From an uncultured Gammaproteobacteria bacterium (GTDB lineage Bacteria > Pseudomonadota > Gammaproteobacteria > Steroidobacterales > Woeseiaceae), in assembly GCA_913063505.1 (NCBI GenBank), contig CAJXYT010000003.1, positions 1-60,721 on the forward strand: a DNA stretch of 60,721 nucleotides, given 5' to 3'. Under the pieces are notes generated by a model that was not told the DNA's origin, did no database searches, and saw only the letters and a list, made by a program, of their open reading frames with translations. The position numbers and the translations under genes were made by a program. Positions 1-60,721 of this stretch are shown one piece after another; position 1 is the stretch's first letter, and every line of letters starts with the position of its first letter.

Positions 1-275
1 ACAGATGACAATGTCACCGAGAGGCAACTCCGCGTCGTCTGGCAATCCGTCAATTGGACCCGCCGGAAATGCCAAGACATTGGTCGGCTTACCCTGGTCG
101 CGAAACTCGCCATTGAGTTTCTGCATCTCGGTCTCATCCACGACACGAACCAAAACTTCGATCTCACCGCCACGCCCGGACGCTTGGAAGGCGCGACTTA
201 CCCAGAGGATGATATCGCCCGATTCCGGAACCGACTCATCCTCAACGGCTATTTGAACATCAACTTGAGTGGTCA
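1..275 (-). CDS. ybeY: Endoribonuclease YbeY (partial, 3' end off window)
   Basis: Reverse-strand translation from ATG at 275: MTTQVDVQIAVEDESVPESG...VRVVDETEMQKLNGEFRDQGKPTNVLAFP...LGDIVIC, YbeY signature; overlaps the ybeZ stop; canonical miaB-ybeZ-ybeY order. Confidence 0.9.
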
Positions 276-1258
276 TTCTTCTCGTAAGCTTCAACAATGC
301 GTCTTACAAGCTCATGACGTACAACGTCCTTCGGCGAGAAGAATGTGAATGAAATACCCTCTACGTCTTTCAACACCTCAGTGGCGTTATTGAGTCCCGA
401 GATCTGTCCAGATGGCAAATCGATCTGTGTTACATCACCCGTGACGATGACACTCGACCCGAAACCTATGCGAGTCAAGAACATCTTCATCTGTTCGATG
501 CTGGTATTTTGCGCTTCGTCGAGAATGACAATTGACTCATTCAAAGATCGGCCGCGCATGAAGGCCAAGGGCGCAACCTCAATTACGTTTCTCTCAATGA
601 GCTGTGTTACACGTTCGGTGCCGAGCATATCGTACAGCGCGTCGTACATTGGCCTTAGGTAGGGATCCACTTTCTGTGTCAGGTCACCTGGCAAGAACCC
701 GAGTCGTTCACCCGCCTCTACAGCAGGCCGCACCAAAACGATTCGTCGTACCTGTTCGCTTTCAAGTGCGTCGACGGCAGAAGCGATAGCGAGATACGTC
801 TTACCCGTACCCGCCGGACCAATACCAAAGGCGAGATCATGATCACGAATTTGGCGTATATAAGCGGTTTGGTTAGCGCCCCGTGGTCGAATGAGTTTTC
901 GGTGTGTCTGAATGGTGATCACGTCGTCATTAGCGCCTTCAGGTATATCACTACTGTCATTATTCCGAGGTAACTCGACACCATCCATAAACGACTCCTG
1001 CAACATCATATGTACGCGTTCCGGATCCAGACGCTCTCGATCCGTCATTTCAAACAAGGACAACAATACGTCACCGCCAATCTCCGCAGCGCCGGGACGA
1101 CCAGTCACACGAAAGCGATTGCCGCGACTGGCGATTTCAACTTCCAGTCGGCGTTCAATCTGTCGTAAGTGTTCATCAAACTGGCCACACAAATTCGCCA
1201 GGCGGTGGTTATCGGCGGGCTCGAGGATAATGTCCCGAGAAAATTGGACAGCATTCAA
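260..1258 (-). CDS. ybeZ: PhoH-family ATPase YbeZ
   Basis: 332 aa, Walker A GPAGTGKTYLA, Walker B ESIVILDEAQN; miaB-ybeZ-ybeY synteny. Confidence 0.95.
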   Translation of the reverse strand: MNAVQFSRDIILEPADNHRLANLCGQFDEHLRQIERRLEVEIASRGNRFRVTGRPGAAEIGGDVLLSLFEMTDRERLDPERVHMMLQESFMDGVELPRNNDSSDIPEGANDDVITIQTHRKLIRPRGANQTAYIRQIRDHDLAFGIGPAGTGKTYLAIASAVDALESEQVRRIVLVRPAVEAGERLGFLPGDLTQKVDPYLRPMYDALYDMLGTERVTQLIERNVIEVAPLAFMRGRSLNESIVILDEAQNTSIEQMKMFLTRIGFGSSVIVTGDVTQIDLPSGQISGLNNATEVLKDVEGISFTFFSPKDVVRHELVRRIVEAYEKNDHSS

Positions 1259-1362
1259 GATCTGTATTTAAAACCTCTGCGTAGGAAGCCGCCCATCAGG
1301 AAGACGGGGTAGGTCGCATTCGACCAAGAATCTATTCAGACAATAGACCATTACCATATAGA

Positions 1363-2703
1363 CTACGCCGCAGCTGATTCGTTAACAAGGCGGCCGCGTA
1401 AAGAATTTGGCATCGCCTCGGTGATTACTACGTCGACGAATTCTCCGATGGCTGACTTGTCAGCATCGAAATTTACCCAACGATTGTTGTCGGTACGCCC
1501 AGAAACCTGACTGACTCTCTTCTTTGAAATTTTTTCAACCAATACGCGTTGCGTCGAGCCGATCATACTGCGGCTGATATCCATAGCCTGCTGGTTTATC
1601 CGCGCTTGCAGCAACTTGAGGCGCTCCTTCTTAACGTCCATCGGCGTATCGTCTGCAAGGCTAGCGGCAGGCGTGCCCGGCCTCGCGCTGTAGACAAAAC
1701 TGAAAGACTGATCGAAACCGATCTCCGCGATAAGGTTCATAAGTGCCTCGAAGTCACGGTCTGTCTCAGTCGGAAATCCGATGATAAAATCGGATGACAA
1801 AGAGAGCCCTGGACGAGCTGCCCGTAATTTTCGAATTTTCTGTTTGTACTCAAGAATCGTATGTCCGCGCTTCATGGCCGCCAAGACGCGGTCGGAACCG
1901 TGCTGAACAGGCAGGTGTAAGTAGCTTGCCAGTTCGGGCACTTCTGCATAAGCCTGTATTAGGCTGTCCGTGAATTCGACCGGATGCGATGTCGTAAAGC
2001 GAATGCGATCGATGCCGTCAATTGCGGCGACGTAATAAATCAGCGTCGCGAGATCGGCTATCTGCCCATCATGCATCGGGCCTCGAAAGGCGTTTACATT
2101 TTGACCTAGCAAATTCACTTCGCGCACACCCTGTGCGGCGAGCGTCACAACCTCAGTAATCACATCATCGAACGGCCGACTGATTTCTTCGCCGCGTGTG
2201 TACGGAACCACACAGAAACTACAATACTTGCTGCAACCCTCCATAACAGAAACGAATGCCGTCGGGCCATCAGCTCGCGGTTCGGGCAGGCAGTCAAATT
2301 TTTCGATCTCGGGAAACGAAATATCGACGACCGCCCTTTCTTCTTTCTCAGCGGTATCGATCAGCTCAGGCAGCCGGTGTAAAGTCTGTGGGCCAAAGAC
2401 GACATCAACGAATGGCGCGCGCTTGCTTATCCCCTCACCTTCCTGGCTCGCGACACAACCGCCAACGCCGATTTTGATGTTAGGGTTCTTGTCTTTGAGT
2501 TTTCGCCAGCGGCCCAATTGCGAAAAAACCTTCTCCTGAGCCTTTTCCCTGATTGAGCAGGTGTTAACCAATAACAGGTCCGCGCCCTCAGGAGTATCAG
2601 TTAACTCGTAACCATGCGACTCGCGCAATACGTCCGCCATCTTCTCCGAGTCATACTCGTTCATCTGGCAGCCCATCGTCTTGATGTACAGCTTTTTATT
2701 CAT
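1363..2703 (-). CDS. miaB: tRNA-2-methylthio-N6-dimethylallyladenosine synthase MiaB
   Basis: 446 aa, [13 protein letters not shown], radical-SAM [15 protein letters not shown]. Confidence 0.97.
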
Positions 2704-2715
2704 GCTGGAGATTCG

Positions 2716-3189
2716 CTAGAACGGAATATCGTCGTCAAAATCATCCGGACCTGGCTGCGGAGGAGTATTACCGCCACCCTGGCCTTGCTGATTACCGCTA
2801 GACGGTGCATCGCCTTGCTGGCCGCTACTGAAATTGCCCCCACCAGATCCACCACGACTACCGAGCATTTGCATCTCATCAGCGATGATTTCCGTGGTGT
2901 AACGATCCTGGCCACTCTTATCCTGCCATTTTCGCGTACGCAACTTGCCCTCGATATAGACCTGCGAGCCCTTCCGGAGGTACTCGGCCGCAATCTCAGC
3001 CAAGCGATTGAACATCGCAACACGATGCCATTCAGTACGCTCCTTCTGCTCACCGGTCGCCTTGTCTTTCCACGACTCATTGGTCGCGATCGTCAAGTTT
3101 GTTACGGCTGAGCCGCTCGGCATGTAACGTGTCTCGGGATCCCCACCAACGTTTCCAACAATAATTACTTTATTTATACCGCGAGCCAT
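2716..3189 (-). CDS. ssb: Single-stranded DNA-binding protein
   Basis: 157 aa, [26 protein letters not shown], Gly/Gln-rich linker, acidic tip DDFDDDIPF. Confidence 0.98.
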
Positions 3190-3307
3190 TTACGGATCCC
3201 CTGTCTGATGTATGAGTTTGTGTATCTCGCCACGGTTGGCGAGGGAAGACTATTGTAGTGCTTGATCGCGCAAAAGCTAGCCTGATTTCTTTCTATGGCA
3301 GCAAATT

Positions 3308-4486
3308 TCACGATTTTCTGAAGCGGCCGAAGCCCTGCAAGGTCAACCAAATACCTGCTAGGAGCGCACACACGAAGAATACGTCGGCAGGTCGGCCCTG
3401 GCCCAGGAAGCAGCCGCCAATCAGGCCACCGATAAATGCGCCTAGGAATTGGGCACTTGAAAACATACCCAAAGACGCACCACGGACTGCGTCGTCTGCC
3501 AAGATAGATAGCCTGGCCGGGAGACTTGCTTCCAGAAAATTAAAGCCGCCAAAATAAACCGTCAAGGCTAGGAATACGGGTACGACTGAAAAACTCAGAA
3601 ACGTGAGGGCCAGTTGAGCGATCAGAATCATACTGATCGCCATACCAATCAATTGACCTCGGCCCTGCCGATGGTCACTCATGACCATAGGAATTGAAAT
3701 TAGCGAAGAAACCAAAAGCGCGCCGACATACATCTTCCAGTGATCCGTCAACGCCAAGCCTAGGCGGCGCGTCAGAAGGAATGGAAACGCCACGAAGGTC
3801 GCAGTCATTATCGCATGCAACAAGAAGGCGTAGGAGTCGATGCGCAGCAGATCGGCACGCATCGCAGGCATGAGGTTCCAGCTTTCGTTTTTCTTAGCCC
3901 TGGGAATATCTGGCAGCAGCGTTAGAAGCAGTCCAGCGGCGATGGCCATTGCCGCCGCAACCCAAAACAAGGCACGCACGCCGTAAATCGCCGCCAGCAG
4001 GGGTCCAGCGATCATTGCGAACATAAACGACATTCCGATACCAATGCCAAATACCGCCATCGACTTCGTCCGCACCTCTTTGCGGGTCGCGTCAGTGATC
4101 AGCGCACTGAGCGTTGCGGAAATTGCGCCGGCGCCCTGAAGTAAGCGACCGGCTATGATGCCGTAGATCGAGTCACTCACCGCAGCGAGAACACTCCCAG
4201 CCGCAAATATCGCCAACCCGAGGATAATCACCGGTATCCGGCCGATACGGTCCGACAGCGCGCCCAAGGGTATTTGTAGACTTGCCTGCGTTAGACCGTA
4301 CGCGCCGACGGCAAGCCCGACCAGCAACGGTGTGGCATTTTCGAGTTCGGTCGCATACAGCGACAACACGGGCAATAAAGCAAAAAGTCCGAACATACGA
4401 AACATCGAAATGAGCGCAATGACGCCAACTGAGCGGCGTTCGACTGCATCCATTATTACGATGTCTTCGGGCTTTTCTGAACTCAT
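3308..4486 (-). CDS. MFS transporter
   Basis: 392 aa hydrophobic protein with MFS loop motif GALSDRIGRIPVI; lies between ssb and uvrA. Confidence 0.93.
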   Translation of the reverse strand: MSSEKPEDIVIMDAVERRSVGVIALISMFRMFGLFALLPVLSLYATELENATPLLVGLAVGAYGLTQASLQIPLGALSDRIGRIPVIILGLAIFAAGSVLAAVSDSIYGIIAGRLLQGAGAISATLSALITDATRKEVRTKSMAVFGIGIGMSFMFAMIAGPLLAAIYGVRALFWVAAAMAIAAGLLLTLLPDIPRAKKNESWNLMPAMRADLLRIDSYAFLLHAIMTATFVAFPFLLTRRLGLALTDHWKMYVGALLVSSLISIPMVMSDHRQGRGQLIGMAISMILIAQLALTFLSFSVVPVFLALTVYFGGFNFLEASLPARLSILADDAVRGASLGMFSSAQFLGAFIGGLIGGCFLGQGRPADVFFVCALLAGIWLTLQGFGRFRKS

Positions 4487-4564
4487 TGATAATGTTCCTT
4501 TGCACCGTATATGTGCGGCGGCGTATATTAGCAGGTTACCCGGAAATGACTGCCCCCTACTTAC

Positions 4565-7426
4565 ATGAAAAAAATCTCACTTCGCGGCGCGCGAACGCAC
4601 AACCTCAAAAATATTGATTTGGACCTGCCGCGTGACCAACTGATCGTTTTTACGGGCTTATCAGGTTCTGGCAAGTCATCGCTCGCATTCGACACTATTT
4701 ACGCCGAGGGTCAGCGTCGCTACGTCGAGTCGTTGTCAGCGTATGCACGACAATTCCTGTCGATGATGGAAAAGCCTGACATCGATCATATTGAAGGTCT
4801 CTCACCAGCCATATCGATAGAACAGAAATCCACCTCACACAACCCACGCTCGACCGTTGGTACAGTGACTGAGATATACGACTACCTGCGCCTCCTGTAC
4901 GCGCGGGCCGGCACACCAACCTGCCCTGATCACGGCCTGCCCCTGGAAGCTCAGACTGTCGAGCAGATGGTCGATCAGGTAATGGCGTTACCGGAAGGCA
5001 GTAAGCTCATGCTACTCGCACCGGTCGTGGCGGATCGCAAAGGCGAGCATGTGCAATTAATGGCTGACCTGCAAGCACAGGGATTTATACGCGCACGAAT
5101 AGACGGCGAGATCTATGAGATGGACCAACCGCCGGCGTTGGATCTGCGCAAAAAGCACCATATCGACGCAATTGTTGATCGATTCAAAGTCAAAGAAGAT
5201 CTCAGATTACGTCTGACAGAATCATTTGAAACGGCACTTAAATTAGCAGATGGGACAGCTCGTATTGTCTCTATGGACGATGCGTCAGCGGACGAAATCA
5301 TCTTCTCGGACCGCTTCGCCTGTAATCATTGTGGCTATAGCCTGACGGAACTCGAGCCACGCCTGTTCTCGTTCAACAATCCCACCGGCGCGTGTCCGAC
5401 TTGCGACGGGCTTGGCGTCAAACAGTTCTTCGACCCGATCCGCGTCGTTGTTAACCCCAGCCTGTCTCTGGCTGGCGGCGCGATTCGGGGTTGGGATCGA
5501 AAAACCACTTACTACTATCAAATGATTCAGAGCCTCGCATCTCATTACGGTTTCGACATTGAGGCGCCATTTGATGCGCTCTCGGAGAAACTGCAGAACG
5601 TCATTCTATGCGGCAGCGGCAAGGAAAAAATCGAGTTCCTCTATGAGAATACTCGTGGCATGCAGATCAAGAAGTTGCATCCTTTCGAAGGAGTTTTACC
5701 GAATCTTGAGCGTCGATATCACGAAACAGAGTCCAGCGCGGTTCGTGAAGAGCTGCAAAAGTTCCTCAACAGCCAGGCCTGCCCCGACTGTAAGGGTGCA
5801 CGCCTGAATCGATTGGCTCGCCACGTATTCGTCTCCAATCGCTCCTTACCCGAGATCACAAATCTTTCCGTCGGTCATGCACGCGAATTCTTCGACAGTA
5901 TGGAAGTCGATGGCTGGCGCGCGACCGTCGCCGATAAAATCGTCAAGGAAATTGGTGATCGCCTCAGCTTCCTGTCTGACGTCGGCCTTGATTATCTGTC
6001 GCTCGATCGCAGCGCCGACACGCTATCCGGTGGCGAAGCACAACGTATTCGTCTTGCCAGCCAAATTGGATCCGGACTGGTCGGTGTGATGTACATTCTC
6101 GACGAACCGTCAATCGGTCTGCATCAACGCGACAACCAACGCTTACTAAAAACGCTGGTTCACCTACGCGACATCGGTAACACGGTGATCGTAGTTGAGC
6201 ATGATGAGGAAGCGATACTTGCCGCTGACCACGTTGTCGATCTTGGACCAGGTGCCGGCGTTCACGGAGGTCAGGTGGTGTCACAAGGCACGCCAGAGGA
6301 GATTCAAAACGATCCAAAATCCTTGACGGGCCAATACCTGTCTGGCAAGCGCTCTATCGCGCTGCCAGGGGAACGCACTCCCAACGACCCAGCCCGCCAA
6401 CTGAAAATCATTGGTGCGACAGGAAATAATTTACAGAATGTCGATGCCTCAATACCAGTCGGTCTTATGACTTGCATCAGTGGTGTTTCCGGCTCGGGCA
6501 AGTCGACACTCGTGAACGACACTTTATATAAGGCTGTCGCAGACGAGTTAAATCGCTCCAACCGAAATCCCGCTCCGCACAAGAAGATTATTGGTCTTGA
6601 AAATATTGATCGTGTGATTGATATCAGCCAGAGTCCCATCGGCAGGACGCCACGCTCCAATCCGGCCACCTACAGCGGCCTGTTTACACCAATACGTGAA
6701 CTCTTTGCCGGCACACAGGAGGCACGTTCCCGCGGCTACATGCCGGGGCGCTTCAGCTTCAATATAAAGGGTGGTCGTTGCGAGCCGTGTCAGGGTGACG
6801 GCGTCATTAAAGTAGAAATGCACTTCCTGCCGGACGTATACGTTCCCTGCGACACGTGTCGCGGAAAACGCTACAACCGCGAAACGCTTGAGATTCGATA
6901 CAAGGGCAAGAATATTCACGAAGTTCTCGATATGACGATCGAGGATGCGGCTGAATTTTTCAGAAACGTACCGGTTGTTGCTAAGAAACTCACGACGCTT
7001 GTAGACGTCGGCCTGAGCTACGTCAGATTGGGGCAGAACGCGACCACACTATCGGGCGGTGAAGCACAGCGAGTTAAACTTGCGAAGGAGCTGTCGAAGC
7101 GAGACACCGGCAGCACGCTCTATATTCTTGATGAACCCACGACAGGACTGCATTTCCTCGACATCGAGCATCTACTGCACGTTCTGCACAAACTTCGCGA
7201 TCGCGGTAACACTGTGGTCGTCATTGAACACAATCTCGATGTCATTAAGACAGCAGATTGGGTGATCGATCTTGGTCCTGAAGGAGGTGACGGCGGTGGA
7301 CAGATTATTGCGGCAGGGACACCCGAGCAAGTTGCTTCCACGAAAGGATCGTTTACCGGCGAGTACCTAAAACCGTTGGTGAATCGCTCGGATACGTCAC
7401 GCCGTAGAGCGGCTGTTAGCGCGTGA
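4565..7426 (+). CDS. uvrA: Excinuclease ABC subunit A
   Basis: 953 aa, two ABC ATPase cassettes, CxxC zinc modules, [19 protein letters not shown]. Confidence 0.98.
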
Positions 7427-7443
7427 TTCCTGCTCGCTATCGC

Positions 7444-7466
7444 CCTTCCTTAAGAAGGCATTTTTG
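7444..7466 (+). terminator. Weak candidate intrinsic terminator after uvrA
   Basis: CCTTC-cttaa-GAAGG followed by CATTTTTG just past the uvrA stop. Confidence 0.45.
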
Positions 7467-7641
7467 TGACGACGGAAACAGCATCGGGCCCGTCTGATTG
7501 GGATACTGCCGCGTAGGATAGGAGGAATAAATTCAACGTGACCAGCCTGAGTATCAGTGACATAACATCTCTCCGCAAAGCATTAAATAACACTATACTT
7601 TAACGCGCTGGCTCTGCGCTTCGGGTTACACAAACTACGGT

Positions 7642-7848
7642 CTAGTAATGCGGCGGTCGCTCGTCGACCGGGTCGCTATCCGGTAGACCTTCGCCAGCGG
7701 ACCGAACCCGCTGAATTAATGCCTTGCATAACTCCTCGAGCTGCATAATCTTCGCTTGCTGTTCAGTCACAACATCGTTCAACTCGTGCAGCATCTGATC
7801 CTGGTGGGCCAGCTTGCTTTCGAAATCAATAAATCGTTCCTCGCTCAT
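7642..7848 (-). CDS. slyX: SlyX family protein
   Basis: 68 aa coiled coil, ...QQAKIMQLEELCKALIQRV...ERPPHY C-terminus typical of SlyX. Confidence 0.9.
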   Translation of the reverse strand: MSEERFIDFESKLAHQDQMLHELNDVVTEQQAKIMQLEELCKALIQRVRSAGEGLPDSDPVDERPPHY

Positions 7849-7914
7849 GCATCTCCCCTGCGATATCTCAGCAATTCGTAATAGGATACACGGGTTAACC
7901 CACAGGATTACTTT

Positions 7915-9819
7915 ATGTTGCTGCTTCGATTTAAAGATATAAGATTAGAATTTGGCGAGCAGGTAATACTGCGTGATGCCGAGTTTTTGATCGAGCCTGG
8001 CGAGCGCGTCTGCCTGATCGGTCGCAATGGTGCAGGCAAGTCGACGACACTCAAGCTGATTATGGGTGAGATAGAAGCCGATCAAGGTGAGATCATTCCC
8101 CAGGCCGGCATGATTGTCAGTCAACTCCGGCAAAATCTCCCGGATGCGATGGACTTGCCCGTGCGAGACGTCATTCTTTCCGGGCTAAAGGATATCGATG
8201 CGCTATTGACCGATTATAAAGACATGTCGAGTCGTGATCTTGACAAGCACGGACTGGCCGAACTCGAAACTCTTCACGCCAAAATTGACGCGCACGATGG
8301 TTGGCAGATTGATCAGCGCGTTGACGCGACGATGACCGACCTCAATCTACCCGCAGACAAGAAAATGAGCGAGCTTTCAGGCGGCTGGCGACGCCGGGTC
8401 GCTCTCGCTCGAGCACTCGTACAAAAACCCGATCTGTTGCTGCTGGATGAGCCAACTAATCACCTTGATATTGCGACCATAAAATGGCTCGAGGACCGTA
8501 TCTACTCATATCCAGGTGCCGTGCTGTTCATCACCCATGATCGCGCCTTCCTGCAGCGACTTGCCACCCGTATTGTCGAGATTGACCGCGGAAAACTCAC
8601 TAGCTGGCCTGGCGACTACAGTAATTTCCTAAGGCGAAGGGACAAAGCTCTTGAAGACGAAGAAACTGCGAACGCTCGCTTTAAAAAGAAGCTTGGGCAG
8701 GAAGAGGTTTGGATACGGCAGGGCATCAAGGCTCGGCGTACTCGAAACGAGGGCCGTGTTCGCTCACTTGAAAAAATGCGTGAGGAGTTTGCCGGTCGTG
8801 TTACACAAGACGACAAAGCTCGTATACATATCGAGGAAGCCGAGCAATCCGGTCGTAAGATTATTCGCGCGAAGAACGTTGCCTACAGCTACGGTGACGA
8901 AAAAGTAATTCAGGATTTCTCTATCAAGATAATGCGCGGCGATAGAATAGGCTTGATCGGCAATAACGGGGTCGGCAAGACTACCCTATTGCGCCTGCTA
9001 TTGGGGCAGCTCGAGCCACAGGGTGGAACAATCAAACACGGCACAAATCTCAAAATTGGATACTTCGATCAATTGCGTCAGACACTCGACTTAGAAAAAT
9101 CAGTTGCCTATAACGTCGGCGAAGGTCGAACCTACATTAATCTCAATGGCAAAGAACGTCATATAGTTAGCTATCTGAAGGGGTTTCTATTTACGCCCAA
9201 ACGCTCAGCAATGCCCGTCAAAGCATTATCCGGCGGCGAACGAAACCGGGTCATTCTTGCCAAACTATTTACGCGTGCTGCAAACCTTTTGATTCTTGAT
9301 GAACCGACCAACGATCTGGACATCGAGACGCTTGAGGTCCTTGAGAAGCGACTGTGTGATTACAACGGGACCTTAATCGTGGTGAGTCATGACCGAGAGT
9401 TCCTCGATAACGTTGTCACCAGCACCATCGTATTCGAAGAAGATGGTCAGGCTCGAGAGTATGTTGGCGGATATTCCGACTGGGTGCGACAGGGTCATCA
9501 GCTCGCGGAGACAGAGAATATTGCAGTCGCTGAAGCGAGAAAACACGAGGCGAGCGATCGCCGCAAGACCAAATCGAAAACAAAACTCAGCTACAAGGAG
9601 CAACGCGAACTCGATCAACTGCCTGGGGAAATTGAATTACTTGAGTCCAATATATCGACACTGCAGTCCGAGATCGCGTCTCCGGATTTCTACTCCAATG
9701 ATAGCGAGCACGTGCAAACGATTCTGAATAAACTTGGTGAGATTGAAGGGTTATTGGAACAACGCGTCGAACGTTGGGGCGAACTGCAGAGTCAGCAGGA
9801 TTCACTGCAGTCCCACTAA
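7915..9819 (+). CDS. uup: ABC-F ATPase, Uup-like
   Basis: 634 aa, two ABC domains, LSGGWRRRVALARAL and LSGGERNRVILAKLF, C-terminal coiled coil. Confidence 0.88.
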   Translation: MLLLRFKDIRLEFGEQVILRDAEFLIEPGERVCLIGRNGAGKSTTLKLIMGEIEADQGEIIPQAGMIVSQLRQNLPDAMDLPVRDVILSGLKDIDALLTDYKDMSSRDLDKHGLAELETLHAKIDAHDGWQIDQRVDATMTDLNLPADKKMSELSGGWRRRVALARALVQKPDLLLLDEPTNHLDIATIKWLEDRIYSYPGAVLFITHDRAFLQRLATRIVEIDRGKLTSWPGDYSNFLRRRDKALEDEETANARFKKKLGQEEVWIRQGIKARRTRNEGRVRSLEKMREEFAGRVTQDDKARIHIEEAEQSGRKIIRAKNVAYSYGDEKVIQDFSIKIMRGDRIGLIGNNGVGKTTLLRLLLGQLEPQGGTIKHGTNLKIGYFDQLRQTLDLEKSVAYNVGEGRTYINLNGKERHIVSYLKGFLFTPKRSAMPVKALSGGERNRVILAKLFTRAANLLILDEPTNDLDIETLEVLEKRLCDYNGTLIVVSHDREFLDNVVTSTIVFEEDGQAREYVGGYSDWVRQGHQLAETENIAVAEARKHEASDRRKTKSKTKLSYKEQRELDQLPGEIELLESNISTLQSEIASPDFYSNDSEHVQTILNKLGEIEGLLEQRVERWGELQSQQDSLQSH

Positions 9820-10030
9820 ATAATTGGCCGAGTAATATAAAAGCACAGTTCAGGCATTGGCGTGTCAATAGTGCTGCAACGCGGAATTGCGAGTCGTATT
9901 CCTCAATACCTTCGCTCGTCTCAATGATGAGTTTGCTGCCCTTCAAGTCGCGAAACAATAATTTTTTCACTCATGATCGCCTGACTTTATCTCGTCGCTT
10001 ACGTGCTGCTGTCCATCATAGCTGCGTCCT

Positions 10031-10654
10031 CTAATGCGATGTGCCAAACAAGCGATCTCCTGCGTCGCCGAGTCCTGGCACGATGTATTTTTTCTCGTTG
10101 AGCTTCTCATCAATCGCTGCTACGTAAATCGGTACATCCGGGTGTTCAGCTTCGACCAGTGCGATTCCCTCAGGGCAGGTCACTATGCACACTACAACGA
10201 TACTGCCCGCACCGCTTTCCTTGAGCTTGTCGATAGCGGCGGCGGTCGAGCCGCCGGTGGCCAGCATGGGATCGATGATGATGCAGGTCCCGCCTCTGAT
10301 CTGCTGCGGAAATCTCTCGTAATAAGTAACAGGTAGTTTCGTTTCTTCGTCACGATATAAGCCGACGAAACCAACGCGTGCGGTCGGCACCAACTCGAGA
10401 ATACCTTCCAGCATACCAACGCCCGCGCGCAAAATTGGAACTACGACCAAGTCAGTATCCAGCTTGTGACACGTTGCCTCTGCGACGGGCGTTTGCACTA
10501 ACACTTCCTTGGTCTTTATGTTCTTGAGCGCTTCGTAGCAAATGAACTTGGTAATCTCCGTTGCCAATTCACGAAATCGTTTATGCCCAGTATCCACATC
10601 TCGAATGATGGCAAGCTTGTGCTGTACACAGGGGTGGTCTATCAATATAGCCAT
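10031..10654 (-). CDS. upp: Uracil phosphoribosyltransferase
   Basis: 207 aa, VVPILRAGVGMLEG, DPMLATGGSTAAAI. Confidence 0.97.
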   Translation of the reverse strand: MAILIDHPCVQHKLAIIRDVDTGHKRFRELATEITKFICYEALKNIKTKEVLVQTPVAEATCHKLDTDLVVVPILRAGVGMLEGILELVPTARVGFVGLYRDEETKLPVTYYERFPQQIRGGTCIIIDPMLATGGSTAAAIDKLKESGAGSIVVVCIVTCPEGIALVEAEHPDVPIYVAAIDEKLNEKKYIVPGLGDAGDRLFGTSH

Positions 10655-10675
10655 TACTTAGTCTCCATTTGCCGG

Positions 10676-11019
10676 CTATGCTGCTTCCGACCAGATTGCG
10701 TATTCAGTTCCGGTCGGATCGGTGAAATGAAATCTTCGGCCGCCCGGAAATGGGAAAATAGGCTCAGATATTGTCGCTCCGAGCGCCTAGGCGTGATCAA
10801 ATTCACGCTCAAGGTCTGTGCTGAAAAATACTACCAATACGCCAGTCGCTGGCGCTGCCTCGACTGACCGACGAAATCCGCGATCCATTTGGCTGTCGTT
10901 AAAACTCATATAGTCATCGCCCCACGCCTGAAGCTACCAGCCGAACAGGGCTGAGAAAAATCACGCGCCTTACCGAGATCTATAACGGGAATCTCGACGT
11001 AGTCAATTCTGTTTTCCAA
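10676..11019 (-). pseudogene. Decayed VOC (glyoxalase/bleomycin-resistance fold) protein
   Basis: Fragments in different frames in the correct order: LENRIDYVEIPVIDLGKARDF / WGDDYMSFNDSQMDRGFRRSVEAAPATGVLVVFFSTDLE / GATISEPIFPFPGGRRFHFTDPTGTEYAIWSEAA*. Confidence 0.85.
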
Positions 11020-11166
11020 TCTTATAGCTATATCTCTTTCTACGGCTCTTTTAATCTCAACAACGGACGCTCAGCATTGATAATGCATAGTCCCAAAATC
11101 ACCGTTTATCTCGTAGCGCCCATCGTCATGTCCTCGCATACCCGACGGCCACTTAGTACTTTCCAC

Positions 11167-11499
11167 CTAACTGTTCATCGCTTTCGAGAGTGTTTTCTTA
11201 GCTACTTTGAGGTCCAACTTCGTCGCGGCGTTGCTAGCTTCAACATCACGCAATGCCGCCAACGCAACTTCTACGTCTGTCCCGGCCAGCCAAGCCACGA
11301 CCTGGCTAAGCTTGTCGGCATCGTCATCAACTACGGCCGTGCCGTCACCGTCGAGAGCGGCAACGCGATGCTTGCAGAGGTTGCCAAACGTTCCTGCGGG
11401 ACAGTTGCACAACGCAGTGAGACTGGCACCATCCTTGATGAACGTGAGCTCGTACGGATTCGCTGACGATCCCTTTACTAACAATGTAAGTTCTTCCAT
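11167..11499 (-). CDS. Small SWIM-type zinc-finger-like protein
   Basis: 110 aa with CNCPAGTFGNLCKH (CxC-x7-CxH), 6 nt downstream of trpS. Confidence 0.75.
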   Translation of the reverse strand: MEELTLLVKGSSANPYELTFIKDGASLTALCNCPAGTFGNLCKHRVAALDGDGTAVVDDDADKLSQVVAWLAGTDVEVALAALRDVEASNAATKLDLKVAKKTLSKAMNS

Positions 11500-11505
11500 T
11501 GCTTT

Positions 11506-12516
11506 CTATCCCAGTTTTCTAATTCCGATCGCGCCGCGAATCTGGTCCATATACGGCACTGAGACTTCTCGTGCACGTACGGCGCCCTTTCGAAGCTCCG
11601 CTTCGATAATCGAAGGATCTGCTATTAATCGATCATACTCGGCACGCGCTGGACCTATGTGATCGTTAATGTACTCGAATAACTGCTGCTTCATAGCACC
11701 CCAGCCGATGCCTTCAGCATATTGCTTCTCGATAGCCGCCGTTTCTTCCGGCGTCGCGAAAGCTTTGTACATATCGTAGAGCGTGTTGCCCTCTATATCC
11801 TTAGCTTCACCTGGCTCCAGAGAGTTTGTCTTGATTTTCATTATGAGCTTTCGAAACTTTTTTTCCGGCGCGAACAAAGGGACAGTATTGTTATAGCTCT
11901 TCGACATCTTACGGCCGTCTAGTCCCGCCAAAACAGCTGTGTGCTCATCAATAAGGGGTTCGGGTAACACGAGCACATCACCGTAGTGATAATTGAAGCG
12001 CTGCGCGATGTCTCGTGCCATTTCGACGTGCTGCTTCTGATCTCGACCAACAGGCACTTTCGTTGCTTTGAACATCAGAATATCAGCCGCCATCAGTATC
12101 GGATAGCTGTAAAGCGCCATCGTGATGCCTTTGTCCGGATCTTTATTGCCGCCGTCAACATTAGACTGCACCGCGGCCTTGTAGGAATGCGCGCGATTCA
12201 TCAGGCCCTTCGCCGTCATGCTGGTCAGTATCCAGGTTAGCTCGGGGATTTCTGGAATATCCGATTGCCGGTAGAACACGGAATTATTAGTATCCATGCC
12301 GAGCGCCAACCATGCGGCGGCTATTTCCAGCGTCGACTGACTTATTTTGTCGGGGTCTTCATTCTTGGCCAGCGCGTGAAAATCGGCTAGGAAGTAGTAA
12401 TTCTTCTTGTTCGCATCCTTGCTCGCCACGACGCTCGGGCGAATTGCTCCAACGTAATTGCCGATGTGCGGAATGCCCGTCGTGGTGATACCTGTCAGGT
12501 ATATTTCTTGCGTCAT
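11506..12516 (-). CDS. trpS: Tryptophanyl-tRNA synthetase
   Basis: 336 aa, GIPHIGNYVGAI (HIGH-like), GRKMSKSYNN (KMSKS). Confidence 0.97.
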   Translation of the reverse strand: MTQEIYLTGITTTGIPHIGNYVGAIRPSVVASKDANKKNYYFLADFHALAKNEDPDKISQSTLEIAAAWLALGMDTNNSVFYRQSDIPEIPELTWILTSMTAKGLMNRAHSYKAAVQSNVDGGNKDPDKGITMALYSYPILMAADILMFKATKVPVGRDQKQHVEMARDIAQRFNYHYGDVLVLPEPLIDEHTAVLAGLDGRKMSKSYNNTVPLFAPEKKFRKLIMKIKTNSLEPGEAKDIEGNTLYDMYKAFATPEETAAIEKQYAEGIGWGAMKQQLFEYINDHIGPARAEYDRLIADPSIIEAELRKGAVRAREVSVPYMDQIRGAIGIRKLG

Positions 12517-12519
12517 TAA

Positions 12520-14235
12520 TTAGTAACCTGCTGCCTGTCCATCTTTCCTGACTTCCGAGGCGCCGTAATAAACGCCCTGCTCTTTGTCCCACATAATGGC
12601 CTGATAGCCGCCAAAACTTCCATCGCTGTCGCCCAGCATGTGTCCCACTGCCTCAAGTTTAGTACGAGTTTCGGCACTGAATGCAGACTCCAGATGCACC
12701 ACACCACCATCCGCCATTGTTGTGCCGGTTGGTTGGGACGATCCAGTGTGATTGATTCGTGCCGCGTCACCGGCCTCCTGCAAGTTCATCCCAAAGTCGA
12801 TCATATTGATCACGATCTGAGCATGCCCCTGGGGTTGCATAGATCCACCCATGAGTCCGAAGCTCATGAGTGGTTCACCATCTTTCATGACGAACGCAGG
12901 AATGATCGTATGAAAGGGGCGTTTGCCGCCCGCAACAACATTCGCGTGACCGGCATCCAATGCAAACACCTCGGCGCGATCCTGCAAGACGAAGCCTAGG
13001 TCGCCCGGCGTCATTCCAGATCCCATACCTCGATAATTACTCTGAATTAGTGACACCATATTGCCGCTCGCATCTGCGACAGTAAGGTAAATCGTGTCTC
13101 CGGATTCGAGCTTGGCATCCCCTGCGGGCAGGGATGTAGAGGCCTCGTCGGCCTTTATTAGGTCGCGCCTTACATTCGCATAACTCTTTGATATCAAGGT
13201 TTCAACCGGTACGTCGACAAAATCCATGTCCGCGTAGTATTTCGCTCGGTCTTCGAATGCCAGTTTCTTCGCTTCAACGAACGTATGAATATATTCGGCG
13301 CTACCAAATCCCATCGCCGCAATATCAAATCCCTCAAGGACATTAAGTATCTGTAATGCCGCTATTCCCTGCCCATTCGGTGGCAGCTCATACACATCCC
13401 AACCACGATAGTTTGTGGAAACAGGTGTCACCCACTCAGACTCGTGCGTGGCCAGGTCGTCGTAATTTAGTAATCCGCCCTGCTCGGCCATATAAGCGTC
13501 TATTCTCTTCGCGATATCGCCTTTATAGAACTCGTCCCTGCCTTTTTCAGCGATGGCTGTCAGCGTATTTGCCAGGCGAGGATTCTTGAACATCTCGCCT
13601 TTCTTAGGAACATCGCCGCCCGGCATATACGTCTCAGCGAATCCTGGGAAATGACCGAGTAGCGCCTTGTTCGATTGCAGGTAATACGCGATAACTTCGG
13701 AAACTGGAAAGCCTTCGCGTGCATATGCGATCGTCGGTGCCAGTATTTCTGCCATATCCAGTCGTCCGTAGCGGCCATGCAGTTCGAACCAGCCATCGAC
13801 GGTCCCTGGGACGCTTACGGGCAATGGCCCAAATGATGGGATAACATCGATGCCGCGTTCCTGGAAGTACTCAAGTGTCATTGCTTTTGGGGCGCGCCCT
13901 GAGGCATTCAGCCCAACAAGCTCCTTTTTCTCGGCGTCCCAGACGATGGCAAATAGATCGCCACCAATGCCATTACCGGTCGGCTCCATCAAACCCAAGG
14001 CCGCGTTCGCCGCGATCGCCGCATCTACAGCGCTTCCGCCAGCTTTTAGAATATCGAGAGCGATCTGAGTCGCCAGTGGCTGGCTGGTGGCCGCCATGCC
14101 GTGCGGAGCGATAACCTCGGACCGAGACGCATGATGATGTCCGGCAATCCTGTCATATCCTAGGTTAGGTGCCGCCATGACAGTAACTCCGGAGACCAGA
14201 AATGCGAAACTTATTATCCATTTTGAGTATTTCAT
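12520..14235 (-). CDS. ggt: Gamma-glutamyltransferase
   Basis: 571 aa, signal peptide, catalytic region GDTIYLTVADASGNMVSLIQSNY, NGIGGDLFAIV. Confidence 0.95.
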   Translation of the reverse strand: MKYSKWIISFAFLVSGVTVMAAPNLGYDRIAGHHHASRSEVIAPHGMAATSQPLATQIALDILKAGGSAVDAAIAANAALGLMEPTGNGIGGDLFAIVWDAEKKELVGLNASGRAPKAMTLEYFQERGIDVIPSFGPLPVSVPGTVDGWFELHGRYGRLDMAEILAPTIAYAREGFPVSEVIAYYLQSNKALLGHFPGFAETYMPGGDVPKKGEMFKNPRLANTLTAIAEKGRDEFYKGDIAKRIDAYMAEQGGLLNYDDLATHESEWVTPVSTNYRGWDVYELPPNGQGIAALQILNVLEGFDIAAMGFGSAEYIHTFVEAKKLAFEDRAKYYADMDFVDVPVETLISKSYANVRRDLIKADEASTSLPAGDAKLESGDTIYLTVADASGNMVSLIQSNYRGMGSGMTPGDLGFVLQDRAEVFALDAGHANVVAGGKRPFHTIIPAFVMKDGEPLMSFGLMGGSMQPQGHAQIVINMIDFGMNLQEAGDAARINHTGSSQPTGTTMADGGVVHLESAFSAETRTKLEAVGHMLGDSDGSFGGYQAIMWDKEQGVYYGASEVRKDGQAAGY

Positions 14236-14457
14236 TCCTTACTCCGTGATCGGAAGGACGGCGAACCTGCCTTCTCACAACCACATATGATGTCACTCGC
14301 TGCCTCCGGCGGCAACAGGATATGATTTGAATATGTCATTAACATAATTTTTGAGAATCTTTACGGCACGCCAGCTGAAAAATTTTTAAATGACAATCGA
14401 TTAACTGACTATATCCATTTAGTGAAACTCGAATAGGGGATAACATTCGAGCATTTA

Positions 14458-15300
14458 TTAACCATCAGGAAGATTTGACTCGCGACGCTTTTGCTCAGCT
14501 TTGAGTTTAGCTTTTACCTTAGCGCCCTTGCGCTCAAGGAAGGGTCGCACGAATTCACCAAACCCCGGAAACAAATATATAAAAGTCGTGAGGAATCCAC
14601 TGAATTTTGGTATCGACTGCTCACGAAACTGGTTACTACAGATATCCAATATTGCCTGGGCTACTTCATCCGCCATACTGATCGGTTGCGAAAACGTCAA
14701 ATCGGAATTCGCGTCTATGTCAACCATAATAAACCCGGTATCAATCGGGCCTGGAGATACTACCGCCAGCTTAATATTACTATTGGCAAGTTCAGTGCCT
14801 AGTGCATAAGTGAAGGATCGCAGACCCGCTTTGCTTGCAGCATACCCAGCACTTCCAGGAATCGGCACACGGCCTGCCAACGATCCAACATTAATGATCG
14901 CTCCTCCACCTACCTCTCGAAAATACGGTAGCGCTAGACGAGACAACACGAGAGGTGCCTTTAGATTAACATCGATCATCTTGCCAAGATCGCTGACGTC
15001 AATATCTTCAACAAGACCGCGGCTGTGAAATCCCGCATTATTAACTAGTACATCGATTCGTCCGAACTCAAATACTGTTTTCTTAAAAAGATCGTCGCAT
15101 GCCGCAGCATCCGATACATCCATCGCGAACACCTCGACCTTTGTTTTAGATCGCAGCTCTTCAGCTATGGCGTCGAGATTTTTCTTATTTCGTGCGACCA
15201 GCATCAGGTTCGCCCCGACCTCAGCGAACATGCGTGCTGTAGCAGCGCCAACACCTTCGGATCCGCCCGTGATAATTACTGTCTTGTTGTTAAATATCAT
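14458..15300 (-). CDS. Short-chain dehydrogenase/reductase
   Basis: TGGSEGVGAATARMF, NNAG, YAASKAG; start taken at MIFNNKTVIITGG. Confidence 0.92.
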   Translation of the reverse strand: MIFNNKTVIITGGSEGVGAATARMFAEVGANLMLVARNKKNLDAIAEELRSKTKVEVFAMDVSDAAACDDLFKKTVFEFGRIDVLVNNAGFHSRGLVEDIDVSDLGKMIDVNLKAPLVLSRLALPYFREVGGGAIINVGSLAGRVPIPGSAGYAASKAGLRSFTYALGTELANSNIKLAVVSPGPIDTGFIMVDIDANSDLTFSQPISMADEVAQAILDICSNQFREQSIPKFSGFLTTFIYLFPGFGEFVRPFLERKGAKVKAKLKAEQKRRESNLPDG

Positions 15301-15373
15301 TGAACAAATAATATCACTGTAGAAGTAGCACAACGAGCGATCAAAAGCCGATATAACCCTTAATCTTCTTCCG

Positions 15374-15508
15374 CTAGCTCAAGGCCCAGCCGTAGACGTC
15401 GAGCTGATCCAGATCCAATACGGCCGCCGGATCGAAAAATTCCTTATTCAATATGACGCAATCATCAAAGGCTTTTTCGCTAATGGGCCTGCCTCTATTT
15501 TGGGCCAT
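15374..15508 (-). CDS. Possible 44-aa small ORF
   Basis: MAQNRGRPISEKAFDDCVILNKEFFDPAAVLDLDQLDVYGWALS*; below ORF-track threshold, no clear RBS. Confidence 0.3.
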   Translation of the reverse strand: MAQNRGRPISEKAFDDCVILNKEFFDPAAVLDLDQLDVYGWALS

Positions 15509-15621
15509 ATCGATAACTTTAGAAGTGTCAGCTGAGGATCACTGTGATTCCACTCATAGTTATGAAATTTACTATTTCTTTAAATTTCAAGTTGTTACTG
15601 ATACACCGTGACGGCGAACAC

Positions 15622-15651
15622 AAAAAAGCCGGGCAATACCCGGCTTTTTTT
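15622..15651 (-). terminator. Bidirectional intrinsic terminator of the alpha operon
   Basis: AAAAAA GCCGGG caata CCCGGC TTTTTTT. Confidence 0.92.
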
Positions 15652-15675
15652 ATACGGCTAAGGCGTCGAATTTAA

Positions 15676-16059
15676 CTAGTCTTCGGCGACAACTTCTTCT
15701 GCAGCCTGATCCGTCAGCATAACAATCGCCATTGGCGCATTGTCACCCGGACGTGGTCCAGCCTTAAAGATGCGAAGGTAGCCACCGGGACGGTCTTTAC
15801 AGCGTGGACCAATCTCTGTGAACAACTTGGCAACGACTTCTTTGTCACGAAGGCGATTAAAAGCCAAGCGTCGATGTGCAACGCTGTCTTCTTTCGCAAG
15901 CGTAATTAGAGGTTCAACGACACGACGCAGTTCTTTTGCTTTCGGTAAAGTCGTACGAATCGTCTCGTGCTTAATCATCGATGCCGCCATGTTACGAAAC
16001 ATTGCTTTGCGATGTGAGCTGTTACGACCCAGTTTACGACCGGATTTTCTATGGCGCAT
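15676..16059 (-). CDS. rplQ: 50S ribosomal protein L17
   Basis: [28 protein letters not shown]. Confidence 0.98.
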
Positions 16060-16109
16060 TTTGCTTTCCTAGTATTCTTTATTTACAACACGAGCTATCC
16101 CGAGCTGTT

Positions 16110-17111
16110 TTATATCACGAGTTCGTGCTCGGGACGCAGCTTCGCTGGCGGCCAGTTATCCAGGTGCATACCCAGACCCAGACCGTGGCCTTCCAAGACT
16201 TCCTTAATCTCTGTCAAAGATTTCTTACCAAGATTCGGTGTGCGAAGAAGCTCAACCTCGGTACGCTGTACAAGATCACCGATGTACATGATGTTTTCCG
16301 CCTTGAGGCAATTCGCCGAACGGACTGTAAGCTCAAGCTCGTCAACCGGACGCAGCAAAATAGGATCAATCTGATCCTCAGCCTGCGCACCAACACCTTC
16401 TTCTTGACCCTGCAGGTCAACAAAGACAGATAATTGATCTTTCAGAATGCTGCCCGCACGGCGAATAGCTTCTTCTGGATCGATTGTTCCGTTGGTCTCG
16501 ATCTCGATAAGCAACTTATCAAGATCAGTACGCTGTTCAACACGCGCTGCCTCAACGTTGTACGTTACGCGAACAACCGGGCTGAATGACGCGTCGAGTT
16601 GCAGACGACCGATAGGGCCATCTTCTTCTTCGAATGACGGACGCTGTGTAGCCGGACGATAACCACGACCGCGCTCGACTTGCAGAATCATGTTCAACTC
16701 GCCCGCTTTGGTCAGGTTCGCAATGACCAATTCAGGGTTCATAACTTCAACGTCATGATCGAGCTGTATATCTCCAGCCGTTACCGGACCGGGACCTTTT
16801 TTCGAAATGCGTAGCTCGGCAGTGTCACGAGTATTCATCGTAACGGCAACCTGTTTCAGGTTAAGAAGGATATCAACGACATCTTCCTGTACGCCTTCAA
16901 TACTAGTGTACTCGTGCAGCACGCCTTCGATTTCGGCTTCTGTAATTGCAGCACCTGGCATCGACGACAGCAAAATACGACGTAGTGCGTTGCCAAGCGT
17001 GTGACCGAAACCGCGTTCGAACGGCTCAATCGTAACTGTGGCTTGCTCGTCATTGACCGGCGATACCTTCACAACGCGCGGCTTCAAAAATTCATGTACT
17101 GATTCCTGCAT
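16110..17111 (-). CDS. rpoA: RNA polymerase alpha subunit
   Basis: 333 aa, [23 protein letters not shown]. Confidence 0.99.
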
Positions 17112-17131
17112 GGGAAAATACCCTCCTGGGG

Positions 17132-17752
17132 CTACTTCGAGTACAACTCGACGACTAGGTTTTCGTTGATATCAGGGAGAATGTCTTCCCGATCCGGCAA
17201 CGACGTCAAAACACCCGCCATCTTCTTCGTGTCAACATTGACCCAATCGGGCAAGCCAACTTGTCCTGCAATCTCAAGTGCGCTCTGAATGCGAAGTTGC
17301 TTTTTCGCCTTCTCACGAATAATTACCGCATCGCCTGCCTTGAGCTGAGCGGACGGAATATTAACGACTTTGCCGTTAACTTCGATGCTCTTATGGCTCA
17401 CCAGCTGACGCGCTTCTGCGCGTGTTGACGCAAAGCCCATACGGTAAACAACGTTATCCAAGCGCCCTTCGAGAAAGCGCAGCAGGTTTTCACCCGTTGA
17501 GCCTTTCAGTTGAGCTGAACGCTTGTAGTAGTTGCGGAACTGTCTTTCGAGTACACCATACATTCGACGCAGTTTCTGCTTCTCTCTGAGTTGCAGTCCG
17601 TATTCCGACACGCGTGGGCGACGTTGAGCCGCACCGCCTGGAGGAACATCCAGCTTGCACTTTGATTCGAGCGGCCTGACGCCACTCTTCAGAAACAGAT
17701 CCGTGCCTTCGCGGCGGGACAGTTTACATGTTGGTCCTAGATATCTTGCCAT
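17132..17752 (-). CDS. rpsD: 30S ribosomal protein S4
   Basis: [24 protein letters not shown]. Confidence 0.99.
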
Positions 17753-17762
17753 TATTCAGCCT

Positions 17763-18143
17763 CTACACGCGGCGCTTTTTAGGCGGGCGACAGCCATTGT
17801 GAGGAATCGGAGTGACATCCTCAATATTTTGAATACGGAATCCCAAAGCATTCAGAGCGCGTACTGCAGACTCACGCCCTGGACCGGGTCCACGAACACG
17901 CACGTCAACATTTTTTACGCCAAACTCGAGAGCCGCACGGCCCGCTTTGTCGGACGCAACCTGAGCTGCGAACGGGGTTGATTTACGAGATCCACGAAAA
18001 CCGCAACCGCCAGCCGTTGCCCATGAAAGCGCATTACCCTGACGATCGGTAATCGTGATGATCGTATTATTGAAGGACGCGTGAATGTGCGCAACGGCAT
18101 CAACCACGTGTTTTTTTACCTTCTTTTTCTTTACTTCAGCCAT
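17763..18143 (-). CDS. rpsK: 30S ribosomal protein S11
   Basis: [44 protein letters not shown]. Confidence 0.99.
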
Positions 18144-18150
18144 CTAAGAC

Positions 18151-18507
18151 CTACCTCTTGATCGGACGGCGCGGACCTTTACGGGTTCGCGCGTTCGTAC
18201 GAGTGCGTTGGCCGCGTAGCGGCAAACCACGTCTATGACGGATACCACGGTAAGAACCGAGATCCATTAAACGCTTGATATTCATTGACGTCTCGCGACG
18301 TAAATCACCTTCCACCGTGAAGATTGCAACAGCTGATCTTAGCTTCGCAACTTCTGGCTCAGCCAGATCTTTTACTTTGATGTCCGGTGCAACACCGGCC
18401 GCCTCGCAAATTTGTTTTGCGCGCGTGTCACCAATACCAAAGATTGCCGTCAGTGCAATTACGACGTGCTTCGTTAACGGAATGTTTATGCCTGATATAC
18501 GTGCCAC
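18151..18507 (-). CDS. rpsM: 30S ribosomal protein S13
   Basis: [47 protein letters not shown]. Confidence 0.99.
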
Positions 18508-18535
18508 TTAACCTATCCTTATCGATAAACCGGGA

Positions 18536-18652
18536 TTAACCCTGGCGCTGCTTGTGCCGTGCGTCGGTCTTACATACAACGCGTACGACACCTTTGCGGC
18601 GAACAATCTTACAGTTTCTGCAAATTTTCCTAACTGATGCTCGAACTTTCAT
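18536..18652 (-). CDS. rpmJ: 50S ribosomal protein L36 (absent from supplied ORF track)
   Basis: 38 aa read directly: [38 protein letters not shown]. Confidence 0.98.
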
Positions 18653-18678
18653 GAGCCCTCTCTATCACGCTGACCATA

Positions 18679-20052
18679 TCAGCGAGTTTGTCCACTTTTG
18701 TTTTTGCCATAATCACGCAGGTTGGCTTTCTGCATCATGCCATCGTACTGGTGACTCATCGCATGTGCTTGCAACTGTGACATAAAGTCCATCGTGACAA
18801 CGACCAGGATCAGCAGCGAGGTGCCACCAAAGCTAAACGGCATGCTCGGGTAGAACATGCGAACTATCTCAGGAAGCAGACATACACCAGCGATATAAAG
18901 CGCTCCCCAAAACGTCAGTCGAGTCAGAACTCGGTCAATGTATTCCGCCGTGTGTGCACCCGGCCGAATACCCGGCAGGAACGCACCACCCTTCTTCAGC
19001 TGATCAGCAGTCTCTTGCGAGTTGTACTGAAGCGCTGTGTAGAAGAAGCAGAAGAAAATAATCAAAGCTGCGTACAGCAAAACGTAAACAGGCTGACCGG
19101 GACCAAGATTGGCGCCAATCGTCTGTAATGCTCTTTGTACGATCGTTGCGCTTGAATCAGTAGCCTGACCAAAAAACTGTGCGATCGTCGCTGGGAACAT
19201 CAAAATACTAGACGCAAAGATCGGCGGAATAACGCCCGCCATATTAATTTTGAATGGTAGGTGCGTACTCTGCGCCTGCATCATCTTGCGGCCCTGCTGC
19301 CGTCGCGCATAATTTACTGTGATGCGCCGTTGCGCACGCTCCATGTAAACCACAAAAACAACCGCCGCGATGCCGCCAAGCAACATCAAAATAGCAAAAA
19401 TCGACTGCATCTCGCCGGTGCGAACCAGTTCCGCCGTGCCAGCAATAGCGCCGGGTAGTCCAGCTACAATTCCGGACAAAATAATCATCGAAATACCATT
19501 GCCGATACCACGTTCCGTGATTTGCTCACCCAACCACATAAGGAAGACCGTACCCGTAACCAGCGTAATACACGCCGTAATCAAGAATGATGGACCCGGA
19601 TTTACGACCAACCCTTGCTGACCCTGTAACCATGATGCCGCTGCTATGGACTGGAAACTCGCCAGAGCGACCGTACCGTAGCGCGTGTACTTCACTATCT
19701 GGCGACGACCACTCTCGCCATCTTTGCGAAGCTGATCGAGGCTAGGAACGATTCGACTCGCCATCTGCATAATAATGGATGACGAAATATACGGCACGAT
19801 ACCGAGCGCAAAAATACCAAATCGCGACAGCGCACCGCCAGAGAACAGATTGAACGTCGCCAGCAATCCGCCAGACTGCTGTTGGAAGAAGTCATTCAAC
19901 GCCACAGGATCGACGCCAGGCACCGGTATGTAGGTACCACAACGGTATACGATCAGCGCACCGATGAGAAACAGAAAGCGAATTCTTAGTTCGCCGTGTT
20001 TGCTCGCCTGCTGCGCAACATCTGCCGGATTTTGTGGAGGCTTCTTCGCCAT
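18679..20052 (-). CDS. secY: Preprotein translocase SecY
   Basis: 457 aa multi-[21 protein letters not shown]. Confidence 0.98.
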
Positions 20053-20064
20053 ATTTAATACATT

Positions 20065-20090
20065 TGCGACTTAAAAGTCGCTCCTTACTA
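20065..20090 (-). repeat. REP-like palindrome (divergent) overlapping rplO stop
   Basis: Minus TAGTAAGGAGCGACTTttAAGTCGCA. Confidence 0.5.
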
Positions 20091-20522
20091 TTCTTCGATT
20101 GAACCGCCAGCTTTCTCGATCTCTTCACGGGCACCCTTGGTTACCTTAAGACCTCTCAGCTTGACTGCTTTTGTAACTTCACCAGACTTGATGACCTTAA
20201 CTTTAGTCACAAACGCCGGTACTAAATTCATTGCCTTCAGTACATCCATATCGATGACCTCAGCTGTTGGCAGATTGAGCTCATGTAATCGCAACTCAGC
20301 CGTGAGGCGGGCCATACGCGAGCGGAAACCCACTTTCGGCAAGCGGCGCTGCAAAGGCATTTGTCCGCCCTCGAATCCGACTTTGTGGAATCCGCCAGAA
20401 CGTGCTTTCTGGCCCTTAACGCCACGACCACTGGTCTTACCCTGCCCAGCAGAGTGACCACGGCCCTTACGCTTGCCTACTTTTTTTGCACCGGCACCCG
20501 GTGATAGATCGTTCAGACGCAT
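20088..20522 (-). CDS. rplO: 50S ribosomal protein L15
   Basis: [34 protein letters not shown]. Confidence 0.99.
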
Positions 20523-20523
20523 G

Positions 20524-20712
20524 TCAAGCTTCCTCTACCGAAACCATGTACGAAACACGATTAATCATGCCGCGATTCTCAGGAGTATCAAGGACCGTCA
20601 CTGTGTGGCGAATCCTTCTCAGGCCCAAGCCATCAATGCAGGCTCTGTGGCTTTTCAGCCGCCCGAACTTGCTTTTCAGCTGCGTGACTTTTAATTCTTT
20701 GGTCTTCGCCAT
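20524..20712 (-). CDS. rpmD: 50S ribosomal protein L30
   Basis: [33 protein letters not shown]. Confidence 0.98.
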
Positions 20713-20756
20713 GGTCTTGTCTCTTAAATTCTCTTTTCAATCATCCGCGCACTAAA

Positions 20757-21269
20757 TCAGGCGAGGATTTCCTTAACTTTCTTTCCACGCTTGGCTGCAA
20801 TGGACTGTGGTGAGTGAATCTCCGACAGGCCTTTGATCGTCGCACGTACAACGTTGATCGGGTTTCGTGAACCGTAACTCTTCGCCAGTACGTTACGAAC
20901 GCCCGCCGCTTCAAACACAGCTCGCATCGCACCACCAGCAATTACGCCGGTACCTTCTGATGCCGGCTGCATGTAAACCAAAGTCGCACCGTGACGGCCC
21001 TTCTTCGCGTACTGCAATGTGTCTTTGTTTAAATTGAGGCTGATCATGTTCTTACGAGCAGCCTGCATAGCCTTCTGAATCGCAATTGGCACTTCACGTG
21101 CCTTGCCGTAGCCGAAGCCAACCTGGCCGGCGCCGTCGCCAACTACAGTGAGTGCTGTGAATCCAAATTGCCGGCCACCCTTAACTACTTTGGCGACGCG
21201 GTTAACGGTGACCAGTTTTTCAATAAAGTCATCGTTCGATTGATTTTTGTCGTTTCTAGCCATTATCAA
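20757..21269 (-). CDS. rpsE: 30S ribosomal protein S5
   Basis: [31 protein letters not shown]; true start may be internal MARNDKN. Confidence 0.98.
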
Positions 21270-21279
21270 TAGTGTCCTA

Positions 21280-21639
21280 TTAGAACTTCAGTCCGGCTTC
21301 ACGAGCCGCATCGGCTAGTGCTTTTACACGGCCGTGGTAACGGAAACCGGAACGGTCGAACGCGACAGTGCCGATGCCAGCCGCTTTCGCTTTTTCTGCG
21401 ATACGCGCACCAACAATGGCTGCTGCTTCGACGTTGCCGCCATTCTTGATTCCTTTGCGAACCTCGGCTTCGAGCGAAGACGCCGATGCCAAAATTTTGT
21501 TGTCATGAGCGGCGATAACCTGAGCATAAATATGCCGCGGCGTACGATGCACGCTAAGACGAGTAGCTTCTAGTTCACGAATCTTCGAGCGGCCCCTGCG
21601 GGCACGACGTAGACGATTTTCTTTCTTACTAAGCTTCAT
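21280..21639 (-). CDS. rplR: 50S ribosomal protein L18
   Basis: [43 protein letters not shown]. Confidence 0.98.
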
Positions 21640-21652
21640 GGTGTGACCCTAA

Positions 21653-22186
21653 TTATTTCTTCTTCGCTTCTTTAAGTACGACACGCTCATCTGCATATCG
21701 AACACCCTTGCCTTTATACGGCTCAGGCGGACGGAAGCGGCGAATTTCAGCAGCAACCTGACCAACTTTCTGCTTGTCAGTGCCTCTAATGATGACTTCT
21801 GTCTGACTCGGCGTTTCAATATCAATCCCTTCCGGGGACGAATAAACGACCGGATGCGAGAAACCGAGAGTCAGGTTCAGGCTCTTGCCCTGCGCCTGCG
21901 CGCGATAACCAACTCCAACCAGCTCGAGCTTGCGCTCGTAACCTTGAGTTACACCGTGGGCCATATTGGCTAACAGTGAGCGCATCGTGCCGGTAACAGC
22001 CATCGCGAAACGAGATCCTGAACGCGGCGCCAGTGTTAGCGTGCCATCTTCGGATTTCAATTCAACTTCAGAGTTAAGTTCCATCGACAATTCGCCCTTT
22101 CCGCCTTTCAGCGTGACAACGTTGCCGTTTTGCTTGAACTCGACGCCTTTTGGCAGCTCAACCGGTGATTTTGCAATTCTTGACAT
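21653..22186 (-). CDS. rplF: 50S ribosomal protein L6
   Basis: [32 protein letters not shown]. Confidence 0.99.
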
Positions 22187-22216
22187 AGTCCTATCTCTTC
22201 TTAATGGGGTTCCGCG

Positions 22217-22612
22217 TTAGGAAACGACGCAGAGCACCTCACCACCAATACCTTTTGCACGAGCCTGGCGATCGCTCATAACGCCAGCTGACGTTGATAC
22301 GATTGCCACACCAAGGCCACCCAATACTTTCGGTAGCTCATCTTTGCCACGATAAATTCTGAGACCCGGCTTACTGGTACGCTGGATCGTCTCGATTACC
22401 GGGACGCCTTCGAAATACTTCAGCTCAACGGTGAGTTGTTTTTCCGCACCTTCACCGTTGATCGTGAAACCGAGGATGTAGCCTTCGTCCTGCAATACTT
22501 TTGCAACAGCTTCTTTAGCTTTCGAAGCGGGCATAGCGACAGTCACTTTACGTGCGCCTTGTCCGTTACGAATACGGGTTAGCATGTCTGCAATTGGATC
22601 ACTCATACTCAT
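22217..22612 (-). CDS. rpsH: 30S ribosomal protein S8
   Basis: [48 protein letters not shown]. Confidence 0.99.
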
Positions 22613-22625
22613 GTTCTGTCTCCGC

Positions 22626-22931
22626 CTACCAGCTAGCTTTCGTCAAGCCGGGGATTTCGCCGTTCATAGCAGCTTCACGCAGCTTGTTACGGGCTAGGCC
22701 AAATTTCTGATAAACACCATGCGGGCGCCCCGTGATTGCACAACGATTACGTTGTCGCACCGAGCTACCATCACGTGGCAAACTATTGAGCTTCGCCTGT
22801 GCAACCGCACGCTCATCATCCGTGCTGTAGATGTTGCGAACGATCGCTTTCAGTACCTTGCGCTTCTCGCCGTGCCGGGCTACCAGTTTGGTTCGCTTTG
22901 CTTCGCGCATGATCATCGACTTCTTTGCCAT
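22626..22931 (-). CDS. rpsN: 30S ribosomal protein S14
   Basis: [41 protein letters not shown]. Confidence 0.99.
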
Positions 22932-22940
22932 GTATTTTCT

Positions 22941-23480
22941 CTATTTCTTGAATGGGAAGTTGAACGCTTCGAGAAGCGCCCTGCCTTCCTCGGGATTGCG
23001 CGCCGTCGTGGTAATGATGATATCCATTCCACGCAGTGCATCAATTTCATCGTAGTTGATTTCCGGGAAAATAATCTGTTCCTGGACACCCATACTGTAA
23101 TTACCTTGGCCATCAAACGACTTCGGGTTCAAGCCACGGAAGTCGCGAATACGCGGGATAGCGATGGTTACGAGACGATCAAGGAATTCGTACATGCGTT
23201 CGCGGCGCAAGGTGACCTTGCAACCAATCGGCATGTCCTCACGAATCTTGAAGCCAGCTACCGACTTACGAGCTATTGTCGTAACCGGCTTCTGACCAGC
23301 AATCTGCTGCATATCACCGCGCGCTTTTTCCATGATCTTCTTGTCAGCAACCGCTTCGCCTACACCCATATTGATGGTGATTTTGGTGATCTTCGGTACT
23401 TCCATCAGATTCTTCAGACCCAGCTTCTTCTGGATTTGACCAGCAAGCTCGCTCTTATACTTTTTGTGTAATCGTGCCAT
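22941..23480 (-). CDS. rplE: 50S ribosomal protein L5
   Basis: [21 protein letters not shown]-type [19 protein letters not shown]. Confidence 0.99.
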
Positions 23481-23491
23481 CGTCTTATCTC

Positions 23492-23803
23492 TTAAATATC
23501 GACAACGTCGCCGCTCTTGAAGGCGCGTACTTTCTTGCCATCTTCAACGCGGAAACCAACTCGCTCACCCTTCTTAGATTTCGGGTTAAAAACGAGTACG
23601 TTCGAAATATTCAGTGGCATCGCATGGTCTTTAATACCACCTGCTTCGCCAACATTTGGGTTCGGTTTGACGTGCTTTTTCGCGAGGTTAATACCCTCAA
23701 CCAGCACGCGATCATCAGCAAAAACCTCAAGCACGGTGCCACGACGGCCCTTGTCCTTTCCGGCTGTTACGATGATTTCGTCACCTTTTCTGATCTTGTT
23801 CAT
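23492..23803 (-). CDS. rplX: 50S ribosomal protein L24
   Basis: [22 protein letters not shown]. Confidence 0.98.
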
Positions 23804-23811
23804 AATTTCAT

Positions 23812-23836
23812 TCGCGGCCTTAGAGCCGCTCCTACA
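23812..23836 (-). repeat. REP-like palindrome, copy in rplN-rplX gap
   Basis: Minus strand TGTAGGAGCGGCtctaagGCCGCGA. Confidence 0.75.
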
Positions 23837-23846
23837 GTATCTTTCG

Positions 23847-24215
23847 CTACAGCACTTCTGGTGCTAATGAAATAATTTTCATAAACTGGCTGGTTCGCAA
23901 CTCGCGAGTAACCGGTCCAAAAATACGTGTGCCAATTGGCTCAAGACGTGCATTCAGCAAAACCGCTGCGTTGCCGTCGAAGCGAATCAACGAACCGTCT
24001 TTACGACGGACACCCTTACGGGTGCGAACGACGACGGCATTGTAAACCTCGCCTTTCTTAACCTTGCCACGCGGGATAGCGTCTTTAACGCTGACCTTTA
24101 TGACATCACCTACACCAGCGTACCGACGCTTTGAGCCGCCGAGTACCTTGATGCACTGCACGCGACGGGCACCTGAGTTATCTGCCGCATCCAGGACTGT
24201 CTGCATCTGAATCAT
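23847..24215 (-). CDS. rplN: 50S ribosomal protein L14
   Basis: [37 protein letters not shown]. Confidence 0.99.
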
Positions 24216-24231
24216 GACTGCATCCTAAGTG

Positions 24232-24501
24232 TTATGACTTATCTGCCGCGCGTTCAACAATGTTGACGACCGACCAGGATTTATTTTTCGAAATCGGACG
24301 ACCTTCAGAAATCTGAACTCGATCACCCGCCTTACACTCGTTTGTAGCATCGTGCGCCATCACCTTGGACGTGCGACGCATGTACTTGCCGTAAATCGGG
24401 TGCTTAATCAAACGCTCAATAGCAACAGATACGGTCTTGTCCATCTTGTCGCTGACAACACGACCTACAATCGTCCGTTGTGCTTTCTTTTCTTCACTCA
24501 T
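24232..24501 (-). CDS. rpsQ: 30S ribosomal protein S17
   Basis: [34 protein letters not shown]. Confidence 0.98.
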
Positions 24502-24707
24502 TTGTCTTCACCCACTGCACGCAAAAGCTCACTAAGAACTGTTTTTACGCGCGCGATATCTTTTTTGACACGACCATGCTGATGCACTTGTGTCATTTCG
24601 CCAGTTGCCTGCTGCATACGCAGGTTGAACTGCTCGCGTCGCAGCGCAACGAGTTCTTCGTTGAGCTCTTCCACCGACTTACCTCGAAGGTCAGCTGCAT
24701 TCATCAC
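24498..24707 (-). CDS. rpmC: 50S ribosomal protein L29
   Basis: [32 protein letters not shown]. Confidence 0.98.
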
Positions 24708-25117
24708 ATCACCTGCCGTTTAACAAACGTGGTATTGAACGGCAGTTTTGCCGCTGCCAGACGAAACGCTTCGCGAGCAATTTCTTCTGTAACACCTTCC
24801 ATCTCATACATTACGCGGCCTGGCTGAATCTGGCATACCCAGTATTCAACGTTACCTTTGCCTTTACCCTGACGCACTTCAAGCGGCTTCTTGGAAATCG
24901 GCTTGTCGGGAAAAACCCGAATCCAGATCTTTCCACCGCGCTTAATGTAACGAGTCATTGCACGACGAGCTGCCTCAATCTGACGTGCCGTCAGACGACC
25001 ACGACCGGTCGCTTTGAGTCCATACTCACCGAACGAAACATCGCTCCCGCGAAGAGCAAGGCCGCGATTACGTCCCTTAAACTGCTTGCGAAATTTTGTG
25101 CGTTTTGGCTGTAACAT
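24704..25117 (-). CDS. rplP: 50S ribosomal protein L16
   Basis: [36 protein letters not shown]. Confidence 0.99.
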
Positions 25118-25147
25118 TTTCGTCTATCCAATAGTAGCGGGGCGTTC

Positions 25148-25837
25148 TTACGAACGTGCCGCTTTAGTTTCTGCCGGCTCTGCCGGAATCACTTCAGGCT
25201 TTTCGAACACTTCGCCCTTCATGATCCATACTTTCACACCGATCACACCGTATGTCGTGTGTGCTTCAGCGGTGCCATAATCAATATCCGCACGCAACGT
25301 GTGCAGCGGAACTCGGCCCTCGCGGTACCATTCAGAACGTGCGATTTCAGCACCATTCAAACGACCGCCGACCTTGACCTTGATACCCTCAGCACCAACA
25401 CGCATCGTGTTTGTAACTGCGCGCTTCATAGCCCGCCGAAACATTACGCGCCGTTCGAGCTGCTGAGCGATGCCTTCGGCAACCAGCTGCGCGTCGAGCT
25501 CAGGCTTGCGAACTTCGTTGATATTGATACGAACTTCACCGATATTCATTTCAACCATCGCGGCAACTTCTGAGCGAAGTTTTTCAATATCTTCGCCCTT
25601 CTTGCCGATTACGATGCCAGGACGCGCCGTGTGAATCGTAATATTGCATTTCTTCGACGGACGCTCGATCGTGATGCGGCTAATTGATGCATCCTTCAAT
25701 TTTTTCTTGATGAAGACTCGAATCAAATGGTCCGCGCGGATGTACTTGGGGAACGTCTTGGCATCTGCATACCATGTCGATGACCAATCCTTAACGATTC
25801 CGAGGCGTATTCCTGTTGGGTGTACTTTCTGGCCCAT
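25148..25837 (-). CDS. rpsC: 30S ribosomal protein S3
   Basis: Start taken at [13 protein letters not shown]; the ORF track extends 42 codons into rplV. Confidence 0.97.
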
Positions 25838-25838
25838 A

Positions 25839-26174
25839 TTACTTTTCGTCTCCAACGCGGATCGTGATGTGGCTGTTCCGCTTAATAATTTGTGCACCAC
25901 GACCTTTTGCACGAGCGCGGAAACGTTTAAACGTTGGTGCCTCGTTAACTTCAATGGTCGCAACTTTCAATTCATCAATATCTGCGCCGTGGTTATGCTC
26001 AGCGTTTGCTACGGCAGACTCCAAAATCTTCTTTACGATACGAGCGCTTTTCTTCGGCGAGAAAGTCAAAGCGCGCAACGCGTCGTCTACAGACTTGCCG
26101 CGAATGACATCAGCCACCAGCCGGCACTTCTGCGGAGAAATTCGTGCGTATCTCAATGTTGCTGCAACTAGCAT
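25839..26174 (-). CDS. rplV: 50S ribosomal protein L22
   Basis: [26 protein letters not shown]. Confidence 0.98.
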
Positions 26175-26187
26175 GATTCAGCCCCCC

Positions 26188-26460
26188 CTACTTAGTTTTC
26201 CGATCACCGGAGTGACCGCGAAACGTACGGGTCACCGCAAACTCACCGAGCTTGTGACCGACCATGTTTTCAGAAATCAGAACAGGTATGTGCTGACGAC
26301 CGTTATGAACGGCAATTGTCAATCCAACCATATCCGGCAGAACCATTGAACGGCGTGACCACGTCTTAATCGGACGGCGATCGTTCGCCTTTGCTGCTAC
26401 TGCAACTTTCTTCACCAAATGGTTATCGACGAATGGACCTTTTCTTACGCTACGCGGCAT
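26188..26460 (-). CDS. rpsS: 30S ribosomal protein S19
   Basis: [34 protein letters not shown]. Confidence 0.99.
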
Positions 26461-26472
26461 TATCGAAATCCT

Positions 26473-27306
26473 TTACTTACGCTTCTTGTTACGGCGGCGA
26501 ACAATCATGCCATCCGTACGCTTGTTTGAACGCGTCTTCGCGCCCTTCGTCGGTGTACCCCATGGGCTAACCGGGTGACGTCCACCTGATGTACGACCCT
26601 CACCACCACCGTGTGGGTGATCGACCGGGTTCATCGCAACACCTCGAACTGTCGGACGAATACCTCTCCAGCGCTTCGCACCGGCTTTGCCGAGCTTACG
26701 AAGGTTGTGTTCTCCATGCCCGACTTCGCCAATGGTTGCGCGGCAGTCGCCGTGAATCTTGCGTGTCTCGCCGGAGCGCAAACGCAGCGTTGCGTAGGCA
26801 CCCTCACGAGCAGCCAGCTGTGCAGAACAACCAGCTGATCGAATGAGCTGACCACCCTTGCCAGGCTTCATTTCAACGTTGTGAACCGTCGTACCAACCG
26901 GAATCGCACGAATCGGCAGTGCGTTACCTGGTTTGATCGGCGCATCTTCGCCACTGATGACGGGTGTGCCGGCCCGAACACCTTTTGGTGCCAGAATGTA
27001 ACGGCGTTCGCCATCAGAATACAAAACCAATGCGATGTGAGCGCTGCGGTTCGGGTCGTATTCGAGGCGCTCTACAACACCCGCGATTCCGTCCTTGTCG
27101 CGCTTGAAGTCAACAAGACGGTAGTGCTGCTTGTGACCGCCACCCTGGTGACGAACTGTGATACGACCATTATTGTTGCGGCCACCATTGCCCGACTTCT
27201 TTTCGAGAAGAGGTGCGTGCGGCTTGCCCTTATGCAGATCCGGCGTCTTGACTGAGACGACGAAACGGCGTCCAGGCGATGTCGGTTTTGCTTTATGTAG
27301 TGACAT
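26473..27306 (-). CDS. rplB: 50S ribosomal protein L2
   Basis: 277 aa, [30 protein letters not shown]. Confidence 0.99.
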
Positions 27307-27318
27307 GTCAAATAACCT

Positions 27319-27627
27319 TTATTCTGCGCCGAAGAGCTCTTCGATGGAGGCCCCATCAGCGAGCTTCACGTATGCTTTTTTCCAGTTCGGACGACGACCT
27401 TTGGTCTGTTGAAAACTCTTGGTTTTACCCTTGACGTTAACAACCTGCACCGCTTCGACTTTAACCTCGAAGAGCAGCTCAACTGCCTGTGCTACCTCTT
27501 TTTTCGTTGCGTCTGTACGAACCTTCAAAACAACCTGATTACTCTCAGCCGCTACGTGTGCCTTTTCAGACAGATGCGGACCTTGAATAACTGTCAATAA
27601 TTTTTCCTGATGCAGGGCTCGACTCAT
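27319..27627 (-). CDS. rplW: 50S ribosomal protein L23
   Basis: [33 protein letters not shown]. Confidence 0.98.
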
Positions 27628-28226
27628 GACAGGCGCTCCTCAATCAGTTTCAGCGCTGGTAACGTTACCAGAATCTTCTCGAATCGAATCAGCACGACCG
27701 GGTCCATTGAAGCAACGTCGCAGATGCCAACATTCGGCAAGTTGCGAGCTGCAAGGAAAACCTTCTCATCGAACGCTTCATTCAGGATCAGGACGTTGTC
27801 CAGATTGTATTCCTTAAGCTTCGTTGCCAGCAGTTTCGTTTTCGGCGCTTCGAGCACGAGCTCGCTGACGACGACCATACGATCCTGGCGAATCAGTTCT
27901 GACAGAACCGAGCGGATAGCCGCGCGATACATTTTCTTATTTACTTTCTGGTTGAAGTTGCGAGGTTGCGCCGCAAAAGTGCGGCCACCGCCAACCCAGA
28001 TCGGGCTGCGCGAAGTACCAGCACGTGCGCGACCGGTACCCTTCTGAGCCCAAGGCTTAGCACCACCACCACGAACTGCAGAACGATTCTTCTGCGCTTT
28101 CGTACCAGCACGACTACCTGCGAGATACGCGGTAACGACCTGGTGAATTAGGGGCTCGTTAAAGGCTACGCCGAATGCTGCATCTACAACGTCAACTGTA
28201 CCCTTATCCTGTAATTTCAATTTCAT
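27624..28226 (-). CDS. rplD: 50S ribosomal protein L4
   Basis: [25 protein letters not shown]. Confidence 0.98.
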
Positions 28227-28882
28227 TACTGCGCCCTCTTCTTCTTGGTCTTAATCGCGGGGCGCACAACAACTTTGCCACCAGCGTGACCAGGGACAGC
28301 GCCCTTAATCAGGAGAAGATTCCTTTCGACGTCAACGCGCACAACGACAAGATTCTGCACCGTGCGTTGAACATTACCCATGTGACCGGCCATCTTCTTA
28401 CCCTTAAAGACGCGGCCAGGCGTTTGGTTCTGACCGATAGAGCCGGGGGCTCGATGCGCTAGCGAGTTACCATGCGTCGCATCCTGCATGCTGAAGTTCC
28501 AACGCTTAATGGCACCGGCAAAACCTTTACCGATTGTCGTACCAATAACATCGACTTTCTGGCCTTCCTTGAAGAGGTCGACCTTAAGCTCGTTCCCAGC
28601 TGCGAATTCACCTTCGTCGGCGTCATCGAGTTGAAACTCCATCATAAGGTCGCCGGCTTCTACCTTCGCTGCTGCGAAGTGGCCAGCTGCAGGCTTAACC
28701 ACACGAGATGCTCTACGGCTTCCGGCTGAAACTTGCAGCGCACGATAGCCATCATTCTCAATGGTTTTCACCTGAGTGATTTTATTTGGTTGTGCCTCAA
28801 TTACGGTGACTGGAATCGAAACTCCGTCTTCCGCAAAGACACGTGTCATGCCGCATTTGCGACCAACAAGACCCATTGTCAT
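28226..28882 (-). CDS. rplC: 50S ribosomal protein L3
   Basis: [24 protein letters not shown] 5' of ATG at 28882. Confidence 0.97.
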
Positions 28883-28999
28883 GTTCAAAACCTCGCACCG
28901 ACTTCGTTTGGTCAGTGACAATCTCTAAATTTAAAATCTTCACTATGGCCACTTCGATTGGCGACCACTGTATTTTTCGTTCTATTCAGACATACGAAA

Positions 29000-29048
29000 G
29001 GGCCAGCCATCGCTGAGGAATTAATCCTCGTTGCTCTGGGGCTGACCC
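29000..29048 (-). promoter_or_regulatory. Nested stem-loop in the rplC leader
   Basis: Minus: GGGTCAGCC...GAGGA ttaat TCCTC...GGCTGGCCC. Confidence 0.55.
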
Positions 29049-29182
29049 AAGCTCCGTCACGGTCAAATAACCGTTTCGGCAGTTCCGGGATTTGCCGTGT
29101 CACCCTCGATTTCCTGGCGACTAATATTCGCTATCTATTCTTCTGGCCGACTCCCGGTCCGGCCAAATCTAGCAAGCCCGCA

Positions 29183-29210
29183 ATTATACGACTCCTAACC
29201 CTTATTACAA
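29183..29210 (-). promoter_or_regulatory. Sigma70-type promoter for rplC-led S10 operon
   Basis: Minus TTGTAA-N16-TATAAT followed by GC-rich tgcggg; about 300 nt upstream of rplC. Confidence 0.7.
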
Positions 29211-29295
29211 ACGGTTTTCAGAGTTTTTCGCGATTTTTTCTAAAACTGATTTAGACCATTAGTATCAAAGACTTAGCTGACAGATATAGACTGCC

Positions 29296-29358
29296 TGGGT
29301 GAGTATTGACTGAAATAGTTCCCTTCGGTCCGCTTTATTTCCTGTCAATACTCACCCA
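29296..29358. repeat. 15-bp perfect inverted repeat (TGGGTGAGTATTGAC/GTCAATACTCACCCA) with inner 6-bp stem
   Basis: 29296-29310 vs 29344-29358; inner GAAATA 29312-29317 vs TATTTC 29336-29341. Confidence 0.9.
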
Positions 29359-29542
29359 ACTACCCTCTCAGCGTCGAATAATGTTGCAAGATTTTGGCAA
29401 ACCATCCAAATAAACCTGAAAGAATCGTCGTACTAATTATCAGGCAAGTGGGCGAGATATGTGTGACCGGAAATTACGCGCAGCGAGCCATTCCGAGTTA
29501 TACATATGTCGGCCGCGAGCCGAACATTATTAAAGCAAAGAA

Positions 29543-29857
29543 CTAATTCAGTTTAATCTGAACATCAACCCCAGCAGGCAATTCAAGCTTCATTAAAGCA
29601 TCAACTGTCTTATCGGTAGGATCAACAATATCCATCAAACGCTTGTGAGTACGAATCTCGTACTGATCACGAGCATCTTTATTCACGTGCGGCGAAATAA
29701 GAATCGTGAAACGTTCTTTTCTCATCGGTAACGGAATAGGACCCTTGACCGTAGCACCTGTGCGCTTAGCGGTATCAACGATTTCTCGTGCTGAATTGTC
29801 GATCAAGCGATGATCGAATGCTTTCAGGCGAATTCTAATGTTTTGATTCTCAGCCAT
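29543..29857 (-). CDS. rpsJ: 30S ribosomal protein S10
   Basis: [29 protein letters not shown]. Confidence 0.99.
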
Positions 29858-29862
29858 AATTT

Positions 29863-31053
29863 TTACTCAATAACTTTCGCGACAACACCAGCGCCAACAG
29901 TACGACCGCCTTCGCGAATAGCGAAACGCAGACCGTCTTCCATAGCAATCGGTGCAATCAGTTCAACAACCATCTGGACATTATCGCCCGGCATTACCAT
30001 CTCTGTGTCTTTCGGCAACTCACAAGCGCCTGTTACGTCTGTCGTTCTAAAATAGAACTGTGGACGATAGCCCTTGAAGAATGGCGTGTGACGACCACCC
30101 TCGTCTTTAGTCAGAATGTAAACTTCTGCCTCGAACTTCGTGTGCGGTGTGATCGATCCTGGCTTAGCCAGTACCTGGCCACGCTCAACGTCTTCACGCT
30201 TTGTGCCACGCAGAAGAACACCAACGTTATCACCAGCTTCTCCGCGATCCAACAACTTGCGGAACATCTCAACACCCGTACAGGTTGTCTTCTCGGTATC
30301 TTTGATACCAACAATCGCAAGCTCATCACCCACGTTAACAACACCACGTTCGATACGACCGGTAACAACCGTGCCGCGACCTGAGATAGAAAACACATCC
30401 TCAACCGGCATCAGGAAGTCACCATCAATGGCGCGGTCCGGCTGCGGGAAGTAAGTGTCCATCGCTTCAACCAGCTTCACAACTGACGGAATACCGATGT
30501 CAGACGTATCGCCTTCAAAGGCCTTCAATGCAGAACCAGTGACGATCGGTGTGTCGTCGCCCGGGAACTCGTAAGTCGACAGAAGATCACGGATCTCCAT
30601 CTCAACCAGCTCCAGAAGCTCGTCATCATCAACCTGATCGGCTTTATTCATGTACACAACGATGTGCGGTACACCAACCTGACGAGCAAGCAGGATGTGC
30701 TCACGCGTTTGTGGCATTGGGCCATCGGCTGCTGAACAAACCAAGATAGCGCCATCCATCTGCGCTGCGCCCGTGATCATATTCTTCACGTAATCTGCGT
30801 GTCCCGGGCAATCTACGTGAGCGTAGTGACGATTAGCACTCTCATACTCAACGTGCGCTGTCGCAATCGTGATACCACGTTCGCGCTCTTCGGGAGCGTT
30901 ATCAATCTGATCGTAAGCCGATACAGAACCACCGTGCAGCTCAGCCATGCACTTCGTCAGTGCCGCTGTCAGCGTCGTCTTACCATGATCTACGTGGCCA
31001 ATCGTGCCAACGTTCATATGGGGCTTATTTCTCTCAAATTTTTCTTTAGACAT
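29863..31053 (-). CDS. tufA: Elongation factor Tu, copy in str operon
   Basis: 396 aa [31 protein letters not shown]. Confidence 0.99.
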
Positions 31054-31078
31054 TATCCAAATTCCCGAGTTGATTTTC

Positions 31079-31098
31079 GTGGTCTGAGACCGCTCCTA

Positions 31099-31101
<3 letters not shown>
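31079..31101 (-). repeat. REP-like palindrome, copy in fusA-tufA gap
   Basis: Minus AGTAGGAGCGGTctcagACCAC, abuts fusA stop. Confidence 0.6.
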
Positions 31102-33186
<2,085 letters not shown>

Positions 33187-33195
33187 AGCAGAGCC

Positions 33196-33693
<498 letters not shown>

Positions 33694-34068
33694 TTATGAC
33701 TTCGGACGCTTAGTTCCGTACTTGGAGCGTCCTTGACGACGATCGGCTACACCAGAGCAATCGAGCGTGCCGCGGACTGTGTGGTAACGAACACCAGGTA
33801 AATCCTTAACACGACCACCGCGAATCAACACAACACTATGCTCTTGCAGGTTGTGACCTTCGCCGCCGATATAGCTTGTGACTTCAAATCCGTTCGTCAA
33901 ACGTACACGAGCAACCTTCCGCATAGCCGAATTAGGCTTCTTAGGCGTCGTCGTGTAAACACGTGTGCATACGCCGCGCTTCTGCGGGCTTGCGTCTAGT
34001 GCTGGTACCGTACTTTTCACGCGTTTTACTTTGCGCGCATTACGTACTAACTGATTCACTGTGGCCAT
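33694..34068 (-). CDS. rpsL: 30S ribosomal protein S12
   Basis: [31 protein letters not shown]. Confidence 0.99.
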
Positions 34069-34193
34069 GGGCCTTCACTCTTCTTTTGTCTGTTTAAAGT
34101 TACGTTCATTTTGGCGCTTACTTGAGTGTCTCCAATTAAACGCGCACACCCGGCCGCCAAACTTTTCGAGTTCAGTGGACGGGATTTTTCAGA

Positions 34194-34264
34194 GCCCGCC
34201 TAGCGGCAAACTCCAAAGTATTTCGGGGCTCACCGCTAGGCAAGCCCCGGGGTTAAGGGCGGGC
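34194..34264 (-). promoter_or_regulatory. Pseudoknot-capable structured leader 5' of rpsL
   Basis: CGGGGCT/AGCCCCG hairpin whose loop GCCTAGCGG is perfectly complementary to CCGCTAGGC 3' of it; GCCCGCC/GGCGGGC outer pair. Confidence 0.65.
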
Positions 34265-34294
34265 ATTTTAGTGATGCATGCAACTCAGTGTCAA
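34265..34294 (-). promoter_or_regulatory. Sigma70-type promoter of str operon
   Basis: Minus TTGACA-N18-TAAAAT with GC-rich discriminator gcccgccc. Confidence 0.75.
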
Positions 34295-34341
34295 GCAAGC
34301 ATCCCCTCAGGCTCACCATGGCCTGTAAGTTGTTGTTTTTA

Positions 34342-37300
34342 CTAGGCCGGTGTTGTTTCTTCACCACCTTCCACCGCCGCGTCAGCATCTGCCGCCGCAA
34401 CTACTGGCTCTGCATCAGCTACAGTCTCAGCTTCAACCTCAGTTACAGCCTCAATTCCAGCCTCAACATCAGCCATGATTTCAGCTTCAAGGCCTCCGCC
34501 GATTGCCTCGAGCGCTTCTGCCGCTTCGGCCGCAACTTTCTGCGTCTCTTCAAGTAGCTTCAATTGCTCGGACAGATCCTGCTCACGGGTGCGCCGACGA
34601 TCGGCGTGATGAGCAAAACCGGTACCTGCCGGAATCAATCGACCAACGATGACATTTTCTTTCAGTCCACGCAGATCATCTCGCAATCCGCGTACCGATG
34701 CTTCGGTCAGGACACGAGTCGTCTCCTGGAATGACGCCGCTGAGATAAACGATTCGGTTGCCAGTGAGGCTTTGGTAATACCCAAAAGGATAGGATCGAT
34801 CGTCAATGGCTCTTTCTTCTGAGCCTGAAGCTGCTCTTCGACTTCAAAGAAACGCGCCTTGTCGATCTGCTCCCCGCGCAGGTAGTTACTTTCACCCGGT
34901 GTGGCGACAATCACCTTGCGCAGCATCTGGCGAATGATCACCTCGATATGCTTATCATTAATCTTCACACCTTGGAGGCGATATACGTCCTGAATTTCTT
35001 TAACGAGATAGTTCGCCAAGTTCTCAACACCACGCAAACGCAGTATGTCATGCGGATTAGGCTCACCATCGGCGATAATTTCGCCTCTTGCGACCTGCTC
35101 GCCCTCAAACACGTTGAGGTGACGCCACTTCGGAATCAACTCTTCATAGCCATCAGTCTCGCCAGTGATGACGAGGCGACGCTTGCCCTTGGTTTCTTTA
35201 CCGAAGCTAACCGTGCCGGTGTGCTCAGCCATAATCGCAGGCTCTTTCGGCTTACGTGCTTCGAACAGATCAGCGACTCGTGGCAGACCACCCGTGATAT
35301 CCCGAGTCTTCGAAGACTCCTGTGGTATACGAGCAATAATGTCACCAACAGATACCTTCGCACCGTCAGCCAGAGAAATAATAGCGCCGACAGGCAAAGC
35401 GTAAACAGCTGGGATCTCTGTATTGGCGAAGCAGATTTCAACGCCATCGTCGTCAATCAGCTTAGCAACCGGACGTAAGTCCTTGCCAGATCCCGTTCGA
35501 CTCTTCGGATCAAGTACAACAATACTGGTAAGACCAGTGAACTCATCAACTTGCTCAGTGACAGTAATACCGTCGATAAAGTCTTCAAACTTGATCTTGC
35601 CTTCAACCTCGGTAACAACCGGATGAGTGTGCGGATCCCAGTTTGCGAGAATCTGACCTTGCGTAACGTTCGCGCCGTCGCCGATCGTAATCGTTGCGCC
35701 GTAAGGCACTTTGTAACGCTCACGTTCCTGACCCTGCTCGTTGTGGACAATAATTTCACCAGAACGAGAAACAGCAACAAGATAGCCCTTGTGATGTGCG
35801 ACAGTCTTGATGTTGCGCAGTTGAGCGACGCCGTTGGACTTGATCTCAATGTTGTTGATTGCAGCTGAACGTGATGCCGCACCACCAATATGGAAAGTAC
35901 GCATGGTCAGCTGTGTACCCGGCTCACCAATCGACTGGGCTGCGATAACGCCAACCGCCTCACCGATATTGATTCGGTGACCGCGCGCAAGATCACGCCC
36001 ATAACACTGCGAGCAGACGCCATAGCGAATCTCACAAGTAATCGGTGAACGCACCATCATGTGATCAACCTTAAGATCGTCAAGCTTCTGCACGGTCGCT
36101 TCGTCGAGCATGGTGCCCGCGTCACATACGACCGTATCAGTGCCCGGGATCAGAACTGGCTCAGCCAAGACTCGACCCAGAACTCGATCGCGAAGCGGTT
36201 CGACGATGTCGCCGCCCTCTACGATCGGCGCCATCGCGACTCCGTTGCGGGTTTCACAATCGATTTCCGTAATAACCAGATCCTGTGCGACGTCAACGAG
36301 TCGACGTGTCAGGTAACCTGAGTTGGCAGTCTTCAAGGCGGTATCAGCCAAACCTTTTCGAGCACCGTGAGTCGAGATAAAGTACTGCAGTACATCCAGA
36401 CCTTCACGGAAATTAGCCGTAATTGGCGTTTCGATGATCGAGCCATCCGGCTTCGCCATCAGGCCTCGCATACCAGCAAGCTGACGAATCTGCGCGGCGG
36501 AACCACGAGCACCGGAATCGGCCATCATGTAGATCGAGTTGAACGATTCCTGTTCGACTTTCTTGCCCTTGGAATCAGTAACCGTCTCGGATCCGAGCTT
36601 GTCCATCATCGCTTTGGCGACCTGATCATTTGTACGCGACCAGATATCAACGACCTTATTGTAACGCTCGCCGTCGGTTACCAGACCAGAACCATACTGA
36701 TCCTGAATCTCTTTAACCTCAGCCTCTGCAACGGCCAGAATCGCTTCTTTTGACTCCGGCACAACCATGTCGTTGACGCCGACGGAAACACCAGCGAGTG
36801 TCGCGTGACGGAAGCCGGTGTACATCAACTTATCGGCAAAGACGACAGTCTTCTTCAAGCCAAGCTGGCGGTAACAGGCGTTGAGGACGTTCGAAATTGC
36901 TTTCTTCGTCATATTGCGATTGACATGCGTGAATTCCATGCCCTTCGGTAGGATACCTGACAGCAATGCACGTCCAACAGTCGTGTCCAACAACCTCGTG
37001 ACTTCAACCAGTTCGCCGTCTTCGTTCTGCTCGTGAATCGTTACACGAATCTTCACGCTTGCCTGCAGTTCAGCAGCGCCCGCTTCAAAAGCACGTTGCG
37101 CCTCATCCAGATTAGCGAGGATCATGCCTTCGCCCTTCGCATTCACGCGTGTACGAGTCATGTAATAAAGACCGAGTACAACGTCCTGGGAAGGAACGAT
37201 GATTGGATCGCCGTTAGCCGGGGAAAGAATGTTGTTCGAAGACATCATCAATGCGCGAGTTTCAAGCTGCGCCTCAATTGACAGCGGTACGTGGACCGCC

Positions 37301-38697
37301 ATCTGATCACCATCGAAGTCAGCGTTGAACGCGGTACATACGAGGGGGTGCAGCTGGATAGCCTTACCTTCGATCAGTACCGGCTCAAATGCCTGAATAC
37401 CCAAGCGGTGAAGCGTAGGTGCACGGTTCAACATAACTGGGTGCTCACGAATAACCTCTTCGAGAATATCCCAGACTTCCGGACCTTCGCGCTCAACAAG
37501 ACGCTTGGCAGCCTTGATGGTTGTCGCTTCGCCGCGCAATTGCAGCTTTGAGAAGATAAAAGGCTTGAACAATTCCAAAGCCATCTTTTTTGGTAGACCG
37601 CATTGGTGTAATTTCAGTGTCGGACCAACAACGATTACAGAACGGCCGGAGTAGTCAACGCGTTTACCCAGAAGGTTCTGACGGAAACGACCCTGCTTGC
37701 CCTTAATCATGTCAGCAAGCGACTTCAGCGGACGCTTATTGGTGCCGGTAATAGCGCGGCCGCGGCGACCATTATCCAGCAATGCATCTACAGATTCCTG
37801 CAGCATTCGCTTTTCGTTACGTACGATAATGTCCGGGGCATTCAGCTCAAGAAGGCGACGCAGACGATTGTTGCGGTTGATTACGCGACGGTACAGATCA
37901 TTTAGATCCGAGGTTGCAAATCGACCGCCGTCCAGCGGCACCAACGGACGCAGATCCGGCGGCAATACTGGTAATATGGTCAGCACCATCCACTCAGGCT
38001 TATTGCCCGACTCGACGAAGCCTTCGATGAGCTTCAGACGTTTTGACAGTCGCTTGAGTTTCGTCTCGGACTTCGTCGCGCCCATGTCTTCACGGACTTT
38101 GATAATCTCGCGCTGCAAATCGATAGTCATTAGCATTTCGCGTACGGCTTCAGCACCCATGCGGGCATCGAATTCGTCACCATATTGCTCAAGAGCATCG
38201 AGGTACATTTCGTCTGTCATCAACTGGCCGCGTTCGAGTTCAGTCATACCCGGCTCGACGACGACGAACGCCTCGAAGTACAGAACACGCTCAATCTCTC
38301 GCAGAGTCATATCGAGCATGAGGCCGATACGCGATGGCAATGATTTCAGAAACCAGATATGCGCGACCGGGCTCGCCAGATCGATGTGCGCCATGCGCTC
38401 ACGGCGAACCTTGGTCTGTGTAACTTCAACGCCACACTTTTCGCAAACAACGCCACGATGTTTCAGTCGCTTGTACTTTCCACACAGGCACTCATAGTCT
38501 TTGATGGGGCCAAAAATCTTGGCACAGAACAGACCATCTCGCTCTGGTTTGAAAGTACGATAGTTGATGGTTTCCGGCTTCTTAACTTCGCCGAAAGACC
38601 ATGACCGAATCATATCCGGAGAAGCCAAACCGATGCGAATCGCATCGAAGTCATCAACCGGATTCTGATACTTAAAAAGCTTAAGAAGATCTTTCAT
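34342..38697 (-). CDS. rpoC: RNA polymerase beta' subunit
   Basis: 1451 aa, [16 protein letters not shown]. Confidence 0.99.
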
Positions 38698-41600
38698 TAG
38701 TCTGTCTCCAGCTCAATGTTGATGCCTAAGGATCTAATCTCCTTAACCAATACGTTGAACGATTCTGGCATGCCCGCGTCCATATAGTGCTCACCATCCA
38801 CGATGTTCTTATACATCTTGGTGCGACCCTGAACGTCATCCGACTTGACTGTCAGCATTTCCTGCAAAGTGTAAGCGGCGCCGTAGGCCTCAAGCGCCCA
38901 AACTTCCATCTCACCAAAGCGCTGCCCACCAAACTGAGCCTTACCACCCAGCGGCTGCTGAGTAACGAGACTGTATGGTCCGGTAGAGCGCGCATGCATC
39001 TTGTCGTCAACCAGGTGATTGAGTTTCAGCATGTACATGTAGCCAACAGTGACATCGCGATCAAACTTGTCGCCCGTGCGACCGTCCCACAACGTGGACT
39101 GTCCTGAAGCGTCAAAATCAGCAAGCTCAAGGAGACCCTTGATCTCGGCCTCGGAAGCACCGTCAAATACCGGTGTTGCCGTAGGCACACCATTCGTCAG
39201 GTTACCTGCTAATTCGATGATCTCCTGATCGCTGAACGATTTGAGATCTTCGACTTTGCCGCCAGTCTTGTTGTAGACAGCATCCAGGAACTGGCGAAGC
39301 TTGGTGACCGACTCTTGCGCTTTAAGCATTCGCTCAATCTTCTTGCCAACGCCCATTGCTGCCCAGCCAAGATGCGTTTCCAGCACCTGGCCTACGTTCA
39401 TTCGCGACGGCACACCCAATGGGTTCAATACGATATCGACCGGATTTCCGTCTTCAAGATAAGGCATATCTTCAACCGGAACGATCGTAGATATGACACC
39501 CTTGTTACCATGACGTCCAGCCATCTTGTCGCCTGGTTGAATCCTGCGTTTCACGGCCAGATACACCTTAACCATTTTCAAAACACCTGGGGCCAGATCA
39601 TCACCAGCTGTAATCTTGGTCTTCTTCACATCGAAACGACGATCGAACTCTTCATGCTGTAACTTCAGACGTTCAAACGCCTTCTGCAACTGCTCATTCG
39701 CGTCATCATTCTTAAGGCGTATTTCGAACCACTGCTCACGCGCCAACTCATCAAGATAGGTCTTTGTAATTTTGCTGCCGGACTTCAACTGGTTCGGTCC
39801 GCCTTGCGCCATCTTGCCAGTGAGCATTCTTTCTACACGCTCATAGATATCTTCTTCAAGAATGCGCAGTGTGTCATCGAGATCTTTGCGAACACTTTCG
39901 AGTTCGGATTTTTCGATCGACAGCGCCCGATGGTCTTTCTCAACACCATCGCGAGTAAATACGCGAACGTCGATGACCGTGCCATCCATACCTGGTGGAA
40001 CACGAAGACTGGTGTCTTTAACATCAGAGGCCTTCTCACCGAAAATCGCACGCAGGAGTTTCTCTTCTGGTGTTAACTGTGTCTCGCCTTTCGGCGTGAC
40101 TTTGCCCACTAGAATGTCGCCTGATTTCACTTCGGCACCAATAAACGCAATTCCGGATTCGTCAAGTTTCGCGAGAGCGGTATCACCGACGTTAGGAATA
40201 TCCGAAGTGATATCTTCAGAGCCCAGCTTCGTATCACGAGCCACACATTGTAGTTCTTCAATATGAATCGTCGTAAACCGGTCTTCCTTAACGACGCGCT
40301 CTGATATCAGAATCGAGTCCTCAAAGTTGTAACCATTCCACGGCATGAACGCGACCTTGAGGTTCTGCCCCAACGCCAATTCACCCATGTCGGTCGACGG
40401 TCCGTCGGCCATAACATCACCAGCAGCAATCAAGTCGCCGTTCTTGACCAGAGGTTTCTGGTTAATACAGGTGTTCTGGTTCGAACGTGTGTACTTGGTC
40501 AGGTTGTAGATATCTACGCCTGGCTCTGCAGCAGTTGTCTCGTCATCATTTACACGAACAACAATGCGTGAGGCATCAACAGAATCGACGCGACCACCAC
40601 GGCGGGCAACAACGGTTACACCGGAGTCAATCGCAACAGCGCGCTCGATGCCGGTTCCAACCAAAGGCGCTTCTGCGCGCAATGTCGGTACTGCCTGGCG
40701 TTGCATGTTCGATCCCATGAGTGCGCGGTTAGCATCATCATGCTCAAGGAATGGAATCAATGCCGCAGCAACGGAGACGATCTGACGCGGACTAACATCC
40801 ATGTAACTGATGTCAGCCGGAGCAGCGAGCGTTGTTTCATTCTTGAAGCGTACCGCAACAAGGTCGTCAACTAACTTGCCGTTCTTATCCATGTCAGCGT
40901 TCGCCTGGGCAACCATGTACTGGCTTTCCTCGATCGCTGAAAGATAATCGATGTCCATTGTCGCCTTGCCATTCTTGACGCGACGATACGGTGTCTCAAG
41001 GAATCCGTAGTCGTTGGTCCGCGCATAAACAGCCAGCGAGTTGATCAAACCAATATTCGGTCCTTCAGGTGTCTCAATCGGGCAAACACGGCCGTAGTGA
41101 GTCGGATGAACGTCACGAACTTCAAAGCCTGCGCGTTCACGTGTCAAGCCACCTGGCCCAAGCGCCGAAACGCGACGTTTGTGAGTCACTTCTGAAAGCG
41201 GATTGTTCTGATCCATGAACTGCGACAACTGCGAGGAGCCGAAGAACTCTTTGACCGCTGCAGCCACCGGCTTAGCATTGATCATGTCTTGCGGCATGAG
41301 GCCATCGGCCTCTGCTTGCGTCAGGCGCTCCTTAACGGCACGCTCAACTCGAACCAGACCAACGCGGAACGCGTTCTCTGCCATCTCACCAACACTTCTT
41401 ACACGACGGTTGCCAAGGTGATCGATGTCATCAACCGTACCGAAACCGTTACGGATGTTGATCAGCGTTGAGAGCACATCAAGGATGTCGTCCTTGTTCA
41501 GAACACCTTCGCCTTCTGAATTATCGCGCCCCACGCGACGGTTGAACTTCATACGTCCAACGCCTGACAGATCATAGCGATCCGGATTAAAGAACAAGTT

Positions 41601-42776
41601 CTGGAACAGGTTCTCGGCAGCTTCCTTGGTAGGAGGCTCGCCCGGTCGCATCATGCGATAGATCTCAACCAACGCCTCAAGACGAGTCGTGGATGGATCA
41701 ATATTGAGCGTATTCGAGATGAACGGACCGCTATCGAGATCATTCACATAAAGCGTGCTGATCTGCTCAATACCCGCAGCAATGAGTTGCTCGATTAGTT
41801 CGGCGGTCAATTCGGCGTTTGCTGGTGCCAGCAATTCACCGGTCTCGGTATCAACGATATCCTGCGACAGGCGATGACCCTCGAGATACTCATTCGGCAC
41901 GACCAATTTTTCGACTGTAGATTTCATCATGTCACGGACGTGCTTTGCAGTAATGCGCTTGCCGTCCTCAACAATCAATTTGCGGCCAAGCTTGATATCG
42001 AAAGCCGCTGTGTCACCGCGAAGTCGCTCCGGCACCAAGGCCATCTTGATTTCTTTCTCAGAGAGATAGAACTCGTTGTTCTCGAAGAACAATTCGAGCA
42101 TTTCCTCGTTGTTCATGCCCAGCGCACGAAGAATAATCGTTACAGGCAATTTACGACGGCGATCGATTCGAGCGAAAACAGAATCCTTCGGATCGAACTC
42201 AAAGTCGAGCCATGAACCACGGTAGGGGATCACGCGTGCTGAAAACAACAACTTACCTGAGCTATGCGTCTTGCCCTTATCATGGTCAAAGAACACACCC
42301 GGAGAGCGATGCAACTGAGAAACGATCACGCGCTCAGTACCGTTCACTACAAACGTTCCATGGTCGGTCATCAACGGCATTTCACCGAGATAAACTTCCT
42401 GCTCGCGAATATCCTTAACGGGCTTAGGCGTACCGCTAGCTTCCTTGTCATAAATGACCAGACGAACCAGTACACGGATCGGAGCAGCGTAGGTCAAACC
42501 ACGCATTTGACATTCTTTGACGTCAAATACAGGTTCGCCCAAGCGATAGCTCACATACTCAAGCGCTGCATTGCCTGAGTAGCTGACGATCGGGAATACG
42601 GATTGGAAAGCCGCGTGCAGACCTTTGTCGTCACGCTCCTCAACCGTTTTGGATGTCTGCAGAAACTTAGCGTACGAATCAACTTGAATCGACAGCAGAT
42701 ATGGCACGTCCAAAATTGTTGGACGTTTGCCAAAGTTCTTGCGGATACGTTTTTTCTCTGTGAATGAATATGCCAT
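38697..42776 (-). CDS. rpoB: RNA polymerase beta subunit
   Basis: 1359 aa, [27 protein letters not shown]. Confidence 0.99.
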
Positions 42777-42910
42777 TCGAGAAGCCCTCGCTAGCCTCTA
42801 GTTAATAGACGCGGGCAAGCAGCCAACCGCATTGCGATTAGCTGCTCATCCGACTTTTCTTTCGCCCGACCGTCTATTGACAGTCGGTCAAGCATCTTAC
42901 GATGCAGCAA

Positions 42911-43285
42911 CTACTTGAGCTCGACAGCTGCGCCGGCTTCTTCTAGTTGTTTCTTAACATCTTCTGCTTCGTCCTTGGAAACGCCTTCCTTAATCGTAGA
43001 AGGTGATCCTTCGACAGCGTCCTTGGCTTCTTTCAAGCCAAGTCCAGTGAGTGCGCGGACAGCTTTAATAACAGAAACCTTATTGGCTCCGAAGCTTGTC
43101 ATTACAACGTCAAATTCAGTCTGCTCTTCAGCAGCAGCACCTGCATCAGCAGCCGGAGCAGCAGCAGCTACAGGCGCAGCGGCAGAAACGCCCCACTCTT
43201 CTTCGAGCATTTTAACGAGTTCAACAACTTCCATTATTGGCTTAGCGCTCAATTCTTTGAGCAGATCTTCGTTTGATAGTGCCAT
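42911..43285 (-). CDS. rplL: 50S ribosomal protein L7/L12
   Basis: Ala-rich hinge, [25 protein letters not shown]. Confidence 0.99.
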
Positions 43286-43333
43286 TTCTAATTCCTCAAT
43301 AATTTTCTAAATCCCTGAGTCAGGGATATAACG

Positions 43334-43858
43334 TTAAGCAGCTTCCTGATCACCACGCGCGGACATCGTCCGTGCGAGCATTGCAGGTGGTTCTGCGAAT
43401 ATGCGTACTAATTGGCTCATCGGTGCTACGAACACGCCAAGCAAAATTGCGCGAGCCTGATCCATCGTCGGCAGTTCTGCCAACTTTGCAAGATCAGACC
43501 CCGGCAGTAATTGCCCGCCGGCCGATAGCGATACCGCCTGCAGGGCTTCATGCCCTTTGGCGAAATCTTTGATAACCCTGGCAGCAGCACCTGGATCGTC
43601 TTTTGCAAATGCGAGAAGAATCGGACCCTTGAGCGTGTCCTGCATACACTCAAAATCGGTTCCGACGACAGCACGTTTTGCCAGCGAGTTTTTTACAACT
43701 CGCAAGTAAACGCCAGCGCTGCGTGCTTCTTTACGCAGCTCCGTCATTTCTCCAACAGTCAGACCTCTGTATTCAGCTGCAACAGCTGTGACAGAATCTC
43801 CTGCGACCGCATTTATCTCTTTGACAAAAGCTTTCTTGTCTTCGAGCTTCAATGCCAT
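43334..43858 (-). CDS. rplJ: 50S ribosomal protein L10
   Basis: AEYRGLTVGEMTELRKEARSAGVYLRVVKNSLAKRAV. Confidence 0.98.
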   Translation of the reverse strand: MALKLEDKKAFVKEINAVAGDSVTAVAAEYRGLTVGEMTELRKEARSAGVYLRVVKNSLAKRAVVGTDFECMQDTLKGPILLAFAKDDPGAAARVIKDFAKGHEALQAVSLSAGGQLLPGSDLAKLAELPTMDQARAILLGVFVAPMSQLVRIFAEPPAMLARTMSARGDQEAA

Positions 43859-43879
43859 GATTTACTCCTGACTTACGGT

Positions 43880-44088
43880 TATACAAATGGATGAAGACAA
43901 GCCTCACCCCCCAATTTAAGGAGCATCCACTCCCATGTCGGATGGATAACCGAAGCCGATTGAACTGACTCAGGTAACACCATCTACGTAGGCGTTTATT
44001 AAGACCAACCTCCAGGTTGATCACCTACGGTCTTTGACGACCACCGCATCCTTGCGGCTAGCGTGAAGACGCCCGAGGGCATCTTCAC
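43880..44088 (-). promoter_or_regulatory. rplJ (L10) leader region with several hairpins
   Basis: 258-nt rplA-rplJ gap; CGTAGG...CAACC tgga GGTTG...CCTACG and GTGAAGATGCCctcgGGCGTCTTCAC; position matches known L10-leader location. Confidence 0.55.
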
Positions 44089-44116
44089 ACATTCTTTTTG
44101 ATCGCTTACTTGTCGT

Positions 44117-44812
44117 TTATGCCTCGACAGTTGATCGATCAACAGCTACACCCGGACCCATCGTTGATGAGATGGTTAGCTTTTTGACGTATGAACCTTT
44201 TGCAGACGCTGGCTTCGCTTTCTTAAGATCAGCGAGCAACGTGTTCAGATTTTCTTTAAGTGCATCCACTTCGAAGTCCGCACGACCAATTGCGCAATGG
44301 ATAATTCCAGCCTTGTCGGTGCGGTAACGCACCTGACCGGCCTTAGCATTCTTAACTGCAGTTTCGACATCAGCTGTAACCGTACCGACCTTCGGATTAG
44401 GCATCAGGCCACGTGGACCAAGAATCTGGCCGAGCTGACCAACGACGCGCATAGCGTCAGGAGTCGCAATCACCACATCGAAATTCATCTCGCCACCCTT
44501 GACGGCTTCAGCAAGATCGTCGAATCCAACGATATCTGCACCAGCAGCAGTCGCTTTGTCTGCATTTTCGCCTTGGGCGAATACTGCGACGCGAACCGTC
44601 TTACCGGTGCCATTTGGCAATACTGTCGATCCACGAACAACCTGATCCGACTTACGAGGATCAACGCCGAGGTTCACAGAGACATCAATGCTCTCCGGAA
44701 ATTTCGCTGTTGCATGCTCTTTTACGAGGCCGAGCGCGGTGTCGATTTCATAGGTCGTCTCTGAGTCAATCTTTTTGAGAGCGACTTTTCTTCTTTTGGT
44801 GAGCTTAGCCAT
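44117..44812 (-). CDS. rplA: 50S ribosomal protein L1
   Basis: 231 aa, [22 protein letters not shown]. Confidence 0.99.
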
Positions 44813-45246
44813 TAGTTCACTCCCTCAACGTCGATTCCCATGCTTCGAGCCGTGCCGGCGATAGTGCGAACAGCGGCATCCATATCAGCGGCCGTCAGGT
44901 CGGTCATTTTAGTCGTAGCAATCTCTTCGAGCTGCGCACGATTAACCTTACCAATCTTGTCGGTGTTCGGTGTTCCAGAGCCCTTCTTCAGGCCGGCCGC
45001 TTTAAGAAGCAGAACAGCCGCGGGCGGAGTCTTAGTAATAAACGTGAAACTACGGTCGCTGTAAACAGTAATTACAACGGGAATCGGCAGTCCGGGCTCG
45101 GTACCTTGGGTCTGAGCGTTAAACGCCTTACAGAACTCCATGATATTTACACCATGCTGGCCAAGAGCAGGGCCAACGGGGGGAGATGGATTCGCCTTAC
45201 CCGCAGGAACCTGTAGCTTTATATAGCTGGCAACTTTCTTCGCCAT
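44812..45246 (-). CDS. rplK: 50S ribosomal protein L11
   Basis: [34 protein letters not shown]. Confidence 0.99.
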
Positions 45247-45338
45247 TTTAATTTCCTCTCGAGTTCAAGCGCCCTTTCGAGCTCCTCGTATGTTGTTATA
45301 TTCGCGACCAAAAACACCCAAAGGGCGCAAAGTCACTA

Positions 45339-45881
45339 CTACGCTTTTTCTATTTGGCCGAAGTCCAGTTCTACCGGCGTTGACCGCCCGAGGATCTGTA
45401 CTCCAACCTGAATTCTGCTTTTCTCATAATTCACTTGCTCAACTACTCCAGAGAAGTCATTGAACGGTCCATCTGTAACGCGGACAACTTCGCCCGGCTC
45501 GAACAATACTTTCGGCCGTGGCTTATCAACACCTTCCTGAACGCGTTGCAAAATACGATCAGCTTCTTTTTCGGTAATCGGCGCCGGTCGATCGCTTGAT
45601 CCACCAATAAATCCGAGTACCTTGGGTACTTCTTTGACGAGATGCCATGTCTCGTCATCCATTTCCATTTGTACGAGAACATAACCCGGGAAAAACTTGC
45701 GCTCACTACGACGTTTCGCGCCTTCACGCATCTCAACTACTTCTTCAGTTGGGACTAGGATTTCTCCAAACTTGTCCTGCAGTCCCATGCGCTCAATCCG
45801 CTCTTCAAGAGCGCTCTTAACGCGATGCTCAAAGTTCGAATAGGCGTGTACGATATACCAACGTAGGGGCGCTGCAGTCAT
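45339..45881 (-). CDS. nusG: Transcription termination/antitermination protein NusG
   Basis: [40 protein letters not shown]. Confidence 0.99.
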
Positions 45882-45915
45882 TTCTCTATATTCCGTTCGT
45901 TCAGTTCAGCTGGCG

Positions 45916-46305
45916 CTAGCCAACCAAATAAGAAACCAGCTTGAGTAGGCCCATGTCGAGCAACCAAAAAAACACCATCATGACAGCAGTAAAAACGAAA
46001 ACAGCAATTGCTGTTTGCGTGGTTTCCTGTTTTGTCGGCCAGACTACCTTGCGGATTTCGACGCGTGAGCCTTGAATGAAGTGCCAGAGCCTTTGACCCT
46101 GAGCGCTCGTCATAGCTATCGCGGTACCCACTGCCGTTCCACCCAATACCATTAAAACACGGACAGCCTGCGGCAAACTCGTCGCAGCTACTCCCGTATC
46201 AAAATAATAATAGGCATACAGTCCGCCGACGACCGCAAATGCTGCGACCAGCAGCTTGAGGGTATCGAGCATGCCGCTCTGTAATGTTTCTGTTTGTGCA
46301 CTCAT
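45916..46305 (-). CDS. secE: Preprotein translocase SecE
   Basis: EIRKVVWPTKQETTQTAIAVFVFTAVMMVFFWLLD. Confidence 0.97.
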   Translation of the reverse strand: MSAQTETLQSGMLDTLKLLVAAFAVVGGLYAYYYFDTGVAATSLPQAVRVLMVLGGTAVGTAIAMTSAQGQRLWHFIQGSRVEIRKVVWPTKQETTQTAIAVFVFTAVMMVFFWLLDMGLLKLVSYLVG

Positions 46306-46330
46306 GTTTTTCTAAGACCAATTGCTCAAA

Positions 46331-46406
46331 TGGCAGGCCAGGAGGGAATCGAACCCCCAACCTGCGGTTTTGGAGACCGCCGCTCTGCCAATTGAGCTAC
46401 TGGCCT
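46331..46406 (-). tRNA. tRNA-Trp(CCA)
   Basis: AGGCCAG...CTCCAAA anticodon loop...GGTTCGATTCC...CTGGCCTGCCA; CCA encoded. Confidence 0.97.
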
Positions 46407-46412
46407 AAATTT

Positions 46413-47603
46413 TTACTCAATAACTTTCGCGACAACACCAGCGCCAACAGTACGACCGCCTTCGCGAATAGCGAAACGCAGACCGTCTTCCATAGCAATC
46501 GGTGCAATCAGTTCAACAACCATCTGGACATTATCGCCCGGCATTACCATCTCTGTGTCTTTCGGCAACTCACAAGCGCCTGTTACGTCTGTCGTTCTAA
46601 AATAGAACTGTGGACGATAGCCCTTGAAGAATGGCGTGTGACGACCACCCTCGTCTTTAGTCAGAATGTAAACTTCTGCCTCGAACTTCGTGTGCGGTGT
46701 GATCGATCCTGGCTTAGCCAGTACCTGGCCACGCTCAACGTCTTCACGCTTTGTGCCACGCAGAAGAACACCAACGTTATCACCAGCTTCTCCGCGATCC
46801 AACAACTTGCGGAACATCTCAACACCCGTACAGGTTGTCTTCTCGGTATCTTTGATACCAACAATCGCAAGCTCATCACCCACGTTAACAACACCACGTT
46901 CGATACGACCGGTAACAACCGTGCCGCGACCTGAGATAGAAAACACATCCTCAACCGGCATCAGGAAGTCACCATCAATGGCGCGGTCCGGCTGCGGGAA
47001 GTAAGTGTCCATCGCTTCAACCAGCTTCACAACTGACGGAATACCGATGTCAGACGTATCGCCTTCAAAGGCCTTCAATGCAGAACCAGTGACGATCGGT
47101 GTGTCGTCGCCCGGGAACTCGTAAGTCGACAGAAGATCACGGATCTCCATCTCAACCAGCTCCAGAAGCTCGTCATCATCAACCTGATCGGCTTTATTCA
47201 TGTACACAACGATGTGCGGTACACCAACCTGACGAGCAAGCAGGATGTGCTCACGCGTTTGTGGCATTGGGCCATCGGCTGCTGAACAAACCAAGATAGC
47301 GCCATCCATCTGCGCTGCGCCCGTGATCATATTCTTCACGTAATCTGCGTGTCCCGGGCAATCTACGTGAGCGTAGTGACGATTAGCACTCTCATACTCA
47401 ACGTGCGCTGTCGCAATCGTGATACCACGTTCGCGCTCTTCGGGAGCGTTATCAATCTGATCGTAAGCCGATACAGAACCACCGTGCAGCTCAGCCATGC
47501 ACTTCGTCAGTGCCGCTGTCAGCGTCGTCTTACCATGATCTACGTGGCCAATCGTGCCAACGTTCATATGGGGCTTATTTCTCTCAAATTTTTCTTTAGA
47601 CAT
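46413..47603 (-). CDS. tufB: Elongation factor Tu, copy in tRNA-tufB operon
   Basis: 396 aa identical to the other Tuf; tRNA-tufB-tRNA-Trp-secE-nusG context. Confidence 0.99.
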
Positions 47604-47645
47604 TACCTTTCCTGCTTATCTAAATTAAAAAAAACTTACTATTTT

Positions 47646-47669
47646 TCGCGGCTTGGAGCCGCCCCTACA
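47646..47669 (-). repeat. REP-like palindrome, copy in tRNA-Thr-tufB gap
   Basis: Minus TGTAGGGGCGGCTccaAGCCGCGA. Confidence 0.75.
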
Positions 47670-47674
47670 AACTA

Positions 47675-47749
47675 TGGAGCCCACACCCGGATTTGAACCG
47701 GGGGCCTCTTCCTTACCAAGGAAGTGCTCTACCCCTGAGCTATGTGGGC
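47675..47749 (-). tRNA. tRNA-Thr(GGT)
   Basis: GCCCACATAGCTCAGGGGTAGAGCACTTCCTTGGTAAGGAAG...GTGGGCTCCA. Confidence 0.97.
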
Positions 47750-47795
47750 AATTCAATCTGCGAATCACTCAGAGCTTCAACACATCCGTCCAATA

Positions 47796-47869
47796 TGGAG
47801 CGGGTGATGGGAATCGAACCCACATTAGCAGCTTGGAAGGCTGAGGTTCTACCGTTGAACTACACCCGC
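47796..47869 (-). tRNA. tRNA-Gly(TCC)
   Basis: GCGGGTGTAGTTCAACGGTAGAACCTCAGCCTTCCAAGCTG...CACCCGCTCCA. Confidence 0.97.
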
Positions 47870-48093
47870 CTGATATTGAAACCTTCTAACTCTTCCTCTT
47901 GAACCACGACACCTTAATACAGGCATGATTTGTATCTCGCTCGCATCGCATCGTCTCGACGGTCATTTCGCCCTTTATTTGGCGTACAAAAATCCTGACA
48001 GTTTTATTGTTCTGACTGTCCGTACATCATATGTCCTGCCTTAAACGTCACACCGCTAGCCTTTGGCTATATTCTCCCAGCCGCACCATTATC

Positions 48094-48179
48094 TGGTGGA
48101 GGGGGTAGGATTCGAACCTACGTAGGCATAAGCCAGCAGATTTACAGTCTGCCCTCGTTGGCCGCTTGAGTACCCCTCC
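48094..48179 (-). tRNA. tRNA-Tyr(GTA)
   Basis: 86-nt class II tRNA, CAGACTGTAAATCTG anticodon arm, CCACCA 3' end. Confidence 0.97.
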
Positions 48180-48195
48180 GACAAGCAAGCCGCGC

Positions 48196-48224
48196 ATTGT
48201 CTGATTACGCCGCCCTACTGTCAA
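48196..48224 (-). promoter_or_regulatory. Promoter of tRNA-tufB operon
   Basis: Minus TTGACA-N17-GACAAT, GC-rich discriminator gcgcggc, just upstream of tRNA-Tyr. Confidence 0.7.
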
Positions 48225-48319
48225 CAGCTAAACGGTTGATTCTTGATATTTCTGCCGTATTGGGTAATGCGGTAGAAACAAATGATTGAAGCGCTGATTC
48301 AGTCCAAATCGGTCAATCT

Positions 48320-48826
48320 TTAGCCAGATTTTGCCCAATGCCACGGCTCAAAGATGAAGCCCTGCCTATTTTCACGCGGATAACTCATGGAAAAACCGAA
48401 TCGCACGGCGTTTTTTTTCAACCAGCCATACGCATCGGACGACTCGAACTCTTCTGTTAGCGGTCGCGATCCCGGCGACGCGATATCGATGGCACAGCCG
48501 GTGTGATGCTCGCTGAATCCAGGGGCTGCATTTACGGCGAGAATCTTTCTAACTGATTGACCTGCATTGATTTTTTTTCGAATCAAGCTTGCTTGGTACT
48601 CGACACTGCGAAATCCGGAAACAATCATCAACGTTATTCCGTCCTCTCGGGCCGCAGCCTGCATTTCCTGCCAACTGGCGGCTGTATTCGGTGTCAGACG
48701 TTGCATACGACCGACTAAATTAGGTCCCACATCGACCAATTCAACCGCTTCCTCGAAATTCGGCCGCGTGCCATCAACGTCGTAATCATCGGGGATGCCG
48801 AGTTCTATATGAAGTTCGCGTAGCAT
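48320..48826 (-). CDS. M15B-type D-alanyl-D-alanine carboxypeptidase (VanY-like)
   Basis: SGFRSVEYQASLI, SEHHTGCAIDIA, EPWHW; start taken at MLRELHIELG to avoid overlap with cmoA. Confidence 0.9.
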   Translation of the reverse strand: MLRELHIELGIPDDYDVDGTRPNFEEAVELVDVGPNLVGRMQRLTPNTAASWQEMQAAAREDGITLMIVSGFRSVEYQASLIRKKINAGQSVRKILAVNAAPGFSEHHTGCAIDIASPGSRPLTEEFESSDAYGWLKKNAVRFGFSMSYPRENRQGFIFEPWHWAKSG

Positions 48827-48878
48827 AGGTGGAATTGTACCTTCAGACGGGGCCGAGTGCTGGCGCAAATATATTCCG

Positions 48879-49616
48879 ATGAGCAAAGACGAAATCTACC
48901 AAAAGACAAGCGACGAAAAGCCGTTTCGCTTCAATGAAGACGTTGCGAAGGTCTTTCCAGACATGCTGCGACGTTCAATACCGGGGTATGCGGCCACAAT
49001 AGAGGCTATCGGATCGCTGGCAGCGCGCTACGCCAGGGCGGATACGAACTGCTATGACCTTGGCTGTTCGCTTGGAGCCGCAACTATTGCCATGCGTCAG
49101 GGTATTGGTGCGTCAGGATGTCGGATCGTCGCAGTCGATACTGCCCCCGCGATGACGGAACGCTGTCGGGATATTATTGCCGAAGATGACCGGCGGTTTT
49201 CACCGGAGACTGCCGTTACCGTCGTCGAAGATGATATTCGCGACATCGAGATCACAAACGCTTCTATGGTGGTTCTCAATTACACACTGCAGTTTCTTAC
49301 TAAAGCGGACCGCGGTCCGTTGATGCGATCGATCCACGACGGCCTGAACGATGGCGGCCTACTCGTGTTGTCTGAAAAAGTTGTCGATGAGAATCAGGGG
49401 ATGGAGCAACTCCTTACCGATCTGCACCACGAACACAAGCGGCGCAACGAATACAGCACGATGGAAGTCAGCCGCAAGCGAGCATCACTCGAAAATGTGC
49501 TAATACCGGAGACTGTTGCAGCGCACCGAGAACGACTCGCCGAGGCCGGGTTCAGTCACTCCGCGGTCTGGCTGCGTTTCTTCAACTTCGTATCTATAAT
49601 CGCTATTAAGAAATGA
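48879..49616 (+). CDS. cmoA: Carboxy-S-adenosyl-L-methionine synthase
   Basis: 245 aa, FRFNEDVAKVFPDMLRRSIPGY, YDLGCSLGAAT; followed by cmoB. Confidence 0.96.
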   Translation: MSKDEIYQKTSDEKPFRFNEDVAKVFPDMLRRSIPGYAATIEAIGSLAARYARADTNCYDLGCSLGAATIAMRQGIGASGCRIVAVDTAPAMTERCRDIIAEDDRRFSPETAVTVVEDDIRDIEITNASMVVLNYTLQFLTKADRGPLMRSIHDGLNDGGLLVLSEKVVDENQGMEQLLTDLHHEHKRRNEYSTMEVSRKRASLENVLIPETVAAHRERLAEAGFSHSAVWLRFFNFVSIIAIKK

Positions 49617-50533
49617 ACGAATTAATCGATACCAATAAGCTTGCTGAGCGTCTACATGCCATCGGGCTGGGGCATTGGCCCGAGATCGTGTCACCAATGA
49701 TTACCGAACGGCTATCGACGGCGAGTCATGGCGATTTCGGGAAATGGCAACAAGTAGTCCGATCACTTTCGGCCGACGACAACGACTGCCTTGCTATACG
49801 CGACTTGCTGTTGCAGTTATCGCCATGGCGGAAAGGGCCATTCGATGTCGCCGGTATCCACATCGACACTGAATGGCGTAGCGACCAGAAATGGGCTCGC
49901 CTCAGGAACTCTATCGCACCGCTGGAAGGCAAAAACGTACTCGACGTTGGGTGCGGTAACGGCTACTACGCATTCGAAATGCGGGCGGCAGGTGCACAGA
50001 CCGTTATTGGCGTCGATCCGACTCTACTGTTTGTCATGCAGTTTCTTGCCGTTAACGCGTTCAAGAAAGACCCCTGTATTTTTGTTCTTCCCGCACGCCT
50101 GCATGAGCTGCCATTGCCTGCCCGCCAATTCGACACCGCGTTTTCGATGGGGGTCCTCTATCATCAACGCGCGCCTATTGATCATCTTCGTCAACTACGG
50201 CAAACGCTGAAACCTGATGGCCAACTCGTACTCGAGACCCTCTATCTTCCGGGCGTCAATGCTTTTGCCTCGACACCGGAAGATCGATACGCCCGAATGC
50301 GAAACGTCTGGCTCTTACCCAGCATTCCGGAGTTGACGATCTGGCTGGGCCGATCCGGCTACATGGATATCCAAGTAATTGACGAGTCGATGACAACGGT
50401 CAGCGAGCAACGCTCAACGGAGTGGATGACATTTGAATCATTGCGAGAAGCGTTGGATCCGGCTGATTCGACTTTGACGGTCGAAGGCTGGCCAGCTCCA
50501 CATAGAGTTGTGGTCACTGCTACAGCGACGTAG
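49613..50533 (+). CDS. cmoB: tRNA U34 carboxymethyltransferase
   Basis: 306 aa, WRKGPFDVAGIHIDTEWRSDQKWARL, LDVGCGNGYYAFEM, MGVLYHQR. Confidence 0.96.
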   Translation: MNELIDTNKLAERLHAIGLGHWPEIVSPMITERLSTASHGDFGKWQQVVRSLSADDNDCLAIRDLLLQLSPWRKGPFDVAGIHIDTEWRSDQKWARLRNSIAPLEGKNVLDVGCGNGYYAFEMRAAGAQTVIGVDPTLLFVMQFLAVNAFKKDPCIFVLPARLHELPLPARQFDTAFSMGVLYHQRAPIDHLRQLRQTLKPDGQLVLETLYLPGVNAFASTPEDRYARMRNVWLLPSIPELTIWLGRSGYMDIQVIDESMTTVSEQRSTEWMTFESLREALDPADSTLTVEGWPAPHRVVVTATAT

Positions 50534-50601
50534 GCCAGCGACGGCTCTTAGCCAGGCCGGATAAGCTCCCCCTGCGTCTTGTATCATCACTGAATTAGTA
50601 G

Positions 50602-50625
50602 TAATTCCTGTCGCGACAGGAATTA
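50602..50625. repeat. 24-bp perfect palindrome TAATTCCTGTCGCGACAGGAATTA
   Basis: Read directly, downstream of cmoB. Confidence 0.9.
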
Positions 50626-50690
50626 GAGAGATATCAGATGAAAATGGCTCCGGCCGCTGAAACGCTCATTGCTGCCTTCTTCCTATATCT

Positions 50691-50723
50691 TAAAAGAAAA
50701 AAGCCACCCAGAGTATGGGTGGC
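50691..50723 (-). terminator. Intrinsic terminator reading minus strand
   Basis: Minus GCCACCC atactct GGGTGGC TTTTTTCTTTTA. Confidence 0.88.
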
Positions 50724-50938
50724 ATATAAAGCAGAAGATGTATTCGGCGGACTGATTTGGCCGGCTCGCAATCAGCTTCATCTTTGGCAGCAACTGAATG
50801 CAGGTATCCAGTTGAATAGGTGACGTGAATAGAGGGATCACTAATCACCCGCCTCAGACTCATGCACTTAGCATGGCGTCTCGCTCACTTTGCCTTCCTA
50901 CATCTTATCTCCGTGCGTACCAAGTTGGTACGCACGGA
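50691..50938 (-). ncRNA. Candidate structured sRNA (novel, unassigned)
   Basis: Series of perfect or nested stems on the minus strand ending in an intrinsic terminator; no convincing CDS. Confidence 0.4.
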
Positions 50939-51073
50939 ATGCTACTACATATGGTATTGGAAGGCGAGAAAACCACTACATTTAGTGTACCGTTGATTTA
51001 ATCGTCAAAAACGACGACGGCGCGACTGGGAAAAGGTAGCCTTACTGACGTATGGAATAACAAAGAACAGGCA

Positions 51074-52543
51074 ATGACCGACTCCGCAATGATTAATGGT
51101 CGACCGACCAGCCAGAAAATCGGAATACTGTTGGGCCCAACCCTGCTGGCAGTGATGCTGTTCGCTGGAGCGCCCGCGGGGTTGGAACATAAAGCGTGGT
51201 TCACCGCTGCTATCGGAGTCCTCATGGCTGTGTGGTGGGCGACGGAAGCTGTACCTATCGCTATTACTGCGTTGTTGCCGATCGTGCTGTTTCCAATATT
51301 TGGGGTGGCATCTATCGAAGACACGGTTCCACCCTACGCAAATAAAGTCACCTTCCTTTTCCTCGGTGGCTTCATTGTCGCGTTTGCGATGCAGCGCTGG
51401 AACCTACACCGCCGAATGGCCCTGAAGGTGTTGCAATATGCCGGTGGAAACGGTCGATCGCTTGTCGGTGGATTCATGCTCGCCAGTGCCTTGATCTCCA
51501 TGTGGGTAATGAATACATCCACCACGATGATGTTATTACCCATCGCCATATCCATCATCGCTGTCATACATAAAACGGTCGACAGTCTGAATGCAAAGAG
51601 CAGGGAAGATTTCCAGTTCTCGTTACTGCTCGGCGTTGCCTATGGGGCGACCATTGGCGGGATGGCGACACTTGTCGGAACGGCGCCAAATGCCATGTTT
51701 GCTGCCTTCATGCTCGAAAACTATGGCACCAGTATAAATTTCGCCAACTGGATGATGGTTGGCTTGCCATTGTCCGCGTTAATGCTTCCTCTGGCATGGG
51801 TCGTTCTAACTCGCTGGGTGTTCAAGGTCGACTTCACTACCTCAGATGAGGGGATTGCAGCACTTCGAACAATGCGGCTTGAAATGGGGCCGATCACAGT
51901 GCCGGAAATCAGAGTGGCAATCGTGTTTTTACTGATGGCGGCGACCTGGGTCCTTCGGCCCCTACTGATCAAACTACCTGGACTGGCGGCACTGGACGAT
52001 TCCTTGGTCGCGATAGCGGGCGCAATCCTGTTATTCGTGGTGCCGAGCGGGGATAAATCAGACCCTATGTTACTGCGATGGAAATACGCGGAGCAATTAC
52101 CGTGGGGCGTCCTCTTGTTATTCGGGGGAGGCCTGACGCTAGCAAATGCCGTATTGAAGACCGGACTGGCCGAGTGGATTGGTGGCAGCCTCCAGGCTGT
52201 TGGTACTTTGCCGCTGGTCATACTCGTTATCATTGCTGCGACATTAATCATTTTTCTAACGGAACTGACCAGCAATGTCGCTACAACGGCAACGTTTCTT
52301 CCCATTGTCGGGGCGATAGCGATCGCATCTGGATATGATCCGATCGTTTTGGCGGTTCCAGTGACACTCGCTGCTAGCTGCGCATTCATGTTGCCTGTTG
52401 CAACACCGCCCAATGCCATTGTGTTCGGATCTGGGATGCTAACCATCCCACGCATGGCCCAAGCGGGACTTGCCTTAAACCTTATCGGTATCGTTCTGGT
52501 GTCGACAGTTGCCTACAAACTCGCGCCGATGTTTCTTCACTAA
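51074..52543 (+). CDS. DASS/SLC13-family sodium:anion (dicarboxylate) symporter
   Basis: 489 aa, multi-TM, WWATEAVPIAITALLPIVLFP, TAPNAMF, ATPPNAIVFGSG. Confidence 0.93.
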   Translation: MTDSAMINGRPTSQKIGILLGPTLLAVMLFAGAPAGLEHKAWFTAAIGVLMAVWWATEAVPIAITALLPIVLFPIFGVASIEDTVPPYANKVTFLFLGGFIVAFAMQRWNLHRRMALKVLQYAGGNGRSLVGGFMLASALISMWVMNTSTTMMLLPIAISIIAVIHKTVDSLNAKSREDFQFSLLLGVAYGATIGGMATLVGTAPNAMFAAFMLENYGTSINFANWMMVGLPLSALMLPLAWVVLTRWVFKVDFTTSDEGIAALRTMRLEMGPITVPEIRVAIVFLLMAATWVLRPLLIKLPGLAALDDSLVAIAGAILLFVVPSGDKSDPMLLRWKYAEQLPWGVLLLFGGGLTLANAVLKTGLAEWIGGSLQAVGTLPLVILVIIAATLIIFLTELTSNVATTATFLPIVGAIAIASGYDPIVLAVPVTLAASCAFMLPVATPPNAIVFGSGMLTIPRMAQAGLALNLIGIVLVSTVAYKLAPMFLH

Positions 52544-53046
52544 AGTGGAGACTGCTGGATGCAGAGTAAGCCGGCACTATTCTCCGCCTCCAATTTGAGT
52601 AGAGCTTCTTTTGTATCCAAACCTCCGCCGAATCCGGTCAAGTCACCGCTACTACCGATAACCCGGTGACAGGGCACAATAATGGGGATGGGATTTCGGC
52701 CATTCGCTGCACCAACGGCACGCATGGCTTTTGGTCGACCGACTTGCTTGGCTATCGCACCGTAAGATATCGTCTCGCCGTAGGGAATCTGTTGCAGCGC
52801 CTCCAGCACACTGACCTGAAACTCCGTGCCAGCGAGCCTCAAAGGCAGGTCGAAGTCTCGCCTTTCGCCTCTGAAATACTCCAATAGTTGAGTACGAACA
52901 TTTGCGAACGGCGTCTCGTTGTATATCCAATCTTGTCCCGGGTCGCATGTCATGGCACCTTTCGGAAATCTGATCATCGACAAAGCATCAGCCTCGCCCG
53001 CCAGTAGTAATTCTCCGATTAGTGTTTCGAAATAACAGTAATACAT
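52540..53046 (-). CDS. ogt: Methylated-DNA--protein-cysteine methyltransferase
   Basis: 168 aa, IPIIVPCHRVIGSSGDLTGFGGGLDTKEALLKLE. Confidence 0.96.
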   Translation of the reverse strand: MYYCYFETLIGELLLAGEADALSMIRFPKGAMTCDPGQDWIYNETPFANVRTQLLEYFRGERRDFDLPLRLAGTEFQVSVLEALQQIPYGETISYGAIAKQVGRPKAMRAVGAANGRNPIPIIVPCHRVIGSSGDLTGFGGGLDTKEALLKLEAENSAGLLCIQQSPL

Positions 53047-53096
53047 GGGCTATTCTTCAGAACTCCATAGCAACAAAGCAGCATAGCTGCATAGGC

Positions 53097-53279
53097 CTAC
53101 CACGGGCACCATGGCTCTGCTTTAATAAGGTCCCACGGCGTGCGTCCGTAAGAGTTACGAAATGCGTCGTTAAGTCGACATGTCCTATCAAAACCCATAG
53201 CAACGGCAATATCAGCCATTGGTAAATTGGTCTGATCTATCAGACACTTCGCGAAATGCAGTCTTTGTGTAGGCAGTGT
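53097..53279 (-). pseudogene. Remnant of Ada/AlkA-type regulator: AraC-family HTH C-terminal part only
   Basis: TLPTQRLHFAKCLIDQTNLPMADIAVAMGFDRTCRLNDAFRNSYGRTPWDLIKAEPWCPW* with in-frame stop immediately 5'. Confidence 0.85.
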
Positions 53280-53284
53280 CTATA

Positions 53285-54046
53285 TTACGCGGCGTTTTGA
53301 GCCTTACCGTCAACGTTTTGCTCGAGCCAAACAGCCAACTCATCAGAGCCGCCTATGTGCTGACCATCTATGAATACCTGAGGATAGGTAATTTGAGACG
53401 ATACTGCGCGCAAAGTCTGATCCGTGTAGTCACAGTTCAGGAGCAGCTCTTCGAATTCGATCCCTGCATCATTCAACAGGCCTTGAGCACGAACGCAAAA
53501 TCCACAGCCCTCTCGAGCGAATACGGCTACGTCATAAGGCGTCGCGCATTCCGGTGCAAGATAAGTGAGCATGGAATCGGCATCGGATACGCCATAGGGG
53601 TCGCCCGCTTCTTCTGGCTCGATGAACATCTGCTCTACAACACTGTCACGTACAAGCATCGAATAACGCCAAGAACGCTTTCCAAAACCAAGGTCTTCTT
53701 TACCGACAAGCAAGCCCATCTTTTCTGAAAATTCACCATTTCCATCTGGAAGGAATGACACTCGGTCTGCATTTTGACTGCGCTTCCATTCATTCATAAC
53801 GAATGCGTCATTCACCGATACACAAATGATATCGTCGACACCATTAGCATGAAACTGCGGAGCCAACTGGTTGTAGCGTGGCACATGAGACGATGAACAT
53901 GTTGGTGTAAATGCGCCCGGCAATGAAAACAATACGACGGTCTTTCCATCAAATATTTCGGCTGATGTTACGTCGACCCATTCATGTTCTTTGCGCGTCC
54001 GAAATGTCACATCCGGAATTCTTTGTCCTTCGAGATTCTTCAACAT
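53285..54046 (-). CDS. Peroxiredoxin-glutaredoxin fusion (Prx5-Grx hybrid)
   Basis: [17 protein letters not shown] plus [27 protein letters not shown]; start taken at [12 protein letters not shown]. Confidence 0.95.
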
Positions 54047-54134
54047 TTTTTTCTCCAGTATGGATATCAAGCCAACATGCTGCGGAGCAGCCAGGCGTTC
54101 TTTCATGGAGCGATACTATGAGTTTTTATCCTAG

Positions 54135-55070
54135 TTGAAAAACAGATTATTTATCTTATTTTATGCTATTTTATCAATCATCAGATCGCCCACCTTAAAA
54201 CAATTGAATTATTTTCTCGCGCTCTGCGGTGAGCTGCACTTTGGCCGGGCGGCCGAGAGAAGTTTTGTCTCACAGTCTGCCTTTAGCAACGCTATTCAGG
54301 AGCTCGAATCAACACTCGAGATACGACTCGTTGATCGCACGAATCGAAGCGTAACAATAACGGCAGTGGGTCAAGAAATTGCAGCTCAAGCGAAGCTTGT
54401 ATTAAGAGACGTAGAAAGTCTCATGGAAATAGCACAAGGCGACAACAAGCCACTCTGCGGTGAATTACGACTTGGCGTTATTCCGACGATTGCACCATTC
54501 GTCTTGCCGGTGGTTCTTCCGAAACTTCGAAAGGCATTTCCGGAGCTGCGCTTGCTCCTGATAGAAGATCAAACGCAACGCATCTATGAGCGCTTAATGA
54601 GCGGAGAGCTGGACCTGCTGTTACTCGCTCTGCCATGGGAGATGCGTAGTGTGACGCAACAGGTCTTGTATCGGGACGAATTTTATCTAGCGTACCATCA
54701 AGATACCGATCGAGTTGACCCCGAAAACTATCGCTTCAATCGCCTTGAAACAGACAGCGTATTGTTGCTGGAGGATGGGCATTGTTTGCGAGATCATGCG
54801 CTGGCTGCCTGTAAAATACGGAGCACTCAAAAAGTTCGCCGTTTCGGTGCGAGCAGCTTGTTGACATTAATTGAAATGGTTGATGCTGATCTCGGTATTA
54901 CTTTTCTTCCCGAGATGGCACGCGGCAGTACGCTACTACGCAATACTCACGTGCGCATGCATCCTCTAAGCGACAAGAGTTATCGCAACATTGGTTTGGC
55001 CTGGCGCAAGAGCAGTAATCGCAGTGAGGAGTTTTCACTGCTTGGAAATTTCATTCGCGATAATCGTTAG
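54135..55070 (+). CDS. oxyR: OxyR, peroxide-sensing LysR regulator (start uncertain)
   Basis: LysR HTH LKQLNYFLALCGELHFGRAAERSFVSQSAFS; redox pair CLRDHALAAC; divergent from peroxiredoxin. Confidence 0.93.
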   Translation: MKNRLFILFYAILSIIRSPTLKQLNYFLALCGELHFGRAAERSFVSQSAFSNAIQELESTLEIRLVDRTNRSVTITAVGQEIAAQAKLVLRDVESLMEIAQGDNKPLCGELRLGVIPTIAPFVLPVVLPKLRKAFPELRLLLIEDQTQRIYERLMSGELDLLLLALPWEMRSVTQQVLYRDEFYLAYHQDTDRVDPENYRFNRLETDSVLLLEDGHCLRDHALAACKIRSTQKVRRFGASSLLTLIEMVDADLGITFLPEMARGSTLLRNTHVRMHPLSDKSYRNIGLAWRKSSNRSEEFSLLGNFIRDNR

Positions 55071-55281
55071 ATAAAGACACTGATGCTAGTTAAAAATAAC
55101 TGTTTACCCACTATCTTGGGCAATAAGGCGCAGCACCAGGTGGCTGATCCGATCACTCAGATTCGATCCGGCCTACTCCCGAATGGCAATAAAACCTACA
55201 AAAATTTTGCTACAATTATGTTAGAAAACTACTTGCACACCAGGTATGGATATTCATTGTATCAGTCAGAGCTATTAATTC

Positions 55282-57459
55282 ATGAAGATAAAAATTCTTA
55301 CCATTTGTTTACTTGGTTTATCATTTTCTGGTTGCGAAAAACCAGAGACACATGAAGGTGCTGGAGCTGATTGGGCTCATTATTTAGGGGGGGCTACTAG
55401 CAATCAGTATTCAAACCTTAGCCAGATCAACAAGGAAAATGTCAAGAAGCTGAAAGTTGCTTGGACCTATGACACTGGAGATAGTGGCCATTATCAAGTC
55501 AATAATCTAATAATTGACGGGAAATTGTATACCACCTCCCCCCTCAGTAGAGTCACTGCCCTAGATGGAGCTACAGGAGAGCACATTTGGACGTTTGATC
55601 CGTCCGACGTTCATGGTCAGTTAGCCGAATTAATTCCGCGTGGAGTAATGTATTGGAAGGATGGAGATCATGGACGCATCCTCACCATGAAAGGAAGTTA
55701 TTTATACACAATAGATGCTGCCACAGGTCAATTAATAACTTCTTTTGGGAAGGGTGGTTGGATACATTTAGGTGAAGAATTGGATGTCGAAGGCAAACCT
55801 AATGCCTATCTAAATACGCCAGGACATATCTACAAAGATATGTTCATCATTGGCTCAAATGTCGGTGAAGATGTACCCGGCGCAATAAGAGCATTTGATT
55901 TAAAAACAGGAAAACGTAAATGGATTTTCCATTCTCTGCCGCGACCAGGTGAGCCAGGCTCAGAGACTTGGCCAGAGAACTATTTAGAAAAAGCGGGTGG
56001 CGCTTCTGATTGGTCGGGCCTGGCGATTGATATACCGCGGGAAATTGTTTATGCATCGACAGAAACTGCGGGTCCAGATTTTTATGGAGCCGATCGTTAT
56101 GGCAAAAATTTATTTGCGAATTCTGTCGTCGCTCTAGACGCAAACACAGGCGAGCGACTGTGGCATCAACAGTTAGTACATCACGATATGTGGGACTTGG
56201 ATCTTCCTACTCCCCCCACCTTATTAACCGTTCAACACGAAGGAAAAAAGGTAGATGTCGTAGCTCAAGGTACAAAAATGGGATTATTATTTGTATTTGA
56301 CCGGGTTACAGGAGAGCCTCTTTGGCCGATCGAAGAACGGCCAGCCCCAGAATCCAAAATCGATGGGATTAAAACTTGGCCCACTCAACCTTTCCCAACC
56401 AAGCCACCAGCTTTGACGCGTCAGAAATATACAGAAAATGATTATTCCAATATATCTCCTCAAGCAGAATTAATATCTAAAGATGTATTTAATGAGTTAG
56501 GGAACTATGGCTCCTATCCTCCCCCAAGTCTTGAGCAAACCATTATTTTTCCCGGTTACGATGGAGGAATGGAATGGGGAGGTTCTGCTGCCGACCCTAA
56601 TGGAATTCTATATGTAAATGTGAATGAAGTTCCGTGGTTCTATCAACTTATTCCCACCAAAAGCCCAGATGGGAGTCCGCTCTCCTATGGAGAGAGTTTT
56701 TATCGTATTAGTTGTGCTGCTTGTCATGGAACTGACCGCAAAGGAAGTCCATCCGATGGCTTCCCTGATCTAACTAATATTTCCGAACGTTTGGACAAAG
56801 ATATGTTAAAGCGGCTCATTACTCATGGAGTAGGACGCATGCCCGCTTTTAATCATTTACCAGAAGACCGACAGGATGCGATTATTAGTTTTCTCCTTGG
56901 TATGGAAACAATCGACACTCCGCAGCAGTTTGATTTTACGATCCCAGTTCCTAAGCATGGAGAAGAAGAGGAACCCAGCGAAAAAGAAGAGCAGCCGGTC
57001 TTAAGTTATTTTTGTTCTTCCTGCGACCTTATGCCCTATACATTTCGTGGATTCCAACGCTTCAATGACAATGAAGGCTATCCCGCAATCAAACCACCTT
57101 GGGGCACGCTCAATGCCGTAGATCTCAATACAGGTACTATAAAATGGAAAGTGCCTCTGGGAGAATATGAAGAATTGACAGAACGAGGTATACCTATCAC
57201 AGGAACTGAAAATTATGGCGGTCCAGTCGTAACAGCTGGAGGACTTATATTTATAGGAGCCTCTTCAGATGAAAAATTCAGAGTCTTTGATAAAGAGACT
57301 GGTGACATTCTCTGGGAGCATGATTTACCTTTTGATGGCCATTCAACGCCAAGCACTTATGCTGTAGACGGTAAGCAATATGTAGTAATTTCTGCTGGAG
57401 GATCAAAAATGAAACCTGTACAAGGAGGAATGCTAGTAGCATTCAGCTTGGATGAATAA
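55282..57459 (+). CDS. PQQ-dependent dehydrogenase lipoprotein with inserted c-type haem motif
   Basis: 725 aa, lipobox LSFSGC, beta-propeller repeats (VTALDGATGEHIWTFD), CAACHG. Confidence 0.92.
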   Translation: MKIKILTICLLGLSFSGCEKPETHEGAGADWAHYLGGATSNQYSNLSQINKENVKKLKVAWTYDTGDSGHYQVNNLIIDGKLYTTSPLSRVTALDGATGEHIWTFDPSDVHGQLAELIPRGVMYWKDGDHGRILTMKGSYLYTIDAATGQLITSFGKGGWIHLGEELDVEGKPNAYLNTPGHIYKDMFIIGSNVGEDVPGAIRAFDLKTGKRKWIFHSLPRPGEPGSETWPENYLEKAGGASDWSGLAIDIPREIVYASTETAGPDFYGADRYGKNLFANSVVALDANTGERLWHQQLVHHDMWDLDLPTPPTLLTVQHEGKKVDVVAQGTKMGLLFVFDRVTGEPLWPIEERPAPESKIDGIKTWPTQPFPTKPPALTRQKYTENDYSNISPQAELISKDVFNELGNYGSYPPPSLEQTIIFPGYDGGMEWGGSAADPNGILYVNVNEVPWFYQLIPTKSPDGSPLSYGESFYRISCAACHGTDRKGSPSDGFPDLTNISERLDKDMLKRLITHGVGRMPAFNHLPEDRQDAIISFLLGMETIDTPQQFDFTIPVPKHGEEEEPSEKEEQPVLSYFCSSCDLMPYTFRGFQRFNDNEGYPAIKPPWGTLNAVDLNTGTIKWKVPLGEYEELTERGIPITGTENYGGPVVTAGGLIFIGASSDEKFRVFDKETGDILWEHDLPFDGHSTPSTYAVDGKQYVVISAGGSKMKPVQGGMLVAFSLDE

Positions 57460-57652
57460 ATAAAATTAAGCAGGATTTACTATAAAAATAACTGATAATA
57501 ATCCTATAAATTAATATGCAAATTAATCAATAAACTTAACCATTGTCCGGCTTTCACCTACGCTAGTTATTTATGATGGCAGGCGATTATATAGTTAGTT
57601 TGTATACCATGTAATTTAAGCAGAACTTAAAAAAACCTAATGAGAGACCAAG

Positions 57653-58618
57653 ATGCCGCGAATTAGATATAACCGAAACTTGATATTTGGATTGCTCTTG
57701 ACCGCGGTACTAGCGGCCTGCGATTTAAAAACAAATAGCGAAAATGAAACCGACGCTCCAGAGCAACAACCTGTTCGAGTTGCGCTGATCATGAAATCTC
57801 TAGCAAATGAGTACTTTATAAATATGATGGAAGGCGCCAAAGCCCACCAACTAGAGAACGCTGAAAAATATGAATTAATTGTAAATGGCACTAAAAATGA
57901 AAGTGATCTAGCACAGCAAGTTTCGCTAGTAGAGCAAATGATGGCAGCACAAGTAGATATTCTCGTATTGGCGCCCGTCAATTCCAAAGGGATGCTACCC
58001 GTCGTGAAACGAGCTATCGACCAGGGAATAGTCGTTGTCAATATTGATAACCGTTTTGACCAGGATCTTCTGCAACAGATGGGTATGTCTGTCCCGTTCG
58101 TTGGTCCAGCTGATCGCGAAGGAGCGAAGCTCGTCGGACAAGAAGTGGCAAAATATCTGAAGGCCGGTGCTGAAGTCGCCATTATTGGCGGACTCCCTGG
58201 TGCCTACAACGCGCAACAGCGTCAAGCTGGTTTTGAAGATGCCATGACGGAGTCTGGCCTTAATATTATAAGTATTCAATCAGCCGACTGGGAATCAGCT
58301 AAATCGGCTACCGTAGCAGCAGCGATATTATCGGAAAATCCAAATCTGAAAGCTCTACTTTGTTCTAATGACAGTATGGCGCTTGGAGCTGTTGCAGCTG
58401 TGCGTCAAGCTGGCCGAACAGGTGATGTATTCGTCGTTGGTTTCGATAATCTCTCTGCAGCTAACGATCTCGTGCAATCAGGTGAACTGCTGGCAACAAT
58501 AGATCAACATGGTGATGAGCTAGCCGTATATGGCATCGAATACGCTCTGCAAATTTTGCATAGCGGTGTTATTCCTGAAAACATCATAACCCCGGTTGAT
58601 CTAATTGTTGCCAAATAA
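57653..58618 (+). CDS. Sugar ABC transporter substrate-binding protein (ribose family), predicted lipoprotein
   Basis: Lipobox LAAC-D; periplasmic-binding fold VRVALIMKSLANEYFINMMEGAKA, LLCSNDSMALGAV, VVGFDN. Confidence 0.93.
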   Translation: MPRIRYNRNLIFGLLLTAVLAACDLKTNSENETDAPEQQPVRVALIMKSLANEYFINMMEGAKAHQLENAEKYELIVNGTKNESDLAQQVSLVEQMMAAQVDILVLAPVNSKGMLPVVKRAIDQGIVVVNIDNRFDQDLLQQMGMSVPFVGPADREGAKLVGQEVAKYLKAGAEVAIIGGLPGAYNAQQRQAGFEDAMTESGLNIISIQSADWESAKSATVAAAILSENPNLKALLCSNDSMALGAVAAVRQAGRTGDVFVVGFDNLSAANDLVQSGELLATIDQHGDELAVYGIEYALQILHSGVIPENIITPVDLIVAK

Positions 58619-58623
58619 GTCAG

Positions 58624-60198
58624 GTGTTATTACGGATTAAAAAACTAAACAAGTCCTTTGTAGTTCCGGTCCTCAAGAACCTAGATTTCGAGCTGCATGA
58701 AGGCGAAGTACACGCTCTTCTGGGCAGTAATGGGGCTGGCAAGAGCACCCTGTGCAATATCATCAGCGGAATTCATACAGCGGATAGTGGAAGTTTCGAA
58801 TATTGCGGGATGCCCTATACCCCCCATTCGCTGCAAGCAGCCGAAGCGCTGGGAATCTGCATGGTTATGCAGGAACTGAATCTCTTCCCAACGCTTAGTG
58901 TCGCTGAAAATCTATATTTTCGTTCGATGTCCAATCGCTTCGGTATCGTGCAACATCAGGCCATTCAGCGACGTGCGAAAAAGGCCCTACAAACTGTCGG
59001 GCTAAACTATATTGATCCAGCCCAACCATTGTCTCAACTAGGTGTTGGGCAGCAGCAACTTGTCGAGATAGCCAGCGTATTGCAACGACCTATCAGATTA
59101 TTGATTTTGGATGAACCAACATCGGCATTGACTGGCCCGCAAATTGATTTGCTATTCGAGCAAATAATACAGCTTAAGAAGCAAGGCATCGGTGTTATCT
59201 ATATATCCCATCGCATGGATGAAATTAGTCGTATAGCTGATCGCGTTTCTATACTTCGTGATGGTGAATTAGTAGCTACTAAGGCAGTTGCTGATATTAG
59301 TACAGACCGCATGGTGCAGCTAATGGCGGGCGATGAATCGACTAGTATTGATGTGAAAGAATCAATCGACCAGTCACATCTGCCAAATAATTCAATATTG
59401 TTAAAAGTTGAGAATCTCACACGACGCACCAAGAACCAATCCGGCGGTGACAGTGGATTTGAAAATATCAGTTTTAATTTAAACGCAGGAGAAGTACTTG
59501 GTATCGGTGGACTAATTGGCTCGGGAAGAACCGAACTAATGCGAGCGATTTTTGGAGCCGATCAAGCACATAAAGGTTGTATACGACTTGCATCAGATGG
59601 GTTTAAAGCGCGACGAATCATGAAGTCACCAGCTGATGCAATATCCCACGGCATCGGCATGTTAGTAGAAGATCGCAAGTCTCAAGGATTATTATTAAGT
59701 CATTCTGTTAGCAAAAACATTTCGTTTGCCATACTCGATAGCCTGAATAGCAAACTTGGGGTGGTTGATCAATCCGCTGAACAAGATCTTGCTGAATCCA
59801 TGAGCAAAAAACTGAGCATTCAATGCGATTCTATGCAACAGCCGATTTCATTGCTGAGTGGTGGCAACCAGCAAAAAGCATTGCTAGCGCGCTGGTTGGC
59901 GATAGACTTTTCTATTTTGCTGCTTGACGAACCGAGCAGAGGTGTGGATGCGCGAGCCAAAAGTCAAATCCAAGCATTGATCCGAGAACTGGCCGCTATG
60001 GGTAAAGCGGTACTAATCATATCCAGCGAAACCCAAGAGCTATTAAAGGTATCGGATCGGATCGCGGTAATGTCTAATGGACGCTTGGCTGGAATATTCA
60101 AAACTACCGAACTTAGCGAAGAAAAATTGCTCGAGGCGAGCTTTTGCTTTTACTCATCTGAAGACAACCAATCGAAGTCAGTCAATGCCAGAATCTAA
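58624..60198 (+). CDS. Sugar ABC transporter ATP-binding protein (RbsA-like, two ABC domains)
   Basis: 524 aa, GSNGAGKSTLCNIISG, GGLIGSGRTELMRAIFG, LSGGNQQKALLARWL; non-AUG start likely. Confidence 0.95.
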   Translation: MLLRIKKLNKSFVVPVLKNLDFELHEGEVHALLGSNGAGKSTLCNIISGIHTADSGSFEYCGMPYTPHSLQAAEALGICMVMQELNLFPTLSVAENLYFRSMSNRFGIVQHQAIQRRAKKALQTVGLNYIDPAQPLSQLGVGQQQLVEIASVLQRPIRLLILDEPTSALTGPQIDLLFEQIIQLKKQGIGVIYISHRMDEISRIADRVSILRDGELVATKAVADISTDRMVQLMAGDESTSIDVKESIDQSHLPNNSILLKVENLTRRTKNQSGGDSGFENISFNLNAGEVLGIGGLIGSGRTELMRAIFGADQAHKGCIRLASDGFKARRIMKSPADAISHGIGMLVEDRKSQGLLLSHSVSKNISFAILDSLNSKLGVVDQSAEQDLAESMSKKLSIQCDSMQQPISLLSGGNQQKALLARWLAIDFSILLLDEPSRGVDARAKSQIQALIRELAAMGKAVLIISSETQELLKVSDRIAVMSNGRLAGIFKTTELSEEKLLEASFCFYSSEDNQSKSVNARI

Positions 60199-60650
60199 AT
60201 TCAAATCACTTATACAGTTGCCATGGAATTCCCTAGGTCTCGTAGCCGTACTCATCGTATTGATTATTTTCTTTGGACTAATGAGCGAATACTTCTTTTC
60301 GGCCGTTACATTTCGCACGCTGGTAAACCAGATTCCGGCTCTGACAGTGATCGCGGTGGGTATGACCTTCGTTTTACTAATTGCAGGTATCGACCTTTCT
60401 GTTGGTTCCGTGATGGCGTTATGCGCCGCTGTAATGGGTATCCTTATCATTGATCACCAAGCACCCATAGCAGTCGCCCTTATAGGTGCTTTGTTGATGG
60501 GTCTGGTCTGCGGAACCGCTAACGGATTTGTTAGCGCCAAATGGCGGATTCCCTCTTTCGTGGTCACACTGGGTATGCTGGAGATCGCTAGGGGAGGAGC
60601 GTATCTGGTAACTAATTCCGAGACCAAATATCTTGGTGATTCGGTAGGAT
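60185..60650 (+). CDS. Sugar ABC transporter permease (RbsC-like), truncated by contig end/adapter
   Basis: MPESKFKSLIQLPWNSLGLVAVLIVLIIFFGLM...VGMTFVLLIAGIDLSVGSVMAL...; ORF runs into adapter. Confidence 0.92.
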
Positions 60651-60721
60651 CTGTCTCTTATACACATCTCCGAGCCCACGAGACCGTACTAGATCTCGTA
60701 TGCCGTCTTCTGCTTGAAAAA
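60651..60721 (+). other. Illumina Nextera adapter contamination (mosaic end + i7 index + P7)
   Basis: CTGTCTCTTATACACATCT CCGAGCCCACGAGAC CGTACTAG ATCTCGTATGCCGTCTTCTGCTTG AAAAA. Confidence 0.99.

Follow-up and report, generated by a model that had tools for sequence, protein, structure and literature searches.

Locus and sampled relatives

The 60,721-nucleotide stretch of DNA analyzed here (hereafter, the window) comes from a small genome of a Woeseiaceae lineage (Gammaproteobacteria) and carries, on its minus strand, the str operon, upstream of which a promoter, a GC-rich discriminator and four hairpins, denoted HP1 to HP4, follow one another (Table 1). The order rpsL-rpsG-fusA-tufA-rpsJ, proposed in a first-pass annotation of this DNA, fits the positions and lengths of the open reading frames; rpsL and rpsG were also translated, and fusA, tufA and rpsJ are assigned by position and length only. 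The letters and coordinates given in that annotation are all correct for the minus strand.

Leaders were compared across 60 genomes of the same genus and 25 genomes from 10 other Woeseiaceae genera, 87 leaders altogether. Pairing of HP1 and HP2, and of a pseudoknot helix proposed previously, was evaluated in 24 leaders of the genus, aligned with MAFFT (imperfectly at HP2), against 500 shuffles per structure, a control that leaves the relatedness of the sequences in. At the downstream end of the region, the surroundings of the rpsL start codon, AGGCCCATGGCCACA (34060-34078 and the relatives), are almost invariant in Woeseiaceae, and a 4-bp hairpin, GGCC-CAU-GGCC, could form over the ATG in the same interval.

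Table 1. Features of the str operon leader in the window
Feature	Coordinates	Strand	Description
Promoter TTGACA-N18-TAAAAT	34265..34294	-	str operon promoter; 11 of 12 consensus positions
Discriminator GCCCGCCC	34257..34264	-	GC-rich; between the -10 element and the inferred start site (about 34258-34256)
HP1	34224..34249	-	11-bp hairpin, UAGC loop; ~8 nt past the inferred start site; -21.9 kcal/mol
HP2	34191..34214	-	10-bp hairpin, GCUA loop; sequence resembles HP1; -15.2 kcal/mol
HP3	34149..34183	-	CCCG..CUGAACU..AGUUUGG..CGGG; missed in the first-pass annotation
HP4	34112..34146	-	imperfect hairpin, from predicted folds
rpsL (S12)	33694..34068	-	first gene of the str operon; 124-aa open reading frame, translation read

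Promoter and discriminator

The strong promoter described previously is confirmed and is conserved family-wide: the pattern TTGAC[AGT]-N18-TA[AC]AAT is present in 84 of the 87 Woeseiaceae rpoC-rpsL gaps, with a spacer of invariably 18 nt, and the matches to an exact pattern search were named as Woeseiaceae or, less precisely, as Gammaproteobacteria or Proteobacteria. The exact discriminator GCCCGCCC follows in 63 of these 84 promoters, including those of leaders that lack HP2. Promoters that ppGpp and DksA inhibit typically have a GC-rich discriminator (PMC9304144), and the str promoter shares with stringently controlled rRNA and ribosomal protein promoters the succession of a -10 element and such a discriminator; by analogy, the str promoter might be subject to ppGpp/DksA control.

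In one relative, G070 (L062 and L068), two exact matches to the str promoter lie 57 bases apart, a tandem duplication that could be real or an assembly error. In L060 (genome G038, same genus), approximately seven 26-nt tandem repeats (TAGGGTCCGTGCCCGGTTTTATGAAA) occupy positions 68-252, in the interval between the promoter and HP1.

HP1 and HP2 are conserved local hairpins

The 7-bp pairing reported at the start of the leader, CGGGGCT (34249-34243) with AGCCCCG (34230-34224), is part of HP1, but the 12-nt loop assigned to it does not stay open, because G-U pairs shrink it to 4 nt. With these pairs included, HP1 reads CGGGGCUUGCC-UAGC-GGUGAGCCCCG and comprises 11 bp at -21.9 kcal/mol, compared with -12.8 kcal/mol for the 7-bp version; in the alignments of relatives, the pairs that close the loop themselves covary. 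HP2 reads GGAGUUUGCC-GCUA-GGCGGGCUCU, and half of it consists of the downstream 9-mer that had been taken for a pseudoknot partner.

Across the 24 genus leaders, HP1 and HP2, read as local hairpins, are paired in 89.5% of the cells and show two-sided changes at 14 of 21 pairs, with a covariation score of 0.399 against 0.271 in the shuffled alignments (0/500 shuffles, relatedness ignored). All five measures exceed those of each of the 500 shuffles, again with relatedness ignored. HP2 by itself is 84.6% paired in these leaders, with two-sided changes at 9 of its 10 pairs. At the family level (30 leaders), HP1 is 87.3% paired and has 33 two-sided changes (0/500 shuffles, relatedness ignored), and in L140, the stem sequence is quite different but the pairing is kept. 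HP1 occurs in most of Woeseiaceae, and a larger hairpin takes its place, after the same promoter type, in a sister family. The stem of HP1 is kept across the relatives and its loop is free to vary; HP2 is variable and is missing from the shortest leaders.

The similarity between HP1 and HP2 exceeds that in shuffles in the window and in some relatives and is clear in only about one third of the 24 leaders, the window included. A tandem duplication of HP1 was therefore rejected as the general origin of HP2, although in the window and in the leaders with clear similarity, HP2 likely originated in this way. A dispersed repeat or REP-type element was also considered for HP1 and rejected, given that a single strong hit to the HP1 model occurs in the genome of the window.

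Downstream hairpins, leader length and terminators

HP3 is 86.7% paired and includes 20 cells with two-sided changes, both values being reached in 0 of 500 shuffles (relatedness ignored). HP3 and HP4 are present in most of the long Woeseiaceae leaders, whereas in eleven members of the genus the leader measures only about 70-106 nt and contains HP1 alone or HP1 and HP2. In genus g10 (L127-L131; genomes of 1.1-1.8 Mb), the promoter is kept and the hairpins are lost, leaving leaders of 40-76 nt; this is a second small-genome lineage in Woeseiaceae and contrasts with the equally small genome of the window, where the leader is retained. In L045, an insertion that begins with GTAGGAGCGGGCCATGCCCGCGA and that, we presume, resembles a REP-type palindromic repeat lies in the interval between HP1 and HP3.

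Terminator-like hairpins followed by a U-run were detected in 26 of the 87 leaders, compared with 1.3 expected from dinucleotide shuffles, an approximately 20-fold enrichment. Fifteen of these sites are at HP1 and 11 at the place of HP4, with one leader containing both and one other having a site only at HP2; in several other Woeseiaceae genera, the hairpin and U-run at the HP4 place resemble an intrinsic terminator. In the 10 nt past HP1, the U fraction is 0.39, compared with 0.21 elsewhere (relatedness ignored). No terminator-like site was found in about 70% of the relatives' leaders in the 87-leader set, and neither of two scans identified an intrinsic terminator in the leader of the window. 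Closely related genomes show the rpsL leader passing from a terminator form to a non-terminator form or back.

Proposed function of the leader

HP1 to HP4 fold as local hairpins and are conserved, and the structure upstream of rpsL, a strong promoter and a GC-rich discriminator followed by serial local hairpins, is probably a leader of the rpsL-leader attenuator type, with the U-runs eroded in the window. Under this scheme, HP1 would fold on emerging from RNA polymerase; in folds of the growing chain, HP1 is finished before HP2 is synthesized. The leader would belong to the loosely defined "rpsL-leader" kind, in which a hairpin and a U-run would stop some of the transcripts early, and a signal, for which a ribosomal protein or the state of elongation is a candidate, might relieve this early termination. 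By analogy, S7 and S12 are candidates for the sensed signal. Premature termination is proposed for the relatives, not for the genome of the window: because the U-runs are gone in its lineage, the hairpins there are less likely to be a functional intrinsic terminator than a pause, a site for a protein or a 5' stabilizing cap.

Three other readings of the leader were considered. The hairpins could be purely mRNA-stabilizing or processing elements that block attack on the 5' end or form an RNase III site, without any regulation. Such a role would suit the short stretch of ~8 nt that separates HP1 from the inferred start site, the kept stem with its variable loop and the lack of U-runs in the window, but it is difficult to reconcile with the U-rich tails after HP1 in many relatives, with the enrichment of terminator-like hairpins and with g10, a reduced-genome genus that does without the leader altogether; we consider it unlikely, although worth keeping in view. 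Alternatively, by analogy with other autogenous ribosomal protein leaders, S7 or S12 might bind the leader, most likely near HP3, and repress translation. In the long leaders, no RNA part is more conserved in sequence than HP3 and the GGGUGCGCGCG that follows it, and ribosomal protein leaders are often lineage-specific (PMC7247131), but HP3 is absent from the eleven genus members with short leaders, and no Rfam ribosomal protein leader was matched: the search with the leader of the window, up to E = 5, yielded only one chance hit, and the searches with six relatives, up to E = 1, yielded two sub-threshold snoRNA hits (L009). Direct repression by either protein is a doubtful explanation. Finally, a novel attenuator that senses a ribosomal protein or the polymerase, with two alternative terminator places and, in the reduced-genome lineage of the window, a U-run-free switch between the two local hairpins and a 22-bp hairpin, seems quite improbable as an interpretation of the str leader of Woeseiaceae.

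Long-range pairing

The 22-bp hairpin, which was absent from the first-pass annotation, combines the 5' arm of HP1 with the 3' arm of HP2 and has the lowest energy of all nested folds in the window (-45.4 kcal/mol, z -5.8), 8 kcal/mol more stable than HP1 and HP2 together (-37.1 kcal/mol). The stems of the two hairpins are similar, so that their arms are automatically cross-complementary; in the relatives, the cross-hairpin pairs often only because of the GC-rich motif common to both hairpins, with 73.8% paired against 72.9% in shuffles (68/500; 24 relatives).

In the small-genome lineage of the window, HP1 and HP2 might still form a bistable switch with the cross-hairpin, or their UAGC and GCUA loops might kiss. 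L004, like the window, has the cross-hairpin as its nested minimum, and the complementary loops are retained in L002, L003 and L004. However, the minimum of L003 consists of the two local hairpins, the three sequences have invariant loops and hence no covariation, and the loops of the other relatives are not complementary, which makes either arrangement very unlikely.

The first-pass annotation interpreted the segment as an H-type pseudoknot that forms in promoter-initiated RNA, competes with an outer pairing formed when RNA is read through from upstream, and could in this way regulate the str operon. The complementarity is present in the sequence, both between GCCTAGCGG (34241-34233) and CCGCTAGGC (34206-34198), which as an isolated 9-bp helix has an energy of -17.2 kcal/mol, and between GCCCGCC (34264-34258) and GGCGGGC (34200-34194), but the conservation of the former is that of shuffled sequences: in the 24 genus leaders, the pseudoknot helix is 57.6% paired, compared with 56.7% in shuffles, 180 of 500 of which score as high, and no covariation of the 9-bp complementarity was detected among close relatives. 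In L003, the closest relative, the innermost pair of HP1 is changed from C-G to U-A, which leaves HP1 intact and introduces one mismatch into the pseudoknot. The energies of the 7-bp hairpin (-12.8 kcal/mol) and the helix sum to about -30 kcal/mol before any loop penalty, worse than either nested fold, and a single nucleotide would need to span the 9-bp helix. As for the outer pairing, its 5' part coincides with the promoter discriminator, so the conservation of GCCCGCC, which is also present where HP2 is missing, is not a sign of RNA pairing. Regulation by these alternative pairings is thus extremely improbable.

With pair counts no better than those of shuffles, both the pseudoknot stem and the long cross-hairpin were rejected as conserved structures. 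This segment of the leader is structured far beyond chance, but not as a pseudoknot; most likely, the apparent pseudoknot is a by-product of HP1 and HP2 having similar stems, which accounts for the long-range complementarity. More generally, similar adjacent hairpins can yield convincing but false pseudoknots.

Comparison with known leaders

The S7 autoregulatory site that Escherichia coli has in the same operon is placed in the rpsL-rpsG gap instead of the 5' leader. The rpsL-rpsG gap of the window is indeed 18 nt, as noted previously, but the suggestion that this short gap caused S7 control to move to the leader is not supported, because the gaps of HP1-bearing relatives range from 12 to 118 nt, so that, as far as gap length goes, which is the only basis of this comparison, a short gap does not accompany the leader. 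Of the initial proposal of a structured regulatory leader before rpsL, the strong promoter and the structured leader are supported, whereas the pseudoknot, the outer pairing and the S7 relocation are not.

A structured RNA in the same rpoC-rpsL place is the SAR11 rpsL motif (Meyer et al. 2009, PMC2704228), in which a bulged P1 carries a junction of three stems. Judged by this description, the Woeseiaceae leader appears different, with folds that consist of serial hairpins and in which no junction was found.

The closest correspondence is with the rpsL-leaders with predicted terminators from Pseudomonas, Xanthomonas, Rickettsia and Listeria, a "multiform" group, highly diverse between lineages (Naville & Gautheret 2010, PMC2965389), that had been predicted earlier by Merino & Yanofsky (cited in PMC2965389). 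The Woeseiaceae leader shares with this attenuator type its place, in the 5' UTR of rpsL, the first gene of the str operon, downstream of the promoter, and the relatives also share the GC-rich hairpin with a U-run, which the window lacks. Woeseiaceae have two separate terminator places, HP1 adjoining the start site and HP4 near the gene. No antiterminator was identified; the cross-hairpin of the window exists but is not conserved in the 24 relatives. Thus, the leader is one more example of an already known kind of ribosomal protein leader, lineage-specific and as yet uncatalogued, and it adds a covariation-supported str operon leader structure for a largely uncultured family.
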